DNA of 64,000 nt from Novosphingobium decolorationis (lineage in GTDB: Bacteria; Pseudomonadota; Alphaproteobacteria; Sphingomonadales; Sphingomonadaceae): NCBI RefSeq assembly GCF_018417475.1, contig NZ_CP054856.1:3193001-3257000 (forward strand), written 5' to 3'. The notes under the pieces are model-generated. The model was not told where the DNA came from. It did not search any database and worked only from the letters and a program-made list of their open reading frames with translations. Position numbers and translations under genes: made by a program. Position 1 is the stretch's first letter. Every line of letters starts with the position of its first letter. Of the stretch, positions 1-64,000 are shown piece after piece.

Positions 1-920
1 GCCGCACCGGCGATACCGATGACATCGTCTACCAGCGCACCTACAACAGCTTCCTGCCGCGCGTCAGCCTGCGCTACAAGCCCGACCTCGACACCATGGT
101 CTACGCCACCTACTCGCGCGGCGTGAACCCGGGGCTGGGGCTCGACCCGCTGGAATCGGCCGATCCCGCCTTTGTCGACGACCTCATCGCAATGGGCGTG
201 ACCCGCGGCGTCAGCCCGGAATACCTCGACAACTTCGAGGTCGGCTTCAAGGGGCGTTTCTTCAACGACCGGCTGATCGTCTCGGGCGATGTCTACTACG
301 ACATCTGGACCGACAAGATCACCGAGCAGACCCTGATCATTCCCAACAACAGCGGCGGCATGCCCGAGATCTCGTGGTTCTTCACGAACATGGGCAAGGT
401 GACGCTGAAGGGTATCGAGCTTGACCTGACGGCGCGTCCGATCGATGCCCTCACGCTGACCGCGCGCGGGGCGATCAACGACACCAACATCGATGAAGGC
501 CTGTGCTCGACCTGCGCGCAGCTGACCGGTTCGGACGACGTCTCGGGCCAGAGCCTGCCGTTCGTCTCGAAGTACTCGGCACAGGTGAACGCGGAATTCG
601 CGCAGGCCTTCGCGCCGATGCCGGACTACGAATGGTACCTGCGCTCGGAGCTGTCCTACAAGTCGGGCGTCTACGAGAGCGAAGGCAACTTCGCCAAGAC
701 CGACGCCTCGACCAAGGTCAACTTCCGCGTGGGCCTGCGTTCGGACAACGTGTGGATCGAGGGCTTTGTCACCAACGCCTTCAACGACAAGACCTACACC
801 AGCGTGCAGCCCAACTGGGACCTGTCGAACCCGAACGCGACCTTCCAGGAGAAGGACGTGATGTACGTGGGCCTTCCGCAGCTGCGGACCTGGGGCGCGC
901 GTATCCGCTACGACTTCTGA
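1..920 (+). CDS. TonB-dependent receptor, C-terminal part (5' end outside window)
   Basis: The frame is open from base 3, so the gene begins before the window; about 305 C-terminal residues are present. The protein shows the alternating polar/hydrophobic strands of an outer-membrane beta-barrel, the segment VYATYSRGVNPG typical of sphingomonad receptors, and ends in RIRYDF, a terminal aromatic residue as expected for BamA-dependent barrels. Such receptors import substrates across the outer membrane using TonB/ExbBD energy. The substrate cannot be read from this part. The convergent family 3 glycosidase next door makes a glycoside or oligosaccharide plausible, but that is inference. A strong hairpin follows the stop codon. 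Confidence 0.93.
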   Translation, partial: RTGDTDDIVYQRTYNSFLPRVSLRYKPDLDTMVYATYSRGVNPGLGLDPLESADPAFVDDLIAMGVTRGVSPEYLDNFEVGFKGRFFNDRLIVSGDVYYDIWTDKITEQTLIIPNNSGGMPEISWFFTNMGKVTLKGIELDLTARPIDALTLTARGAINDTNIDEGLCSTCAQLTGSDDVSGQSLPFVSKYSAQVNAEFAQAFAPMPDYEWYLRSELSYKSGVYESEGNFAKTDASTKVNFRVGLRSDNVWIEGFVTNAFNDKTYTSVQPNWDLSNPNATFQEKDVMYVGLPQLRTWGARIRYDF

Positions 921-972
921 TCCCGATCCGATCTGCAGGGACCTTCTGCCGGTCCCTGCCCTCGGTTCCTGC

Positions 973-1007
973 AAATGCCCGGTGTGCGTCGTGCACGCCG
1001 GGCATTT
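973..1007 (+). terminator. Hairpin terminator after the TonB receptor
   Basis: A 10-base arm (AAATGCCCGG) is exactly complementary to the arm CCGGGCATTT, with further pairing (GTGC/GCAC) inside. It lies about 50 bases after the receptor stop codon and ends in a short T run. It could act in both directions between the convergent genes. Confidence 0.7.
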
Positions 1008-1067
1008 CGCGTGGGGGAAGGGGCGCGCTCCGGGGCGGCGATCCTTGTGGAACGCGCATGTACGAAA

Positions 1068-1101
1068 GCGCCCGCCTTCCCAGGTCCGGGAGGGCGGGCG
1101 C
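1068..1101 (-). terminator. Hairpin terminator downstream of the GH3 gene
   Basis: The inverted repeat GCGCCCGCC...GGCGGGCGC, extended by CCC/GGG, lies about 30 bases beyond the GH3 stop. On the minus strand it is followed by TTTCG. A second hairpin in the same intergenic gap serves the opposite gene. Confidence 0.6.
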
Positions 1102-1131
1102 GGATGGTATGAGAATGGGGCGCGCTAAGGC

Positions 1132-3348
1132 TTAGCGGCCGAGCGTGCGTTCCTTCAGTGTAACTTCGACCGGGGTGCCCAGGTCCTGCGCGGAATGGCC
1201 CGCGGCGAACGTGTAGCGCCCGGCCGCCTGGACGAAGGCCCCGTCCGTCCAGTTGGCGAGCAGACGTGGGTCAAGGGCGATCTCCACCTTGCGGGCTTCG
1301 CCCGGCGCCAGGTCCACGCGCTGGAAGCCGACAAGGCGGCGCGTTGCCCCGTTCGGACCCGAGGTGAGATAGAGCTGCACCACATCGGCTCCGGCCTTTG
1401 CCCCTATGTTGCGCACCGAGACGGAGGCCATGGGCGCGCCGCCGGGAGCCGGCTCCACGCGCAGGTCCTCATGGGCGAAGCGGGTGTAGCTCAGGCCATG
1501 TCCGAAGGGGAACAGCGGGCTCAGGCCTTTCGCGGCGTACCAGCGGTACCCGACATCCGCGCCTTCGGTGTACTCGACGACAAGGCGCGTGCCTTCAGGT
1601 TCGCCAAGGCCCGGGATTTCCGGGCGGACCAGCTGGCTCTCGTCACGCGGGAAGGTGACGGGCAGATGGCCCGAGGGATTGGCCTTGCCGGTGAGGATGT
1701 CGGCAATGGCGGCCCCGCCTTCCTGCCCCGGATACCAGGCCTCGATTACGCCCTTGACCTTGTCCAGCCAGGGCATCTTGATCGGGTTGCCCGACTGGAT
1801 GACGACCACGGTGTTGGGATTGGCCGCGGCAACCGCCTCGATCAGCGCGTCCTGGCCCTCGGGTAGGGTCAGGCTGCCGTCGAGCGCCTCGCCCGACCAG
1901 GCCGTGACGAAGACGATCGCGATCTCCTTGCGCGCGGCGAAGCTGGCGGCGGATTGGTGGTAGTAACCGCTGTCGAACTCCACCTGCGTGTCGGGCAGGG
2001 CTTCTTTCAGGGCCTTCAGCGGGGAGGAGGGGAAGTAGACGGCCTTGGCCCAGCCGCCCCAGCTCTCGCGCCCGCCGATGGGCAGGGTCGCAACCTCGCC
2101 TTCAGGCGTGACCTGGCTCGATCCGCCGCCGGTCATGACACCCATGTCGGCATGACCGCCGATCACCGCGATCGACTTTGCGCTGGCGGCAAGAGGCAGG
2201 ATATCCTCGGCGTTCTTGAGAAGGACGATACCCGCAGTCCCGGCCTCGCGCGCGACCCTGGCATGGGCAGCGTAGTCGATGGGAGCGGGCTCGCTGGGAA
2301 ACGGCGCGTCCGCGCCCACCGCGTAGACCGAGCGCAGGATGCGGCGCACTGCCTCGGATACGCGCGCCTCGGGGATGCGCCCCTCGGCGACGGCCTCGCG
2401 CAAGGGGGCGCCGACGTAGACATCGGGGTCGAGCTGGGAGCCCGACTGCTGGTCCATCCCGTTGACCACCGACTGGAGGCTATGCACCGCGCCCCAATCG
2501 GACATGACCCAGCCCTTGTAGCCCCAGTCCTCCTTGAGCACCGTGTTGAGCAGGAACTCGTTCTCGCAGTCGTACTGGCCGTTGACGAGGTTGTAGCCGC
2601 ACATCACCGCGCCCGGCGCGCTTTGCTCGATGGCGATCTGGAAGGCGAGCAGGTCGCTTTCGCGAAGGGCCGGTTCGGCAATGTGGGCATCGAGCGTCAT
2701 GCGCAGCGTCTCCTGCGCGTTGAGAGCCATGTGCTTGATCGTGGAGACGACCTTCTGGCTCTGGATGCCGCGGATCGATCCGGCGGCCATGAGCCCTGTA
2801 AGCAGTGGGTCTTCGCTCAGGTACTCGAAATTGCGGCCGTTGCGCGGTTCGCGGATGAGGTTGCTGCCCCCGCCGAGCACGACGTTGAACCCCTTGGCGC
2901 GGGCTTCCTGGCCGACCACGGCGCCGCCCCGCTCGGCCAGCTCGGGCGAGAAGGTCGCGGCCAGCGAGATGCTGGCGGGCAGAGCCGTCGACCAGTCGCC
3001 CTTGCGGACCTCGGAAGGGTTGGTGACGCCAAGGCTGGCGTCGGTCTCGTAGAGCGCGGGCAGGCCAAGGCGCGGGATCGGCGGGACGTAGCCGACCGCC
3101 GGATGCGCGCCTTCAGGGACCTGCGCGAGGCCGGGCAGGTCCAGCGCCATGGGGCTGTCGAGGTAGCGGTAGCGCTCCTCCTAGGTCATGGCCTTCTCGG
3201 TTGCCCGCGCCCGTGCATCGGGATCCTCCGTGCCCGCCGAAGCCGGGCCGGAAACCTCCTGCGCGCGCTGGGCTTGTGCCAGCGCGGTCGAGGAGAGGCT
3301 TGCGGACAGGAGAAGAAGTGCGGCGTTGAGGCCGGACCGGGGTGTCAT
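1132..3348 (-). pseudogene. Beta-glucosidase, glycoside hydrolase family 3, with in-frame amber stop at codon 56
   Basis: Read from ATG at 3348, the frame gives a clear signal peptide (start MTPRSGLNAALLLLSASLSS, cleavage near ALA-QA), then the family N-terminus ending EKAMT, then TAG at 3183-3181, then EERYRYLDSP and a full GH3 enzyme (738 codons in all). The stop sits where GH3 proteins normally have MTLEE or MTQEE, so one base change (TTG or CAG to TAG) explains it. Downstream the (beta/alpha)8 domain, the VMSDWGAV nucleophile motif and the C-terminal fibronectin-III-like domain are intact. Restart at ATG 3150 would give 672 residues without a signal peptide. GH3 enzymes of this type release glucose or xylose from oligosaccharides in the periplasm. 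The gene may be recently inactivated, or the base may be a sequencing error. Confidence 0.85.
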
Positions 3349-3510
3349 GGGGCAGGTGCATCCTTGCTCGATTGGGGGGCGACGCGGCGTCGCGCGCTAT
3401 CGAGCGCCAGCCTCCCCCGGCCGGACGCAGCAAGGCAAATGGCGGCTCGCCTCTGTCCATGAAGCGAACATTGCGCCGCGTTCAAGGCGCTTTCGGGATG
3501 TCCTTTTTCA

Positions 3511-4929
3511 TCAGGCGCCGGGCGGGGTGCCGGCGTCCTGGTCCTGGGGAAGGTCGATGGGCGTAGCCTGGCAGATCGTGCGCAGCGCGTTCTTGAGGCC
3601 TTCCTCGATGGTGGGGTGGTAGAAGGGGAGGGAGAGGAGTTCGCTCGCCGTGCGCCCTTCCTGGATCGCCCAGGCCAGCATGTGCGCCAAGTGCTCGCCT
3701 GCGGGTGCGACCATGTCGGCGCCGATCAGCCGCCCGTCGGGCGCCGCGGCGTGGAGGGTGAGCAGGCCGGCGTTGCGGCCTTCGACACGGGCGCGGCCCT
3801 GGTCATCGAAGTCGGCGGTGCCGGTGACCGCGCCCTCGTCCTCAGCTGCGCCAATGGTCGCGACCGTGGGCTCAGTGAAGATCATGCTGAAGGGGACATG
3901 GCGCTCGGCCGTCACGGGAGCGGGGAAGGCCGCTGCGTTGCGCCCGGCGATGGCCCCGTCGTGCGAGGCTTCGTGCAACAGGGGGAGGTCGGACGCGACG
4001 TCGCCAGCGAGGAACACCGCGCTGTCGCCGCAGCGCATGGTGCGCCGATCGTGGAAGGGGACGCCCTTGTCATCGCAGGCGATCCCCGCTGCATCGAGAT
4101 CAAGGTCGGTTAGCTGAGGGGCCCGACCCAGCGCGGCGAGCACGAGATCGTACTGCGCTTCGCCCGCCTCGTCTTCACCATCGGACCACTCGATCCGCGC
4201 GCTGTTCTCTTCGGCGTGGGGTGTCACCTCGACCCCGAGCTTGAGGTCGAGATCCGCTGCGATGATGGCCTGCAAGCGTTCGTGCACCCGCGCGCAGCGA
4301 AGGCCGCCCATACGTTCGGCGCGGTCGAACAGCGTGGTTTCCACGCCCAAGTGCGCGAAGGCCTGGGCCAGTTCCAGACCAATGGCGCCCGATCCCACGA
4401 CCGCGAGGCGGCGCGGCAGATCGTCCATCTCGAAGATGGTGTCGCTGGTCCGAACCCTGTCCCCCAGCGCCGCGAAAGCGGGGGGCAGGACCGGAGAAGA
4501 GCCGGTGGCGATGATGACCCGGTCCGCCGCGACACAGCGCCCGTCGTCAAGCGCCAGACGCCCCGGCGCGGTGAAGCGGGTGCGGGCCTTGATCGCGATA
4601 CCGGCGGGCAGGTCCTTGAAGGACTGGCGCGTCAGGCGAGCAAAGCGGTCGCGCTCATCACGCACCCGCTGCAGGACGGCGGGGCCGTCGATCGCGACAT
4701 CGCCAACCCCGATACCGAAGGGGCCTGCCGTCCTCACCGCGCGGGCCCGGTGCGCCGCGGCGATGAGGAGCTTGGAGGGCATGCAGCCGACAGTGGCGCA
4801 GGTCGTCCCGTTGAAGGCCGGATCGATCAGGAGGGTCGAGGCGCCATTGGCGCGCGCGGCGCGTTCGGCTGCGAGGCCGGCGGTACCGGCCCCGATCACC
4901 GCGACGTCGCAATGGAGCGTCTCGCCCAT
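3511..4929 (-). CDS. Pyridine nucleotide-disulfide oxidoreductase (dihydrolipoamide dehydrogenase/mercuric reductase-like)
   Basis: A 472-residue class I flavin disulfide reductase. It has the FAD Rossmann motif VIGAGTAGLA near residue 11, the redox disulfide CATVGC (Cys44/Cys49) followed by MPSK, a second dinucleotide fold (VVGSGAIGLELAQ), the second FAD motif ending in FLAGDV, and the C-terminal catalytic pair in YHPTIEE. ATG 4929 was chosen because the FAD motif follows directly and the upstream aldehyde dehydrogenase stops one base before it; a longer frame to 5001 would overlap that gene. It is the last gene of a three-gene operon. No lipoyl or dehydrogenase-complex partner is adjacent, so it may act on a small disulfide or quinone rather than on an E2 subunit. 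Confidence 0.9.
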   Translation of the reverse strand: MGETLHCDVAVIGAGTAGLAAERAARANGASTLLIDPAFNGTTCATVGCMPSKLLIAAAHRARAVRTAGPFGIGVGDVAIDGPAVLQRVRDERDRFARLTRQSFKDLPAGIAIKARTRFTAPGRLALDDGRCVAADRVIIATGSSPVLPPAFAALGDRVRTSDTIFEMDDLPRRLAVVGSGAIGLELAQAFAHLGVETTLFDRAERMGGLRCARVHERLQAIIAADLDLKLGVEVTPHAEENSARIEWSDGEDEAGEAQYDLVLAALGRAPQLTDLDLDAAGIACDDKGVPFHDRRTMRCGDSAVFLAGDVASDLPLLHEASHDGAIAGRNAAAFPAPVTAERHVPFSMIFTEPTVATIGAAEDEGAVTGTADFDDQGRARVEGRNAGLLTLHAAAPDGRLIGADMVAPAGEHLAHMLAWAIQEGRTASELLSLPFYHPTIEEGLKNALRTICQATPIDLPQDQDAGTPPGA

Positions 4930-4930
4930 A

Positions 4931-6310
4931 TCAGCGGGCGATCTTGATCGACTTGATGTTGACGAACTCCTTGAGGCCCTCGGGCCCGTGCTCGCGGCCA
5001 TAGCCCGAGCTCTTCACCCCGCCGAAGGGCAGGTTGGGCGTGGCAATGTCGAAGGTGTTGATGAACACCATGCCGGTGTCGAAGTGGGTCTTTGCCAGTT
5101 CGCGGGCGCGCTCGACATCGCGGCTGAAGATACCCCCGCCAAGGCCGTAGCGGCTGGAATTGGCGATGCGCATGGCCTCGCCATCGTCCTTCGCCTTGAT
5201 GATCGCGGCGGCCGGGCCAAACAGCTCGTCCTCGTAGGCGGGCTGGCCCGGGGCGACATCGGCAAGGACGGTGGCGGGGTAGAACCAGCCCTTGCGCTCG
5301 GGCACTTCGCCACCGACGACAAGGCGCGCGCCCTTCTCCACGCTCTTGGTGACCTGCTCGTGCAGCTGGTCGCGCTGGCTGCGGCTGACAAGCGGACCAA
5401 GCTGCGTGTTCTCGTCGGTCGGATCGCCCAGCACGATCGCGCCGAACTTCCTGGCGTAGCGCTGCACGAAGGCGTCGTAGTTCGCCTCGGTCACGATGAA
5501 GCGCTTGGCGTTCACGCAGGTCTGGCCGTTGTTATAAAGGCGGCCCTGCACGCAGGTGTCGACCGCGAGATCGAGGTCGGCATCGTCGAGCACGAGATAG
5601 GCATCGTTCGAGCCCAGTTCGAGCACGGTCTTCTTGACCTGTGCGCCCGCCTTGGCCGCGATGTGGCGCCCGGCCTTGTCGCTGCCGGTCATCGTCACGC
5701 CGCGCACCAGGTCATTCTCGATGATCGCGTCGGACTGTTCGTGCGTGATGCACAGGACCCCGAAGAGCCCTTCGGGAAGGCCCGCCTGCTCGTAGATCTC
5801 GCGCAGCAGGAGCCCGCTGCCGGTGCAGTTCTCGGCGTGCTTGAGGAGAACGCCATTGCCCGCCATCAGGCTGGCGATCGAGTAGCGCACCGCCTGGTAG
5901 GCCGGGAAGTTCCAGGGCTGGATGCCGTAGACGACACCGATGGGCGCGTGGGTGACGATGGCCGTGGCGCCGTCGACCTCGCGCTCTTCATCGGCCAGCG
6001 CCTTGGGGCCTTCGTCCGCGCTGTAGTCGCAGATCGCCGCGCACAGATCGACCTCGTCGCGGCTATCGCCGATCAGCTTGCCGGTCTCGCGCGTCATCAG
6101 CGTGGCCAGCTCGTCCTTGCGCTCGCGCAGGGCCGTGCCGATGGCGCGGATCACCTCGGCGCGGGCTTCAAGGCTCTGCAGGCGCCAGTCGAGGAAGGCC
6201 TGGTGGCAGTCTTCGACGACCTTGGTCGCCTGCGCGTCGCTCATGTAGGCGTAGGTATCCAGCACCTCTTCGGTGAGGGGATTGACGGTCTTGATGCGTT
6301 GTTCGCTCAT
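4931..6310 (-). CDS. NAD(P)-dependent aldehyde dehydrogenase, succinate-semialdehyde dehydrogenase (Sad/YneI-like)
   Basis: A 459-residue ALDH superfamily enzyme, the length of E. coli Sad/YneI rather than the longer GabD. The catalytic glutamate lies in VLELGS (Glu231) and the nucleophile in GQTC (Cys265); PWNFP and PFGGVKSSGYGRE are also present. It should oxidise a semialdehyde, probably succinate semialdehyde, to the acid. ATG 6310 is preceded by GAGAGAA at good spacing, and the frame before it lacks ALDH similarity. It lies 41 bases after an MBL-like gene and one base before a flavin disulfide reductase, so the three are probably co-transcribed. The exact aldehyde is uncertain. Confidence 0.92.
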   Translation of the reverse strand: MSEQRIKTVNPLTEEVLDTYAYMSDAQATKVVEDCHQAFLDWRLQSLEARAEVIRAIGTALRERKDELATLMTRETGKLIGDSRDEVDLCAAICDYSADEGPKALADEEREVDGATAIVTHAPIGVVYGIQPWNFPAYQAVRYSIASLMAGNGVLLKHAENCTGSGLLLREIYEQAGLPEGLFGVLCITHEQSDAIIENDLVRGVTMTGSDKAGRHIAAKAGAQVKKTVLELGSNDAYLVLDDADLDLAVDTCVQGRLYNNGQTCVNAKRFIVTEANYDAFVQRYARKFGAIVLGDPTDENTQLGPLVSRSQRDQLHEQVTKSVEKGARLVVGGEVPERKGWFYPATVLADVAPGQPAYEDELFGPAAAIIKAKDDGEAMRIANSSRYGLGGGIFSRDVERARELAKTHFDTGMVFINTFDIATPNLPFGGVKSSGYGREHGPEGLKEFVNIKSIKIAR

Positions 6311-6351
6311 GGCGTTTCTCTCGTATCTGGAGGGATGGGCGCCCGCGGGGT

Positions 6352-7113
6352 TCAGCCGTGGCGGGCGCGATGCTTGGCGAGGGTCTTTTCGGCGGCCTCG
6401 AGGGCGTGAAGCACCTCTTCGTGCCAGCCTGTCTCCGGGAGTTCGCGCACCGCCGAATGGGCCGCGCACACATAAGGTGTGCCCGACCATTCCCCGGCGA
6501 TCTGCCGCGCCCAGCGCGCGAAGGCATCCGCCGCGCCCGCCCGTTGCTGCAGGGCTTTCCCCAGCATTGGGTGGAAGCGCAGCCGCCCCTGGGGCAGGAC
6601 CTTGCCCAGAACGCCCGGCGCCTCGAGGACGCTGAGCGTGTCGTCGACATGGACGATGCCGCTGCGGAGGTGGCGCACCAGCACCGAGCCCGCATGGACC
6701 GACGGGTCCTGTGTCACCAGGTCGACCCCCTCGGGCACCGAGAAGGCCAGGTCATCGGCGAACTCGGCTTGCGTGGCGGCGTCCTCGATCACCCCGTCCT
6801 GCCAGCGCAGGTGCGGGGCCTGTTCGCGGTGCCGCCGCGTCCCCACCAGCCGCGCCTCGGGAAACAGCTTGTGGACTGTCTCGCAGTGCAGGGTGTGGAA
6901 GGGATGAACGTTGAGAATTGCGTCGATCGCTGCACCATTGTTGGTGAGCGCCTGCAACTCGGCACGGTCCTCGGGCGTCAGGTCATAGGAGTCGAGGACA
7001 AGGAAACGGCCATTGGCCCTGCGGACCAGCGACATCTGCGTGCCGACATCGAGAACCCCTGCGATCTTGAAAGACCCGCGGAAGTTCCAGAACCCGTCGG
7101 ACAGTTGACGCAT
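6352..7113 (-). CDS. MBL-fold-like hypothetical protein
   Basis: A 253-residue soluble protein. The N-terminus (strands such as MSLVRRANGRFLVLDSYDL) and the histidine-rich stretch HPFHTLHCETVH (His70, His73, His76, His81) look like a metallo-beta-lactamase fold, but the canonical HxHxDH signature is not exact, so a hydrolase activity is not assured. Other histidines that could complete a metal site are in SVHAGS and the C-terminal CAAHSAV. It is the first gene of the operon with the aldehyde dehydrogenase and flavin reductase, and is divergent from an OhrR/MarR regulator. A role in detoxifying or recycling a reactive carbonyl or peroxide product would fit the neighbours but is inference. Confidence 0.7.
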   Translation of the reverse strand: MRQLSDGFWNFRGSFKIAGVLDVGTQMSLVRRANGRFLVLDSYDLTPEDRAELQALTNNGAAIDAILNVHPFHTLHCETVHKLFPEARLVGTRRHREQAPHLRWQDGVIEDAATQAEFADDLAFSVPEGVDLVTQDPSVHAGSVLVRHLRSGIVHVDDTLSVLEAPGVLGKVLPQGRLRFHPMLGKALQQRAGAADAFARWARQIAGEWSGTPYVCAAHSAVRELPETGWHEEVLHALEAAEKTLAKHRARHG

Positions 7114-7218
7114 GGCTTGCCTCCTTGCCGGCAGGATCGGCCCGGTGCCGACCCTCGCTCTTGGAGGGGGAACGGGAGAGGCGGCCTTCGAGTTCCATTT
7201 TGCTCAATCAAGTTGTGT

Positions 7219-7232
7219 GCAATATAAATTGC
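7219..7232. promoter_or_regulatory. Candidate OhrR/MarR operator between divergent genes
   Basis: The inverted repeat GCAAT-ATAA-ATTGC (with partly matched GT/GC outside) lies in the 163-base gap between the MBL-like gene and the ohrR-like gene. OhrR boxes of proteobacteria are AT-rich palindromes built on CAAT/ATTG half sites, so spacing and sequence fit. The regulator would control itself and the divergent operon. Confidence 0.5.
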
Positions 7233-7276
7233 GCAAACCTTTGAGTGCGCGGGGGCATGCGCTATCGTTGCGCGCG

Positions 7277-7744
7277 ATGCGAACGTCCCAGAATGCCCCT
7301 GACCCGCGTGAGGACGCTTTGCGCCTCGATCGCCAGCTGTGCTTCCAGTTCTACGCGGCGAGCAACCTGATCGGCAGGCTCTACGCCCCGGTGCTCGCGC
7401 GGCTGAACCTGACCTATCCGCAATACCTCGTCATGCTGGTGCTGTGGGAAGAAGACGGGCAGACCGTAGGGGCCATCGGCAAGCGGCTGCATCTCGATAC
7501 CGGAACGCTGACGCCTCTTCTCAAGCGCATGGAGGCCCTGGGGCACCTCGTGCGTCAGCGCGACCGGGAGGACGAGCGCCGCATGCGCGTCTCGCTGACC
7601 GCAAGCGGAAAGGCGCTGCGCGAAGAGGCGCTCCACGTCCCGGAAATCATGACCCGGGGGCAGGACCTGGAAGAACTCGACGCGCTGCGCCGCACACTCG
7701 CAGGCGTCGTCGAGGCGCTTGGCGGGGGGAAGGCCCCGGTCTGA
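7277..7744 (+). CDS. MarR-family regulator, OhrR-like peroxide sensor
   Basis: A 155-residue winged-helix regulator. It carries the OhrR family signatures LCFQFYAASN and LNLTYPQYLVMLVLWE, a recognition helix region HLDTGTLTPLLKRME and the wing DREDERRMRVSLT. Cys22 in LCF matches the reactive cysteine of OhrR proteins, which is oxidised by organic hydroperoxides. No second cysteine follows, so it would be a one-cysteine type. ATG 7277 is preferred because similarity starts just after it; the frame is open far upstream without likeness to the family. No ohr gene is seen; the divergent MBL-ALDH-flavin reductase operon is the likely target. Confidence 0.9.
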   Translation: MRTSQNAPDPREDALRLDRQLCFQFYAASNLIGRLYAPVLARLNLTYPQYLVMLVLWEEDGQTVGAIGKRLHLDTGTLTPLLKRMEALGHLVRQRDREDERRMRVSLTASGKALREEALHVPEIMTRGQDLEELDALRRTLAGVVEALGGGKAPV

Positions 7745-7774
7745 TCTTCGGGCAGAGGGCCGCGTTCTCGAGGT

Positions 7775-8380
7775 TCAGAAACCGGCCTCGATGGCGATGC
7801 GTATGGCTTCGGCCACCGTGCGGACATCGAGCGCGCGCAGCACGGCAGCGCGGTGCATCTTGACCGTGCGTTCGGTCACGCCAAGCTCGTAGGCGATCTG
7901 CTTGTTGAGCTGCCCCTGCGCCAATGCGCGCAGGATCTGGCGCTGACGCCGGGACAGGCCCTCGATCCGGGTGCGGGCCTGCTGGTGGCGGCTGGCCTCG
8001 GTATCGTCGATGGCCATCTGCGAGCCCAGGAAGAACTGCAGGTCCCCTTCCTCGTCGAACAGGGGGGCGACCATCACCGCGTTGCGAAAGGCGCTGCCGT
8101 CCTTGCGGTAGTTGATGAGCTCGACCATCGCGGGCCGGGTTTCGGCGACAGCCTCGCGCAGCATCGCGGCCTGTTCGGGTTCGGTGCCGCGCCCGCGCAG
8201 GAAACGGCAGTTGCGCCCGATCACCTCGTCACGTGCGTAACCCGTCAGCTCGAGGAAGGCCTCGTTGCAGGCGACAATCGGATTGTCGGCCCGTCGCGGG
8301 TCGCTGACGACGGCGGCGACGCGGCTGCTCGCAATCAGGGAATCGGGATCCATCGGGCTTGGCGCGGCTGCTTTCTTCAC
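7775..8380 (-). CDS. LOV-HTH blue-light transcription regulator (EL222-like)
   Basis: About 201 residues. The N-terminal PAS/LOV domain (residues about 15-125) contains [16 protein letters not shown] and GRNCRFLRG, in which Cys58 is the flavin-adduct cysteine of LOV photoreceptors, and the FMN-binding strand [10 protein letters not shown]. The C-terminal LuxR-type HTH runs from [13 protein letters not shown] through [19 protein letters not shown]. This order is that of EL222 of Erythrobacter litoralis, which dimerises and binds DNA in blue light. The start shown is GTG; an ATG nine codons later (8353) is an alternative, and neither has a strong ribosome site. It is divergent from folE and the photolyase operon (96-base gap), which it probably controls. 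Confidence 0.92.
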
Positions 8381-8476
8381 GTTTGGCCATATCGCAGAGC
8401 TTGGAGCACACGCCTAGAACCTTTCCGGAAGAAAGCCACCTGCGCCGGGTCGGCGGGAAACCGGACGAGAGATATC

Positions 8477-9115
8477 ATGAACATCATGGATGCAGCCTTC
8501 CTCGCGGATCATGTCTGTGACGAGGAGGTGGAAGACACCCGCGAGACGGTGCCCGATGACGTCCAGGACGCGGTGCGCACGCTGCTGCGCTGGGCGGGGG
8601 AGGACCCTTATCGCGAGGGTCTTCTCGATACGCCCGCGCGCGTCGGGCGGGCCTGGAAGGAATATGGCAGGGGCTATGCGGAAGACCCGGCCGTCCATCT
8701 GGGCCGTACCTTCGACGAGGTGGGCGGCTATGACGAAGTCGTGCTCCTGCGCGACATTCCCTTCCATTCGCACTGCGAGCATCACCTTGCGCCGATCACG
8801 GGGACGGCCTCGATTGCCTATCTGCCGCGTAACCGCGTGGTCGGCATTTCCAAGCTGGCCCGCGTCCTGCACGGCTTTGCCCATCGTCTCCAGATCCAGG
8901 AGCGCCTGACCGCGCAGATCGCCGAATGCATCCGGGACAATCTGGACCCGCTGGGCGTGGCGGTCGTCATCAAGGCCCGCCATGGCTGCATGACGGGCCG
9001 CGGCGTGCGTACGCACGGCGTCGACATGGTGACGAGCAAGATGCTCGGCTGTTTCCGCGAGGATGCGGGCCGTCGCCGCGAGGTCCTGGCCCTGATCGGC
9101 GGGGGCAAGGGCTGA
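8477..9115 (+). CDS. folE: GTP cyclohydrolase I
   Basis: A 212-residue enzyme converting GTP to 7,8-dihydroneopterin triphosphate, the first step to folates and other pterins. Zinc ligands are in SHCEHH and in [26 protein letters not shown] and the [20 protein letters not shown] segment are typical. ATG 8477 is followed by [13 protein letters not shown], a usual variable N-terminus; the longer open frame upstream runs antisense through the LOV gene. It is the first gene of the operon, divergent from the LOV-HTH regulator and two bases before the next gene. A light-induced paralogue making a pterin for a photolyase antenna or photoprotection is a reasonable inference; whether the genome has another folE is unknown. 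Confidence 0.95.
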
Positions 9116-9117
9116 CC

Positions 9118-10083
9118 ATGCGCATTGCCATCGTGGGAGCGGGCATGGCCGGGCTCGCCTGCGCCGGGCGGTTGTCGGGGCTTGCGGACATCGTCCTGTT
9201 CGACAAGGGGCGCCGTCCCGGAGGGCGTCTGACCTCGGTCGTGACGGACATTTCCTCGTGGGATCTCGGGGCACCGTTCTTCACCGCGCGCGAGCCTGAT
9301 TTCCAGACGGAGGTGGCGCGCTGGCAGGACGCAGGCTGTGCCGCGCGCTGGCCCGGCGGCCCGCGCGGGGCCATGGTCGGCGTTCCCACCATGGCCACCC
9401 TCGTTGCCGAGCAGAGCAAGCGTTTCGACGTGCGCTTCGGCGCGCGAGTCCAGGCATTGGTTCGGGACGAGGACGGCTGGAGGATCGAAGGGGAGGGCCT
9501 GGACGCAGAGCCGTTCGACAGCGTCGTCGTCGCCGTCCCGGCCGAGCAGGCCGCGCCGCTTCTGTCGCTCCACGATCTCGATGCCGGGCTGGAGGCGGCC
9601 TCGGTGCGTTCCACGCCCTGCTGGTCGGTCATGGTCGCGTTCCCCTGGGACATTCCTGCGCCCGGTCCCTTCATGGCGGACCTGGGTATTTTCTCCGTGC
9701 TCGCGTGCAACGCCTCCAAGCCCGAACGCGGGCCCTCGCACGGCTGGGTGCTCCAAGCCAACGCGGCGTGGTCGCGCGCGAACCTGGAATGCGAGGCTGA
9801 GGACGTTGCGGAGCGGATGCTCGCAGAGTTCGCGCAGGCGCTCGGCACGGAACTGCCCGCGCCGACCTTCCTGAAGGCGCACCGCTGGCGCTTTGCCCAA
9901 CCTTACGGGCAGTCGGGCCGGGTCCTGTGGAACCTGGAGCAGCGCCTTGGCGCCTGCGGTGACTGGTGCCGCGCGCCCACGGTCGAAGGGGCCTGGCTTT
10001 CGGGCGTGCGGCTCGCCGATCAGATGCGCGCGAGCCTGCCGGAGCTCATCACCCAGGCGGCGGCCCTGCACGGGGCGGGTTAG
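9118..10083 (+). CDS. NAD(P)/FAD-dependent oxidoreductase, renalase-like
   Basis: A 321-residue flavoprotein with an N-terminal dinucleotide fold (MRIAIVGAGMAGLACAGRL), the amine-oxidase motif FDKGRRPGGRLTS, and the C-terminal FAD motif in WLSGVRLADQMRAS. Renalase-like proteins of bacteria oxidise off-pathway isomers of dihydronicotinamide cofactors; the family is often found next to cryptochromes and photolyases. The start lies two bases after the folE stop and the stop lies two bases before the DUF2256 gene, so all are in one transcript. The real substrate is not known. Confidence 0.88.
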   Translation: MRIAIVGAGMAGLACAGRLSGLADIVLFDKGRRPGGRLTSVVTDISSWDLGAPFFTAREPDFQTEVARWQDAGCAARWPGGPRGAMVGVPTMATLVAEQSKRFDVRFGARVQALVRDEDGWRIEGEGLDAEPFDSVVVAVPAEQAAPLLSLHDLDAGLEAASVRSTPCWSVMVAFPWDIPAPGPFMADLGIFSVLACNASKPERGPSHGWVLQANAAWSRANLECEAEDVAERMLAEFAQALGTELPAPTFLKAHRWRFAQPYGQSGRVLWNLEQRLGACGDWCRAPTVEGAWLSGVRLADQMRASLPELITQAAALHGAG

Positions 10084-10085
10084 TC

Positions 10086-10235
10086 ATGGCCACGATGCGC
10101 AAGAAAGCTGACCTGCCAAGCAAGACCTGCCTTGCGTGCGGGCGTCCCTTCACCTGGCGGCGCAAGTGGGCGCGCGTCTGGGACGAGGTGAAGTACTGTT
10201 CGGACCGCTGCCGCCAGAACCGCAAGGCGCCCTAG
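10086..10235 (+). CDS. DUF2256 small zinc-finger-like protein
   Basis: Only 49 residues. Four cysteines in CLACGRPF and YCSDRCR form a treble-clef-like zinc site; the conserved tryptophans (FTWRRKW, WDEVKYC) mark DUF2256. This family is commonly encoded beside cryptochrome/photolyase-related genes, as here, but no function is established. It starts two bases after the preceding stop and ends 42 bases before the photolyase. Confidence 0.9.
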   Translation: MATMRKKADLPSKTCLACGRPFTWRRKWARVWDEVKYCSDRCRQNRKAP

Positions 10236-10277
10236 CAGCGTGCACACCAGTAACGCCGCGGCCTTCAGGAAATTCCG

Positions 10278-11801
10278 ATGAAAACACTCGTGCCCGTGCT
10301 GGGCGATCAGCTCTCGTTCGACCTGTCCTCGCTTGCGGGGATGGAGGCCAGGGACATCGTCGTCCTGATGATGGAGGTCGCGGAGGAGACGACCTACGTG
10401 CGCCATCACAAGAAGAAGATCGCCTATATCCTTTCAGCCATGCGCCATCACGCGCAGGCGCTGGTCGAGGCAGGCTATACGGTCGATTACGTACGCCTCG
10501 ACGATCCGGAGGCCAGTGACAGCTTCACAGGCGAGATCGCCCGCGCCATTGCGCGCCATGACCCGGAGCGCATCGTCGTGACCGAGCCGGGGGAATGGCG
10601 CGTGGCGGCCATGATGGAAAGCTGGCAGACCCTGTTCGGCCTGCCCGTCGATATCCGTGCGGACACGCGCTTCCTGTGCTCGCACGCTGAGTTCGAGGAC
10701 TGGGCGGAGGGCCGCCGCGCCTTGACGATGGAATTCTTCTACCGCGAGATGCGCCGCAAGACAGGGCTCCTGCTGGACGACGGCAAGCCTGCGGGCGGGC
10801 AGTGGAATTTCGACAAGGACAACCGCCAGCCGGCCGACGCCGACCTCTTCATGCCCCGGCCGCGGCGTTTCGAGCCCGATGCCATCACCCGCGAGGTGCT
10901 GGCCCTCGTCGCCGAGAGGTTCGCGGACCATCCCGGATCGCTGGAGGATTTCGACTACGCGGTCACCGCCGCCGATGCCGAGCGGCAGGCGGCGAGCTTC
11001 TTTGCCAACGCCTTGCCCGATTTTGGCCGCTACGAGGACGCCATGCTGCGGGGCCAGCCGTTCCTGTGGCACTCCATCCTCTCGCCCTACCTCAATTCCG
11101 GGCTGCTCGACCCGCTCGACCTGTGCCGCCGCGCGGAGGCCGAGTACCGGGCGGGGCGGGCGCCGATCAATTCGGTCGAGGGCTATATCCGGCAGATCCT
11201 GGGCTGGCGCGAATACGTACGCGGCATCTACTGGCGCGAGGGGCCTAAGTACGTGGAGCGCAATTTCCTCGACCACCGCCGGGACCTGCCCGCCTGGTTC
11301 TGGACGGGCGAGACGGACATGCAGTGCCTGCGCGAGGCGATCGGCCAGACCCTTGCGACGGGGCACGCGCATCACATCCAGCGGCTCATGGTGATCGGGA
11401 ACTTCGCGCTTCTGGCCGGCTGCGATCCCAGACAGGTCCACGAATGGTACCTGCAGGTCTATGTCGATGCCTACGAATGGGTCGAACTGCCCAACACGCT
11501 GGGCATGAGCCAGTTCGGCGATGGCGGCCTTCTGGGTTCCAAGCCCTATGTCGCCTCGGGGGCCTACATAAACCGCATGTCGGACTACTGCGGGACCTGC
11601 GCCTACAACGTGAAGGAACGGGTGGGCCCCGTGGCATGCCCCTTCAACGCCCTGTACTGGCATTTCCTCGAGCGTCACCGCGACAAGCTGGGCGACAATC
11701 ACCGCATGGCGCTGACCTACCGCAACTGGGACCGGCAGGACGAGGACAGCCGGGAGGGTATTCTCGCGCAGGCGCGCGCGTTCCTCGCAGGTTGCGCATG
11801 A
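10278..11801 (+). CDS. Iron-sulfur photolyase/cryptochrome-related protein (PhrB-like, FeS-BCP)
   Basis: A 507-residue member of the prokaryotic (6-4) photolyase group, which repairs UV photoproducts using FAD, a ribityllumazine antenna and a 4Fe-4S cluster. Cys350 (MQC), Cys438 and Cys441 (DYCGTC) and Cys454 (VACPFN) fall at the same residue numbers I recall for the cluster ligands of Agrobacterium PhrB. The N-terminal alpha/beta domain begins MKTLVPVLGDQLSFDLSSL; the FAD domain has SVEGYIRQILGWREYVRG, GHAHHIQRLMVIGNFALL and LPNTLGMSQF. It is the last gene of the folE-led operon and the probable payload of the blue-light regulator upstream. Confidence 0.94.
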   Translation: MKTLVPVLGDQLSFDLSSLAGMEARDIVVLMMEVAEETTYVRHHKKKIAYILSAMRHHAQALVEAGYTVDYVRLDDPEASDSFTGEIARAIARHDPERIVVTEPGEWRVAAMMESWQTLFGLPVDIRADTRFLCSHAEFEDWAEGRRALTMEFFYREMRRKTGLLLDDGKPAGGQWNFDKDNRQPADADLFMPRPRRFEPDAITREVLALVAERFADHPGSLEDFDYAVTAADAERQAASFFANALPDFGRYEDAMLRGQPFLWHSILSPYLNSGLLDPLDLCRRAEAEYRAGRAPINSVEGYIRQILGWREYVRGIYWREGPKYVERNFLDHRRDLPAWFWTGETDMQCLREAIGQTLATGHAHHIQRLMVIGNFALLAGCDPRQVHEWYLQVYVDAYEWVELPNTLGMSQFGDGGLLGSKPYVASGAYINRMSDYCGTCAYNVKERVGPVACPFNALYWHFLERHRDKLGDNHRMALTYRNWDRQDEDSREGILAQARAFLAGCA

Positions 11802-11825
11802 GCGCCTGCCCTAGGGTGCAAACTC

Positions 11826-12107
11826 ATGCAATCGCTTGAGACGCTCCCGTGTCGTACGCAGACTGGCTGTCCTGATGGACGGACCAGGGGCTGTAGGCAC
11901 ACCAAGCTCCCTGCCGCTACAGATGCCATCGGACGGCCTTTGAGCTTCTTCATTACGGCGGGCCAGATCAGCGATGCCACTGGGGCCCCGGCGTTGATTG
12001 ATGACTTGCCAAAGGCGCAGTGGCTGCTGGCCACCCGCTACGACCTCTGCCCGACCATATTCATCTCAGCCCAGGCTCTCGTAGTGACCGTGCCATTCTG
12101 TGTCTGA
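11826..12107 (+). pseudogene. IS5-family transposase remnant with internal deletion
   Basis: The frame contains KLPAATDAIGRPLSFFITAG and DDLPKAQWLL, typical of the central part of IS5-family DDE transposases, and then jumps to ATRYDLCPTIFISAQALVV, which is the extreme C-terminus of that family. Roughly 60 residues, including the last catalytic region, are missing at the join. N-terminal sequence is absent too. It is a dead fragment lying just before a second IS5-family element. Confidence 0.75.
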
Positions 12108-12185
12108 TCAACGAGTTACGAGCCTGGCGGCGCCGACGCACAGCGCGCTTTGAAGTGCCGGGGTGCCGAGGTTGGTCGCTCAGAA

Positions 12186-13237
12186 GGGCTTTGTTGCGCA
12201 AATGCCCAAAGGATTCCGTTCATGAATCCAGTCGGTTAATGGGCGCCGATGAGCAAACCGCCTCGCGCCGGTTACCGCACGACGAACTGGAAGTCCTACA
12301 ACGCAGCGCTGGCGCTAAGAGGTTCGCTTCAGGTCTGGTTTGATCCCGGGATGCAGTGGCTGTCTGCGCCTGCCGGCAAGCGCGTGCGCCAGCCCGTCTT
12401 CTCGGACGCGGCGATCCAGGCCTGCCTGACACTGAAGGGCGTGTTCAAGCTTGCCTTGCGCCAGACCACGGGGATGGTCGCCAGCCTTTTCGAGATGGCC
12501 GGGCTCGATTGGCCGGTGCCGGATTTCAGCACGCTGAGCCGAAGGCAGAAGACCCTGCTTGTCGAGATCACCTGTCAGCCCAGTTCCGGGCCGTTGCACC
12601 TGCTGATTGACAGCACGGGTATGAAGGCCGTTGGAGACGGGGAATGGTGCAGGCGCAAGCATGGTCCGTCCAAACGCCGCCAGTGGCGGAAAGTCCACTT
12701 GGGGGTGGACCTCGGATCGTCGGATATCCGCGCTATCGAAGTGACCGGAAGCCGGGTTGGCGATGCGCCCATACTGCCTGAACTGCTGGAGCAGATACCA
12801 CACAATCAAGCCATCGCGAGCGTCAGCGCCGATGGCGCTTTCGACACAAGAACCTGTCACGAGTCCATTGCCGCGCGCGATGCCTGTGCCATCATCCCTG
12901 CCCGCAGCAATGCGCAAGCCTGGCCCGAAAATACGCCGGGTGTTGCGGCCCCAAATGAAATTGTTCGCTCAAGCCAGCGGCTCGGCAGGGCAATCTGGAA
13001 ACGATGGAGAGGCTATCACCAGCGCAGTCTGGTCGAAACGAGAATGCATTGCTTCAAACTGCTGGGCGAACGCATCATGGCATGAGACTTCGATCGCCAG
13101 GTCGCCGAAATGCAAATCCGCGCCGCCATCCTCAACCGCTTCACCGCCCTCGGAAGGCCTCAAACGCAGCGTGTCGCGTAACCGAATGCCTTCAAAGGCC
13201 GAATGCTACCCTGTGGCCGATTTGCGCAACAAAGCCC
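12186..13237 (+). mobile_element. IS5-family insertion sequence, 1052 bp, inactive
   Basis: Perfect 18-base terminal inverted repeats (GGGCTTTGTTGCGCAAAT at 12186-12203, complement at 13220-13237) enclose one transposase gene that has an in-frame stop. No matching target duplication is visible at the two edges, which suggests an old or rearranged insertion. A shortened relative with the same ends lies at 25454-25756. Confidence 0.85.
12249..13181 (+). pseudogene. IS5-family transposase, interrupted by TGA near the C-terminus
   Basis: Reads as a 310-residue transposase (DDE type): NWKSYNAALALRGSL, LLIDSTGMKAVGDGEW with the first catalytic Asp, then VSADGAFDT with the second Asp, and RRSLVETRMHCF-like YHQRSLVETRMHCFK with the Glu. 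At 13083-13085 a TGA replaces the expected arginine codon (CGA) in IMARDF; the frame then continues through DRQVAEMQIRAAILNRFTAL to TAA at 13179-13181. The last 32 residues are therefore not made unless the stop is read through. All catalytic residues precede the stop, so activity is not excluded. Confidence 0.85.
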
Positions 13238-13606
13238 ATTGATTGGGCCACATGTGGCGGCTTCGGCGGCAATCACAGCCCATTTTCGACCCGCTGTGGA
13301 CATTCGGAAGCCGAATCACATCGCCCAACTGCAGACAGTCAGGTTTACTTGGGCGATGATCGCCGGCTCCAGGATTACAAGTTCTTGTAGAGCTTCAGCT
13401 GAAATTCCGGGGTACGCTGGCGCCGTGTGGTCTCTTCCGCGAGCGGTGCTACAAGGCGATATTGGCTCACTCCGGAAAAGCGAAAGGTTCCGGTGATCGA
13501 CATCGTCTTCGAGAAATTGTGCGTATAGGCAACGCTGGCATCGTACCAGGAGCCTTTGCGGATCTGGTATTCACGCGAAGCGCTGTTCCACGACCATTGC
13601 AGCTGA

Positions 13607-14511
13607 GAGGCCGTTTCGAAAGGGGTTGAGCGGCTGAGGTTCGTGTGATTCCGGGGGTTTTGCAGACAACCCGGAGATCTTGATGTGGACCCCAGCCACC
13701 CGCGTGCAGCATACGCGTGTTTCGAAGCGTTACCAGACGGATTTGAGCGATGCCGAGTGGGCGCTGATCGCGACATTTGTTCCCGAGGCGCGCACGACGG
13801 GGCGGCGACGGCAATGGCCAATGCGCGAAATCGTGAACGCCATCTTCTACGTTCTGCGCGGCGGGATTGCATGGCGGTTGCTGCCCAAGGACTTCCCGCC
13901 GTGGCAGACGGTCTACCGCTGGTTTGCCCGGTTTCGTGACGAATGCCTGTTCGAGCGGATCAACCATGCGCTGGTCGCGCTCGATCGCGAGCGAGCCGGA
14001 AGGGACGCCTCGCCAAGCGGAGCCATCATCGACAGTCAGAGCGTCAAGACCACCGAGAGCGGCGGACCGCGCGGCTACGATGCTGGCAAGAAGATCAAAG
14101 GTCGCAAGCGCCATGCTCTGGTCGATACTGACGGCAGGCCGCTGCTTGTCGAGCCGCACACCGCCGATGTCCAGGATCGTGATGGCGGCGGCGCGTTGCT
14201 GCAAATCTCGCGCGGCCTCTTCCCGTTCATCGAGAAGGTCTGGGCCGATGGCGGCTATAACCATCACCGTGTCACCGAGGCGACCCGCATCACCGTCGAG
14301 ATAGTCAGCAAGATCGCCGGGCAGTCCGGCTTCGTCGTCCTCCCTCGGCGCTGGGTGGTCGAGCGGTTCTTCGCTTGGGTCAATCGAAACCGCCGTCTGG
14401 CCAAGGACGTGGAAGCCACCCTCAAATCCGCCGCAGCCTTCCTCTACGCCGCCGCCGCCATGCTCATGCTACGCCGTTTGGCTCGGTCAGCGTGAGTTTC
14501 GAAACCGACTC
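13607..14511 (+). mobile_element. IS5-family insertion sequence, 905 bp, inserted in a receptor gene
   Basis: Ends GAGGCCGTTTCGAAA (left) and GAGTCGGTTTCGAAA (right, complement strand) form 15-base imperfect inverted repeats. A 3-base duplication TGA lies on each side (13604-13606, 14512-14514), matching the TNA targets of the IS427-like branch of IS5. It carries one intact transposase and looks recent, because the host gene can be rejoined without error. Confidence 0.92.
13683..14495 (+). CDS. IS5-family transposase (DDE)
   Basis: A 270-residue single-frame transposase. The N-terminal helix-turn-helix region begins KRYQTDLSDAEWALI (DUF4096-like), followed by IFYVLRGGIAWRLLPKDFPP and the DDE domain with IIDSQSVKTTESGG, KKIKGRKRHALVDTDG, VWADGGYN and RRWVVERFFAWVNRNRRL, which supply the Asp, Asp and Glu. 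ATG 13683 is preceded by GGAG at 13673-13676; TTG at 13680 is less likely. It acts on the 15-base ends of the enclosing element. The gene is intact. Confidence 0.93.
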   Translation: MWTPATRVQHTRVSKRYQTDLSDAEWALIATFVPEARTTGRRRQWPMREIVNAIFYVLRGGIAWRLLPKDFPPWQTVYRWFARFRDECLFERINHALVALDRERAGRDASPSGAIIDSQSVKTTESGGPRGYDAGKKIKGRKRHALVDTDGRPLLVEPHTADVQDRDGGGALLQISRGLFPFIEKVWADGGYNHHRVTEATRITVEIVSKIAGQSGFVVLPRRWVVERFFAWVNRNRRLAKDVEATLKSAAAFLYAAAAMLMLRRLARSA

Positions 14512-16561
14512 TGAGCCACGTCGCCCGGTATGGTGCCGCGATCCCTGGCTGACCACTCAAGTGTTCCGTTGGTCGAATAGCGCAGCGTGTGGAGTACGCG
14601 AGTAGCCTCCCCCCCATCCACAGGTGAGCGTTCGTCAAAAAGGTTGGCGCTGGCCTGAACCTTGAGGCCTTCAGGAAGGGGTAGTGCCAGATCGAACTGG
14701 CCACCGGCACTCGTACGGCTTCCCGCGTTCACATAAGTGTAGTTGCTGTTTCCGGCGTTGTTGACCGAATAGCTCTCGTTCCACAACTGACTTGTCTCGC
14801 GCAAATAGAGAGTGGCGCTCGCTTCGATCTTGCCTGGGCGGAACTGAACGCCCAGCTCAAAAGAATCAATGCTCTGGTCCTTGAGTTCCGAATTGCCTTC
14901 AAAAACTGTGTTGACGTCCTGCACCGTACTGTAGGGGGCCAGGTAGTCGAGAGGAACGCGCTCGATGCGCTTGCTGTAGCTGGCCTGCAGCTGGAGGGTC
15001 TTGCTCGCCTTGTAATTGGCATGAAAACTCGGAAAGAGCTTGGTCCTGTCGAGCCGAAGCGGCTCGTCGCCGGGGCTCGTGATCCGGCGCAGGTTGGTCT
15101 CCCCGCGCAGACCAGGTGCCAGTGTCAGGCGCCCCAGGGCCTGTTGGAACGTCGCGTAAGCCGCCACAGTGCTGCTGCGCGCTTCGTAGGTAGCCCGGGT
15201 GTCCGCTCCCAGCGAAACGGCATCGTTGCTGGTGAAGGCATAGTCCTGGGAAATGCCGTCGACGTGCCAGGACGTGCCGGTCGAGAGGATCTGCCCTGTG
15301 GCCATGGGATGCTTCCAGTCGAGCTTGGCATCGATGGAGTAGGCGGGATGCTTCAAATCAATCGCGTACCTTCGTCCGTCGCTGAACCGCGCCTGCGTCA
15401 TGTCATGGAGCTGGGTGCTCTTGAAGAACTGCACGCTCGCATTCACCGCCTCGCCTTTGGTGGTCCCGGCATGGGCGAGACTGAGCTGGCCATCGAGAAA
15501 TGCGCCGTAGCTGTCGAGGCGGGTGTGCTGCGAAAACGGCGCGAAATCGGGCGTTATCGCCGAGAAGTCCAGCCTGTTGACTGTGACGTCGTGGCCGCCG
15601 CCGCCGCGAAGTTGCCCGGAAAGGCTCGTCTTCGCATCGAGATCGTAAGTCACCTTGGCCGTGACGCGTCCGTCTGTTCCATCGTAGGTGGCAAGGCCAT
15701 CCTCGCGGTTGGCCGTGGCCTGAGCGCCTTCCTCGGGACGGACACTTCGCGTGTCGTGATGGGTACGGCGCAACCGGCGCCCGATATTGCCAGAGGCCTT
15801 GAGCTGGTAAGTCCAATCCGCGTGCCTGTAATTCAGCGTGGTGTCGAGAAGACCCAAGCCCCAGCTGCTCGCCTCGTAACTCGCGTTGCCCGAGAGACCT
15901 TCCTCCTGCGTCTTGCGCAAGACCAGATTGATCACGCCGCCTGCGCCTTCGGCCGAGAACTGCGCGGACGGGTTGGTGATCACCTCGATCCGCGCAATGT
16001 CACTCCCGTGCAGCGAGCGCAGGAACTGACGGATGTCACCGAGAAACGGACGTCCATCGACATAGATCGTGGTCACCCCGGCGCCGAGCACGAGAAGACT
16101 CTCGTCCGGCGTCACGGTTACGGCAGGCAGCCCCCGCAGGAGCTGGAGGGCATTCTTTTGCACGGACTGGGCCGTCTCGCGCACTTCATATGTTCGCCTG
16201 TCCATATCGAGCGCATTGTCCATGCGCTTGCCGATCACTTCGATAATGTCGGAAGATGTGTCCGCAGGAGCAACTTGGGCAGTAGGGGGGTGATCCGTGG
16301 CTTGTTGCATCCAGCTTTCCTCGACAGCAGGCGGCAGGGTGCCTTCCCGTCCACACCTTCGCAATCAACAAATTATTGATTAGTCTAATCAATGCTTGGA
16401 ATTGGTAGGTTCCTACCAGGCAGCTCCCGCCCCTTCTCGGACGCTCAGCTGTAGAATTTCCGTTCCCAAGTGCGGTCGCGGCGCCTGTATCGGCGCTTGT
16501 CGCATTTGACGGGCAACGAGCGGGATTTTCGGCATGCTCGAGGGTGGCCTGCGGATAGCGG

Positions 16562-17953
16562 TCATCCCTGAGCTTTTGTCGACGCATCAGCAGGGTGTCG
16601 TCGGCGCAGTACGATAGCGATTTTGGTATGCCGACCGTTGGCATGGACTTTGAATGCACCTTCATGCCTTTGGACGATGGCCGCGACGAGGGTCAGGCCT
16701 AGTCCATGGCCGGGCAGGTCGCTCGCAGCCGCTCCCCGAAAAAACCGCTCGGTCACCTGTTCCGCCTCGTCTGCCAGCAGTGGCAGACCCTCATTGGCGA
16801 TTTCCAGACGTGCGCGATGTTCCTCTTCACGCAGTAGGATGCCGATCATGCTACCGCTAAGGCTATATTTGACGGCATTGTCGAGCAGGTTGCTAATTGC
16901 CTGAAACAGCAGATCGCGGTCTGCCGAAAGCGACAGGGTTGCTGGCCCTTCGACGGAGATTTTCAGATCCCGCAACGCAGCTGCCGGTTCGTATAACTCA
17001 ACTGCGTCGCATACAATTGCGGCAAGATCGACCGTTGCAAAACCGGAATCATGACGCCCGCCTTCGATCCGTGCGATACGCAAGGTGGCATTGATAATCG
17101 CTTGCAGGCGAGCCAGCTCCTCGCGCGCCTCTCCCATTACGCTGGTTTCATCTGCGGCTTCATCTGCGGTCGCATCGTCCAAAACAGCAAGGACGCGCGA
17201 CAGCGGAGTTCTGAGTTCGTGGGCGATATTGTCAGATACGCGCCTCACCGATTCAAACAGTGCCTCGTTCTGCTCGAGCATCAGGTTCAGGGTATGGCTG
17301 AGCCGGTCAAAGTCGTCGCCGCTGCCATGGACTGGAACCCGCGCGGCCAATCGTCCCCCCATCACGCGACGGGCAGCGGCCGAAATGACCTCAATCCGGT
17401 GGCCAATCGCTCGGCTCATCAGATATCCACCCGACACGGCCAGCAACAGGACCAAAGCGATCAAGACAGGGAATGTGGCCAGCAGCACCTCCTGGCGATC
17501 CTCCACAACCTCAGCATCGCGGCCCACGATCAGGCGAGTCCCATCGGGAAACTGGCGTTCGCGCGACAAAGCGCTGAAATCGATCTCACCTCCCTCATGA
17601 TAGACATCGGCCTCGATCGAGTAGAAGCCGGTCTGCACCTGGCTGGGCCAGCTGGGCAGATTGCTAGTAATCACAGTCCCATCCGCCGCGATCAGGGCAT
17701 GAAAGGCGCGGTCCACACCTGACGTTGGCCTGGCGCGTGCTTCGAGCCGCTTGGCCAGTTCGCGCATGCCCTCTTCGGCATAGACCGTTTCCATTTCGGC
17801 CAGCTCGGCGCTGACCTGCTTACGTACCGCACCAAGCGGTCGGGACACGGCCAGCCAGAAAAAGGCGGCGAACAACAGCGCCAGCGAACCGCAAAACAGC
17901 GCCGCATAGGTCACAGCCAACCGGAAGGAGAGAGATCGGAACAAGTTCTTCAT
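16562..17953 (-). CDS. Two-component sensor histidine kinase
   Basis: A 463-residue inner-membrane kinase. Two membrane segments (about residues 10-35 and 158-180) bracket a periplasmic sensor region of about 120 residues; a HAMP-like linker precedes the dimerisation domain with the phospho-acceptor histidine (His245) in SDNIAHELRTPLSR. The ATPase domain has the N box NLLDNAVKYS and the G box GHGLGLTLVAAIV. The ATG overlaps the regulator stop by one base (TGATG), so the pair is co-translated. The signal is unknown; divergent placement from a glycerophosphotransferase-like gene hints at envelope control. Confidence 0.95.
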   Translation of the reverse strand: MKNLFRSLSFRLAVTYAALFCGSLALLFAAFFWLAVSRPLGAVRKQVSAELAEMETVYAEEGMRELAKRLEARARPTSGVDRAFHALIAADGTVITSNLPSWPSQVQTGFYSIEADVYHEGGEIDFSALSRERQFPDGTRLIVGRDAEVVEDRQEVLLATFPVLIALVLLLAVSGGYLMSRAIGHRIEVISAAARRVMGGRLAARVPVHGSGDDFDRLSHTLNLMLEQNEALFESVRRVSDNIAHELRTPLSRVLAVLDDATADEAADETSVMGEAREELARLQAIINATLRIARIEGGRHDSGFATVDLAAIVCDAVELYEPAAALRDLKISVEGPATLSLSADRDLLFQAISNLLDNAVKYSLSGSMIGILLREEEHRARLEIANEGLPLLADEAEQVTERFFRGAAASDLPGHGLGLTLVAAIVQRHEGAFKVHANGRHTKIAIVLRRRHPADASTKAQG

Positions 17954-18624
17954 CAAGGGGTGATCATGTATCCGGCGCCACGCACCGTCTGTATCGGCGA
18001 GGCTCGTCCTTCAATCTCCAGCTTCTTGCGCAAATTGCTGATATGCTGGTCGATGATGTTGGTCTGGGGATCGAAATTGTAATCCCAGACGCGCTCCAGC
18101 AACATGGAACGGGTGACTACACGCCCTACATTGCGGACCAACTCGACCAATAAGCCAAATTCTCGGGAGGTCAGTTCGATACGCTGGCCAGCGCGCCGCA
18201 CGATGCGGGCCAATGTGTCGATTTCGATATCGGCATGGTGCAGAAACCCACTCTCGACAACAGGTGCCTTTCGGCGCGCCAGCACATCCACCCTTGCCAG
18301 CAATTCCGACATCGCAAAGGGCTTGGGCAGGTAATCGTCGCCACCCGCACGCAGCCCTTTGACCCGTTCATCTACATCCCCTAGCGCGCTGATCAGCAAG
18401 ACGGGGGTTTCGTCGTCGGTGGCACGCAACGCGGCAAGAATCTTCATCCCATCCACGTGTGGTAGCATCCGATCAAGAACGATGACGTCATAGCTTTCGG
18501 AGCTGACCTGCATGAGCCCATGCCGGCCGTCGCGGCAGCGAGTAACGACATGCCCGCTTTGGCGAAGCCCGTTTGCGACATGCGCGGCCAGCGCATCGTC
18601 ATCCTCGATCAACAATATCTGCAT
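17953..18624 (-). CDS. OmpR/PhoB-family response regulator
   Basis: 223 residues. The receiver domain has the acidic pocket IEDDD, phosphoacceptor Asp51 in VIVLDRMLP and the lysine in LPKPFAM; the C-terminal winged helix has ELTSREFGLLVELVRN, VWDYNFDPQTNIIDQHISNL and RKKLE, ending in the VRGAGYMI motif. ATG 18624 is chosen because the receiver starts at once (MQILLIEDDD); the longer open frame upstream has no family likeness. Partner of the kinase that follows with a one-base overlap. Confidence 0.95.
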   Translation of the reverse strand: MQILLIEDDDALAAHVANGLRQSGHVVTRCRDGRHGLMQVSSESYDVIVLDRMLPHVDGMKILAALRATDDETPVLLISALGDVDERVKGLRAGGDDYLPKPFAMSELLARVDVLARRKAPVVESGFLHHADIEIDTLARIVRRAGQRIELTSREFGLLVELVRNVGRVVTRSMLLERVWDYNFDPQTNIIDQHISNLRKKLEIEGRASPIQTVRGAGYMITP

Positions 18625-18828
18625 CCGGCCCTGCACTCCGATCCATCGCCTTGCCCGCCGTACTGCGTTTATCACAAATCGTGACGATAGAACTTGCGCT
18701 CCCGATGGTCGAGACGCGGCTGTGCGTCGGACATGGGCAAAATCAAATGTAGCGTCCATGCCCCACTCATGAGGTGGTGCAAGATGCCAAGGCATGACTG
18801 CAGCCTATCCTAATCGGCGCATAGCCCA

Positions 18829-20094
18829 GTGATTGCGACTGTGACTGCGACGGTGCATGTGCCGGCGATCGGCGGTTCGCATCAGTTCCTCCATTTTCTG
18901 CCAGTCGCGTTCGAGCTGGAGCAATCAAGGCAGTGCAAGGTACGGATCTTTGCACCGACGTCCGACGATGCGCACGGCATCGCGGCATTGGCCGACAAGC
19001 TGGCCATGCCGCTGCCTGAGATCGTGATCATGAAGATGCCAGGTACTCTGCAGGCTGTGCTGCCGCCTGCGGCGCAGAAAACCGCGAAACTGATGCTGGC
19101 GGCAAACCGCATCCGCGATTGCGATGCCATCCTGTGCGCAGAGCGGACGAGCACGATCCTCAAGCGACTACCCGGCCACTGTCCTCCCCTGTTCCATATT
19201 CCACATGGGGCCGGCGATCGTGCCGTGGGTTTTGAAGACCGGTTCCGTCATTTCGACAAGGTCTTTGTGGCAGGGGCTAAGGACCGTGAGCGACTGATTG
19301 CCGGAGGACGCTGCACGCCGGAAAGGTGTGTGATCGGGGGGCCTGTAAAACTGGCGGCATCGATGCGGGCCGGCTTGAGGCCTCAGCCGCTGTTTCCCGA
19401 TGACAGGCCTGTCATTCTCTACAACCCGCATTTTCATCGCCGCATGGGTTCGGGCCCTATCATGGCGCGCCGACTAGTGAATGCAGTCTGCGCATCGGAT
19501 CGCTACAACCTTGTGATTGCACCGCATATTCGCATGGCACGGCACTGGAGCGATGCCCGAAAGCAGGCTTGGCAGGCACTCGCCGTGAAGGACCGCGTGC
19601 TTGTCGATCTGGGGTCGGAGCGGTCGGTGGACATGACCTACACAATGGCGGCCGACCTCTACGTCGGCGATGTCAGCAGCCAGATCTACGAGTATCTGGT
19701 TCGCCCGCGGCCGTGCTTGTTCATGAACGGCCACGATGCCGCATGGCAGGGCAATCCTGATTATGCGATGTGGGACTTTGGCCCGGTGATCGAGCCCGAC
19801 GATGATCTGGAGAGGGCGATCCGAAATGCGTTTGAAAGCTGGCCCGCCTATCGTGCTTTGCAGGTAAAACGTACAGAGGCCGCTTTTGACGGAATCGTAC
19901 GAGATGAGGCTGGCAATGCAGGCTTTGCAGGGGCGGAGCCGTGCCAGCGCATCGCCCACATGATCACCCATTATCTAAGCAATGCGGAACCGGTGAGGGC
20001 AACCCGGGAAGGACGAACGGTGCGATCTCATTGGGTCACGCCGGGCCATGATCGGGATTACACAGCAAAGGCTGCTCCAGGCGCATCACTTTAG
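18829..20094 (+). CDS. CDP-glycerol glycerophosphotransferase-like protein
   Basis: About 421 residues, starting at GTG. The C-terminal half has the family pattern: VILYNPHFH, LVIAPHIR, a conserved DLGSERSVDMTYTMAADLYVGD region split over residues 262-285, VSSQIYEYLVRPRPCLFMN, and a terminal DPxxW-like acid segment. Members transfer glycerophosphate or related groups onto envelope or capsule glycans; the acceptor here is unknown. No signal peptide or membrane helix is obvious. It is divergent from the two-component system and alone in its transcript. Start choice is uncertain: no good ribosome site is seen, and an inner GTG (codon 5) is possible. Confidence 0.72.
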   Translation: MIATVTATVHVPAIGGSHQFLHFLPVAFELEQSRQCKVRIFAPTSDDAHGIAALADKLAMPLPEIVIMKMPGTLQAVLPPAAQKTAKLMLAANRIRDCDAILCAERTSTILKRLPGHCPPLFHIPHGAGDRAVGFEDRFRHFDKVFVAGAKDRERLIAGGRCTPERCVIGGPVKLAASMRAGLRPQPLFPDDRPVILYNPHFHRRMGSGPIMARRLVNAVCASDRYNLVIAPHIRMARHWSDARKQAWQALAVKDRVLVDLGSERSVDMTYTMAADLYVGDVSSQIYEYLVRPRPCLFMNGHDAAWQGNPDYAMWDFGPVIEPDDDLERAIRNAFESWPAYRALQVKRTEAAFDGIVRDEAGNAGFAGAEPCQRIAHMITHYLSNAEPVRATREGRTVRSHWVTPGHDRDYTAKAAPGASL

Positions 20095-20252
20095 CGCCAG
20101 CAGTGGCCGCTTTCCCGTCTTCATCGTGTACGAGCGGGTATGTGCCCGTCTTCCGCTACCGGCTTAAGTTCCTTTTCAAGCTTCACCAAGTTTGTGCAGC
20201 GGCCTGCCCCAGGCACACTCTGGACAAGACGCGGGGCTGCCGATATCCCACG

Positions 20253-20423
20253 CGGCGACGGTGCCTCGGGAAACCGGGGTGAAAAGGGAAGCCGGTTCCA
20301 ATCCGGCGCTGTGCCCGCAACTGTGCGCGGTGAGCCTCGCGTCAATCCACTGGATCACTTCGGATCCGGGAAGGTGACGCGGACAGGGCTAAGACCCGCA
20401 AGCCAGGAGACCTGCCGTCGCCG
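20253..20423 (+). promoter_or_regulatory. Cobalamin (AdoCbl) riboswitch
   Basis: All class signatures are present in order: a perfect 9-base P1 helix (CGGCGACGG at 20253-20261 with CCGTCGCCG at 20415-20423), GTGCCTCGGGAAACCGGGG, the AAAAGGGAA block, the core GCCGG...CCGGCGCTGTGCCC then GCAACTGT, and the 3' AAGACCCGCAAGCC with AGGAGACCTGCC. It stands about 115 bases before the CobN-like gene and should reduce expression of that operon when cobalamin is plentiful. Confidence 0.95.
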
Positions 20424-20536
20424 TCGTCCATGCACTCGACCGGGACCAGTCGCAGGCATCGGAAGGTTCCGCCGTGACGACACCGTAGTTGGCTTGCCGT
20501 GCGATCCTGTTCGGGATTGCGCGGGGGAAAAGGTGT

Positions 20537-23500
20537 GTGTCGTTGCGCAAGGGTCTTGTCGCCGTGCTGCTGTTGGCAGTCGGATTGTTCGCCGTCTGGA
20601 TGATCGCCGGGCCGGGTCTGGGCCCGAGGCGTGTGCTGTTCGGGCTCATCTCCGCCCGCAACTCGCAGGTCGCGGCGGACGCGGCCAAGGCGCTGATCGA
20701 GGCCGATCCGGGCACGCGTATCGTCCTGCGCACGCCCGAACAGGCGCGCGCCCTGTCCGACGACGAGATGGCCGGGCTCATGCAGGACGCCGACGGGATT
20801 CTCCTGGCCGGCGTCTTCGGGGACGACGCCGCGCGGGTGGCGCGGATCGTCAAGGCGCGCGGGCTCGACGTCCCGGTGCACGGCGTGAGCGTGTCGAGCG
20901 ACCTTTCGTCGGCTCTCCTTGAGCGGATGGCGCACCGGACAGGATCGCCCAAAGCGGCCCGTGCGCTCCATGCCAAGGAGGAAAGCTACTGGCAGGCCCG
21001 CGGCACCGAAAACCTTGTGAACCTGTTCGCATGGCTGTTGGGCGACGCCGCCGAACGCAGGGCCGTGCCTGCACCACGGCCAATCCCCCCGATCCGCTTT
21101 GGCGCGCGCCAGGGCGCGAAGGACGCTCCGCTGGTCGTCGTCCTCGACTACGAGACCGGCGACCAGGCGGGGGACCGCGACACCCACAAGGAACTGTGCA
21201 AGGCCGTGGTTGCCAGGCACCTTGCCTGCCAGTCGCTGTTTGCGGACTGGGGAGCGCCGACCGCCGACGCGCTTGAGCAGCTCAAGGCGCGCCATCCTGC
21301 CGCGCTCGTGACACTGGCCGATTTCGCGCTGGGCGGCTCGGAGCGCGAGCGCGCCACCGCCGCGCTCGCGAGTCTGGGCGTTCCGGTCCTCAAGGCGATC
21401 CGCAGCGACAAGATGGGTGAGAGCGAATGGCGCTCCAGCGCCGAGGGTCTCCCCTCGAAAAGTGTCTACTACCGCATCGCCATGCCCGAACTGTCGGGCG
21501 CGAGCCAGCCCGCGGTACTGGCGCTCGCGGCGGCACCCCGGATCGATCCTCTCACCGGGATCGAGATCCGCCTGAGCCGCCCCGTCGCCCCTGAAATCGA
21601 CGCGGTGGCCCGGCGGCTGGAGGGCTGGGTGCGCCTGCAGAGCAAGTCCAATGCCGCCAAGCACGTGGCGATCATCTATTACAACCACCCTCCCGGACGC
21701 CATAATATCGGGGCCGACAATCTCGACGTGCCCGCCTCGCTGCTCGAGATTCTGCGCCGCATGAAGGCCGAGGGCTATACCACCGGCCCCTTGCCGAAGA
21801 GCCCCGACCTGCTCCTTCGCCAGCTGCAAGATCATGGCATCAACCTGCCCGGCGACCCAGAGGCGCTGCGCCGGATGGGCAAGACCTCCGCGCTGCACCT
21901 CTCGCTCGCGGACTACCGCCACTTCTTCCAGGCTCTGCCCGATCATATCCGTGACGAAATGGTGGGCGGTCCTCTGTCCGCGCTGGCCGTGGACGTGCGC
22001 GAAGCGATCCGGGATCAGCGACCCGAGGCGGCGAGCGAGGCCGTCGACCAGGTCCTCAAGGATCTCGACTTCGTGATCGAGGGCACCCCCGGGGAGCGTG
22101 GGCGCAAGGCCAAACGTCTCTCCACGGACTTGCGTGCCGCCTATGGCCGCTACATCGCGGGCGAGCACGATGCGCGTGAAACACAGACGCTCACCCGCGC
22201 CTTGCAGGCGCTCGCGATAGAAGGAGTGGCAGGCTGGGGCCCGGCGCCCGGCAAAGTGATGAGCGTCGACGGCGGCTTCGTGCTGCCCGCGCTCCGGTTC
22301 GGCAACGTGCTGATCGGCCCCCAGCCCCCGCGCGGTTGGGAAACCGAGGAAGCGCTGCTGCACGCCAACCGCAGCGTGCCCCCGCCCCACCAGTACCTCG
22401 CCTATTACGAAGCGCTGCGCCGCAACTTCGGGCCGGACGCGATCATTCATCTGGGACGGCACTCGACCTACGAGTTTCTGCCCGGTGCCCAGACAGGTCT
22501 CGCGCGCGAGAGCTATTCGCGGCTTGTCGCAGGCGATGTCCCGGGGCTCTATCCCTATATTGTCGATGGTGTGGGCGAAGGGCTCCAGGCCAAGCGCCGG
22601 GGGCTGGCCGTCGTCATCGATCACCTTACTCCGCCGCTGGCCGCGACGCCGCTCTATGATGACCTGCTCGGACTGCGCCAGCTGGTCGAGAGCTACGAAA
22701 GCAGCGACAGTTCCTCCGACGGCGAGATGGCACGGCACCGCGCGCTCGAACGTATCCGGGCGAGCGTGCGCAAGCTGGGCATGGACAGCGCCATCGTCGC
22801 CGAGATCCGCGAGGAACGCGGGGATGACAGCGTTGCTTTCGAGCACATCGACGCCGAGCTTCTTGTCCACGAAACCGGGCACATGCTGACCCGGATGCAG
22901 GAGGACTTCATGCCGATGGGGCTCCACGTCTTCGGACGACCCTGGAACGACACGGCCGTAGACACGATGCTCCAATCCATGGGGGACCGCGAGGCCGAAG
23001 CGGCCCTGCGCGCCTCTCCAAAGGCTGAGATGGACGCTCTTCTCGCCGGGCTCGACGGGCGTTTCGTGGTTCCCGGGCCGGGCAACGATCCGCTGCGCTC
23101 GCCGCAGAGCCTGCCAACGGGACGCAACTTCTACGGCATCGATTCCAGCCTGGTCCCCGACCGCATCGCCTGGGATGTCGGCGCCGCCATGGCGCGCAGG
23201 CCCGCTCCCGCAAAAGGCGGCCGCGCGGTCGTGCTGTGGGCCTCGGACACGGTGCGCGACGGCGGTGTAACCATGGCCTTTGGCCTGTCGCTGCTGCGCG
23301 TCGAGCCGGTCTGGAACAGCCGGGGCATCCTGACCGGACTGAAGCGGCGTCCCGCAAGCCGGAACGCCCCGCGCGAGGACGTGACATTCGTGACCTCGGG
23401 GCTCTTCCGTGACCTTTATGGAGAGCAGCTCAAGTGGCTCGACAAGGCTAGCCTGCTCGCACTCGACGCGTCCTCGCGTACGATTGCGCACTCGCACCCC

Positions 23501-24676
23501 GAACTCGCGGACGCGCTTGAAAGCGCGCTGGCCCCGCTCGGTGAACTGCGCGCGCCGGGACGCGAGAGCCTGGCTGCAAACCGCATCGCCGCCGCCTGGG
23601 TCAAGACCATGACCGAGGACGAGAGCGCGCCCACACCCGAGCGCGCCCGCGCTGCCACGCTGCGCGTGTTCGGTCCGGCGTCCGGGGAATACGGCGCGGG
23701 CGTCAACCGGCTGGCCGAGCGCTCGGGTTCATGGTCGGATCGCAAGGCGGTGGCCCGGGTCTACCAGGGACGGATCGGCCACGCCTACGGTGTCGGCCTC
23801 GATGGACAAAGCCACGCGCTCGCCTTTCGCCAGCGACTTGCAGGGATCACGCAGACCTTCCTTGGCCGATCGAGCAACCTCTACGGACTGGTCGATAACA
23901 ACGACGCCTTCGACTATCTGGGCGGTCTCAACCTTGCGGTGGAGCAGGCCAGCGGCAAGACCCCGGATGGCTATATCATCGACGCCAGCGATCCGAAGGC
24001 GCCCGACATGGCCCCGCTCAAGGTCGCGATCCTTACCGAGCTGCGCGCACGCCAGCTCAATCCGGCCTGGATCAAGTCGCTCATCCCGCACGGCTATGCC
24101 GGTGCGCGCACGATGAACTTCGCCTTCTTCGAGAATCTGTGGGGCTGGGAAGTGACCGATCCCAATCTCGTGCCGGATGCCATCTGGGACGATGTCTACC
24201 AGACCTACGTGAAGGATCGCCACGGCGTCGGCGTCGAGAGCTTCCTCGACGAACCCGACAATCGCCCGGTCAAGGCCAACATGCTCGCGGTCATGCTGGT
24301 CGCCGCGCACAAGGGCTACTGGAAGGCCGACGACGCGACGGTGGCCGATCTCGCACACCGCTTCGTTACCACGATTGCGAAAGCCGGACTTCCCGGCAGC
24401 GGGCACACCAGTCCCGATCATCCCATGTTCGGGTGGGTGCGCACCAAGGTGTCGCCGGTTGATGCCAAGGCGCTCGACGGCGTGCTCGCAAGGGCCCGGG
24501 GCGAAACCGCGTCGACCTCACAGACATCCCCCCCACCCCAAGAGATGCACGAGGTCCGCCCGCTCGACCGGCTTGCCGAAGCCGCCACCAGCGGCCCGGG
24601 CCTCGCGCTCCTGCTTGCCGTTCTGCTTGCCTTGTTCCTCACAGGCCTTGCCTGGAGCCGGAGACTACCTCGATGA
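20537..24676 (+). CDS. CobN/HmuS-like chelatase-family protein with N- and C-terminal membrane anchors
   Basis: About 1379 residues, of the CobN / magnesium-chelatase H family. Family segments include IIYYNHPPGRHNIGADNLDV, HLGRHSTYEFLPG, LLVHETGHMLTRMQEDFMP-like residues, LPTGRNFYGIDSSLVPDRIA and SNLYGLVDNNDAFDYLGGLN. Unlike cytosolic CobN it opens with a membrane segment (LVAVLLLAVGLFAVWMIAGP) preceded by basic residues and closes with another (ALLLAVLLALFLTGLAW) followed by SRRLPR; by the positive-inside rule the large body would face the periplasm. GTG 20537 is preferred, with GGGGGA upstream; TTG 20489 or 20543 are alternatives. No CobS/CobT motor is nearby. It lies under a cobalamin riboswitch and overlaps an ExbB-like gene (ATGA). 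Confidence 0.88.
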   Translation: MSLRKGLVAVLLLAVGLFAVWMIAGPGLGPRRVLFGLISARNSQVAADAAKALIEADPGTRIVLRTPEQARALSDDEMAGLMQDADGILLAGVFGDDAARVARIVKARGLDVPVHGVSVSSDLSSALLERMAHRTGSPKAARALHAKEESYWQARGTENLVNLFAWLLGDAAERRAVPAPRPIPPIRFGARQGAKDAPLVVVLDYETGDQAGDRDTHKELCKAVVARHLACQSLFADWGAPTADALEQLKARHPAALVTLADFALGGSERERATAALASLGVPVLKAIRSDKMGESEWRSSAEGLPSKSVYYRIAMPELSGASQPAVLALAAAPRIDPLTGIEIRLSRPVAPEIDAVARRLEGWVRLQSKSNAAKHVAIIYYNHPPGRHNIGADNLDVPASLLEILRRMKAEGYTTGPLPKSPDLLLRQLQDHGINLPGDPEALRRMGKTSALHLSLADYRHFFQALPDHIRDEMVGGPLSALAVDVREAIRDQRPEAASEAVDQVLKDLDFVIEGTPGERGRKAKRLSTDLRAAYGRYIAGEHDARETQTLTRALQALAIEGVAGWGPAPGKVMSVDGGFVLPALRFGNVLIGPQPPRGWETEEALLHANRSVPPPHQYLAYYEALRRNFGPDAIIHLGRHSTYEFLPGAQTGLARESYSRLVAGDVPGLYPYIVDGVGEGLQAKRRGLAVVIDHLTPPLAATPLYDDLLGLRQLVESYESSDSSSDGEMARHRALERIRASVRKLGMDSAIVAEIREERGDDSVAFEHIDAELLVHETGHMLTRMQEDFMPMGLHVFGRPWNDTAVDTMLQSMGDREAEAALRASPKAEMDALLAGLDGRFVVPGPGNDPLRSPQSLPTGRNFYGIDSSLVPDRIAWDVGAAMARRPAPAKGGRAVVLWASDTVRDGGVTMAFGLSLLRVEPVWNSRGILTGLKRRPASRNAPREDVTFVTSGLFRDLYGEQLKWLDKASLLALDASSRTIAHSHPELADALESALAPLGELRAPGRESLAANRIAAAWVKTMTEDESAPTPERARAATLRVFGPASGEYGAGVNRLAERSGSWSDRKAVARVYQGRIGHAYGVGLDGQSHALAFRQRLAGITQTFLGRSSNLYGLVDNNDAFDYLGGLNLAVEQASGKTPDGYIIDASDPKAPDMAPLKVAILTELRARQLNPAWIKSLIPHGYAGARTMNFAFFENLWGWEVTDPNLVPDAIWDDVYQTYVKDRHGVGVESFLDEPDNRPVKANMLAVMLVAAHKGYWKADDATVADLAHRFVTTIAKAGLPGSGHTSPDHPMFGWVRTKVSPVDAKALDGVLARARGETASTSQTSPPPQEMHEVRPLDRLAEAATSGPGLALLLAVLLALFLTGLAWSRRLPR

Positions 24677-25122
24677 CCACGTCGCTCGACCAGGCCCTGC
24701 ACGCACTTGTCGGCCTCCTGCTGTGGCCGGTGATCGCCGCCTTGCTGTCTCTTGCTTTCCTCGCGGTGCTCGACGCCGGGCTGGCACTGGGAGAGCGCGT
24801 GGGGGGCGCGGCGCGCCTTGCCAGGCTTAAACACGGCACCTTGGAAAACCTCGCCCGGCGACGTATCGCGCGATCCGATCTCCTGGCCAAGATCGGCCCG
24901 ACGCTGGGCTTGATGGGAACCCTGATTCCGCTCGGCCCGGGCATTGCGGCGCTAGGCCGGGGCGACTTCATGGCGCTCTCGCAAGCGGTGACGACCGCGT
25001 TCGACACGACTATCGTGGGCTTGGCCGTGGGCCTTGTCGGCTATCTGACCGGGCGCCTGCGCCGCCACGGCTTTGACCTTCTGCTGAGCCGGTTGGAACA
25101 GGAGGGGGTCACCCATGCGTGA
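24673..25122 (+). CDS. MotA/TolQ/ExbB proton-channel family protein
   Basis: 149 residues with three predicted membrane segments (about 10-35, 75-95 with the family run IGPTLGLMGTLIPLGPGI, and 105-128 with TTAFDTTIVGLAVGLVGYL). Members conduct protons to drive a partner that reaches into the periplasm (ExbD, TolR, MotB). It is shorter than ExbB and lacks the long cytoplasmic loop. It overlaps the CobN-like gene by four bases and the DUF2149 gene by eight, so the three products are made together and probably form one complex. Confidence 0.88.
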   Translation: MTTSLDQALHALVGLLLWPVIAALLSLAFLAVLDAGLALGERVGGAARLARLKHGTLENLARRRIARSDLLAKIGPTLGLMGTLIPLGPGIAALGRGDFMALSQAVTTAFDTTIVGLAVGLVGYLTGRLRRHGFDLLLSRLEQEGVTHA

Positions 25123-25384
25123 TTTCACGTCGTCGCGCTTTCCCGAGGAACCCGATGCCGGACCGGACCTGCCCAACCTCGCGGATCTGATGCTGGTGTT
25201 CGCCACCGGCCTTATTGCCGCCCTGGCTGCGGCCAGCCAGCACGAGACGGCGCCTAGGCCCGTCGAAATGACGCAGGACACCTCCGCCAACACCCAGGGC
25301 CAGGTTGGCGACGGCCAGGGATTGGAAGCTGCAGGGCAAGTCTTCCGCGACCCTGCGACCGGCAAGCTCTACCTCGTCAGATAG
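25115..25384 (+). CDS. DUF2149 membrane protein
   Basis: 89 residues: a short acidic N-terminus, one membrane segment (LADLMLVFATGLIAALAAAS, residues about 23-42) and a polar tail ending in GQVFRDPATGKLYLVR, the conserved C-terminal signature of DUF2149. The aspartate in NLADLMLVF sits at the same place as the proton-carrying aspartate of ExbD/TolR, so it may be the ExbD-like partner of the channel protein encoded just before. That role is inference. It is the last gene of the riboswitch-controlled operon; an IS5-derived fragment follows 70 bases later. Confidence 0.85.
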   Translation: MRDFTSSRFPEEPDAGPDLPNLADLMLVFATGLIAALAAASQHETAPRPVEMTQDTSANTQGQVGDGQGLEAAGQVFRDPATGKLYLVR

Positions 25385-25453
25385 CTTTGGTCTGCGACGC
25401 CTGTGCCGCTCAGGTGCAGTAGAACTCATGCCGGTTAGATACGTGCGTTGAAC

Positions 25454-25756
25454 GGCTTTGTTGCGCAAATGTTTGAGGGATTCCGTGCGTAGATCCAGGC
25501 AGAAGATCGTGCTTGTCGAGATCCCTGCCAGCCCCGTTCCGGGCCGTTGCACCTGCTGATCGACAGCACGGGCTTCAAGCTGCTGGGCGAACGCATCATG
25601 GCTCGAGACTTTGATTGCCAGGTCGCCGAACTGCAATTCCGCGCCGCCATCCTCGACCGTTTCACCGCGCTCGGAAGCCCCCAAACTCAGCGTGTCGCGT
25701 GATCAATGCGTTCAAAGGCCAGCTGCTACCCTTTGGTTGATTTGCGCAACAAAGCC
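25454..25756 (+). mobile_element. Internally deleted IS5-family element (MITE-like), 303 bp
   Basis: 17-base ends GGCTTTGTTGCGCAAAT (25454-25470) and the exact complement (25740-25756) match the ends of the element at 12186-13237. Inside are only pieces of its transposase: sequence equal to the QKTLLVEI region, then GPLHLLIDSTG, then a jump to FKLLGERIMA and the C-terminus RAAILDRFTALGSPQTQRVA. The transposase core is lost, so it could only be moved in trans. Confidence 0.82.
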
Positions 25757-25812
25757 GAGGTCGTCCATTTTGGGATCAAGGGGCGATGACCCCTTGAGAA
25801 TATCCCTGATCT

Positions 25813-27471
25813 TCAGCGCTGCGTGGTCTGCCAGTTCGCGCTGCGCACGAAGGGCATCTCGCTGGCGGCCAGCGTCTCGCGGCCCATCACGAGGTCCGCG
25901 CCGCGTTCGGCGAGCATGATCGTGGGTGCGTTGAGGTTGCCCGTGGTGATCGCGGGCATGGCCGAGCTGTCGATCACGCGCAGGCCCTGAACGCCGCGCA
26001 CGCGCAGTTCGGGGTCCAGCACCGCCATCGGATCGCCGTCCGCGCCCATCTTGCAGGTGCACGAGGGGTGGTAGGCGCTTTCCACGTTGTCACGCACGAA
26101 GGCGTCGATCTGTTCGTCGGTCACGACATCGGCGCCCGGCTGCATCTCGCGCCCGGTGTAGGGGGCAAGGGCTTCCTGCGCGAAGATCTCGCGGGTGAGG
26201 CGCACGCAGGCGCGCATCTCTTCCCAGTCCTCGGCCTGGCTCATGTAGTTGAAGCGGATTTCGGGCGTGTCGAGCGGCCCTGCCGAGCGCAGGCGCACCG
26301 TGCCCCGGCTCTTCGAGCGCATCGGGCCAACGTGGGCCTGGTAGCCGTGGCGGTCGGCCATCGAGGAACCGTCGTAGGACACCGCGAGCGGCAGGAAGTG
26401 GTACTGGATGTCCGGGTACTCGATCCCGGCGCGCGAGCGGATGAAGCCGCAGCTCTCGAAGTGGTTGGTCGCGCCAAGCCCTTCCTTGAGCGCAAGCCAC
26501 TGCGCGCCGATGCGCGCTTTGGCAATCGGGCCCATGGCCGAGAACAGCGTGATCGGCTGGGTGCATTCCATCTGAAAGTAGAATTCCAGGTGATCCTGCA
26601 GGTTCTCACCCACGCCGGGCAGGTCCTGGACGACCTTGATGCCAAGGTTCTTCAATTGCTCGGCCGCGCCAATGCCCGAGCGCTGGAGCAGCGTGGGCGA
26701 ATTGATCGGGCCGCTCGCCACGATGACCTCGCGTGCGGCGCGCACTTCGCGCACCTCGCCGCCCTGCACATAGCGCACGCCGACCGCGCGCGTGCCCTCG
26801 AAGATGAGCTTGTCGGCGAGCGCGTGGGTCTCGACCGTCAGATTGCGGCGCTTCATGGCGGGCTTGAGGTAGGCGTTGGCCGCGCTCCAGCGGCGGCCCT
26901 TGTGGACGGTCATGTCCATCCGGCCAAAGCCTTCCTGCTGCGCGCCGTTGTAGTCCGCCGTGAAGGGGTAGCCGGCCTGCTGCGCGGCTTCCGCAAACTT
27001 GGAGTAGAGCGGGTTCCTGAGCGTCCCGTACTTCGTGTTGAGCGGGCCGTTGCCGCCCCGGTAGGCATCGCCGCCTTCCTGGCGCGTTTCGGCGCGCTGG
27101 AAGTAGGGAAGGACGTGGGCGTAGTCCCACCCTTGTGCGCCCAGGTTGTGCCAGCACTCGAAGTCCATCGGGTTGCCGCGCACGTAGACCATGCCGTTGA
27201 TCGAGGACGAGCCGCCCAGCACCTTGCCGCGCGGGGTGTGCATGCGCCGCCCGCCCAGGTGCTCCTCGGGCTCCGAATAATAGCGCCAGTCGTACTTCTT
27301 CATGTTCATCGGGTAGGACAGGGCGCTGGGCATCTGGATCAGCACCGAGCGGTCCGACCCGCCGAATTCGAGCACCAGGACGGTGGTCTTGCCGTCCGCG
27401 CTCAGCCGGTCGGCCAGCACGCAGCCGGCCGAGCCGGCGCCCACGATGACGTAGTCGAATTGCGCGTTCAT
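25813..27471 (-). CDS. betA: Choline dehydrogenase (GMC oxidoreductase)
   Basis: 552 residues. FAD Rossmann motif YVIVGAGSAGCVLADRL at the N-terminus, GMC signatures GKVLGGSSSINGMVYVRGNP and ASGPINSPTLLQRSGIG, and the catalytic histidine region YHPSCTCKMG followed by NLNAPTIMLAERGADL. It oxidises choline to betaine aldehyde, and on to betaine in some species. ATG 27471 is right at the FAD motif; a longer frame continuing to 28794 runs out of frame through the next gene and is not real. It lies 32 bases after the BetI-BetB fusion gene and completes a choline-to-glycine-betaine pathway. Confidence 0.95.
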   Translation of the reverse strand: MNAQFDYVIVGAGSAGCVLADRLSADGKTTVLVLEFGGSDRSVLIQMPSALSYPMNMKKYDWRYYSEPEEHLGGRRMHTPRGKVLGGSSSINGMVYVRGNPMDFECWHNLGAQGWDYAHVLPYFQRAETRQEGGDAYRGGNGPLNTKYGTLRNPLYSKFAEAAQQAGYPFTADYNGAQQEGFGRMDMTVHKGRRWSAANAYLKPAMKRRNLTVETHALADKLIFEGTRAVGVRYVQGGEVREVRAAREVIVASGPINSPTLLQRSGIGAAEQLKNLGIKVVQDLPGVGENLQDHLEFYFQMECTQPITLFSAMGPIAKARIGAQWLALKEGLGATNHFESCGFIRSRAGIEYPDIQYHFLPLAVSYDGSSMADRHGYQAHVGPMRSKSRGTVRLRSAGPLDTPEIRFNYMSQAEDWEEMRACVRLTREIFAQEALAPYTGREMQPGADVVTDEQIDAFVRDNVESAYHPSCTCKMGADGDPMAVLDPELRVRGVQGLRVIDSSAMPAITTGNLNAPTIMLAERGADLVMGRETLAASEMPFVRSANWQTTQR

Positions 27472-27503
27472 GAAGGTGTCTCTGTCCGTTGGTCGTTCGG
27501 GGC

Positions 27504-29534
27504 TCAGTAGGGGGCGTCGACATCGCCCTTGGCGACGTAGACGCTCTTGAGCTGGGTGTAGTGCTCGATCGCGGCGAGGCCGTTCTCGCGGCCTACGCCC
27601 GAATTCTTGTAGCCTCCGAACGGCAGTTCGATGGGGGTGACGTTGTAGTCGTTGATCCAGCAGCTTCCGGCCTGAAGCGCGGCGATCACGGTGTGCGCGC
27701 GCATCAGGTCGCGGGTGAAGACGCCCGCGGCAAGGCCGAATTCGGTGTCGTTGGCGCGCGCGATCACTTCCTCTTCGGTGTCGAAGGGCAGGACCAGCAT
27801 GACCGGCCCGAAGACCTCGTCGCGCACGATCGAGGCGCTGTCGTCCTCGGCTTGGAACACGGTCGGCTCGACGTAGAAGCCGCGATCGTACTCGCCGCCG
27901 GTGAGGCGCTCGCCGCCCATGAGCAGCTTGACGCCCTCGCGCCTGGCGCCCGCAATGTGGCCCAGGACCAGGTCCAGCTGGGTCGCGCTGACAAGCGGGC
28001 CCAGGTGCGTTTCGGGGTTGAACGGATCGCCGATCCTGAGCGCCTTGGTGCGCTTTTCCAGTCGGGCGAGGAAGTCCTTGAGGACCGAGCGGTGGACGAA
28101 GACGCGTGTCCCGTTCGAGCAGATCTGCCCGGTGGAATAGAAGTTCGCCATCATCGCGCCGCTCACCGCGTTGTCGAGATCGGCGTCCTCGAAGACGATC
28201 AGCGGGCTCTTGCCGCCCAGTTCCAGCGTCGTGGGCTTGAGGCCCTTGGCGGCCTCGCCCATGACGAGACGGCCGGTGGGGACAGAGCCTGTCAGCGAGA
28301 CCTTGGCGATGCCCGGGTGCGCGATCAGCGAACGGCCGGTTTCGCCATAGCCTTGCGCAACCTGGAACACGCCTTCGGGAAGGCCGGCTTCGCGGAAGAT
28401 GCCTTCCAGCTCCATCGCCGTCATCGGGGTCTGCTCGGCGGGCTTGAAGATGAGCGCATTGCCGCAGGCGAGTGCGGGCGCGGCCTTCCAGCAGGCGATC
28501 TGCATGGGGTAGTTCCACGCGCCGATCCCGGCGCATACGCCCAGCGGCTCGCGGCGGGTGTAGCCAAAGGCGGCGGCGCCCAGATCCAGGAACTGGCCCG
28601 CCACGGTCGAGGCGATGCCGCCGTAGTATTCCAGGCAATCCGCGCCCGAGATGATGTCGACCGCCTTGGTCTCCTGCACCGGCTTGCCGGTGTTGCGGGT
28701 CTCGATCTCGGCAAGGGCATCGTTGCGCTCGCGCAGGATGTCGCTGGTGCGGCGCAGCACGCGGCCACGCTCGGTACCGCTGAGCGCGGCCCATTCGCGC
28801 TGGCCTTCCTGCGCCTTGGCGACCATGCGGTCAATGTCCTCGGCGGTGGCGACGGGAAGGTCGGCGATGGTCTCGCCGGTCGCGGGGTTGACCGGGCGCA
28901 CAGTGGCGGGAACCGAAGCGGCGGCGATCGGGTGGCGCGCGAGCGAATCCTCGACCACGAAGTTGAGCATCTCGCGCGCGGCTTCGGGGTCGACCTCGTT
29001 CCAGCTCGAGAGCGCGCCGCGCAGCCACACGCCGTCGATCATGGCGGCGATGAGGGCGGCGGTCTTGCGCGCTTCCTCGGGGGTTTCCATGGCGCGCAGC
29101 GCGTGGGTCAGGTTGGAGAGCATGCGCTTCTGGTAGGCGCGCTGCACGCGGTGGAGGCGCGGGTGCTGGAGCGCCTGCCCCCAGAAGGCGAGCCAGGCCA
29201 TGCTGGTGCGCAGGTCGATCTCGGTGCGCGAGAGCGAAGCGTCGATCACCGCCTGGACGCGTGCGCGCGGGCTGTCGGCGGCGATCATGCGCAGGCGCAC
29301 CGCATCGCCGTGGCGGAAGGCAAGGGCACGGAACGCGGCTTCGAGCAGGCCGTTCTTGTCCTTGAAGTAATGCGCGACAAGGCCGGGCGAGACGTCGGCG
29401 CGCTTGCCGATCTCGGCGAGCGTGGTGCCGGTGAAGCCCACTTCGGCGAGCGAATCGATTGTCATCTCGATAAGCTGGCGCGCGCGGGCATCGTGCCTTG
29501 ACGGAGCTTTCGTTGTCGCCGAACCTGTTGCCAT
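27504..29534 (-). CDS. BetI-BetB fusion: TetR-family choline-sensing repressor joined to betaine-aldehyde dehydrogenase
   Basis: One unbroken 676-residue frame. Residues 1 to about 205 are a BetI-type TetR regulator: RQLIEMTIDSLAEVGFTGTT, the HTH TLAEIGKRADVSPGLVAHYF, and the ligand domain ending in EMLNFVVEDSLARHP. From about residue 211 (VRPVNPATGETIADLP) it is BetB, with PWNYP-like GAWNYPMQ, Glu438 in LELGGKS and Cys472 in GQICSNGTR, ending SVYVAKGDVDAPY. The first 20 or so residues of a normal BetB are missing at the join. No ATG or ribosome site marks a separate betB start; a GTG at the join has no purine-rich leader. Divergent from the choline transporter; probably binds the palindrome at 29628-29651. 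Confidence 0.93.
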   Translation of the reverse strand: MATGSATTKAPSRHDARARQLIEMTIDSLAEVGFTGTTLAEIGKRADVSPGLVAHYFKDKNGLLEAAFRALAFRHGDAVRLRMIAADSPRARVQAVIDASLSRTEIDLRTSMAWLAFWGQALQHPRLHRVQRAYQKRMLSNLTHALRAMETPEEARKTAALIAAMIDGVWLRGALSSWNEVDPEAAREMLNFVVEDSLARHPIAAASVPATVRPVNPATGETIADLPVATAEDIDRMVAKAQEGQREWAALSGTERGRVLRRTSDILRERNDALAEIETRNTGKPVQETKAVDIISGADCLEYYGGIASTVAGQFLDLGAAAFGYTRREPLGVCAGIGAWNYPMQIACWKAAPALACGNALIFKPAEQTPMTAMELEGIFREAGLPEGVFQVAQGYGETGRSLIAHPGIAKVSLTGSVPTGRLVMGEAAKGLKPTTLELGGKSPLIVFEDADLDNAVSGAMMANFYSTGQICSNGTRVFVHRSVLKDFLARLEKRTKALRIGDPFNPETHLGPLVSATQLDLVLGHIAGARREGVKLLMGGERLTGGEYDRGFYVEPTVFQAEDDSASIVRDEVFGPVMLVLPFDTEEEVIARANDTEFGLAAGVFTRDLMRAHTVIAALQAGSCWINDYNVTPIELPFGGYKNSGVGRENGLAAIEHYTQLKSVYVAKGDVDAPY

Positions 29535-29627
29535 GATCTTGTCCTGAATGACCGTTCAATTGATTTTGGCGTCAGCTATACCTCTCGCCGTAGCTTTGCA
29601 AGTCTTGGCTGAAAAAGGTGGAAGGTT

Positions 29628-29651
29628 GCCATTGAATAAGCCTTCAATGGC
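29628..29651. promoter_or_regulatory. Palindromic operator, candidate BetI site
   Basis: Perfect 9-base arms GCCATTGAA and TTCAATGGC with a 6-base spacer, in the 156-base gap between the divergent BetI-BetB and choline ABC genes. Its TTGAA/TTCAA core resembles known BetI operators, and a further TTCAATTGA lies near 29554. Likely controls both directions and is relieved by choline. Confidence 0.65.
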
Positions 29652-29690
29652 GTTATAGGCACGGGGCATCACGCGAATTCAAGGAAGCCT

Positions 29691-31493
29691 ATGCGCCGTC
29701 TGGCAACGCGACTTCTCCTGGCCCTGGGCCTCCTCTGCAGCCTCGTTCTGGGATCGAGCGCCGCCACGGCGGCCGCAGATCCCCCGGCGTGCCGGGCGGT
29801 GCGGCTGGCCGACGTCGGCTGGACAGATGTCACCGCGACGACAAGCGTGGCCTCCGAGGTCCTGCGCGAAATCGGCTACAGGCCGACCACGCGCGTGCTT
29901 TCGGTGCCGGTGACCTTCAACGGCATGGCGCGCGGCGATGTCGACATTTTCCTTGGCAACTGGATGCCCGCGCAAAAGAGCCTGATCCAGGGGCACATCG
30001 AGGCTGGTACGCTTGAACGCGTGCGCGCCAACCTCGTCGATGCGCGCTACACGCTGGCGGTCCCGGACTACCTCTACGAGGAGGGCCTGCAGAGCTTTGC
30101 CGACATCGCGCGCTTCGCCGATGAACTGGACCACAAGATCTACGGCATCGAGCCGGGCAATGACGGCAACCAGCTGGTCATCGACATGATCGGGCGCGAC
30201 GCGTTCGACACCGGCGACTTCCAGGTGGTCGAGAGCAGCGAGCAGGGGATGCTCTCCGAGGTCGAACGTGCGGTGAAGGAAAAGCGCGCCATCGTCTTCC
30301 TCGGCTGGCAGCCCCACCCGATGAACGAGCGCTTCGACATGAAGTACCTGGCGGGCGGCGACGATGTCTTCGGCCCCAACTTCGGCGGCGCGACGGTGAG
30401 CACCATCGTGCGCCGGGGCTACCGTGAGGAGTGCCCCAACCTTGGCCGCTTCCTTGAAAACCTCTCCTTCGAGGTCGAGGAAGAGAACGCGCTGATGGGC
30501 CGCATCGAAGGCGGCGCCAATCCGCAGGACGCCGCGCGCGCGTGGATCGCACAGAACCCGGACCGCGTGGCGCAGTGGCTCGACGGCGTCACCACTTTCT
30601 CGGGCGAGCCTGCCGAAGCCGCCATCAAGGCCAGCAAGCAGGCTGGCCCCACAGGCTCGTGGCTCACCGCCAACAAGATCCCGGTTGGCGCCTCGATTGC
30701 CGTCGCGGTGGACTGGATCAAGGCGCACAGCGGGCTTCTCGACATCGTCTCGGGCGCGGTGAGCGCGGGCGTCGATGGCCTGACCGGCGTGCTCCACGCG
30801 GTGCCGCCGCTCCTTTTCGTGGCGCTCGCAACGGTGCTCACCTGGTTCCTGCGCAAGTCCTACGGCTTCACCGCCTTCGTGCCGCTCGCGCTCCTTTTCA
30901 TCATCAACCAGGGCTACTGGGACGAGACGGTCGACACGCTCGCGCTCGTGGTCTTTGCCGCCGCGACGTCGACCGTGATCGGCGTTCCCATCGGCATCTG
31001 GGCGGGACACCGCCCCCGCGCCTACGAATACCTGCGTTCGGTGCTGGACCTGATGCAGACGCTGCCGACCTTCGTCTACCTGATCCCGACGCTGGTGATC
31101 TTCGGGCTGGGCGTGGTGCCGGGCCTGATCTCGACGATCATCTTCTCGCTTCCCGCGCCGATCCGCCTCACTCAGCTGGGCATCGCGTCCGTCCCGCGCC
31201 CGCTGATCGAGGCGGGTGAGAGCTTTGGTGCAACCAAGCGCCAGCTCCTCTTCAAGATCGAGCTTCCGGCCGCGGCCGGATCGATCCTGGCAGGCGTCAC
31301 GCAGTGCATCATGCTCAGCCTCTCGATGGTCGTCATCGCCGCGCTGGTGGGCGCAGGCGGCCTGGGCGTGCCGGTGGTACGCGCGCTCAACACCGTGCAG
31401 GTGGGCATGGGCTTCGAGGCGGGCTTCGCCATCGTCCTGCTCGCCATCATTCTCGACCGCGTGACCCGGCGCGAAACCAAGGGAGACAGCTGA
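29691..31493 (+). CDS. Choline/glycine-betaine ABC transporter, substrate-binding protein fused to permease
   Basis: 600 residues. A signal peptide-like start (LLLALGLLCSLVLGSSAATA) is followed by a ProX/ChoX-type binding domain to about residue 310 (VRLADVGWTDVTATTSVASE, GMARGDVDIFLGNWMP, IVFLGWQPHPMN), then a ProW-type permease from about residue 355 with several membrane segments and the coupling region EAGESFGATKRQLLFKIELP. ATG 29691 has AAGGAAG upstream. The fused layout is known in several alphaproteobacterial choline and betaine importers. Its stop overlaps the ATPase start by one base. Supplies choline to BetA and BetB. Confidence 0.92.
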   Translation: MRRLATRLLLALGLLCSLVLGSSAATAAADPPACRAVRLADVGWTDVTATTSVASEVLREIGYRPTTRVLSVPVTFNGMARGDVDIFLGNWMPAQKSLIQGHIEAGTLERVRANLVDARYTLAVPDYLYEEGLQSFADIARFADELDHKIYGIEPGNDGNQLVIDMIGRDAFDTGDFQVVESSEQGMLSEVERAVKEKRAIVFLGWQPHPMNERFDMKYLAGGDDVFGPNFGGATVSTIVRRGYREECPNLGRFLENLSFEVEEENALMGRIEGGANPQDAARAWIAQNPDRVAQWLDGVTTFSGEPAEAAIKASKQAGPTGSWLTANKIPVGASIAVAVDWIKAHSGLLDIVSGAVSAGVDGLTGVLHAVPPLLFVALATVLTWFLRKSYGFTAFVPLALLFIINQGYWDETVDTLALVVFAAATSTVIGVPIGIWAGHRPRAYEYLRSVLDLMQTLPTFVYLIPTLVIFGLGVVPGLISTIIFSLPAPIRLTQLGIASVPRPLIEAGESFGATKRQLLFKIELPAAAGSILAGVTQCIMLSLSMVVIAALVGAGGLGVPVVRALNTVQVGMGFEAGFAIVLLAIILDRVTRRETKGDS

Positions 31494-32707
31494 TGGCCAC
31501 GGCGATCGAATTTCGCAATGTCGACATCTTCTTTGCAAGCGGCCGGGGGCGCAAGCGCGAGGCTGCGCTCGCCCGCGCGCTGGAACTGGCCGAGGCGGGC
31601 AAGGAACGCGCCGCGATCAGCGAGGAGACAGGCGTGGTCCTGGGCGTCCACGACGCCTCGCTCACGGTTGAGCGCGGGCACATCTCGGTGCTGATGGGCC
31701 TGTCGGGCTCGGGCAAGTCGACGCTGCTGCGCGCGGCCAACGGCCTCAACGAGGTGACGCGCGGACAGGTCCTCGTCCATGGCGGAGAGGGCGAGGAGGT
31801 GGTCGACATCGCGCCGCGCGATCCCGCCACCTTGCGCGAAGTGCGCCGCAAGCGCGTCGCCATGGTCTTCCAGCAATTCGCGCTCCTGCCCTGGCGCACG
31901 GTGCGCGAAAACGTGGCCTTTGGCCTGGAACTGCGCGGCGAGGACAAGGCGGCCATGGCCGCCCGCGTCGAGGAACAGCTGGAACTTGTCGGCCTCTCCG
32001 ACTGGGCGGACAGCTATGCGAGCGAGCTTTCGGGCGGCATGCAGCAGCGCGTCGGGCTGGCGCGCGCCTTTGCCACGGATGCGGATATCCTTCTGATGGA
32101 CGAGCCGTTCTCCGCGCTCGACCCGCTGATCCGCGCCAAGCTGCAGGACGACCTCTTGGAACTCCAGCGCGAGGTCCAGAAGACGATCCTGTTCGTCAGC
32201 CACGACCTCGATGAAGCCTTCAAGCTGGGCGACCAGATCACGCTTCTGGAGGGCGGGCGCATCGTCCAGAGCGGCAGCCGCGAGGAGATCCTCAACAATC
32301 CGGCGACCCCCTATGTCGCGAGCTTCCTCGAGCACATGAACCCGCTCCACGTGATGACCGGCGCCACGGTCATGCACCCGGTCGCGGAGCTGGAGGAAGT
32401 GGACGGCGGCCTGCTGCTCGACGAAGGTGGCAACTACCGCCTGGAAGGCGAACGGGTCCATTCGGATGCGGGCTGGCAGCCGGTCAACACCATCGCCGAT
32501 CCCGAGGCGCAGGACACCTTCCCCGAAGGCATCGCGCAGGTTCCCGCCGAAACCAACGTGCGCACGCTCATGCAGATCGCCGCGCAGACCGACAACCCGG
32601 TGCTGCTCACCGAAGACGGTGAACTGGCGGGCGTAACCTCCAGCCAGGACATCCTCGACAAGCTGAGCCAGACCGGGCCGACGGGATCGGAGGATTCCGC
32701 GGCGTAG
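31493..32707 (+). CDS. Choline/glycine-betaine ABC transporter, ATP-binding protein (ProV/ChoV type)
   Basis: 404 residues. Walker A GLSGSGKST, Q loop VFQQFALLPWRTV, signature ELSGGMQQRVGLARA, Walker B ILLMDEPFSALDPL and the H loop FVSHDLDEA are all present. The C-terminal 120 residues (from FLEHMNPLHVM to QDILDKL) hold a CBS-like regulatory region, as in ProV/OpuA ATPases that sense ionic strength. Translation starts on the last base of the upstream stop (TGATG). No clear terminator follows. Confidence 0.93.
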   Translation: MATAIEFRNVDIFFASGRGRKREAALARALELAEAGKERAAISEETGVVLGVHDASLTVERGHISVLMGLSGSGKSTLLRAANGLNEVTRGQVLVHGGEGEEVVDIAPRDPATLREVRRKRVAMVFQQFALLPWRTVRENVAFGLELRGEDKAAMAARVEEQLELVGLSDWADSYASELSGGMQQRVGLARAFATDADILLMDEPFSALDPLIRAKLQDDLLELQREVQKTILFVSHDLDEAFKLGDQITLLEGGRIVQSGSREEILNNPATPYVASFLEHMNPLHVMTGATVMHPVAELEEVDGGLLLDEGGNYRLEGERVHSDAGWQPVNTIADPEAQDTFPEGIAQVPAETNVRTLMQIAAQTDNPVLLTEDGELAGVTSSQDILDKLSQTGPTGSEDSAA

Positions 32708-32875
32708 TAAAGAGGGGGCGCACGGCAGCGCAGCGCAAGGCCGCCCTTCGGGTCGCACCTTCGAGGCCATCCTAACGCCGGTTCCTGCTGCCCCCCCTCC
32801 CTCTGATCTTGCGCCCCACGCCCGCCCCCGGCGCTCCGCTCCCCTCTCCCCGGGAGCGCCGGGGGCAACGAAAAT

Positions 32876-32897
32876 GGGCCGCTCGACAGAGCGGCCC
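32876..32897. terminator. GC-rich hairpin between the transporter operon and repeat A
   Basis: GGGCCGCTC and GAGCGGCCC pair perfectly around a GACA loop. On the minus strand the stem is followed by ATTTTCG; on the plus strand there is no T run. It may stop transcription entering from the accessory region. The rest of 32708-32980 shows no gene. Confidence 0.4.
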
Positions 32898-32980
32898 TGG
32901 TGCGTTTCCGGCGAAGGTGCTTCTGACCAAAGCTGACTGGGCGCGTTTCCCGCCTGACGCAGCGGCTGCGATGCGCCGAA

Positions 32981-33296
32981 CCCGACGTTCCGTATCACCT
33001 GGTGACGGAGGCGCAAAAGTAAGCTGCACAAAATTGCGCAGACAGGCTTTGCCTTGCTGCGGACGCGTTCACTTGAAAGTTGCTGAGGGGTACTTCGCGT
33101 CTAGCTGATGGCTGGCGAAGATCTAACCCAAGACCTCTTGCGGGTAGACTTTATGTCACTCCGGGCAAGGTTTGGTGTCAAGGGATAAAGTGTGTCCGTT
33201 GACAGCCAAGTTGGCCTGACAAATCGGGAACATCCGGGGTTTTGTCACAAGGCTTTGACAGGGTTCTTGCCCGATGCGCCCCTTTTTTGACAACCT
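32981..33296 (+). repeat. Long direct repeat, copy A
   Basis: About 316 bases, nearly identical to 41773-42088 and, over its first 205 bases, to 54846-55050. Shared marks are GGCTTTGCCTTGCTGCGG, TCTAGCTGATGGCTGGCGAA, GGGCAAGGTTTGGTGTCAAG and the end TTTTTTGACAACC. All copies have the same orientation. No transposase or inverted ends belong to it. A short frame ending at a shared TGA is open in all three copies, but its changes are not mainly silent, so I do not call it a gene. Confidence 0.85.
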
Positions 33297-33382
33297 GCCG
33301 GCCCGATCCTGCGAAACCAATGGCTTAGCATGGTTTACGCAATCCCTGCTCGCTCCACTGTACCCGAAGGGGCCTTCCTCGG

Positions 33383-33598
33383 ATGTTTCGCCTGGAGAGA
33401 TCCCGCGTACGCCCTGTGGTCGAAAAACGGATCGATCTTGCCGGCAAGATAATCGCGGGTCTGCAAATGGCGGGCGGCGTGGGGGGGCGATTGGCACCGG
33501 CCCTATCGCGTGCGAAGTCGATGTTTGATTGCTCGCCGACCACAGTCAAGCGGTGTCTCCGGGATATCAATTCCCAGAGGATTCCAGAAACCGGATAG
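33383..33598 (+). pseudogene. Fragment of a winged-helix (GntR-like) regulator
   Basis: About 71 residues. VVEKRIDLAGKIIAGLQMAG then MFDCSPTTVKRCLRDINSQR resembles a GntR-type winged helix, where the final part is the recognition helix. The frame stops just after the helix, at the point where the opposite-strand uxuB loses family likeness. The effector domain is gone. The match is by eye only. Confidence 0.4.
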
Positions 33599-34909
33599 CA
33601 ACCCATCGCCTGTGAAAAGCAAGGTCGCGAGTTGCAAGTTTGAATTGCTCAGGGCCAGGTTCGACAAAGTGTCTGCCATGGGATCGTCTACGGGCCCGTT
33701 GGCTCCGCGCAGATGGAGAAACCAAGCCGCGAGGGCGGTCAGGAGACCGGGGCATTTACGACCTGCAAGGCGTTGAGCTTCTAATGTTTCAAGCCAGCGC
33801 TGCGGGATCTTCTGGCTGCCGTCCATCGCGATCTGGGCCAGCTTGTGGTTGAGTGCCGGATTTTCGAAGCGTGCGAGCAGTGCATCGGCATAGGTATCAA
33901 GGTCCTGCCCTGGCGCCGCCACGACGGTGGGCGCGGCCTCGTCGCGCATGATGCACTCGATGAGGGGGCGGATTGCGCCATCGCCCATCGCCTCGTGCAC
34001 GTACGTGTGCCCGCGCTGGAGCCCGAGGTAGGCCAACGCCGAATGGGCGCCGTTGAGCATGCGCAGCTTGGCGGTCTCGTACGGCGCGACGTCTGCGACG
34101 AGCTGCGCGCCGAACTTTTCCCATGCCGGGCGCCCGCGCGCGAAGCGGTCCTCGATGACCCACTGGCTGAAAGGTTCGGTCATCACCGCGCCTTCGTCCA
34201 GGCAGCCGAGCAGCTGTGCCACCTCGGAGCGGTCGGCGCTCGTCGTGGCGGGCACGATGCGATCGACCATAGTCGAGGGGCAGGTGCACTCGGCCTCGAA
34301 CCATTCGACGAGATCGGGCGCTTCGCGCGCGAGCCATTCGTGCATGAGCCGCGCCAGCTGGCGACCGTTGTCGGCAAGGTTGTCGCACGAGAGCAGGGTG
34401 AGCCCGCCGCATCCGGACGCCTGCCGTTCGCGCAGGGCATTGCTCAGGAACGGGTAGAAGCCGCGCGCCGCCGCGTCGAAATCGAGCGAGCCGTCGGCCT
34501 TGCGGCAATAGCCCTTCTCGGTGACGGTGAACGAGACGATGCGCGTCTGCGGGGCGGTAAGGGCGATGGCAAGGCGCGCTCTGGCGACACCCGCGACCAG
34601 CACTTCATGCACCGAACCGATCACCCGCGCGCTGCGTCCTTGGGCCGAACACTCGACCAGCGTGTAAAGCCCGTCCTGCGGATTGAGCTGCGCGGCAACG
34701 CCCGGCGAGCGCAGCGAGACACCGAGGATCGACCAATCGCGCTCGCCCGCGTTCATGGCGGCATCGGTGTACCAGGCCTGATGCGCGCGGTGGAAGGCAC
34801 CGATGCCGAAATGGACGATGCCGACCTGTTGTTCGTTGCGATCATAGGCGGGAGCCGCGATGGAGGCGGGCAGTGTCTTGAGCGCGGATGCGCAAAGCCG
34901 CTCGCTCAT
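33503..34909 (-). CDS. uxuB: Fructuronate reductase/mannitol dehydrogenase family protein with altered C-terminus
   Basis: 468 residues of the polyol dehydrogenase family: GIVHFGIGAFHRAHQAWYTD, ILGVSLRSP, FTVTEKGYC, LLSCDNLADNG, FKLRMLNGAHS-like AKLRMLNGAHSALAYLG with the catalytic Lys/Asn/His, and a C-terminal helical domain. It should reduce fructuronate to mannonate. The last 25-30 residues (from about GDGLLSGFWN) do not look like the family and are antisense to a regulator fragment, so a rearrangement near 33600 has probably replaced the true end. Its ATG overlaps the uxaC stop (ATGA), so the two formed an operon. With uxaC truncated, the pathway at this locus is probably dead. Confidence 0.8.
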   Translation of the reverse strand: MSERLCASALKTLPASIAAPAYDRNEQQVGIVHFGIGAFHRAHQAWYTDAAMNAGERDWSILGVSLRSPGVAAQLNPQDGLYTLVECSAQGRSARVIGSVHEVLVAGVARARLAIALTAPQTRIVSFTVTEKGYCRKADGSLDFDAAARGFYPFLSNALRERQASGCGGLTLLSCDNLADNGRQLARLMHEWLAREAPDLVEWFEAECTCPSTMVDRIVPATTSADRSEVAQLLGCLDEGAVMTEPFSQWVIEDRFARGRPAWEKFGAQLVADVAPYETAKLRMLNGAHSALAYLGLQRGHTYVHEAMGDGAIRPLIECIMRDEAAPTVVAAPGQDLDTYADALLARFENPALNHKLAQIAMDGSQKIPQRWLETLEAQRLAGRKCPGLLTALAAWFLHLRGANGPVDDPMADTLSNLALSNSNLQLATLLFTGDGLLSGFWNPLGIDIPETPLDCGRRAIKHRLRTR

Positions 34910-35330
34910 AGTCGGTAGGCCTTCTTGACGAGGTTGTAGGCAAGGTCCTGCGCAACTTCGGCGGCCTCCCAGTCCTCGAGGCGATGCTTCATCACCAGTT
35001 CGGCGAGAAACCCGCAGTCTACACGGCGGGCAACGTCGTGGCGCGCGGGGATCGAGAGGAAGGCGCGGGTGTCATCGTTGAAGCCGACGGTGTTGTAGAA
35101 GCCAGCGGTTTCGGTGGTCATGTGGCGGAACCGGCGCATGCCCTCGGGGCTGTCGTGGAACCACCAGGCCGGGCCCAGCTTGAGGCACGGGTAATGGCCC
35201 GCAAGCGGCGCGAGTTCGCGCGCATAGGTGCTCTCGTCCAGGGTGAACAGGATGATGGAGAGATCGGCCTCGTTGCCGTACTTGTCGAGCAGGGGTTTCA
35301 GGTTCGCGACATATTCAGTGCGGCTCGGCA
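34906..35330 (-). pseudogene. uxaC: Glucuronate isomerase, C-terminal fragment cut by an IS21-family element
   Basis: About 140 residues remain: YVANLKPLLDKYGNEADLSI, ILFTLDESTYARELAPLAGH, GPAWWFHDSPEGMRRFR and TAGFYNTVGFNDDTRAFLSI, ending NLVKKAYRL, all near-consensus for UxaC, which isomerises glucuronate to fructuronate. Some 320 N-terminal residues are missing. The open frame runs on into the insertion sequence end (MADFCSAVD, from ATG 35358), giving a false start; the same nine residues appear at the other IS21 copy. Confidence 0.9.
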
Positions 35331-35453
35331 TGTCAACGGCGGAGCAAAAGTCGGCCATGGGGCGGCGTAAAACCAGGCCATCGTGTTACACGCCGGGGGG
35401 AGTGGCGTGAGGGCGTAGCCCGAGGGCCACTCCCCCCGGCATTGGCTTGCTTT

Positions 35454-36216
35454 TCAGGGTCTGATTTTGGCCTTGCGGGCCCGGCTGTGAGCGAGGCGAT
35501 AGCTTTCGCCGTTCATCTCGAGGATGCTGACGTGATGGGTCAGGCGATCGAGGAGCGCGCCTGTGAGACGCTCGGATCCGAAGGTTTCGGTCCATTCGTC
35601 GAAGGGCAGGTTGCTGGTGATCAAGGTGGAGCCGCGTTCGTAACGCTGGGAGATCAGCTCGAACAGCAGTTCGGCGCCGGTCTTGGAGAGCGGTACGAAG
35701 CCCAGTTCGTCGATGATGAGCAGTTTGTATCCGACCATCTGCTTCTGGAAGCGCAGGAGACGCCGCTCGTCGCGCGCCTCCATCATTTCGCTGACCAGCG
35801 CCGCCGCAGTGGTGAAGCCCACCGACAGCCCTTTCTGGCATGCTGCCAGTCCGAGCCCCAACGCTACGTGCGTCTTTCCGGTGCCCGATGGCCCCAGAGC
35901 GATGGCGTTCTCACGCCGCTCGATCCACTCGCAGCGCGCATCTCGAGCACCTGCATCTTGTTGAGCACGGGATGACGGTGAAGTCGAAGCTGTCGAGGCT
36001 TTTGACGGCGGGAAGCGCGCGGCCTTGATGCGCCGCTCGACCATACGACGCTCCCTGTCGATCATCTCCATCTCGACAAGGCGGGCGAGGAAGCGGATAT
36101 GATCGACGCCTTCAGCGGCACATTGCCGGGCGAGCTTGTGGTGCTCTCGCAGGCACGTAGGCAGCAGGTGCCTTGAGATTGTGAGCGAGAAGAAGCTCCG
36201 GGGTCTGATCGCTCAT
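35454..36216 (-). pseudogene. istB: istB (IS21 helper ATPase), frameshifted copy
   Basis: Equal to the intact copy at 40261-41028 over most of its length (LGPSGTGKTHVALGLGLAA Walker A, LLIIDELGFVPLS Walker B), but indels near 36160 and 35945-36020 break the frame, so the region KSLDSFDFTVIPRLNK is garbled. The changes are small insertions or deletions rather than substitutions. Confidence 0.85.
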
Positions 36217-37711
36217 GCGGCCTCCTGCTGGTCGGAGAGCAGGCTCAGATAGGCTCTGGCAAAGGTCTTCTCGACCGTTGTGCGTGGCAGGAAGGGATAG
36301 ACGTCCGTGTCAGCACGGGCGGTACGCGTTCGACCCGGCACAGGGCGAGGTGCTTGACGGCATCGAAGCCGATGGCGCCAAGATCAATGGCCTGTTCCAC
36401 CGCCGCACGGAGATCGGCGAGGGTGAACGTTTCCAACAGGCGCAGCACCTGTACATATTCACGCCTGCCATGCTTGTGCATGCGGCCTTCCATCAACCGC
36501 TGCAGTGTCGTGAACGCTTCGGGCAAATCCCAGCCCTGCAAAGGCGCGGCTCGGTCGAATGCGTTGATCTTCTGCTCGATCAGCGGGAGATAGTGGAGCG
36601 GGTCGAAGATAACCTCCTCGCGGGCATAACAACGAGGATGACGGGCGATGACTTCGCTGCGGCAGCCGACCACCACCTCATCGACATAGGCCCTGATCCA
36701 GACCTCCTGATGGCCCGGCCACCGGAACCGAATAATCGTTGGTCCTGTAGCGCACCAGGGATTGCGAGGAGACCCGCCCGCTCGTCTGATCGCAGGCCTC
36801 GAAGGGTGTAGCGGGCAGAGGCTGCATGGCTGCCAGATCGCGTTGCAAGCGCTCACCGATCGTCTCGCTCTGTCCGCGCACCTTGTCCTGCTGGCGCTTG
36901 CGGCATTGCTCCTCCAGCCATAGGTTGAAGGCCTCCCAGGTCGGGAACTTCGGGATCGGCACCATGAAATTGCGGCGGCAGTAACCAACCAGCCCTTCCA
37001 CATTGCCTTTCTCGTTCCTTGCCCGGGCGGGCATAGCGGTCGCGGATCACGTAATGCGACAGAAAGCGCTGAACAGCGTGGCACGCTTACGCGTGCCGTC
37101 TGGCAGGATCTTCGCCACAAGGCAGCGATCGTTGTCATAGACGATCGAGCGCGGCACCGCGCCGAAGAACGCGAAGGCATGAACGTGTCCGTCCACCGGC
37201 CTCCGCCACCGCCGCCGGATAGGCCGCACATAGCAGGCATCACTGTGCGGCAGATCGAGTGCGAAGAAGTAGGCCTTCTGCTGCACCCGCCGATCTCCAC
37301 CAGCGCTTCCCCGAAATCGGCCTGCGCATCCCCCGCCGGGTGGGCCAGCGGCACGAACATCTCCCGGCTGCGTTGCTCACGCTCGCGGATGTAATCCTTG
37401 ATGATCGTATAGCCGCCGGTGAAACCATGCTCGGCGCGCAAGCGGTCGAATACCCGCTTCGCCGTATGGCGCTGTTTGCGCGGGACGCAGCGGTCCCCTT
37501 CAAGCCATCCATCAATGATCGCCACAAACCCGTCCAGCTTCGGACGCTGCGGGACAGATTGACGCCGGTAACCCGGTGGCGATGAAAACGACAGCATCTT
37601 GCGCACCGTGTCGCGCGACACATTGAAACGCTTCGCCGCCGCCCGCTGGCTCATGCCATCCGCGCAAGCCAAACGGACCTGAAGATAAAGTTCCACGCTG
37701 TAGATCCCCAC
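36213..37711 (-). pseudogene. istA: istA (IS21 transposase), frameshifted copy
   Basis: Starts like copy 2 (GIYSVELYLQVRLACADGMS; HTH QRAAAKRFNVSRDTVRKML) but has several one- or two-base losses relative to it, at G runs near 37290, 37220, 37195 and 37020, which scatter the DDE domain over different frames. Intact stretches such as GYCRRNFMVPIPKFPTWEAF are readable in other frames. Confidence 0.85.
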
Positions 37712-37814
37712 ACCTCCCTGACTTGGCAGAAAGGCTTCAAGGTGGACGACTTTTACGCCGCCCGCAGCAGGACTATCCCGCCGCTAGCGTGGTCGAATAT
37801 TGCTCCGCCGTTCT

Positions 37815-38100
37815 CAAGCAGGCCGCGTCCCTTGCCGGCCTTGCACCGATTGCGCGGCAATCCGGACAATGGAAAGGCAAAAGCTTCATCCGCGGCGGAC
37901 GTGCTAACGTGAGGCAGGCCCTCTATATGCCGGCCCTCGTCGCCGCCCGATACAACCCTGACCTCAAGGCAAAGTACCAACAACTCGTCACCGCAGGAAA
38001 GCCCGCCAAAATCGCCATCACCGCCGTCATGCGAAAGCTCGTCGTGACCGCAAACGCTCTGCTCAAAGCCGATAGATGCTGGGCGCAATCTCAGACTTGA
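37815..38100 (+). pseudogene. IS110-family transposase, C-terminal fragment
   Basis: About 94 residues: KQAASLAGLAPIARQSGQWK, KSFIRGGRANVRQALYMPAL and KLVVTANALLKADRCWAQS, the standard C-terminus (transposase 20 domain) of IS110/IS116/IS902 proteins. The N-terminal RuvC-like DEDD domain is missing, cut by the IS21 end at 37816. The element had probably inserted in the kinase gene that follows. Confidence 0.85.
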
Positions 38101-38101
38101 T

Positions 38102-38651
38102 CATCACGGATACTCTAAGATCATCGATCCAGAACTCGAAGAGAAATATGGACGGGATCAACAAGAAATTCGGGTCGGCTTTGAGTTAAAGCTCGTAGGG
38201 CGGAAGCATCCACACCTGATCCAAATTTTTGACGGAGGGCGTTGTCCAAAAACGGACTTTCTGTTTCTAGTTATGGAATACCTTCCATACGACAATCTCG
38301 ACGACCTTCAAGGCAAAATTCCCTTTAATAAAATCCCACAAATTGCAGACCAATTGGCACAAGCGGCCCGATACTTAGAAGAGATAGACATTTGCCATCG
38401 TGACATTAAGCCGGAAAATATCGTCATTACACCAGATTTCGAACAAATAATACTTCTAGATCTTGGAATACTTCGCCCTTTAGTTGAGGACCATCAAGAT
38501 GCTGGCACTGGGTGCAATTTCATAGGAACAGTTCGATACAGTCCTCCAGAATTTGTCTGGCGAGTTGAAGAGGAAGATGCCGTTGGCCATCGCGCAATTA
38601 CATTTTACCAAATTGGTGCTGTATTGCATGATCTAATCATGAGGCGTCGTA
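38102..38651 (+). pseudogene. Eukaryotic-type Ser/Thr protein kinase fragment, AT-rich
   Basis: The open frame gives about 180 residues with LVGRKHPHLIQIFDGG (helix C region), LVMEYLPYDNLDD (hinge), ICHRDIKPENIVI (catalytic loop with HRD and Lys/Asn), LLDLGI (in place of DFG) and GTVRYSPPEF (activation-segment end). The glycine loop and the C-terminal lobe are missing: an IS110 fragment abuts on the left, IS21 copy 2 on the right. Base composition is clearly richer in A and T than its neighbours, pointing to transfer. Kinases of this kind occur in phage-defence loci, but the system cannot be identified. Confidence 0.8.
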
Positions 38652-38756
38652 TGAGAACGGCGGAGCAATATTCGACCACGCTAGCGGCGGGATAGTCCTG
38701 CTGCGGGCGGCGTAAAAGTCGTCCACCTTGAAGCCTTTCTGCCAAGTCAGGGAGGT

Positions 38757-40264
38757 GTGGGGATCTACAGCGTGGAACTTTATCTTCAGGTCCGTTTGGC
38801 TTGCGCGGATGGCATGAGCCAGCGGGCGGCGGCGAAGCGTTTCAATGTGTCGCGCGACACGGTGCGCAAGATGCTGTCGTTTTCATCGCCACCGGGTTAC
38901 CGGCGTCAATCTGTCCCGCAGCGTCCGAAGCTGGACGGGTTTGTGGCGATCATTGATGGATGGCTTGAAGGGGACCGCTGCGTCCCGCGCAAACAGCGCC
39001 ATACGGCGAAGCGGGTATTCGACCGCTTGCGCGCCGAGCATGGTTTCACCGGCGGCTATACGATCATCAAGGATTACATCCGCGAGCGTGAGCAACGCAG
39101 CCGGGAGATGTTCGTGCCGCTGGCCCACCCGGCGGGGGATGCGCAGGCCGATTTCGGGGAAGCGCTGGTGGAGATCGGCGGGGTGCAGCAGAAGGCCTAC
39201 TTCTTCGCACTCGATCTGCCGCACAGTGATGCCTGCTATGTGCGGGCCTATCCGGCGGCGGTGGCGGAGGCCTGGGTGGACGGACACGTTCATGCCTTCG
39301 CGTTCTTCGGCGCGGTGCCGCGCTCGATCGTCTATGACAACGATCGCTGCCTTGTGGCGAAGATCCTGCCAGACGGCACGCGTAAGCGTGCCACGCTGTT
39401 CAGCGCTTTCCTGTCGCATTACGTGATCCGCGACCGCTATGCCCGCCCGGGCAGGGGAACGAGAAAGGCAATGTGGAAGGGCTGGTTGGTTACTGCCGCC
39501 GCAATTTCATGGTGCCGATCCCGAAGTTCCCGACCTGGGAGGCCTTCAACCTATGGCTGGAGGAGCAATGCCGCAAGCGCCAGCAGGACAAGGTGCGCGG
39601 ACAGAGCGAGACGATCGGTGAGCGCTTGCAACGCGATCTGGCAGCCATGCAGCCTCTGCCCGCTACACCCTTCGAGGCCTGCGATCAGACGAGCGGGCGG
39701 GTCTCCTCGCAATCCTCGGTGCGCTACAGGACCAACGATTATTCGGTTCCGGTGGCCTGGGGCCATCAGGAGGTCTGGATCAGGGCCTATGTCGATGAGG
39801 TGGTGGTCGGCTGCCGCAGCGAAGTCATCGCCCGTCATCCTCGTTGTTATGCCCGCGAGGAGGTTATCTTCGACCCGCTCCACTATCTCCCGCTGATCGA
39901 GCAGAAGATCAACGCATTCGACCAGGCCGCGCCTTTGCAGGGCTGGGATTTGCCCGAAGCGTTCACGACACTGCAGCGGTTGATGGAAGGCCGCATGCAC
40001 AAGCATGGCAGGCGTGAATATGTACAGGTGCTGCGCCTGTTGGAAACGTTCACCCTCGCCGATCTCCAGGCGGCGGTGGAACAGGCCATTGATCTTGGCG
40101 CCATCGGCTTCGATGCCGTCAAGCACCTCGCCCTGTGCCGGGTCGAACGCGTACCGCCCAGGCTGGACCTGGACGTCTATCCCTTCCTGCCACGCACAAC
40201 GGTCGAGAAGACCTTTGCCAGAGCCTATCTGAGCCTGCTCTCCGACCAGCAGGAGGCCGCATGA
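38757..40264 (+). pseudogene. istA: istA (IS21 transposase) with a single frameshift
   Basis: Starting at GTG, the frame reads GIYSVELYLQ, the HTH AAAKRFNVSRDTVRKML, the DDE region with GDAQADFGEALVEIGG and RSIVYDNDRCLVAK up to DRYARPG, then shifts at about 39450 (GGCAGGGGAACG where GGCAAGGGGAACG would keep frame). The second frame continues GNVEGLVGYCRRNFMVPIPK to FARAYLSLLSDQQEAA, stop overlapping istB (ATGA). One missing A in a purine run accounts for the break; copy 1 has a different indel at the same spot. Confidence 0.88.
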
Positions 40265-41028
40265 GCGATCAGACCCCGGAGCTTCTTCTCGCTCACAATC
40301 TCAAGGCACTCAAGCTGCCTACGTGCCTGCGAGAGCACCACAAGCTCGCCCGGCAATGTGCCGCTGAAGGCGTCGATCATATCCGCTTCCTCGCCCGCCT
40401 TGTCGAGATGGAGATGATCGACAGGGAGCGTCGTATGGTCGAGCGGCGCATCAAGGCCGCGCGCTTCCCCGCCGTCAAAAGCCTCGACAGCTTCGACTTC
40501 ACCGTCATCCCCAGGCTCAACAAGATGCAGGTGCTCGAGATGGCGCGCTGCGAGTGGATCGAGCGGCGTGAGAACGCCATCGCTCTGGGGCCATCGGGCA
40601 CCGGAAAGACGCACGTAGCGTTGGGGCTCGGACTGGCAGCATGCCAGAAAGGGCTGTCGGTGGGCTTCACCACTGCGGCGGCGCTGGTCAGCGAAATGAT
40701 GGAGGCGCGCGACGAGCGGCGTCTCCTGCGCTTCCAGAAGCAGATGGTCGGATACAAACTGCTCATCATCGACGAACTGGGCTTCGTACCGCTCTCCAAG
40801 ACCGGCGCCGAACTGCTGTTCGAGCTGATCTCCCAGCGTTACGAACGCGGCTCCACCTTGATCACCAGCAACCTGCCCTTCGACGAATGGACCGAAACCT
40901 TCGGATCCGAGCGTCTCACAGGCGCGCTCCTCGATCGCCTGACCCATCACGTCAGCATCCTCGAGATGAACGGCGAAAGCTATCGCCTCGCTCACAGCCG
41001 GGCCCGCAAGGCCAAAATCAGACCCTGA
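40261..41028 (+). CDS. istB: IstB-like ATP-binding protein (IS21 helper)
   Basis: 255 residues. The N-terminal helical region (PELLLAHNLKALKLPTCLRE) leads to an AAA+ core with Walker A GPSGTGKTHVA, Walker B LLIIDELGFVP, sensor I in STLITSNLPFDEW and the terminal LTHHVSILEMNGESYRL. It assembles on target DNA and activates IstA. Start codon overlaps the istA stop. Intact, unlike its partner. Confidence 0.95.
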   Translation: MSDQTPELLLAHNLKALKLPTCLREHHKLARQCAAEGVDHIRFLARLVEMEMIDRERRMVERRIKAARFPAVKSLDSFDFTVIPRLNKMQVLEMARCEWIERRENAIALGPSGTGKTHVALGLGLAACQKGLSVGFTTAAALVSEMMEARDERRLLRFQKQMVGYKLLIIDELGFVPLSKTGAELLFELISQRYERGSTLITSNLPFDEWTETFGSERLTGALLDRLTHHVSILEMNGESYRLAHSRARKAKIRP

Positions 41029-41151
41029 AAAGCAAGCCAATGCCGGGGGGAGTGGCCCTCGGGCTACGCCCTCACGCCACTCCCCCCGGCGTGTAACACG
41101 ATGGCCTGGTTTTACGCCGCCCCATGGCCGACTTTTGCTCCGCCGTTGACA

Positions 41152-41558
41152 TCCCTGAATTTACAGTTCGTAACGTCAAGGTGGAGGCAGAGAAGCTTGA
41201 AGGCCGAGGGGATGCACTGTCAGCTAGGGCATCAAGTCTCGCTGAGGCGATGAAAAAGGAAACCAGCGACGCAAGTGCGGGCATCTACCAATGCTATCGC
41301 GACAATTTGACTGCTAAGCGGGTCGAAGTCGCTGCACAATTCGACGTTGGGATCGGTCAGCTCGACGGTGCGATTGAAGCACTGAAGGCTGGTGGTGCAA
41401 ACCCGTCATCTATTCAGTCAGACGCTGGTCCTGTCGATATGCTCAAGCAGCGCGATGACCTAATCGCACAGCGAGATGTTTCACTCAAGCAAATCGACGA
41501 TGCGCTCGCGCAGCTGACGTTACAGCAAAAAGCTCTGACCGAAAAAATCATTGCTTAG
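41152..41558 (+). pseudogene. C-terminal fragment of an unknown coiled-coil protein
   Basis: About 135 residues rich in Ala, Glu, Gln and Lys with heptad-like spacing (VEAEKLEGRGDALSARASSL, KQIDDALAQLTLQQKALTEK). It enters the window directly from the IS21 end: the in-frame ATG at 41124 lies in the insertion sequence, so the true N-terminus is lost. I do not recognise the family. It may belong to the same displaced operon as the kinase fragment. Confidence 0.55.
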
Positions 41559-41772
41559 TAATTCAGTGATACGGCGACAACGCATTGGCTTCTAACTGCC
41601 TGGCGTTAATTCCGATGGCACAGATTAGGGGCAGATTAGGGGTTGAGGCGTCGTCGTCTGTTTATTCGCAGATCCCGCATAGCTGAAGGGCGCGCGTTAA
41701 CAAAAGAGTAGGCATAATGTCGGCTCATGCGCCCCAGCGGTTTCGCACCCGACATTCCGCATTCGGCCCGAG

Positions 41773-42088
41773 CCCGACGATCCGTGTCGCTTGGCGGCGG
41801 AGGCGTAAAAGTCACCTGCACAAAACTGCGCGGGCAGGCTTTGGCTTGCTGCGGCCGCGTTCACTTGAATGTTGCTGAGGGGTGCTTCGCGTCTAGCTGA
41901 TGGCTGGCGAAGATTTAACCCAAGACCGCTTGCGGGCAGACTTTATGTCACTCCGGGCAAGGTTTGGTGTCAAGGGATAAAATTTGTCCGTTGACAGCCA
42001 AGTTGGCCTGACAAATCGGGAACATCTGGGGTTTTGTCAAAAGACTTTGACAGGGTTCTTGCCCGATGCGCCCGTTTTTTGACAACCG
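41773..42088 (+). repeat. Long direct repeat, copy B
   Basis: Nearly identical to copy A over about 316 bases, from CCCGACG to TTTTTTGACAACC. Divides the accessory region into two segments: A to B with sugar-acid and insertion-sequence debris, B to C with small genes and the restriction-like set. Bases 41559-41772 before it show no gene. Confidence 0.85.
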
Positions 42089-42239
42089 GTATGTCCGCGC
42101 TTGGGGGCGCGGCTTCAGCTTGTCCGACGGGGATGTCCTGCCAGAGGCAAAGAGTGAGGCGTATCGCGCAAGGTCATTGGGCAGGATTGACCCGGCCTTT
42201 GCCGAGTCTTTGGAACTCGTGCGACATGGCCATACCGAT

Positions 42240-43592
42240 CTACTTCCGCAGGTCGGCTACGCCCAATTCTTCCCACATCCAGGCAAAGCTGTAGCCGGCC
42301 ATCTGCTCGTTGCCGGATTTGGCGGTCCCGTTCTCCAGGTACTTCAGCCATTCCACCACCTGTGCGCGCCCGGCCTTGGTCCTGACAGCCTGCCGCGGCG
42401 TCTTGTCCCCCAGAGCGGGGACCGGCTCGTCGAGGACCTGTCGGTATTGTCGGTCCATCATGTCGCGAACGATGCGCTGCATCTCCGCGGCAGGGATCTC
42501 CGGCTCGGCGGTTTCGTCGCGCACCTGCCGTTGTTCAGCCATCATCTGGGCAACGGTTCGGATCTCGGTCAAAGGTGCCTGCACCAGATCGCCCAGCAAG
42601 GGGATGAAGAGGTCCCGGGCACGCTGCGCGCGTTCGGCGCTGTTGACCTCGATCGTCAGGAAACGTCCCGCCAGCTCGGCATTTCCAAGGATCGTCGAGC
42701 CATCGTCCATGGTCGATGCCAGCATTTGCGCGCCGGGCTGCTTGGGTCGCCGGGATTTGACGCGCTTGTCTTCCAGCCAATTCCAGAATTTGGCGGAAGC
42801 GGGCGACAAGGTGGGCAGGGTCTGGAATCGGGCTGCGATCTGCTTTTGTGTCACGCCTTTGGGCAACGGGAAAACCAGGCGATGGAAAAGAATGTCATCG
42901 CCGTCGCTGTTGACCAGATCGGGCATCGGGGGGCCCAGCACGCCGGCAGCGTCCAGCAGCCAGGTCGAGGTGATCACGGGCGCGCTGTGGCGCAGCAGTA
43001 CCGCGCGGTCGGTTACGTCGAAATCAAAGTCTGGGTCGGGCTGGGCGCCGATCTTCGTAAAGCCATCGATCAACTGCTCGCTGCCATCCGGACTAAATGC
43101 CAGCAAGGCTCCAGAAATGACGGCGCCGCCTCGGCCGACGATCAGGCGCGTGGCAATCCGGTCCCAGTTGTGCAAGCTGCTGCTCGCGCTGCGCTCCTCA
43201 ACGGTGACAGGCTCGCCGTCCTGAAGCAGGTCGCGCAAACGCATCGACTTGCCTGGCACAATGTCGCTCACTTCGTAGAGTGACATCGGTGTCTGACGCA
43301 GGGCCTTGATATAGGCTTTGACGGAGGCCTTTTCGTTCCAGCCACGCCGCTTCAGGTAATCGTCGGCGAGATTTTCGCCATCGAACTCGCGCCCGATCAG
43401 GTCTTCGAACGCGCAGCCCCACAAGGGACCTTCCCAGTGCGGGCCAACAATGTCGAGCAGTTCGTCGAAATCGACGTCGAGCTCGTCGGCCGCCGGCCCG
43501 AAATGTTCTTCCAGACACTCCTCAAGCCGTGTCTTCCAGGGTTCGCGCCCAGCATATTTGATCAGGCCGGACAGGTCATGGATCGCGCGCAA
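42240..43592 (-). CDS. Conserved hypothetical protein
   Basis: About 450 residues, soluble, acidic N-terminal half. TTG 43592 is taken as start because AAGGAG stands eight bases before it (43601-43606); an ATG at 43640 in the same frame has no ribosome site. Visible features: HFGPAADELDVDFDELLDIV, FEDLIGREFDGENLADDYLK, and a C-terminal block ALGDKTPRQAVRTKAGRAQV, a pattern seen in several plasmid and SEC-C-associated proteins of unknown role. No catalytic motif stands out. It lies alone beside repeat B. Confidence 0.75.
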   Translation of the reverse strand: MRAIHDLSGLIKYAGREPWKTRLEECLEEHFGPAADELDVDFDELLDIVGPHWEGPLWGCAFEDLIGREFDGENLADDYLKRRGWNEKASVKAYIKALRQTPMSLYEVSDIVPGKSMRLRDLLQDGEPVTVEERSASSSLHNWDRIATRLIVGRGGAVISGALLAFSPDGSEQLIDGFTKIGAQPDPDFDFDVTDRAVLLRHSAPVITSTWLLDAAGVLGPPMPDLVNSDGDDILFHRLVFPLPKGVTQKQIAARFQTLPTLSPASAKFWNWLEDKRVKSRRPKQPGAQMLASTMDDGSTILGNAELAGRFLTIEVNSAERAQRARDLFIPLLGDLVQAPLTEIRTVAQMMAEQRQVRDETAEPEIPAAEMQRIVRDMMDRQYRQVLDEPVPALGDKTPRQAVRTKAGRAQVVEWLKYLENGTAKSGNEQMAGYSFAWMWEELGVADLRK

Positions 43593-43822
43593 GGGGAAAG
43601 CTCCTTGAGATGGTTCAATGGCACGAGCTTGCCGAGCCATTGGGTTCTATACGGTAAGTGAATTCACAGCGACAGGTTACGCACGCTAGGCGAGCAAAAT
43701 GCGGGCGGAGGAGTGATTGCTAGGCACTCTAGCAGGTCGTTCAAGGGGCGATTTGGCGCACTTGGCGGCGAGCCGTCCGCTTTCCCTTGCCGACCGGCTC
43801 GGTCAGTAGCCCGAATGGGTGG

Positions 43823-44155
43823 CTAGTTGCCGTTCACCCCGCGCGGGCCGAAGAAGATGATGGCCGTACCCACCAAACAAACGACAGCCCCGAGTAAGTC
43901 CCAGCGATCTGGCTTCGCCCCTTCCGCGAGCCACAGCCAAAGCACGGCGATAGCAACATAGACGCCACCATATGCCGCATACGAGCGGCCAGCCTGATCA
44001 GCAGATGGCAAAGTCAACAAATAGGCAAATAGGCAAAGAGACGCGACGCCCGGGATAATCCAAAGAGGTGACTTTCCCAGGCGTAGCCACGCCCAAAACG
44101 CGAAGCAGCCAGCAATTTCAGCCAAGGCAGCACCGATAAAAGCGAAGGCGGTCAT
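43823..44155 (-). CDS. YnfA/UPF0060 family membrane protein
   Basis: 110 residues with four membrane segments and the family pattern [40 protein letters not shown] and [23 protein letters not shown]0060 proteins are small-multidrug-resistance-like in size and topology, but their role is not settled. Transcribed alone; ATG 44155. Confidence 0.93.
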
Positions 44156-44240
44156 GCCCCTCCTATCGCAACACCAACTTATGTTCGCAACGGGGCATGT
44201 TCTGAAATTCTGTCACGCGCCCATTCGGGACGTAGACGGG

Positions 44241-44510
44241 CTACGAGGCCGCCGCCGAAAGCCGCCGCTCAATCTGTAGAAGCAGGGTGCGGCCTGTTTC
44301 CGTCGAAGCGATCAAGCAGGGGTCATCCCACTCCTTTTGGAATAAGAACTTCTCGCCGCCGAACTCCATCGTGGAGTATGTGAGACCCCGCTGGCTGGCG
44401 GTTTCACCGAACAGGTCGAAGATGGCTTGCCGCACAAGCTCGACGTCTTCCGATGCAAACTCCAGCGACGACGAGTGGCCATCGGAAAGGGAAAGTAGCG
44501 TCACAGCCAT
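44241..44510 (-). CDS. Small hypothetical protein
   Basis: 89 residues with no membrane segment or known motif. It begins MAVTLLSLSDGHSSSLEFAS and has two likely strands followed by a helix (SEDVELVRQAIFDLFGETAS). Composition fits an immunity or accessory protein in an islet, but that is a guess. ATG 44510 has no strong ribosome site. Confidence 0.5.
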   Translation of the reverse strand: MAVTLLSLSDGHSSSLEFASEDVELVRQAIFDLFGETASQRGLTYSTMEFGGEKFLFQKEWDDPCLIASTETGRTLLLQIERRLSAAAS

Positions 44511-44598
44511 GGCCTACTGTGAAGCGAATGCCGCCGATTTCCAAGCCATTGTTTTCGAGGGGCGCGAGGTCGCGCACGCGCCCTTGTCGGCCGTTCAG

Positions 44599-46020
44599 CT
44601 ATGGCTTTCGAGGGCTAGATCGCCGCCTGTCGGCTATGCCAAGAAAACTCTTCGTCAGCTCCTTGAACTCTTCCGGCGCGGTCATGAGGACGAAATGAGG
44701 TGCCTGTTCGATCTGGAGCAGGGAGATGTCCCCTGCCGCTTTCAGTGCGGTGACATGCTCTCGCGCTCCGTCAAGCGGGGTCTTAGGGTCGAGCGTTCCG
44801 TGAAGCACAATCGTCGGAGGTATACGTTCAGGGATACCCCCGAAGTTTCCATCTGGCTGGTAGGTCGGAATACCTCCGGCGAGCAGAAGTGATGGCAATG
44901 GACTGGCGAAGAGATATCCCTCTGTTTCGTTTCTAATCATTTCAGCCGTTAGTTGCGGCCGGGCATTGTTCTCGGAGCGGCTGATCAGGTTTACCAGCGG
45001 GATAGATGATCCGCTTTGCGGATAGGATTTGAGAACGGAACCGATGCCTGCCAACCGGCCCATAGCATAGTCCAGCCATGCGGGATTATCCGCCTGCAGT
45101 CCCGCTATCACATTGGGAAGCATGGCCCGAGTTTCTGGAAAATCAAGCAAGGCAGACAGCCGGTATTTCAGATCTGGGCCAGCCAGATCTTTAATATCAT
45201 CACGCTGGAAAAGCTCGGTGACCGCTTGCTCGGCCCCCTCGGGGAAATACCTCTTGCAATCAGCTGCTTGGTCGCACTGACGCAGTACTTTTCGGCCCAC
45301 GCGGTCAGTAACGGCCGACCGGTGGCTTAAATCAAGTTGATCGTTGCTCTCAAGCGGAACCAAAGAGTCGAGAATGACGCCGTCGAGATCGCCTCGAGGC
45401 GCAAGGGTCAACATGCGCAGCACCAGCTGGGTGCCGTAGGAGACGCCGTAGAGATACGAGCTATCGCCGGAATCGAATCGAGACATCAAGAGCTTAAGGT
45501 CATGAGCGGCATTCGAGATAGTGAACGATCTGGTCCGGCTCGCATTCGCATTCAGGGCATCGAAGCACCTGGCCCACTCCTCACCGGCCAGAGCAGTGCC
45601 CGCATCACTAGATGGGCTTTCTTCTTCCGGGCAGAGTCTTGTCGAGAAGCCCGTCCCGCGATGATCGGGAATCATCAGATCGAAGCCAGGGGCAGCCGCT
45701 CGGAAAGTCTCAATAAACGGGTAGAATGAAGCACCGGATTCTCCCGGGCCGCCGGCGACTAGCCACAACTGGCCCTTGCTGGCTCCCTGGGCGGGAAACT
45801 TGCGGACGAACAACTGAATCGTTTCGAGGCCCGGCTTGGTATAGTCCAGCGGCACATCGATACGCGCGCATTCGGTTCTCTGCAGTGTTAAGTCTGCACC
45901 CGCGTCCTTGCATTCGGAAAATGTCGCGGATGCCGGTTGATCATGCCTCGCAAAGGCGGGCGATGCCAGAGCCAGACAAGCTAATGCCAGATACGTAAGA
46001 ATCCGAGAGGCAACGAGCAC
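44599..46020 (-). CDS. Secreted alpha/beta hydrolase (peptidase S33-like)
   Basis: 473 residues. GTG 46020 is preferred: GGAG precedes it and a signal peptide follows immediately (RILTYLALACLALASPAFA). The hydrolase has the oxyanion region LVAGGPGESG, nucleophile Ser in YGVSYGTQL, Asp in LHGTLDPKTP and His in APHFVLM, the S33/TAP arrangement with a cap domain and paired cysteines. Likely a periplasmic esterase or aminopeptidase acting on small peptides or esters; substrate unknown. Stands alone. Confidence 0.85.
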   Translation of the reverse strand: MLVASRILTYLALACLALASPAFARHDQPASATFSECKDAGADLTLQRTECARIDVPLDYTKPGLETIQLFVRKFPAQGASKGQLWLVAGGPGESGASFYPFIETFRAAAPGFDLMIPDHRGTGFSTRLCPEEESPSSDAGTALAGEEWARCFDALNANASRTRSFTISNAAHDLKLLMSRFDSGDSSYLYGVSYGTQLVLRMLTLAPRGDLDGVILDSLVPLESNDQLDLSHRSAVTDRVGRKVLRQCDQAADCKRYFPEGAEQAVTELFQRDDIKDLAGPDLKYRLSALLDFPETRAMLPNVIAGLQADNPAWLDYAMGRLAGIGSVLKSYPQSGSSIPLVNLISRSENNARPQLTAEMIRNETEGYLFASPLPSLLLAGGIPTYQPDGNFGGIPERIPPTIVLHGTLDPKTPLDGAREHVTALKAAGDISLLQIEQAPHFVLMTAPEEFKELTKSFLGIADRRRSSPRKP

Positions 46021-46290
46021 ATTTTTCTCCGATTGGATGAGCGCATATCGCAGGCTAGTGGCGCGACAGAACTCGTGCAACTTGATGCGATTTTCGTGCT
46101 CCGGTGAGATGGGAAAGGACGAATTGGGCATTGTTCCATTACCCGTGCCCCGCAATGCCGTGTGTGCGACAGACCCGCTTTGCGCCCTTGCCGGTCGCTC
46201 AAGGGCCGATTTGACGCTCCAGAAACCTGCCGGTCCGGTCTCCTGCGCCGACCTGGGCGGTCAGCGGTGAAGATGGGTGGGTATCTGCCG

Positions 46291-46596
46291 TCACGGATCA
46301 ACGTAGAATGTGTGTCCCTTGTTGTCCGGCTTCATCATTTTGATGATCGGAGCGAACGAAACCTCTTCTACCCTAAGATCAACCGTCGCTAGTCCCTCTG
46401 AAATCCACCTGAACTCACGCTCGAGATTATCGCGGACTCGGCGCTTTGCTTTGATTTCAGCGCCAGCTTTGTCCGTTCCAAGGACATATCGGTGGCACCA
46501 AAAACCCGTCGGTCGGTCATTCCCGACAGGGTCATCCGGAACTCGCGCCTCGTGCCAATTGAGGCTTCCATGAATGAGAACGTAAAAGCAGCGCAT
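46291..46596 (-). CDS. Small hypothetical protein
   Basis: 101 residues, MRCFYVLIHGSLNWHEARVP at the N-terminus, rich in basic and aromatic residues, with AEIKAKRRVRDNLEREFRWI as a likely helix. No membrane segment or known domain recognised. The frame is free of insertion-sequence likeness. Its start is uncertain. Confidence 0.5.
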   Translation of the reverse strand: MRCFYVLIHGSLNWHEARVPDDPVGNDRPTGFWCHRYVLGTDKAGAEIKAKRRVRDNLEREFRWISEGLATVDLRVEEVSFAPIIKMMKPDNKGHTFYVDP

Positions 46597-46790
46597 GGCA
46601 GATCATCGCCGCTCACCCAGATGTCCGCAATGGGGCGTGTACCGAAATTCTGCTGCGCGCTCATTGCGGACATCGTGCTGGGGGCGGCTTCGCGCCCAAG
46701 TTGGTCGTTCGAGGGCCGATCTAGCGCGCCAGGAAGCCGTCTGTCCGGTTACGCTTATCGATCCGATCGGCCAGCAGCCTGGATGGGTGG

Positions 46791-47147
46791 TCAATTGCCA
46801 TTCCAAATGGACCAAAGGAGCCAATCTATTCCGGCAGAAAATGCGAGTGTCATCGCGGCTGCCACTAGCAGCACGAGGAACGAGGCCCAGAATGCAACGG
46901 GGCTTTGGGGGCGTTCAACGCGCCCACCACCTCTAGTGTAGATAGTTCCTCGCAATAGGGCGTGCCGGATAGCCCATATACAAATCGCAAGTGCTCCATG
47001 TGATGCCACTAGCATCGCAAATAGGATTGCAGGCGTACTTCCGCCTTCAACCGCAAAGCCGAGTGCGATCAACAGGGGAATGCCTAGAAATAGTAGAAAA
47101 TTCTGTGTTTTTCGCTCTATTTTCATGAGAAAGGCGATATGCCGCAT
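46791..47147 (-). CDS. Small membrane protein of unknown function
   Basis: 118 residues with three membrane segments (NFLLFLGIPLLIALGFAV, ILFAMLVASHGALAICIWAI, FWASFLVLLVAAAMTLAFSA) and a basic N-terminus (KIERKT). Start could be ATG 47147 or ATG 47126. An IS256-family element begins 37 bases upstream of the longer start, so its original promoter may be cut off. Confidence 0.6.
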   Translation of the reverse strand: MRHIAFLMKIERKTQNFLLFLGIPLLIALGFAVEGGSTPAILFAMLVASHGALAICIWAIRHALLRGTIYTRGGGRVERPQSPVAFWASFLVLLVAAAMTLAFSAGIDWLLWSIWNGN

Positions 47148-47183
47148 CGTCTCCTAAATCTAGTTAAAACGATGCTTGTCCAA

Positions 47184-48542
47184 GGTCGTGTCCCACGGGG
47201 TGGTGTAGGAAGGTTTCCCTGAGAGGGTGGCCACCGTCGATCTTCTGGTAGGGTTCGGATGCGAACTCGAACCTGGAGAAGAAGACGATGACCGACGACA
47301 GAATGGCCCTTGTTGAGCTGATTGAGCAAGGGGCTGATAGTGATTTGGTGCGTGAGATGCTGGCTTTCGCCGCCGAGCGCATGATGGATTTGGAGATCGA
47401 GGCGAAGACCGGTGCTCGCGCCGGCACGCGCAGCCCGGAGCGGCTCAACCACCGCAATGGCTACCGCGAGCGTGGGTGGGATACGCGCGCCGGGCGGATC
47501 GAACTGGCGATTCCGAAGCTGCGTAAAGGCAGCTACTTTCCCAGCTTCCTGGAACCGCGCCGCACCGCAGAGAAGGCTCTGGCGGCGGTGATCCAGGAGG
47601 CTTACGTCCACGGTGTCTCGACGCGCTCGGTCGATGATCTGGTAAAGGCTATGGGGGCCAGCGGTGTGTCGAAGAGCCAGGTCAGCCGCCTGGTCGCCGA
47701 GATCGACGAGCGGGTGAACGCCTTCCTCACGCGGCCGATCGAGGGCGAGTGGCCCTACCTGTGGATCGACGCCACCTACCTCAAGGTGCGTGAGGGCGGA
47801 CGGATCGTCTCGATGGCGGCGATAATCGCCGTTGGTGTCAACACCGATGGCCGCCGCGAAGTGCTGGGCGTCGCCACCGGCCCTTCGGAGGCGGAGCCCT
47901 TCTGGAAAGCCTTCCTGCGCTCTCTGGCCGACCGAGGCCTGCGCGGAGTGAAGCTTGTCATCGCCGATGATCACAAGGGGCTGCGCGCCGCCGCGAGCAA
48001 GGTGTTCAGCGCCAGCCAACAGCGATGCCGGGTGCACTGGATGCGCAATGCGCTGGCCCATGCTGCGCCCAAGCAGCGGCCCGCCGTCATCGCCATGATC
48101 AAGACCATCTTCGCGCAGGAAACGGCCGAGGCGGCTCTCCAGCAGTGGGAACAGGTTGCCGATGCCCTGCGCGAGAAGTTCCCGAAGCTCGCCGACATGA
48201 TGGACGCTTCGCGCGAGGACGTGCTCGCCTACATGACGTTCCCGAAGGACCACTGGGCGCAGATCGCCTCCACCAACCCGCTGGAAAGGGTGAATAAAGA
48301 GATCAAACGCCGCTCCGACGTCATCGGCATCTTCCCGAACGATGCCTCCGTCGTACGTCTCGTCGGCGCGCTGATGCTGGAGCAGAACGATGAGTGGGCG
48401 GTATCCCGACGCTACATGACGCTGGAAACCCTCGGCTCGGTGAGCCATAATCCAATCGTCAGCCTGCCAGCCCTGGCTGCCTGACCCGAACCCGGTCCTG
48501 CCGAGGATCGACGGTTCCTACACCACCCCACGGGACACGACC
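47184..48542 (+). mobile_element. IS256-family insertion sequence, 1359 bp
   Basis: 28-base imperfect inverted ends starting GGTCGTGTCCC and finishing GGGGTGGTGTAGGAA (47184-47211 and complement of 48515-48542, two mismatches). A further GATGCTT lies outside both ends, so the true tips may be up to 13 bases farther out. No clear 8-9 base target duplication. One intact transposase. It abuts the promoter region of the restriction-like operon. Confidence 0.88.
47288..48484 (+). CDS. IS256-family transposase
   Basis: 398 residues of the mutator-type DDE superfamily: ERLNHRNGYRERGWDTRAGR, LRKGSYFPSFLEPRR, DATYLKVREGGRIVS with the first Asp, LVIADDHKGLRAA with the second Asp, RCRVHWMRNALAH and the Glu in STNPLERVNKEIKRRSDVI. 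Full length with an intact frame, so the element may be active. Confidence 0.95.
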   Translation: MTDDRMALVELIEQGADSDLVREMLAFAAERMMDLEIEAKTGARAGTRSPERLNHRNGYRERGWDTRAGRIELAIPKLRKGSYFPSFLEPRRTAEKALAAVIQEAYVHGVSTRSVDDLVKAMGASGVSKSQVSRLVAEIDERVNAFLTRPIEGEWPYLWIDATYLKVREGGRIVSMAAIIAVGVNTDGRREVLGVATGPSEAEPFWKAFLRSLADRGLRGVKLVIADDHKGLRAAASKVFSASQQRCRVHWMRNALAHAAPKQRPAVIAMIKTIFAQETAEAALQQWEQVADALREKFPKLADMMDASREDVLAYMTFPKDHWAQIASTNPLERVNKEIKRRSDVIGIFPNDASVVRLVGALMLEQNDEWAVSRRYMTLETLGSVSHNPIVSLPALAA

Positions 48543-48656
48543 CGAAGCATCTGACTAACATGCGCGCAAACCGATTTGCATTCTTTTGCTAAAGCATTTT
48601 CAGTGGATTCAAGGTTGGACGTCACTTAGCTACGGGTAAGTATCTCGAGGCTCTTG

Positions 48657-51353
48657 ATGAACCCTACTGAAATTTATGACGCATTGGCGGAGATTGCCGC
48701 CAAACCGTTTGGCGCCACCGAATTCCCCTTCGCCTTTGCCGCCGCCACAGATGGTGCCAAGGCAGCGATCTCCAAGCTGAGGAGCGGGTCGACCAACAAG
48801 TCCGACGTTCAAGGCGGTGTGCTGTTCGGCAAGAAGTTCCACTATGCCCCCGCGCTGGCGGGCATGACCGATGGCACGCTGGACCAGCTGCGTAGCTCGA
48901 AGAAGACCAAGACCTCAAAGCCCGCGATCTTGATCGCCACCGATGGCGAGATGGTCGCGGCAGAGCATCCGGCCTCGGGCGATACGCTTCATTGCCGCTT
49001 TGCCGAGCTTGGCGACAACTTCGGTTTCTTCCTGCCTGCAGCGGGTAAGGAACGCTACCGTGCGGTCGAAGAAAACCCCGTCGACGTCAAGGCGACCGGC
49101 AAGCTCGCCCGGCTCTATGACGCCCTGACCAAGGCCAATCCGGACTGGGGCAGCGACGAGCGTCGGCACGAGATGAACCAGCTGATGATGCGGCTGATCT
49201 TCTGCATGTTTGCCGAGGATGTAGGCATCTTTCCCGATACACAGTTCTCGCGCCTGCTGTTCACCCATGCAGGCAACAAGGGCGAGGAAGCGCGCGAAAC
49301 CATCATCGCGGCTTTCCAGGCGATGAATTTGCCCAAGGCCAAGCGCGAAGGGCTGCCTCACTGGACCGTTGAGCTGGAATACGTCAACGGCGGGCTCTTT
49401 GCGGGCACCGTAGACGCGCCGCGCTTTGATGCCGTGGCCTTCCGTTATCTGCGCGAAGCCTGCGGTCTGAACTGGCGCGAGATCAACCCCGACATTTTCG
49501 GCTCAATGATCCAGTCGGTCGCGGACCCCAAGCAGCGCTCGGAACTGGGGATGCACTACACCTCGGTGCCGAACATCATGAAGGTGATCGGACCGCTCTT
49601 CCTCGATGACCTCGATGCCGAGATTCATAAGGCATGGGACCGCGCTAAGGGACTGCAACAAGTGCTGGATCGCATGTCGCGCATTCGCGTTTTCGATCCC
49701 GCCTGCGGATCGGGCAACTTCCTTGTCGTGTCATATCGCGAGCTACGGGCGCGCGAGACGCGCATCCTGCGGCGGCTCGAAGACCTGAATGGCCCCGGGT
49801 CGCTGGCGATGTTCTCGGCCATCCCCATCAGCCATTTCTACGGGATCGAGATAGCGGATTTCGCCGCCGAGACCGCCAAGCTGGCGCTATTCATCGCCGA
49901 ATATCAGGCGAATGCCAGCTTTGCCGAGGTCTTTGGGCGGAGTCCTGCCGCGCTGCCCCTGAAGGATGCTGCGCATATCCGCACCGAGAACTCGCTGCGC
50001 ATCGACTGGGAAGGGGTCTGCCCGCCCCCCGGTGAAGGCGAGGAGGTGTTCATTGCCGGCAACCCGCCGTTCTTGGGGTCAACCTACCAGAGCAAAGAAC
50101 AGAAGGCTGACCTCGCACATGTGTTCGCCGAGCACATCCAGAGCTTCGCCGCCTTCGATTTCGTGGCGGCATGGTTCTTCAAGGCGTCCCGCTACATCCG
50201 TGGACGCGCTGCTAAGGCCGCCCTCGTGTCTACTAACTCAATCTGCCAGGGATATTCGGTCGCCGCACTGTGGCCGCATATACTCGAAAACGATCTTGAG
50301 ATCGGGTTCGCTCACAAGGATTTCAAATGGCGGAACAATGCCTCCGCCAATGCGGCAGTAATCTGCTCTATCATTGGCATTCGAAACAACGGCAGGGAGC
50401 CGAAGCGACTATTTGACGATGGCGTCGAAAGTGTTGTCGACAACATCAATGCATATTTGGTTGTAGGACCATCGCTCTATGTAGAAGCCGTGCGCCAAGG
50501 CAAATTCGGACTTCCATTCATGGACTACGGAAATAAGCCTGCTGATGGCGGCCACCTGAGCCTGAATGTTGACGAAAGGGACGCAATTCTCAACGAAGAC
50601 CCGGAAGCTGAGCGTTTCATCAAGCGCTACATGGGATCGCAAGAAGTCACGAAAGGCATTGAACGCTACTGCCTGTGGGTGTCTCGCAGCGAATACGAAG
50701 CTGCCAAGCAAATTCCTGTTCTTGCCAAGCGCTTTGATCAGGTCAGGGAGTTCCGGTTGGCCAGCACCAAGGAGCCGACGCGTCGCATGGCGGAATGGCC
50801 GTTCGAGTTTGACCAGATTCGTGTGCAAGCGGATAAATCGTCGATCCTGATTCCTCGGCATACAAGTGAACATCGACCTTACCTGCCATGCGAATGGGTC
50901 TCCGAAGGCGTAGTCTGTTCTGATGCCAACATGATAATCTATGGTGCAGAACCATGGTGTATTCCGCTCATCGCCTCGCGCCTGCATCTTGTCTGGATTG
51001 CCACCGTCTGCGGCAAACTGAAATCCGACTTCCGCTACTCTAATACCCTCGGTTGGAACACTTTCCCGGTGCCGAAGTTCACTGCGGATCAGCTGGAGGC
51101 GCTCTCGGCCTCGGCCCGCAATATCCTGCGCTGCCGCTATTCCCACTACCCCGCCACGATTGCCGAGCTCTATGACCCCGACAAGATGCCAGACGACCTG
51201 CGCGCCGTGCATCGAGAAAACGACGAGCTTCTGGAATGCATGTATATTGGCCGTCCCTTCCGCAATGACACCGAACGTCTGGAGAAGCTCTTCAAGCTCT
51301 ATGCCGCCAAAGTGAAATCGCTGGAGGCCGCGCCAAAGAAAAAGAGGGCCTGA
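48657..51353 (+). CDS. MmeI-like class I DNA methyltransferase lacking a recognisable nuclease domain
   Basis: 898 residues. The middle holds the MmeI-type helical spacer (QLMMRLIFCMFAEDVGIFPD), the AdoMet motif I DPACGSGNF (347-355) and motif IV NPPF (469-472), so it should methylate an exocyclic amine (N6-adenine or N4-cytosine). The C-terminal third looks like a target-recognition domain followed by the family tail (LYDPDKMPDDLRAVHRENDE). MmeI proteins carry a D-ExK nuclease at the N-terminus; here the first 150 residues show no such motif. ATG 48657 has GAGG six bases upstream. First gene of a three-gene operon; helicase starts three bases after its stop. Confidence 0.9.
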   Translation: MNPTEIYDALAEIAAKPFGATEFPFAFAAATDGAKAAISKLRSGSTNKSDVQGGVLFGKKFHYAPALAGMTDGTLDQLRSSKKTKTSKPAILIATDGEMVAAEHPASGDTLHCRFAELGDNFGFFLPAAGKERYRAVEENPVDVKATGKLARLYDALTKANPDWGSDERRHEMNQLMMRLIFCMFAEDVGIFPDTQFSRLLFTHAGNKGEEARETIIAAFQAMNLPKAKREGLPHWTVELEYVNGGLFAGTVDAPRFDAVAFRYLREACGLNWREINPDIFGSMIQSVADPKQRSELGMHYTSVPNIMKVIGPLFLDDLDAEIHKAWDRAKGLQQVLDRMSRIRVFDPACGSGNFLVVSYRELRARETRILRRLEDLNGPGSLAMFSAIPISHFYGIEIADFAAETAKLALFIAEYQANASFAEVFGRSPAALPLKDAAHIRTENSLRIDWEGVCPPPGEGEEVFIAGNPPFLGSTYQSKEQKADLAHVFAEHIQSFAAFDFVAAWFFKASRYIRGRAAKAALVSTNSICQGYSVAALWPHILENDLEIGFAHKDFKWRNNASANAAVICSIIGIRNNGREPKRLFDDGVESVVDNINAYLVVGPSLYVEAVRQGKFGLPFMDYGNKPADGGHLSLNVDERDAILNEDPEAERFIKRYMGSQEVTKGIERYCLWVSRSEYEAAKQIPVLAKRFDQVREFRLASTKEPTRRMAEWPFEFDQIRVQADKSSILIPRHTSEHRPYLPCEWVSEGVVCSDANMIIYGAEPWCIPLIASRLHLVWIATVCGKLKSDFRYSNTLGWNTFPVPKFTADQLEALSASARNILRCRYSHYPATIAELYDPDKMPDDLRAVHRENDELLECMYIGRPFRNDTERLEKLFKLYAAKVKSLEAAPKKKRA

Positions 51354-51356
51354 TAA

Positions 51357-53432
51357 ATGGTTCAGATGGTCAATGTCACCTATGGCACCTCCAAGTCGAC
51401 AACGAACTCCCTTGGTCAACGCCCGATGCAGGCCCGCACCTATGCTGCCCGTGCAGCGCAGTTCCTGCTGCTGAAAGCGCCGCCAGCGGCGGGCAAGAGC
51501 CGCGCGCTGATGTTCGTCGCGCTCGACAAGCTGCGCCATCAGGGGCTGGACAAAACCATCGTCTGCGTGCCCGAAACCTCGATCGGCGGCTCGTTCCGCT
51601 CGACCGATCTGACCAGCTATGGCTTCGAGGCAGATTGGGAGGTCGATGACTGCTGGAACCTTTGCCTGACCGGCGAGGATGCCGGCAAACAGAAGGTGAA
51701 AGCCTTCCAGACCTTCATGGAGAGCAATGCCAGGGTGCTGGTCTGCACCCATGCCACCTTCCGCTTCGGCTTTGACGAGGTGATCAAAACCACGGGGATC
51801 GAGGCCTTCGACAACTGCTTCATTGCCATCGACGAATTCCACCATGTGTCGGCTTCGGACAATAACAGGCTGGGAGTGATCCTGCGCAGCCTGATCAATC
51901 GCGCCGAGTGCCATGTGATGGCGATGACCGGCAGCTATTTCCGTGGCGATGCCGATCCGGTGCTTCGTCCCGAGGACGAAGATCGCTTCACCAAGATCAC
52001 CTACAGCTATTACGAGCAGCTGGAGGGCTACGCCTGGCTCAAGGCGCTCGGGATCAACTACGAGTTCTACAAGGGCAATTACGTCAACGGGCTGCCAGGC
52101 GTGCTGAAGCCTGATCAAAAAACGATCATCCACATCCCGCATCGTGGCTCGTCCGAGGCGTTCGATGACAAGTTCAACGAGGTGGGCAAGATCCTCGACC
52201 TGCTGGGCTCTCATGAGGGGCGTGATCCTGAGACGGGGTTTGATCTGGTGCGCAAGCCCGATGGCGGGCTGCTGAAAGTGGCGGACTTGGTAGATGACGG
52301 GCCGGGCCGCGATATCGTGAAAGCCGCGCTGTCGCGCGAGATCAAAGGGCCGGATGGCAAACGCGATGACGTAGCGGACCGGGCCAAGGTTGACTTCATC
52401 ATTGCCCTCGGCATGGCCAAGGAGGGCTTCGACTGGGTCTGGTGTGAACATGCTCTGACAATCGGCTATCGGTCATCCCTGACCGAGATCGTGCAGATTA
52501 TCGGGCGCGCAACCCGCGACGCGCCGGGTAAGCCCCGCGCGCTGTTCACCAATCTCGTTGCCGAACCCGGCGTCGAAACAGGCGTCGTAACGGATGCGGT
52601 AAACGACATGCTCAAGGCGATCTCCGGGTCGCTTCTGATGGAGCAGGTACTGGCCCCCAACTTCAAATTCTACCGCCGCGAAGATGGCGACGTGCGCGCG
52701 CCCATGGGCACAGACGATGAAGGCAATGTCACCATCGGCGTCAAGGGACTGGTCGAGCCGCCCACGGACCGTTCGCGCGAGATCTGCGAAAAGGACATGA
52801 ATGATCTGATGGCGACTGCCTATCAGGAGATGGACCGGCGGGTACTGTCGCCTGACACGGCCCCCGAGGTTGCAACCCAGATGGTGCTGACCGATATCAT
52901 CGAGAAGCGGTATGAGGCGCTTGATCCCGAGGAAGCAGAATCCGTCCGTCAGCATCTGGCGGCACATATGAACGTCCTGACGCTGGCGCGGAGGGAAGCA
53001 GAACGCGGTTTTGCTGAGGGGCAGGCGCCCTTGAGCGGTTCGCCCCCGAAGCCGAGCGGTGACGACGATGATGGCGAACCCGCCAGCGCACCGAATACGC
53101 TTTTGGAGATGGTCCGGAAATTCATCAACGTCCGGGACATCGACATTGAGCTAATTGACAGCGTGAACACCTTCCAGGAGCGCTTCGAGGTCGCATCGAA
53201 ATCGCTGAACTCCGAGCTGCTGTCGCATGTCCAGTCAGCGATGGTTGCCTTGCGCGTAAACATGACCGGCGATGAGGCCCGGACGCTTTGGCCTCGCATC
53301 AAGGCATTCCGCGCTGCCGAAGGGCGTGAGCCTAATGTTCACTCCGCCAATCCGCTTGAAAAGCGCATGGCAGAGGCACTCGCTTGGCTGAAGGCCGAAA
53401 AGGCCAAACGCCTGCGTGAGGGGGCTATTTGA
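51357..53432 (+). CDS. SF2 DEAD/DEAH-family helicase, restriction-subunit-like
   Basis: 691 residues. Walker A LKAPPAAGKSR (Lys47), motif II DEFH (159-162), motif III AMTGSY (190-195) and motif VI QIIGRATRD (380-388) define an SF2 translocase related to restriction R subunits; motif V is in MAKEGFDWVW. The C-terminal 250 residues are helical with an acidic linker (GDDDDGEPAS) and hold no nuclease motif. It starts three bases after the methyltransferase stop, with GAGGG upstream, and its stop overlaps the GIY-YIG gene (TGATG). Expected to hydrolyse ATP and move on DNA for the partner nuclease. Confidence 0.9.
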   Translation: MVQMVNVTYGTSKSTTNSLGQRPMQARTYAARAAQFLLLKAPPAAGKSRALMFVALDKLRHQGLDKTIVCVPETSIGGSFRSTDLTSYGFEADWEVDDCWNLCLTGEDAGKQKVKAFQTFMESNARVLVCTHATFRFGFDEVIKTTGIEAFDNCFIAIDEFHHVSASDNNRLGVILRSLINRAECHVMAMTGSYFRGDADPVLRPEDEDRFTKITYSYYEQLEGYAWLKALGINYEFYKGNYVNGLPGVLKPDQKTIIHIPHRGSSEAFDDKFNEVGKILDLLGSHEGRDPETGFDLVRKPDGGLLKVADLVDDGPGRDIVKAALSREIKGPDGKRDDVADRAKVDFIIALGMAKEGFDWVWCEHALTIGYRSSLTEIVQIIGRATRDAPGKPRALFTNLVAEPGVETGVVTDAVNDMLKAISGSLLMEQVLAPNFKFYRREDGDVRAPMGTDDEGNVTIGVKGLVEPPTDRSREICEKDMNDLMATAYQEMDRRVLSPDTAPEVATQMVLTDIIEKRYEALDPEEAESVRQHLAAHMNVLTLARREAERGFAEGQAPLSGSPPKPSGDDDDGEPASAPNTLLEMVRKFINVRDIDIELIDSVNTFQERFEVASKSLNSELLSHVQSAMVALRVNMTGDEARTLWPRIKAFRAAEGREPNVHSANPLEKRMAEALAWLKAEKAKRLREGAI

Positions 53433-54649
53433 TGTCGCGCCCGAGCTTGGAAGACATTTTCGCGGAAAACGACGAGTTCGGCCTGTTGGATGTCAAACCT
53501 CGCGCGGGGCGCGGTGGTCCTGCGCAGGATCGTGGCGTCGCAGCCTTGCTCGAAGTAACCGCCTTCTATGAGCGTCATTCGCGCCTCCCCGATCCAGGCG
53601 CAATGGATCATGACGAGATGCGCCTTGGAGCAATCTGGGGCACCGTAAAGTTGGCTCCCACCGATCAGATGCGGGCTGCGGATCGGTTGCTACTGCTAAG
53701 CGACTCCGCCACCCCAACGTCGCGTTCATGGCAAGATGAGCCTGTCGACGCTAGTATTCCCAACAGCCTGGATGACATCTTTGCTGATGACGATCTTGAT
53801 GTTGATCCGTCACTGGTCAGCCTCAAGCACACCACACCGGCTGCAGAAAGGCACGTTCCTGATCATCGCGCGGACTTCGTACCCTGCCAGGATTTCGAGC
53901 GGTTCCGCGAGCGCTTTGAGACGGTCCAGCACGGCTTGGAGGCAGGTGAGCGCCAAGCAAGCCCTATACGGAAATGGTCAGTGATCGAGCCGATCGAAGG
54001 AGACTTCTTCATAAGGAACGGTTTGCTCGCCATGATTGCCGAGAAGTCGGAAATGACCGCTCGTGGCGGCGCGCGCGACCATCGACTTCGCGTCATCTTT
54101 TCAAACGGCACAGAGAGCGACCCGCTCATGTCGTCGTTCCGAAAATCCCTGAATGACGACAAGACTGCTCGCATGGTCCAGAAGATTGGCCTCGGGCCAC
54201 TTGATCCTGAATGGGAAAACGATCAGCTCGAACTGTCGGGAACGATCTATGTTGCCCGCTCCCGATCCGAAAATCCTGAGATCAAAGGACAGCGTATGAT
54301 CTTACATAAGATCGGCGTCACCAGCCAAGATGTATCCCGCCGAGTTGCAGACGCCAGAAACGATCCGACGTTTCTTCTCGCGCCGGTGGAGATCGTCGCG
54401 ACCTACAGTCTGCAAAATCTGTCGCGCAACAAAGTCGAGAACCTGCTTCACCGCTTCTTCGCAGGGGCTCGTCCTGCCAAGCTATTCGTCACAGATAGGT
54501 TCGGAAAGAAGGTGCGTCCTAAGGAATGGTTCTATGTCTTGCCAGAACACGTCGGTCAGGCAGCTAAGCTGATCGAAGAGGGGACCTTGCATCGGTATCT
54601 TTATGATGTCGACACTCAGAGAATTATATTAAAAAACGAGATAACCTGA
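53432..54649 (+). CDS. GIY-YIG nuclease family protein (T5orf172-like domain)
   Basis: 405 residues. The C-terminal domain (about 268-370) has the GIY-like strand SGTIYVARS, the YIG-like strand LHKIGVTSQD, an arginine in VSRRVADARN, a metal-binding Glu in NKVENLLHRFF and EWFYV, as in T5orf172/MUG113 GIY-YIG nucleases. The N-terminal 250 residues are of unknown fold with two short repeats (PSLEDIFAENDE and NSLDDIFADDDL), which may be docking peptides. ATG 53432 overlaps the helicase stop. As the only nuclease motif in the operon, it probably cuts DNA for the methyltransferase-helicase pair. Confidence 0.88.
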   Translation: MSRPSLEDIFAENDEFGLLDVKPRAGRGGPAQDRGVAALLEVTAFYERHSRLPDPGAMDHDEMRLGAIWGTVKLAPTDQMRAADRLLLLSDSATPTSRSWQDEPVDASIPNSLDDIFADDDLDVDPSLVSLKHTTPAAERHVPDHRADFVPCQDFERFRERFETVQHGLEAGERQASPIRKWSVIEPIEGDFFIRNGLLAMIAEKSEMTARGGARDHRLRVIFSNGTESDPLMSSFRKSLNDDKTARMVQKIGLGPLDPEWENDQLELSGTIYVARSRSENPEIKGQRMILHKIGVTSQDVSRRVADARNDPTFLLAPVEIVATYSLQNLSRNKVENLLHRFFAGARPAKLFVTDRFGKKVRPKEWFYVLPEHVGQAAKLIEEGTLHRYLYDVDTQRIILKNEIT

Positions 54650-54845
54650 GTTCTGCACATTCATATTCTTCGAAAAACACCAGTAATTCTGCCTGTCAGA
54701 AAGGGACTGGGCCCTGCCATCTGCCGCGCCTGGTGCGAAGGTCGGCTCTTGGGCCGAAGGGGACTATGCGCTTTGAGCGTGAATGTCTGCTTCGCCATTT
54801 TCTGAGGCCAAAACCCGTCCTTCTCCTTTCGGCCCGATCAGGCCA

Positions 54846-55050
54846 TCCAGGTCACCTGGCGACGGAGGCGCAAGAGTAAGCTGCACACAACTGCGCGGGC
54901 AGGCTTTGCCTGGCTGCGGTCGCGTTCACTTGAATGTTGCCGAGGGGTGCTTCGCGTCTAACTGATGGCTGGCGAATGTTTAACCCAAGACCGCTTGCGG
55001 GCAGACTTCGTGTCGCTCCGGGCAAGGTTTGGTGTCAAGGGATAAAATTT
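54846..55050 (+). repeat. Long direct repeat, copy C, ending at tRNA-Gln
   Basis: About 205 bases matching the first two thirds of copies A and B, from GTCACCTGG to GATAAAATTT. Likeness stops at 55050, the base before the encoded CCA end of the tRNA-Gln gene. Bases 54650-54845 show nothing recognisable. Position at a tRNA 3' end is typical of island boundaries, although no integrase is seen. Confidence 0.85.
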
Positions 55051-55124
55051 TGGATGCCCCGCGAGGATTCGAACCTCGATAGACGGAATCAGAATCCGTA
55101 GTCTTACCATTAGACGACGGGGCA
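55051..55124 (-). tRNA. tRNA-Gln (anticodon CTG)
   Basis: Minus strand reads TGCCCCG (acceptor), TAATGGTAAGAC (D arm), a stem ACGGA-TTCTGAT-TCCGT whose loop gives anticodon CTG for codon CAG, GAGGTTCGAATCCTC (T arm) and CGGGGCA-T with CCA encoded. All four stems pair. The CCA abuts repeat copy C. Confidence 0.97.
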
Positions 55125-55271
55125 TCATCGTTGGAGAGGCGCCTCTAGGGGGTGGTGTGATTCGGGTCAAGGGGAAATTTGCATCGGGCTTGCTCCTTTG
55201 TCCGCGGGCGGTTAGCATCGCGGCAGGTGCCCACCGCCAGGGTGGGAAGATTTGAACGAGATTTGGTGAAA

Positions 55272-56723
55272 ATGGCGGAGCATGATCCGCCGGCCGCGAA
55301 AGTCGATGTCCCGCGCCGCGCTTCCAAGCGGCGCAAGGGCCGGAAGGGGAAGTCTTCCAGGTCCGCGAACGGGGCAGCCGTGGGCAAGGGAGCGTCGCAG
55401 GCGACGTCCGTGCCCGTGGCAGGCGCAGTGCCGCGCGAACGAAACGAGAAGAGGGGCTCCGGTCCCGACAGTGGCGGGCGCGGTGCGTCCCGTCGGCGCT
55501 CCGGCGAAGGCCGGGCGTCCCAGGCACGCGATGGATCTGGCGATGCGTCCCCGCGCGAGCTGGCGCGAGGGCGCGCAGCCGTGCGCAAGGCATCTTCCGA
55601 GCGGCCAGGTGGCGGCGGGGTGTCCGATCGCAAGGTGCCGGACGCCAAGGCCTTGGCGAGCGGGAATGGACGCGAGGGCGCGTCACGTCAGTCCTTTGCC
55701 GCGATCGACCTTGGCACGAACAACTGCCGTCTGTTGATCGCGCGGCCGTCCGGACAGCACTTCACCGTGATCGACGCGTTCAGCCGCGTTGTCCGGCTGG
55801 GTGAGGGGCTGGCCCAGTCGGGGCGGCTTTCGGATGCGGCCATGGACCGCACTCTTGCCGCGCTCAAGATCTGTGCCGAGAAGCTCATGCGGCGCAATGT
55901 CCATCTGGCGCGCTCGGTGGCGACCGAAGCCTGCCGTCGGGCCGAGAACGGGCCCGAGTTCATCGAGCGCGTGCGCCAGGAAACGGGGATCGCGCTCGAC
56001 ATCATCAGCGCGCGCGAGGAGGCACGTCTGGCCGTGCTGGGCTGCCATGTGCTGCTCGAGGAAGGCATGGGGCCAGCGATGATCTTCGATATCGGCGGTG
56101 GATCGACCGAGCTGGTGCTGATCGAGAGTACCGGGACGGTGCCGCGCATCCTCGACTGGCAAAGCGTGCCCTGGGGCGTGGTCTCGCTCACCGAAAGCGT
56201 GGGGCCCGAAGGGACCTGCGAGGCCGAGCGACTGGCGCGTTATCGCCACATGCACAGCCTTGTGAGCGAGAGTTTCGCCGATTTCGCGCAGCGTATCTCG
56301 GGCGCGCGGGGCAGCGCCGGGCGCAACGGCCCGCTGCGGCTACTGGGCACGAGCGGTACGGTCACGACACTGGCCAGCCTGCACCTGGAGCTGCCGCAAT
56401 ACGATAGGCGCATGGTTGACGGCCTGATCGTGCCGGCGCGGTCGATGCGCGATATCAGCACGCGCCTCTCGACCATGGCGATCGAGGACCGGCGTGAGCT
56501 CAACTGCATCGGCAAGGAGCGCGCGGATCTGGTCGTGGCGGGATGTGCTATCCTCGAATCGATTCTCGACCTATGGCCGGCCGAGCGCCTGGGTGTTGCG
56601 GATCGTGGCATCCGCGAGGGAATCCTGCGCAGCCTTATCTCGTCGCAGACAACTCGGCCGTCCACAGGGGCGCCAACACATACGGAAAGGGACGCGATGA
56701 CGCGTGCAGGGGCAGGGCGATGA
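55272..56723 (+). CDS. Ppx/GppA phosphatase family protein with long basic N-terminal extension
   Basis: 483 residues. The catalytic core starts near residue 137 with FAAIDLGTNNCRLLIA, then SVATEACRRAENG, the catalytic Glu in ISAREEARLAVLG and phosphate loop MIFDIGGGSTELVLIE, as in exopolyphosphatase/guanosine pentaphosphate phosphohydrolase. It breaks down polyphosphate or pppGpp. Residues 1-136 are low-complexity Arg/Lys/Ser/Gly (PRRASKRRKGRKGKSSRSAN), probably disordered and perhaps polyanion-binding. ATG 55272 follows a weak ribosome site. Stop overlaps rlmE (ATGA), the usual sphingomonad pairing. Confidence 0.9.
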   Translation: MAEHDPPAAKVDVPRRASKRRKGRKGKSSRSANGAAVGKGASQATSVPVAGAVPRERNEKRGSGPDSGGRGASRRRSGEGRASQARDGSGDASPRELARGRAAVRKASSERPGGGGVSDRKVPDAKALASGNGREGASRQSFAAIDLGTNNCRLLIARPSGQHFTVIDAFSRVVRLGEGLAQSGRLSDAAMDRTLAALKICAEKLMRRNVHLARSVATEACRRAENGPEFIERVRQETGIALDIISAREEARLAVLGCHVLLEEGMGPAMIFDIGGGSTELVLIESTGTVPRILDWQSVPWGVVSLTESVGPEGTCEAERLARYRHMHSLVSESFADFAQRISGARGSAGRNGPLRLLGTSGTVTTLASLHLELPQYDRRMVDGLIVPARSMRDISTRLSTMAIEDRRELNCIGKERADLVVAGCAILESILDLWPAERLGVADRGIREGILRSLISSQTTRPSTGAPTHTERDAMTRAGAGR

Positions 56724-57379
56724 GCCGTTCGGGACGCGATCCGGGCGAACGTCTCAAGACCGCCAAGAAGCGGACCACTTCGTCCGCGCGCTGGCTCACC
56801 CGCCAGCTCAACGATCCTTATGTCAAGAAAGCCAAGGCCGACGGCTATCGCAGCCGCGCGGCCTACAAGCTGATCGAGCTCGACGAGAAGTTCGACCTGC
56901 TCAAGGGCACGACCCGCGCGGTTGACCTGGGCATCGCGCCGGGTGGCTGGAGCCAGGTGCTCCGCCTCAAGTGCCCCAAGGCCGCGGTGGTGGGCATCGA
57001 TCTGCTGCCGACCGATCCGATCGAGGGCGTGACGATCTTCCAGATGGACTTCATGGCCGACGAAGCGCCCGCTGCGCTGGAGGAGGCGCTCGACGGCGCA
57101 CCCGATCTGGTCCTCTCGGACATGGCGGCGAACACCGTGGGGCACAAGCAGACCGACCATCTGCGCACGATGGGCCTGGTGGAAACCGCGGCGGACTTCG
57201 CGATCCAGACGCTGGCACCGGGCGGCGCGTTCGTCGCTAAGGTCCTGGCGGGCGGCACCGATGCGCAGCTCCTTGGGCTGCTCAAGAAGCATTTTACCAG
57301 CGTCAAGCACGCCAAGCCGCCGGCGAGCCGTAAGGACTCCTCGGAGTGGTACGTGATTGCCAAGGGGTTCAAGGGGTAG
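56720..57379 (+). CDS. rlmE: 23S rRNA (uridine-2'-O)-methyltransferase
   Basis: 219 residues of the FtsJ/RlmE family: WLTRQLNDPYVKKAKADGYR with the first catalytic lysine region, SRAAYKLIELDEKF, AdoMet motif VDLGIAPGGWSQV, the Asp in VLSDMAANTVG and the Lys in GGAFVAKVL (K-D-K-E set), ending in SSEWYVIAKGF. It methylates U2552 of 23S rRNA for 50S assembly. The ATG overlaps the ppx stop by four bases. Confidence 0.96.
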   Translation: MSRSGRDPGERLKTAKKRTTSSARWLTRQLNDPYVKKAKADGYRSRAAYKLIELDEKFDLLKGTTRAVDLGIAPGGWSQVLRLKCPKAAVVGIDLLPTDPIEGVTIFQMDFMADEAPAALEEALDGAPDLVLSDMAANTVGHKQTDHLRTMGLVETAADFAIQTLAPGGAFVAKVLAGGTDAQLLGLLKKHFTSVKHAKPPASRKDSSEWYVIAKGFKG

Positions 57380-57565
57380 AGCCCCTCGCTGGGGATCCAA
57401 AAGTTCAAGACCAGGATGATTTCCGAGGGCCATCGCCCTCGGGCTCCCATAACCGTCTATCTCACCTCTGCCAGCTGCGGTAGGCGGCTATGAGGTCAAG
57501 GGGTGATGACCCCTTGTCTTGATCCTTACTTCCCCAGTTCTTCGGCCCGTTCTTCTATGCAGACG

Positions 57566-57608
57566 AAAACGGTCCGCGAACGACTCGGCGGCGTTCGCGG
57601 ACCGTTTT
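57566..57608. terminator. Bidirectional terminator between rlmE and cytochrome c genes
   Basis: A 14-base perfect stem (ACGGTCCGCGAACG with its complement) around a 9-base loop; four A bases lead in and four T bases follow, so both strands end in a T run. It lies between convergent genes. The rest of 57380-57652 shows no gene. Confidence 0.88.
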
Positions 57609-57652
57609 CCACCAATGCGCCGAAGCGCACCGGATATCATCATGCCCTGAGC

Positions 57653-58303
57653 TTACCCGGCGACGGCGTCTTCGGCTGCGGCGGGTTCCTCGGCAGCCTC
57701 TTCGGCGGCAGCTTCGCCCTCGGCAGCAGCGTCCGCCTCGGCGGCTTCATCCTCGGCCGGTTCTTCGGCCGCGGGCGCTTCGGGAAGCGGCAGGTTCGAG
57801 CCCTGGGTGTTGAGCCAGGCGATGAGGTTGGCGCGTTCCTCGGGCTTGGCGAGACCGGCGAAGGTCATCTTGGTGCCCGGGGCGAAGGCCTTGGGGCTGG
57901 TCAGCCACTCGTTCAACTTGTCGAACGTCCATTCGCCGCCCACGCTCTTGAGCGCGTCGGAGAAAGCAAAGCCGCCTGCGCCCGTGCCGACGCCTTCACC
58001 CACAACGCCGTGCAGGTTGGGGCCGATGCCGTTGGCGCCGCCCGATTCGATGGTGTGGCAGGACTTGCACTTGGCGAAGGACGCTTCGCCCTTGGCAAGA
58101 TCGGCGCTGGCCAGCAGCGTCGCGAACGGCACTTCGCCCGAATCTTCCGACTCGGCCTCGAGGCCTTCGATGGCGTAGCCCATGGTTTCCGGACGGTGGT
58201 GCTTGTCGGCACCGAAATACATCGAACTGACGATAGTCAGGCCCAGGCCAAGTGCGCCTGCCCCAAGCACCCAGCCCGCGATGGTATTGAAACGATTATC
58301 CAT
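57653..58303 (-). CDS. Membrane-anchored c-type cytochrome (CycM/c552-like)
   Basis: 216 residues. One N-terminal membrane anchor (IAGWVLGAGALGLGLTIVSS), a class I cytochrome c domain with haem site CKSCH near residue 79, the GIGPNLHGVVG loop and the axial Met in TKMTFAGL, and a C-terminal tail of about 45 residues almost only Ala and Glu. Such cytochromes carry electrons from the bc1 complex to oxidases. The tail is probably disordered. Stops before a strong shared terminator and is divergent from pheA. Confidence 0.94.
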   Translation of the reverse strand: MDNRFNTIAGWVLGAGALGLGLTIVSSMYFGADKHHRPETMGYAIEGLEAESEDSGEVPFATLLASADLAKGEASFAKCKSCHTIESGGANGIGPNLHGVVGEGVGTGAGGFAFSDALKSVGGEWTFDKLNEWLTSPKAFAPGTKMTFAGLAKPEERANLIAWLNTQGSNLPLPEAPAAEEPAEDEAAEADAAAEGEAAAEEAAEEPAAAEDAVAG

Positions 58304-58509
58304 TCACAAAGCCCCTCGCAATGCCCCCACCTTTAAACGTATTTTCGCTCTTTATGGCATTGGGCTCTAGTGTTCCGGGGCTTTGAGCGCAAGACCGATT
58401 GCGCATTTGACGAAGTTACAGATTGTTCGGTCCGGTTGCATGACAGGCCTCGCGGGCATGCCGGTTTGCGTTGCGCATGGCGGGAAAGCGCCGTAAACGC
58501 GCGCGCACC

Positions 58510-59403
58510 ATGAGTTCCTATCCCAAACCCGCCCTCGCACAGGTTTCCTCCATGTCGGATGCGGCTTCTGCCGCACCGGACCGCGCCGTCGCGTTTCAGG
58601 GGGCGCCGGGGTGCAATTCGCACCGCGCCGCGCTCGAGTACGACGCGCAGTGTCTGCCGCTGCCCTGCTTCTCGTTCGAGGATGCGCTCGATGCGGTGCG
58701 CGACGGGCGGGCCGAGCGGGCGATCATTCCCATCGAGAACTCGCAGCACGGGCGCGTGGCCGACATCCACTTCCTGCTGCCCGAAAGCGGACTTTCGATC
58801 GTGGGCGAGCACTTCACCCCGATCAACCACGCGCTGATGGCGCTGGGGCAGGGGCCGTTCACGGCAGCCTACAGCCACCCGCAGGCGCTCGGCCAGTCGC
58901 GCCGCTACCTGCGCGAGAAGGGCATCGTGCCGATGGCCTATGCCGATACCGCAGGCGCGGCGGCCTATGTGCGCGAAATGGGCGATCCCACGCTGGCCGC
59001 GATCGCGCCCAAGCTGGCGGCCGAGCTCTACGACCTGCAGATCGTGGAGGACAATGTCGAAGACGCGGACGACAACACCACGCGCTTCGTGGTGCTGGCG
59101 CGCGAGCCGCTCGACCCCTTCACGTTGCAGGGCCAGAAGACGATGACGACCTTCATCTTCGAGGTGAACAACGTGCCGGCCGCGCTCTACAAGGCGCTCG
59201 GGGGCTTTGCGACCAACGGGGTCAACATGACCAAGCTGGAGAGCTACCAGACCGGCGCGAGCTTCGCGGCCTCGAAGTTCTACGTCGATATCGAAGGCGC
59301 GCCGGGCGAGGAGCGGGTGGACCGGGCGATGCAGGAACTGGCGTTCCACTGCAAGTACGTGCGCCCGCTGGGCACCTACCGGCTGGCACGTCCGCGCGGG
59401 TAA
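58510..59403 (+). CDS. pheA: Prephenate dehydratase
   Basis: 297 residues. The catalytic domain has VAFQGAPGCNSHRAALEY, AIIPIENSQHGRVADIHFLL, YSHPQALGQSRRYL and the TTRFVVL motif carrying the catalytic Thr; a C-terminal ACT domain (TTFIFEVNNVPAALYKALGG, NMTKLESYQTGASF) binds phenylalanine for feedback inhibition. No chorismate mutase domain. ATG 58510 is followed by a variable 30-residue leader; an inner ATG (MSDAASAAPD, 58552) is also possible. Makes phenylpyruvate from prephenate. Confidence 0.95.
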   Translation: MSSYPKPALAQVSSMSDAASAAPDRAVAFQGAPGCNSHRAALEYDAQCLPLPCFSFEDALDAVRDGRAERAIIPIENSQHGRVADIHFLLPESGLSIVGEHFTPINHALMALGQGPFTAAYSHPQALGQSRRYLREKGIVPMAYADTAGAAAYVREMGDPTLAAIAPKLAAELYDLQIVEDNVEDADDNTTRFVVLAREPLDPFTLQGQKTMTTFIFEVNNVPAALYKALGGFATNGVNMTKLESYQTGASFAASKFYVDIEGAPGEERVDRAMQELAFHCKYVRPLGTYRLARPRG

Positions 59404-59517
59404 GACCCTCGGTTGGCCTGGCCGGGCGGTGATTTTCGTCGGCTTTTGAAGTGCTTTTGCCGGGAATGGCGCGAGGGCTTCTTGCGCCGCCGGAACCCCC
59501 ATGCCAACTAGACACCG

Positions 59518-60198
59518 GTGAGCGTCGGAGCGGATCATATCGCGGCAGGGTCCGCAGCGGCACAGGCCCGCGCCGACTGGGAGGCCGTGCGCGCCTCGGG
59601 CGAGATCCAGTTCGCGCCCGTGCCCCATCCCGAAGTGCCCATTCCCGAAACGCCCGCCTGGCTGCAGGTCCTGGGGCGGATCCTCGAGGCGATCTTTGCG
59701 CCTATCGGACGGCTGCTGGGCATGTCCTGGGGGATCTTCCAGTGGGTCCTGCTGGCGCTCGCGGCGCTCCTGCTGCTCTACGTGCTGTGGCGGATCGGAT
59801 CGGTCTGGTGGGAGAACCGCCGCGTGCGCAGCGTTGGGGAGGAGCCGGAAGCCTGGGTGCCTGTGCGGGCCGAGGCCGAGGCGCTCCTGTCCGATGCCGA
59901 CCGGCTGGCGGCACAGGGGCGTTATGGCGAGGCCACGCATCTGCTCCTGCGCCGCAGTGTACGTCAGATTTCCGACCAGCGGCCTGACTGGCTGGGGCCG
60001 GCTTCCACCGCGCGCGAGATCGCAGGGCTAAAGGTCCTGCCCGAGGCCGGACGCCGCGCCTTCACGGTCATTGCCGAACGGGTCGAGCGCAGCCTCTTCG
60101 CGCTGCGCGACCTGGACGCGGGCGACTGGCAGGCCGCGCGCGAGGCCTATGCCGACTTTGCCCGGCTGCACTTCCGCGAAGGGACGCCAGCGGCATGA
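59518..60198 (+). CDS. DUF4129 domain membrane protein
   Basis: 226 residues from GTG 59518. One membrane segment (GIFQWVLLALAALLLLYVLW), then a cytoplasmic DUF4129 domain (EAEALLSDADRLAAQGRYGE, ATHLLLRRSVRQI, AREIAGLKVLP, FARLHF). First gene of an overlapping operon with DUF4350, MoxR and DUF58 genes, an arrangement thought to act in envelope or metal-protein maturation; its role is not defined. Ends in an ATGA overlap with the next gene. Confidence 0.82.
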   Translation: MSVGADHIAAGSAAAQARADWEAVRASGEIQFAPVPHPEVPIPETPAWLQVLGRILEAIFAPIGRLLGMSWGIFQWVLLALAALLLLYVLWRIGSVWWENRRVRSVGEEPEAWVPVRAEAEALLSDADRLAAQGRYGEATHLLLRRSVRQISDQRPDWLGPASTAREIAGLKVLPEAGRRAFTVIAERVERSLFALRDLDAGDWQAAREAYADFARLHFREGTPAA

Positions 60199-61547
60199 GC
60201 ACCCATGCGATCCCTGTCGCGGGGCCTGCGAGCGCACAGCCCAATCCTTTCTCGCGCCGTGCGGTGCTGGGCATCGTGCTGGCGGGCGGCGCGCTGTTTG
60301 TCCTCCTCTTGTGGATGATCGGCACGGGGACGGGCTTTGGTTCGGGCAATGACGGGGGCGGCCATGCCCAGGGACGCGGGCTCAACGGCTATGCCGCCAT
60401 GGCGCAGTACCTGGAGGCGCGCGGCTACGATGTCGACATGGGCCATGGCCCGGACGATCTCAATCCCGATGGATTGCTCATCCTGACCCCGCCTGCAGAT
60501 GCCGACGGACGCGAGATCGACCGCATCGTCTCGGCGCACCGCTACAAGGGCGCAACGCTGGTGGTCGCGCCCAAGTGGGTGGCGACGCCGGTGACGGACA
60601 AGCAGCGTAGCGAGGAAAAGGCCGAGCGCGGCTGGGTGAACCTGGCTTCCGCCCGCCCGCCCGAATGGCGCGGGTTCCTCGACGATGTTGCGGTGGGACT
60701 GGGGCGCGGTGCCGAGGAGAAGGCCGCCGCAGGCACGGATGATCCCGCGCGCTGGAAGGGGCTGGGCGTGGCCGGGCGCCTGCCGCAGGACCATCTCCTG
60801 GCCTGGGGTGAGGGCGAGCGGCTCATTCCCCTGGTGACCAATGGCAAGGGGCAGATCCTGGCCGCGCTTCTCGATGATGGCGGCAGCTATCCCGACCTGG
60901 AAGAAGTCGCGCAGCGCCCGCGCCGCAGCGAGGTCGACGATGAGGACCGCTACCCGCTCGTGCTCGTCTTCGAGCCCGATCTTCTCGACAATTTCGGCAT
61001 GGCCCGCCCGCAGAGCGCCGCGCTGATCGAGGACCTGTTCGAGCGGCTCGAGATCTACGAGGACGGGCCCATCGTCTTCGACCTGACGCTCAACGGCTTC
61101 GGGCAGACCAAGAACCTGCTGACGCTGGCCGTGACACCGCCCTTTGCAGGCGTGAGCCTGTGCCTGCTGCTGGCCGCACTGCTGGTCGGCTGGCGCGGTT
61201 TCGTGCGCTTCGGTCCGCCCGCCACGCCGGAGAGGGCCCTCGCGTTCGGCAAGAAGGCGCTCGTTGCCAACGCGGCCGGGCTGGTGCGCCGTTCGCGCCG
61301 CTATCACCTGCTGCGCGAACCGTACGCGGCGCGCGCCCGTGCGCGCCTGATGGCGGCTCTGGCTCTGCCGCGCGCCCTCGATAACGAGGCGGCAGAGGCC
61401 GCCATCGACCGTGCCCTGGCCACCCGGGCTCCGGAGCGTGAACCCTTTTCGGCGGTCGCCGCGCGCCTGCGCGCCGCGCACCGTCCCCACGACATCCTCA
61501 AGGCCGCGCGTGATCTCCACGCGCTCGAAAGGACACTGACGCAATGA
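60195..61547 (+). CDS. DUF4350 domain membrane protein
   Basis: 450 residues. Membrane segments near residues 24-45 ([20 protein letters not shown]) and about 318-336 ([19 protein letters not shown]) flank a large periplasmic DUF4350 domain ([40 protein letters not shown]). A C-terminal cytoplasmic tail of about 110 residues follows. Overlaps both neighbours by four bases, so it is translated with the DUF4129 and MoxR proteins. Function unknown. Confidence 0.85.
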
Positions 61548-62560
61548 ACGACCAGGCCCCGCTTTCCGAGACCCCGCCCGCTGCGGCGCCGGCCACAGAC
61601 GGCCTGCCGCTGGCCGAGGTGGCCCGGCTGGCCGACGCGATCCGTCATGAGATCGGCAAGGCCGTGGTCGGCCAGGCCGAGACCATCGACCACCTGCTGA
61701 TCGCGCTCATGGCCCGGGGCCATGTCCTTCTCGAAGGCCCCCCGGGCACGGCCAAGACCTTCTTGGCGCAGTGCTTTGCCGCGACGCTTGGCCTTGATTT
61801 CGGGCGCATCCAGTTCACCCCCGACCTCATGCCGGGCGATATCCTGGGCTCCAACCTCTTCAACTTCCAGACCAGCCAGTTCACGCTGACGCGCGGTCCG
61901 ATCTTCTGCGATCTGCTGCTCGCCGACGAAATCAACCGCACGCCGCCCAAGACGCAGGCCGCGCTCCTCGAAGCCATGCAGGAGCGCCGCGTGACCCTGG
62001 ATGGCGAACGCCATGCCCTGCCGGCACACTTCATGGTGGTGGCGACGCAGAACCCGATCGAGAGCCAGGGCGTCTACCCGCTGCCCGAAGCCCAATTGGA
62101 CCGCTTCCTGTTCAAGCAGTTGGTCGATTACCCCTCGCTGGAAGAGGAACTGGGGATCGTGGCGCGCTTCGGTGCGAACAAGGGCGCGGCCTCCCCGGCG
62201 GACCTCGGCATTGCGGCGGTCACCACGCCTGCACAGCTCGACGCGGCGGCCGAGGCCGTTCGCGGCGTGACGCTGGCCGACGAAGTGGCCGACTACATCG
62301 TGCGTCTGGTGCGCGCGACGCGCGAGAGCGCGGACCTCGCCAGTGGGGCCAGCCCGCGTGCCGCGGTCCTGCTGGCAGGCGCGGCACGGGCGCGCGCCGC
62401 GCTGGATGGCCGCGCGTACGTCCTGCCCGATGACGTGAAGGCGCTGGCCGCGTCCGTCCTGCGCCACCGTCTGCTGCTCAGCCCTGCCGCCGAGATCGAG
62501 GGCAAGCAGGTCGAGGCGCTGGTCGAAGACCTCGTCGCGCAGACCGAGGCGCCGCGCTGA
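61544..62560 (+). CDS. MoxR-family AAA+ ATPase
   Basis: 338 residues. Walker [16 protein letters not shown], the MoxR signature [14 protein letters not shown], Walker [21 protein letters not shown], sensor [20 protein letters not shown] with the arginine finger in LDRFLF. MoxR ATPases act as chaperones for cofactor or metal insertion with VWA or DUF58 partners. It overlaps the DUF4350 gene and ends four bases before the DUF58 gene. Confidence 0.95.
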
Positions 62561-62564
62561 GGCA

Positions 62565-63959
62565 ATGAGCGCTCCGGCCGATCTTCCCATCAAGCACGGC
62601 TCCGTGGCCGCGGCCGGGCAGGTGCATCGCCCCGAGGGGCGCACCCTGCCGGTGCTGCCGACCGGGCGTGCGGTTCTGGCCCTGGCGCTGGTCGCACCGA
62701 TTGCCCTGGTGATCGGGGCGGCGGCTCCGCAGGCCTGGTTGATCGCGCCTGTGGCCGCGTTGGTTGTGCTCGCGCTGGTCCTGATCGACGCGCAGCTGGC
62801 CGGGCGGCTGGGGCTACTCGCGCTGCGCTTTGCCGAGGACTGCGAAGTGGGCGGAGAGTTCGTCCTGCACGCCGATGCCGCGATGCTGGGAGGCCGTGCG
62901 CGTGCGATGCTGCTGGTGGTTGAGGGCGATCCGCGCCTCGTGCCGGAAGGCCGCTGCGAGATCGCGCTGACGCCGGACGGGGCAGACTGGCGGGGAGGGC
63001 GTGTTCTTGCGCCCACGCGCCGGGGTACCGCACGTCTGGGCGGGGTCTGGCTGCGCTGGACGGGGCCGCTCGGACTGGGCGCCCGGCAGTTCACCGGCGC
63101 ATTGGAGCGCGAGGTGCGCATCTGGCCCAATGTCGCGGCGGTGCGCTCGCCCGCCTTGCAGACCTTTCTCAAGGACGCGCAGTTTGGCCTCATCGCACGC
63201 CGGATGCGGGGCGAGGGCACCCAGTTCGAGGCGCTGGCCGAATACCAGCCCGGCATGGACCGGCGCCGGATCGACTGGAAGGCTTCGGCCCGCCATTCGC
63301 ATCTCTACGCCAAGGAGTTCGAGACCGAGCGCAACAACCAGATCGTCTTCGCCTTCGATTGCGGCCAGGCGATGAGCGGCCCGGTGCGCGGCATGCCCCG
63401 GCTTGACCGCGCGGTGTCTGCCGCGCTTGCGACCTCCTATGTCGCGCTCAAGGGCGGGGACAAGATCGCGCTCTTCGGCTTTGCCGCAAGGCCCGAGGTG
63501 CGAACGCCGTTCGTGACCGGGCAGGGCGCGTTCCTGCGCCTCCAGCGCGCCGCGGCGCAGCTTGAGTACCGCGCGCAGGAGCCCAACTTCACGCTCGCGC
63601 TCGCCACCTTGTCGGGCCAGCTCCAGCGCCGTTCGCTGATCGTGGTCTTCTCCGACTTCACCGATCTTACCAGTGCGCAGCTGATGATCGAAAGCGTGGG
63701 GCGCCTGCTTTCGCGCCATGTCGTGCTGTTCGTGACGCTGGTCGACGATGAGCTGGAGACGCTCTCGGCGAAGGAACCCGATTCGCTCCAGGACCTCTCC
63801 GAGGCGGTCGCCGCAGACCTCCTGCTGCGTGAGCGAGCGCTGGTCCTGAAGCGCCTCCAGCAGATGGGCGTCGACGTCATCGAGGCACCTTACGATGCCA
63901 TCGGGCCGCGCCTCATCGACGCCTATCTCGAGATCAAGCGCGCAGGAGCGATCGGATGA
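62565..63959 (+). CDS. DUF58 domain protein (VWA-like partner of MoxR)
   Basis: 464 residues. Two N-terminal membrane segments (VLALALVAPIALVIGAAAP, LIAPVAALVVLALVLI) and a DUF58 core with FEALAEYQPGMDRRRIDWKA, KEFETERNNQIVFAFDCGQA and SLIVVFSDFTDL, a von Willebrand-A-like fold. It is the standard MoxR partner. Its stop overlaps the next start (ATGA). Confidence 0.93.
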   Translation: MSAPADLPIKHGSVAAAGQVHRPEGRTLPVLPTGRAVLALALVAPIALVIGAAAPQAWLIAPVAALVVLALVLIDAQLAGRLGLLALRFAEDCEVGGEFVLHADAAMLGGRARAMLLVVEGDPRLVPEGRCEIALTPDGADWRGGRVLAPTRRGTARLGGVWLRWTGPLGLGARQFTGALEREVRIWPNVAAVRSPALQTFLKDAQFGLIARRMRGEGTQFEALAEYQPGMDRRRIDWKASARHSHLYAKEFETERNNQIVFAFDCGQAMSGPVRGMPRLDRAVSAALATSYVALKGGDKIALFGFAARPEVRTPFVTGQGAFLRLQRAAAQLEYRAQEPNFTLALATLSGQLQRRSLIVVFSDFTDLTSAQLMIESVGRLLSRHVVLFVTLVDDELETLSAKEPDSLQDLSEAVAADLLLRERALVLKRLQQMGVDVIEAPYDAIGPRLIDAYLEIKRAGAIG

Positions 63960-64000
63960 GCGGCAGCGTTCAGGACAACGGTCAGGCGGCTTCGGCCCTT
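63956..64000 (+). CDS. Start of a further operon gene (truncated by window end)
   Basis: Only MSGSVQDNGQAASAL is visible. It overlaps the DUF58 stop by four bases. In related operons the next gene often encodes a SpoIIM-like/DUF95 membrane protein, but 15 residues cannot show this. Confidence 0.6.
   Translation, partial: MSGSVQDNGQAASAL

Follow-up and report, generated by a model that had tools for sequence, protein, structure and literature searches.

A three-gene locus in an insertion-rich region

Three intact open frames lie in tandem on the + strand at 48657-54649 of the window, the 64-kb stretch of Novosphingobium decolorationis DNA analysed here. We call them MT (methyltransferase), HEL (helicase) and GIY (GIY-YIG protein). 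The MT frame starts at 48654 (TTG) or 48657 (ATG) and ends at 51353 (899 aa counted from the TTG), HEL occupies 51357-53432 (691 aa), and GIY starts at 53429 (TTG) or 53432 (ATG) and ends at 54649 (406 aa counted from the TTG). Three bases separate the MT stop from the HEL ATG and the GIY ATG overlaps the HEL stop by one base, in agreement with the earlier note, which described three intact, closely spaced genes in an IS-rich segment beside a tRNA. An IS256-like element, IS21 genes and tRNA-Gln bear out that setting, and the next genes around the trio are a transposase, tRNA-Gln and ppx. The features are as follows.

35-41 kb: IS21 genes
47184-48542: IS256-like element with 28-bp inverted repeats
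48657..51353, +: MT, MmeI/DnmA-type adenine methyltransferase with an inactive N-terminal nuclease domain (Pfam; PDB sequence relative MmeI 5hr4)
48654..49133, +: MT residues 1-160, MmeI_N (PD-(D/E)XK-type) domain without the active-site D, E and K (Pfam, alignment, hhalign)
49626..50417, +: MT residues 325-588, MmeI_Mtase domain with motifs DPACGSGNF and NPPF (ORF translation, Pfam)
50101..50954, +: exchanged cassette, where otherwise similar relatives have diverged; the left edge is variable, at about 50.07-50.57 kb
50466..51077, +: MT residues 605-808, target recognition domain (TRD), from which N-C-G-R-A-G is predicted (Pfam, TRD residues)
51357..53432, +: HEL, YeeB-like SF2 helicase/translocase (Pfam, conserved motif residues, SF2 structural matches)
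53253..53399, +: shared module in HEL, about residues 633-681
53432..54649, +: GIY, YeeC-like GIY-YIG / T5orf172 / MUG113 protein (Pfam, residue conservation)
53510..53653, +: shared module in GIY, about residues 28-75 counted from the TTG
54239..54574, +: GIY-YIG catalytic domain, GIY residues 271-382 (Pfam, residue conservation)
55051-55124: tRNA-Gln

The same gene order recurs elsewhere. Among 299 Pseudomonadota genomes HEL was found in 20, a full-length GIY in the same 20, and MT upstream in 20/20. The trio is thus not a chance arrangement but an obligate set among these genomes, and the possibility raised in the earlier note, that the three are rarely neighbours, fails: both partners adjoin HEL in every genome that has it. 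Going by record names, the trio extends to five or more other phyla, or to their plasmids; trios on Bacillota plasmids match the window proteins over their full length (44-45% identity for HEL, 36-37% for MT, 27-28% for GIY), and B. subtilis, included as a control genome, has an MmeI_Mtase match. Of 80 loci picked by HEL, 77 yielded an MT and 78 a GIY; the misses at L054 (GIY) and L065 (MT) are short contigs, and L058 and L059 hold only part of HEL. Eight loci carry a stand-alone MT; in three of these (L107, L109 and L110) the contig stops within about 1 kb downstream, and they are called HEL-less because a genome-wide search found no HEL.

Conservation and loss of active sites

MT matches MmeI_N, MmeI_hel, MmeI_Mtase, MmeI_TRD and MmeI_C, all above the Pfam cut-off, and its sole significant PDB sequence relative is MmeI itself (5hr4, E 2.6e-150). 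The D-ExK nuclease residues are absent from 94/94 trio MTs, window included, with a gap in the D column and other residues in the E and K columns, whereas 7/7 stand-alone MmeI homologues retain D/E/K. The N-terminal domains of the two groups are matched by hhalign with probability 96.6. This alignment took ORFs of at least 850 aa and more than 600 bits (the window, 93 trio and 7 stand-alone MTs) and left out broken or cut-off MTs, such as those at L033, L052, L102 and L110.

The residues of the HEL and GIY active sites are conserved, counted over sequences that reach 600 aa for HEL and 370 aa for GIY. HEL G46/K47/S48 are kept in 96/97 sequences and D159/E160/F161/H162, T191/G192/S193, Q380, G383/R384 and R387 in 97/97. 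In Pfam, HEL scores 25 bits for DEAD and 19.7 bits for Helicase_C, each slightly under cut-off. No nuclease family was matched in the Pfam search of HEL. GIY matches MUG113 and T5orf172 above cut-off, and G271, Y274, K294, G296, R305, E337, H341, E366 and W367 are invariant in 98/98. These data confirm what the earlier note had read from the letters: an MT with methyltransferase motifs DPACGSGNF and NPPF but no N-terminal D-ExK, a HEL with helicase motifs, and GIY-YIG as the only intact nuclease signature of the trio. Two observations count against a role in restriction: the structural matches of HEL are SF2 motors at large, none specific to restriction enzymes, and in 98/98 GIY proteins the GIY-YIG signature has Lys in place of its second Tyr. 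Finally, an unannotated module is common to the HEL C-terminus and the GIY N-terminus.

Recognition cassettes and the MT-HEL slot

The TRD code residues R735/D757, A758/R794, K790/D792 and K628 of MT correspond to MmeI 751/773, 774/810, 806/808 and 645, and from these we predict the MT site N-C-G-R-A-G. The recognition domain is only 36-57% identical between relatives whose HEL and flanking MT domains are 87-96% identical. This domain is replaced as a cassette within well-conserved surroundings, suggesting that MT also directs restriction, and the exchange argues that many copies of the trio serve as restriction systems. Against the restriction reading, L030 and L022 give BLASTN matches without a break, and a fast-changing TRD would also be expected of a methyltransferase selected for any reason to change its target.

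Between MT and HEL, 26/98 loci carry additional ORFs on the same strand, including Abi, RhuM, PD-(D/E)XK and reverse transcriptase genes, and 72/98, window included, carry none, compared with extra ORFs in 0/97 loci at the HEL-GIY junction (each count covers the loci in which both genes were found). Of the 53 slot ORFs, 20 were run against Pfam and 10 against PADLOC, the other family members being assigned by BLASTP clustering.

Relation to known systems and a model for the trio

The earlier note held that the trio matches no known set, and this is wrong. The gene set itself is already known: according to PMC7261158 and PMC9973331, dnmA(yeeA)-yeeB-yeeC of B. subtilis and its V. crassostreae homologues share its order and strand, with a nuclease-motif-less MmeI-like methyltransferase followed by an SF2 helicase at +1 and a T5orf172/GIY-YIG protein at +2, a likeness drawn from published description. 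The host differs, as does the site (predicted N-C-G-R-A-G here, GACGAG for DnmA). The same papers note conserved synteny, credit Morgan et al. 2009 with MmeI homologues that lack a nuclease motif and precede yeeB/yeeC-like genes and with proposing that such sets are type I-like, and treat anti-phage activity as disputed (PMC7261158, PMC9973331).

The trio departs from other systems in its division of labor. MT shares with MmeI and the type IIL (type IIG) enzymes its domain order, its recognition code and the joining of methyltransferase, TRD and C-terminal domain in one chain, but it lacks D-ExK and is accompanied by a helicase and a separate nuclease. PADLOC calls MT alone type IIG and has no convincing model for HEL or GIY, so that the suggestion that an existing defence model might cover the trio stands for MT and fails for its partners. 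As in type I and type ISP systems, one recognition unit probably serves both marking and cutting, the motor is of SF2 type and accessory genes are embedded, for which PrrC in a type I restriction locus is a precedent. Unlike those systems, the trio combines specificity with methylation in one MmeI-type chain and keeps its GIY-YIG nuclease on a chain of its own, unfused to the motor; the TRD lies within MT, and neither HsdS nor an HsdR with fused nuclease is among the three genes.

We consider it probable that the trio is a DnmA-YeeB-YeeC-type, three-subunit, type I-like and ATP-driven restriction-modification system. This model draws on the architecture, the obligate trio, the lost MT nuclease residues, the conserved HEL and GIY active-site residues, cassette exchange and the shared module. 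We envision that MT binds an asymmetric 6-bp site, methylates adenine there and gives sequence specificity to restriction as well as methylation, its dead nuclease domain perhaps acting as a scaffold. Where a site is unmethylated, MT would engage HEL, which would translocate along double-stranded DNA while carrying or contacting GIY, probably via the shared module, and GIY would cut at stalled translocation or where two complexes meet. The earlier note had likewise supposed that the GIY-YIG protein receives unmodified DNA from the helicase. Cutting by MmeI, type III and type ISP enzymes requires two unmodified sites in opposing orientation. MmeI-type marks lie on one strand only, and the trio would leave freshly replicated host DNA uncut if it followed the same rule.

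Published work supports an alternative, concluded for B. subtilis, in which an orphan MT affects gene expression via m6A and HEL and GIY are non-functional passengers. There, and this also counts against our model, dnmA had no effect on transformation, yeeB/yeeC deletions left three phages unaffected, phage genomes did not avoid the DnmA site and the cluster was termed a relic (PMC7261158, PMC9973331). MTs broken beside intact HEL and GIY, in two frames at G142/L139 and found only as residues 561-888 at L033, point the same way. However, passengers should lose their active-site residues, which GIY and HEL have kept; the two also always occur together in the 20 of 299 genomes, and the TRD has been exchanged repeatedly. 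We therefore regard this alternative as unlikely. The phage phenotype that the earlier note looked for exists in print in part: deletion of the V. crassostreae homologues increased sensitivity to some phages, as told in PMC9973331, while the B. subtilis deletions gave none.

Slightly less probable is a BREX-like action, in which methylation marks self and HEL and GIY act on replicating phage DNA by blocking or nicking it, with no site-directed double-strand cleavage, so that phages would show no site avoidance. Like BREX and DISARM the trio has an adenine methyltransferase that would mark self, and MT is weakly similar to DrmMI (109.6 bits), but its best PglX score (15.7 bits) is negligible and far under cut-offs, neither PADLOC nor NCBIfam gives a Drm or Brx match for HEL or GIY, and no BREX or DISARM partner gene adjoins the trio in the window. 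It is more improbable still that HEL and GIY form an abortive or damage-responding module guarded by MT and fired by MT inhibition or by meeting phage replication forks, since most MT-HEL slots are empty, the window's included, and nothing links GIY to host killing.

To the known gene set we add the obligate trio, the loss of D-ExK across its MTs, cassette exchange, the MT-HEL slot and the shared module; our literature search found no account of cassette swapping, the slot or the module, which may still be published. More tentatively than the restriction model itself, at somewhat under an even chance, we propose that the trio forms a restriction class of its own, active and modular, in which all specificity comes from a dead-nuclease MmeI chain, the translocase and the GIY-YIG cutter dock via a duplicated module, recognition cassettes are swapped wholesale, and genes for abortive infection, toxins, nucleases and reverse transcriptases accumulate in a dedicated MT-HEL slot to provide a second layer of defence. 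PADLOC would read the trio as a lone type IIG enzyme, despite the full set in 20 of the 299 sampled Pseudomonadota genomes. Cassette exchange provides a motif that can be tested, unknown defence effectors may be sought in the MT-HEL slot, and an MmeI-type TRD with a readable amino-acid code, joined to a motor and a cutter on other chains, would be useful for studying how methylation state is signalled between subunits.

A known gene order with an insertion sequence at its head

In the window, the trio consists of three intact, tightly packed genes that follow an insertion sequence:

47184-48542, IS256-like element (Transposase_mut; 28-bp inverted repeats with 2 mismatches)
48657-51353, MT, an MmeI-type adenine methyltransferase with the full MmeI domain order (Pfam)
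51357-53432, HEL, an SF2 helicase with weak Pfam matches only
53432-54649, GIY, a protein with a C-terminal MUG113/T5orf172 (GIY-YIG) domain (Pfam)

In the PDB, the one significant match to the MT sequence was MmeI (5hr4; E 2.6e-150, alignment starting at residue 125), and the source genome holds one match each to MmeI_Mtase, HEL and GIY. The earlier note had described three intact adjoining genes, which we confirm, and had regarded the set as novel, which it is not. The excerpts of PMC9973331 and PMC7261158 describe the same order in B. subtilis dnmA(yeeA)-yeeB-yeeC, where a helicase gene and then one for a T5orf172/GIY-YIG protein come after an MmeI homologue that likewise lacks the endonuclease motif. 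According to these excerpts, the order recurs around DnmA homologues, which have 1.8 defence-associated neighbours against 0.56 in random regions; Morgan et al. 2009 are credited with a type I-like proposal for such clusters, and Makarova et al. 2011 with assigning them to defence islands. We uphold the note's restriction-like reading. In B. subtilis, the same excerpts report, plasmid uptake was unaffected by dnmA and single-gene deletions had no effect with three phages, and the cluster was concluded to be an orphan methyltransferase with non-functional passengers; V. crassostreae became more sensitive to some phages when its homologues of dnmA and yeeB were deleted (PMC9973331, excerpt, citing Piel et al.). 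The window trio is a well-preserved member of this known, under-described restriction-like family, whose mechanism we infer from anatomy and evolution.

The setting is IS-rich and beside a tRNA, as previously noted, with tRNA-Gln, ppx/gppA and rlmE downstream. The IS256-like element stops 114 bp before the MT ATG, and DNA similarity to relatives begins at 48588 at the earliest. Expression of the trio in the window is uncertain because the only promoter-like site found in a scan lies within the element and sites were fewer than in shuffles; the element may have cut the trio off from its promoter or supplied one. Further upstream lie two IS21-type gene copies in opposite orientation (~35.4-37.7 kb and 38.8-41.0 kb; window 35454-41028), both with transposase frames that look broken.

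Occurrence and acquisition of the trio

One set of 299 Pseudomonadota genomes was searched three times, with MmeI_Mtase, a HEL profile and a GIY profile. HEL was found in 20 genomes and full-length GIY only in the same 20 (an extra match in G128 spans 79 residues and contains a stop). MT lies upstream of HEL in 20/20, at a distance of ~7 kb in G013 and G068, so that the recurrence the earlier note proposed to look for holds in every HEL genome. In G142 (locus L139), MT is split over two overlapping frames beside a short C run (4388-4406) while HEL and GIY are open; phase variation, an assembly error or a damaged MT would each account for this. Among the MmeI_Mtase places, the 26 with the best scores comprise 19 trios (window counted) and 7 stand-alone copies, with an eighth, L112, at lower score; neither HEL nor GIY was found in the flanking stretches retrieved around 14 more distant type IIG-like places. 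Among plasmids, 263 of 72,556 records have HEL matches; in 153 of these a single place spans at least 80% of the query. All six records examined carry trios: Kozakia and Zymomonas (Alphaproteobacteria), Pediococcus and Lactobacillus (Bacillota), Rhodococcus (Actinomycetota) and Synechococcus (Cyanobacteriota). Loci picked by HEL extend to Bacteroidota and Verrucomicrobiota by record name, some being MAGs. In the 299 genomes, MT-HEL-GIY is an obligate trio.

Of 41 relatives overall, 4 have HEL; the 25 genomes of the genus sample include 2 of them, the window and G312, whose HEL proteins are 52% identical. Yet members of other families reach 96% identity to the window HEL, which indicates that the trio was acquired horizontally.

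Several loci are worth recording individually. On the Pediococcus plasmid (L142, NZ_CP148041.1, 7677 bp) the trio makes up the only three annotated genes, a natural minimal system. The Zymomonas plasmid (L141, NC_013356.1) has genes with MotA/TolQ, OmpA and EH-signature domains after the trio, a set that we take to be Zorya-like. Under the PADLOC type IIG model PDLC03598, trio MTs, which lack the nuclease, reach 886-1010 bits, against 1110-1192 for two MmeI homologues that have it; trios may therefore be tallied as type IIG enzymes in censuses.

Nuclease residues and recognition domain of MT

The catalytic residues of MmeI are D70, E80 and K82 (PMC4833311, excerpt). All three are present in 7/7 stand-alone homologues. 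Each of the 94 trio MTs has a gap in place of D, one of K/N/R/G/Q/S/A/T/H in place of E and one of F/I/L/V in place of K; the six plasmid MTs show the same loss, and the absence of this motif that had been claimed for the window MT is common to the family. The N-terminal domain itself is kept (hhalign prob 96.6). A loose D-x6-14-(D/E)xK pattern occurs elsewhere, not conserved, in 15/94 trio MTs and 3/6 plasmid trios, and is absent from the window MT. In a tree of 115 sequences (340 columns), the trio MTs form one side of a bipartition (support 0.966). Judged by these residues, the MT nuclease is predicted to be dead across the trio family.

The recognition part of MT is swapped as a cassette. 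Against the 14 relatives closest in HEL (90-96% identity), the window MT is 87-93% identical in the N-domain, 90-96% in the spacer, 87-96% in the C-domain and 70-91% in the MTase domain, and 36-57% in the target recognition domain (TRD); GIY is 75-89% identical. In an alignment with six relatives, DNA identity runs mostly at 79-92% up to 50.1 kb, drops to 41-63% in bins 50401-51000 (already down to 55-58% from 50101 in four of the six) and recovers to 83-92% from 51001. BLASTN matches break at ~50068-50110 in many relatives and at 50.25-50.57 kb in others, and most restart at 50954-50955; no break was found against L022 and L030. As expected from exchange, L022 is near the window in recognition type despite a HEL just 83% identical. 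Among the 140 locus pairs whose HEL identity reaches 90% or more, which are not independent, TRD identity falls below 90% in 132. Base-contact residues vary with the TRD: the pair at MmeI 806/808, for instance, may be K-D or E-R, giving G or C at position 6 (PMC4833311, excerpt). By that code, the predicted window site is N-C-G-R-A-G, a prediction only, since position 1 is not readable and the usual Thr752 is replaced by His. For a host to outlive swaps of this kind, the cutting arm must either follow MT or be itself non-specific.

The MT-HEL junction and a module shared by HEL and GIY

In 30/98 loci (one, L052, with a broken HEL) MT and HEL are more than 150 bp apart; HEL and GIY are more than 50 bp apart in 1/97, again L052. 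Same-strand ORFs of ~90 aa or more lie in 26 of the 30 wide gaps, some perhaps not genes, and three gaps are empty or hold an opposite-strand ORF only. The window slot is empty.

Cargo of the MT-HEL slot (families named from representatives, remaining members by cluster)
Abi_2 with PD-T4-5/AbiD-like match, cluster of 10 loci (related, hence fewer events than loci)
259-aa protein without match, beside the Abi_2 gene in 5 loci
RhuM/PDC-S05, cluster of 3
PDDEXK_4/PDC-S26, 2 loci
DUF1016_N, 2 loci
KilA-N/PDC-S22
PDC-S11
Reverse transcriptase and HTH protein, L089
HTH/Peptidase_M78 protein and DUF1828, L096

Nine slot representatives, including L077, L094, L097 and L099, had no Pfam match. Cargo is present in two of the six plasmid trios: the Lactobacillus slot has a gene without assigned function, the Synechococcus slot a toxin-antitoxin pair. 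The latter locus (L145 9321-10637, NZ_CP143850.1) also has a HEPN-domain gene directly after GIY. On the type I side, PrrC is a known example of such an embedded gene (PMC12707154, excerpt).

HEL residues ~633-681 and GIY residues ~28-75 align as profiles over 48 columns (prob 95.2, E 2.8e-8) with the motif F..E.GR.P...D..E.R.A. Across 100 column shuffles, the highest result was prob 34.4 (E 4e-4); the reversed profile gave 0.1 and other region pairs 0.1-0.4. With an HMM of the HEL module, GIY proteins yielded 36 domain hits, and ORFs other than HEL and GIY in the loci compared yielded none; in the converse search, the GIY module had 42 hits in HEL. No Pfam family covers the module. It may reflect docking of HEL and GIY or a common origin of the two in one chain.

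To the known kind, our analysis adds family-wide loss of the MT nuclease, cassette exchange, a cargo slot and the shared module. Together these sequence features argue, for most of the family, against the view drawn from B. subtilis that HEL and GIY are non-functional passengers of an orphan methyltransferase.
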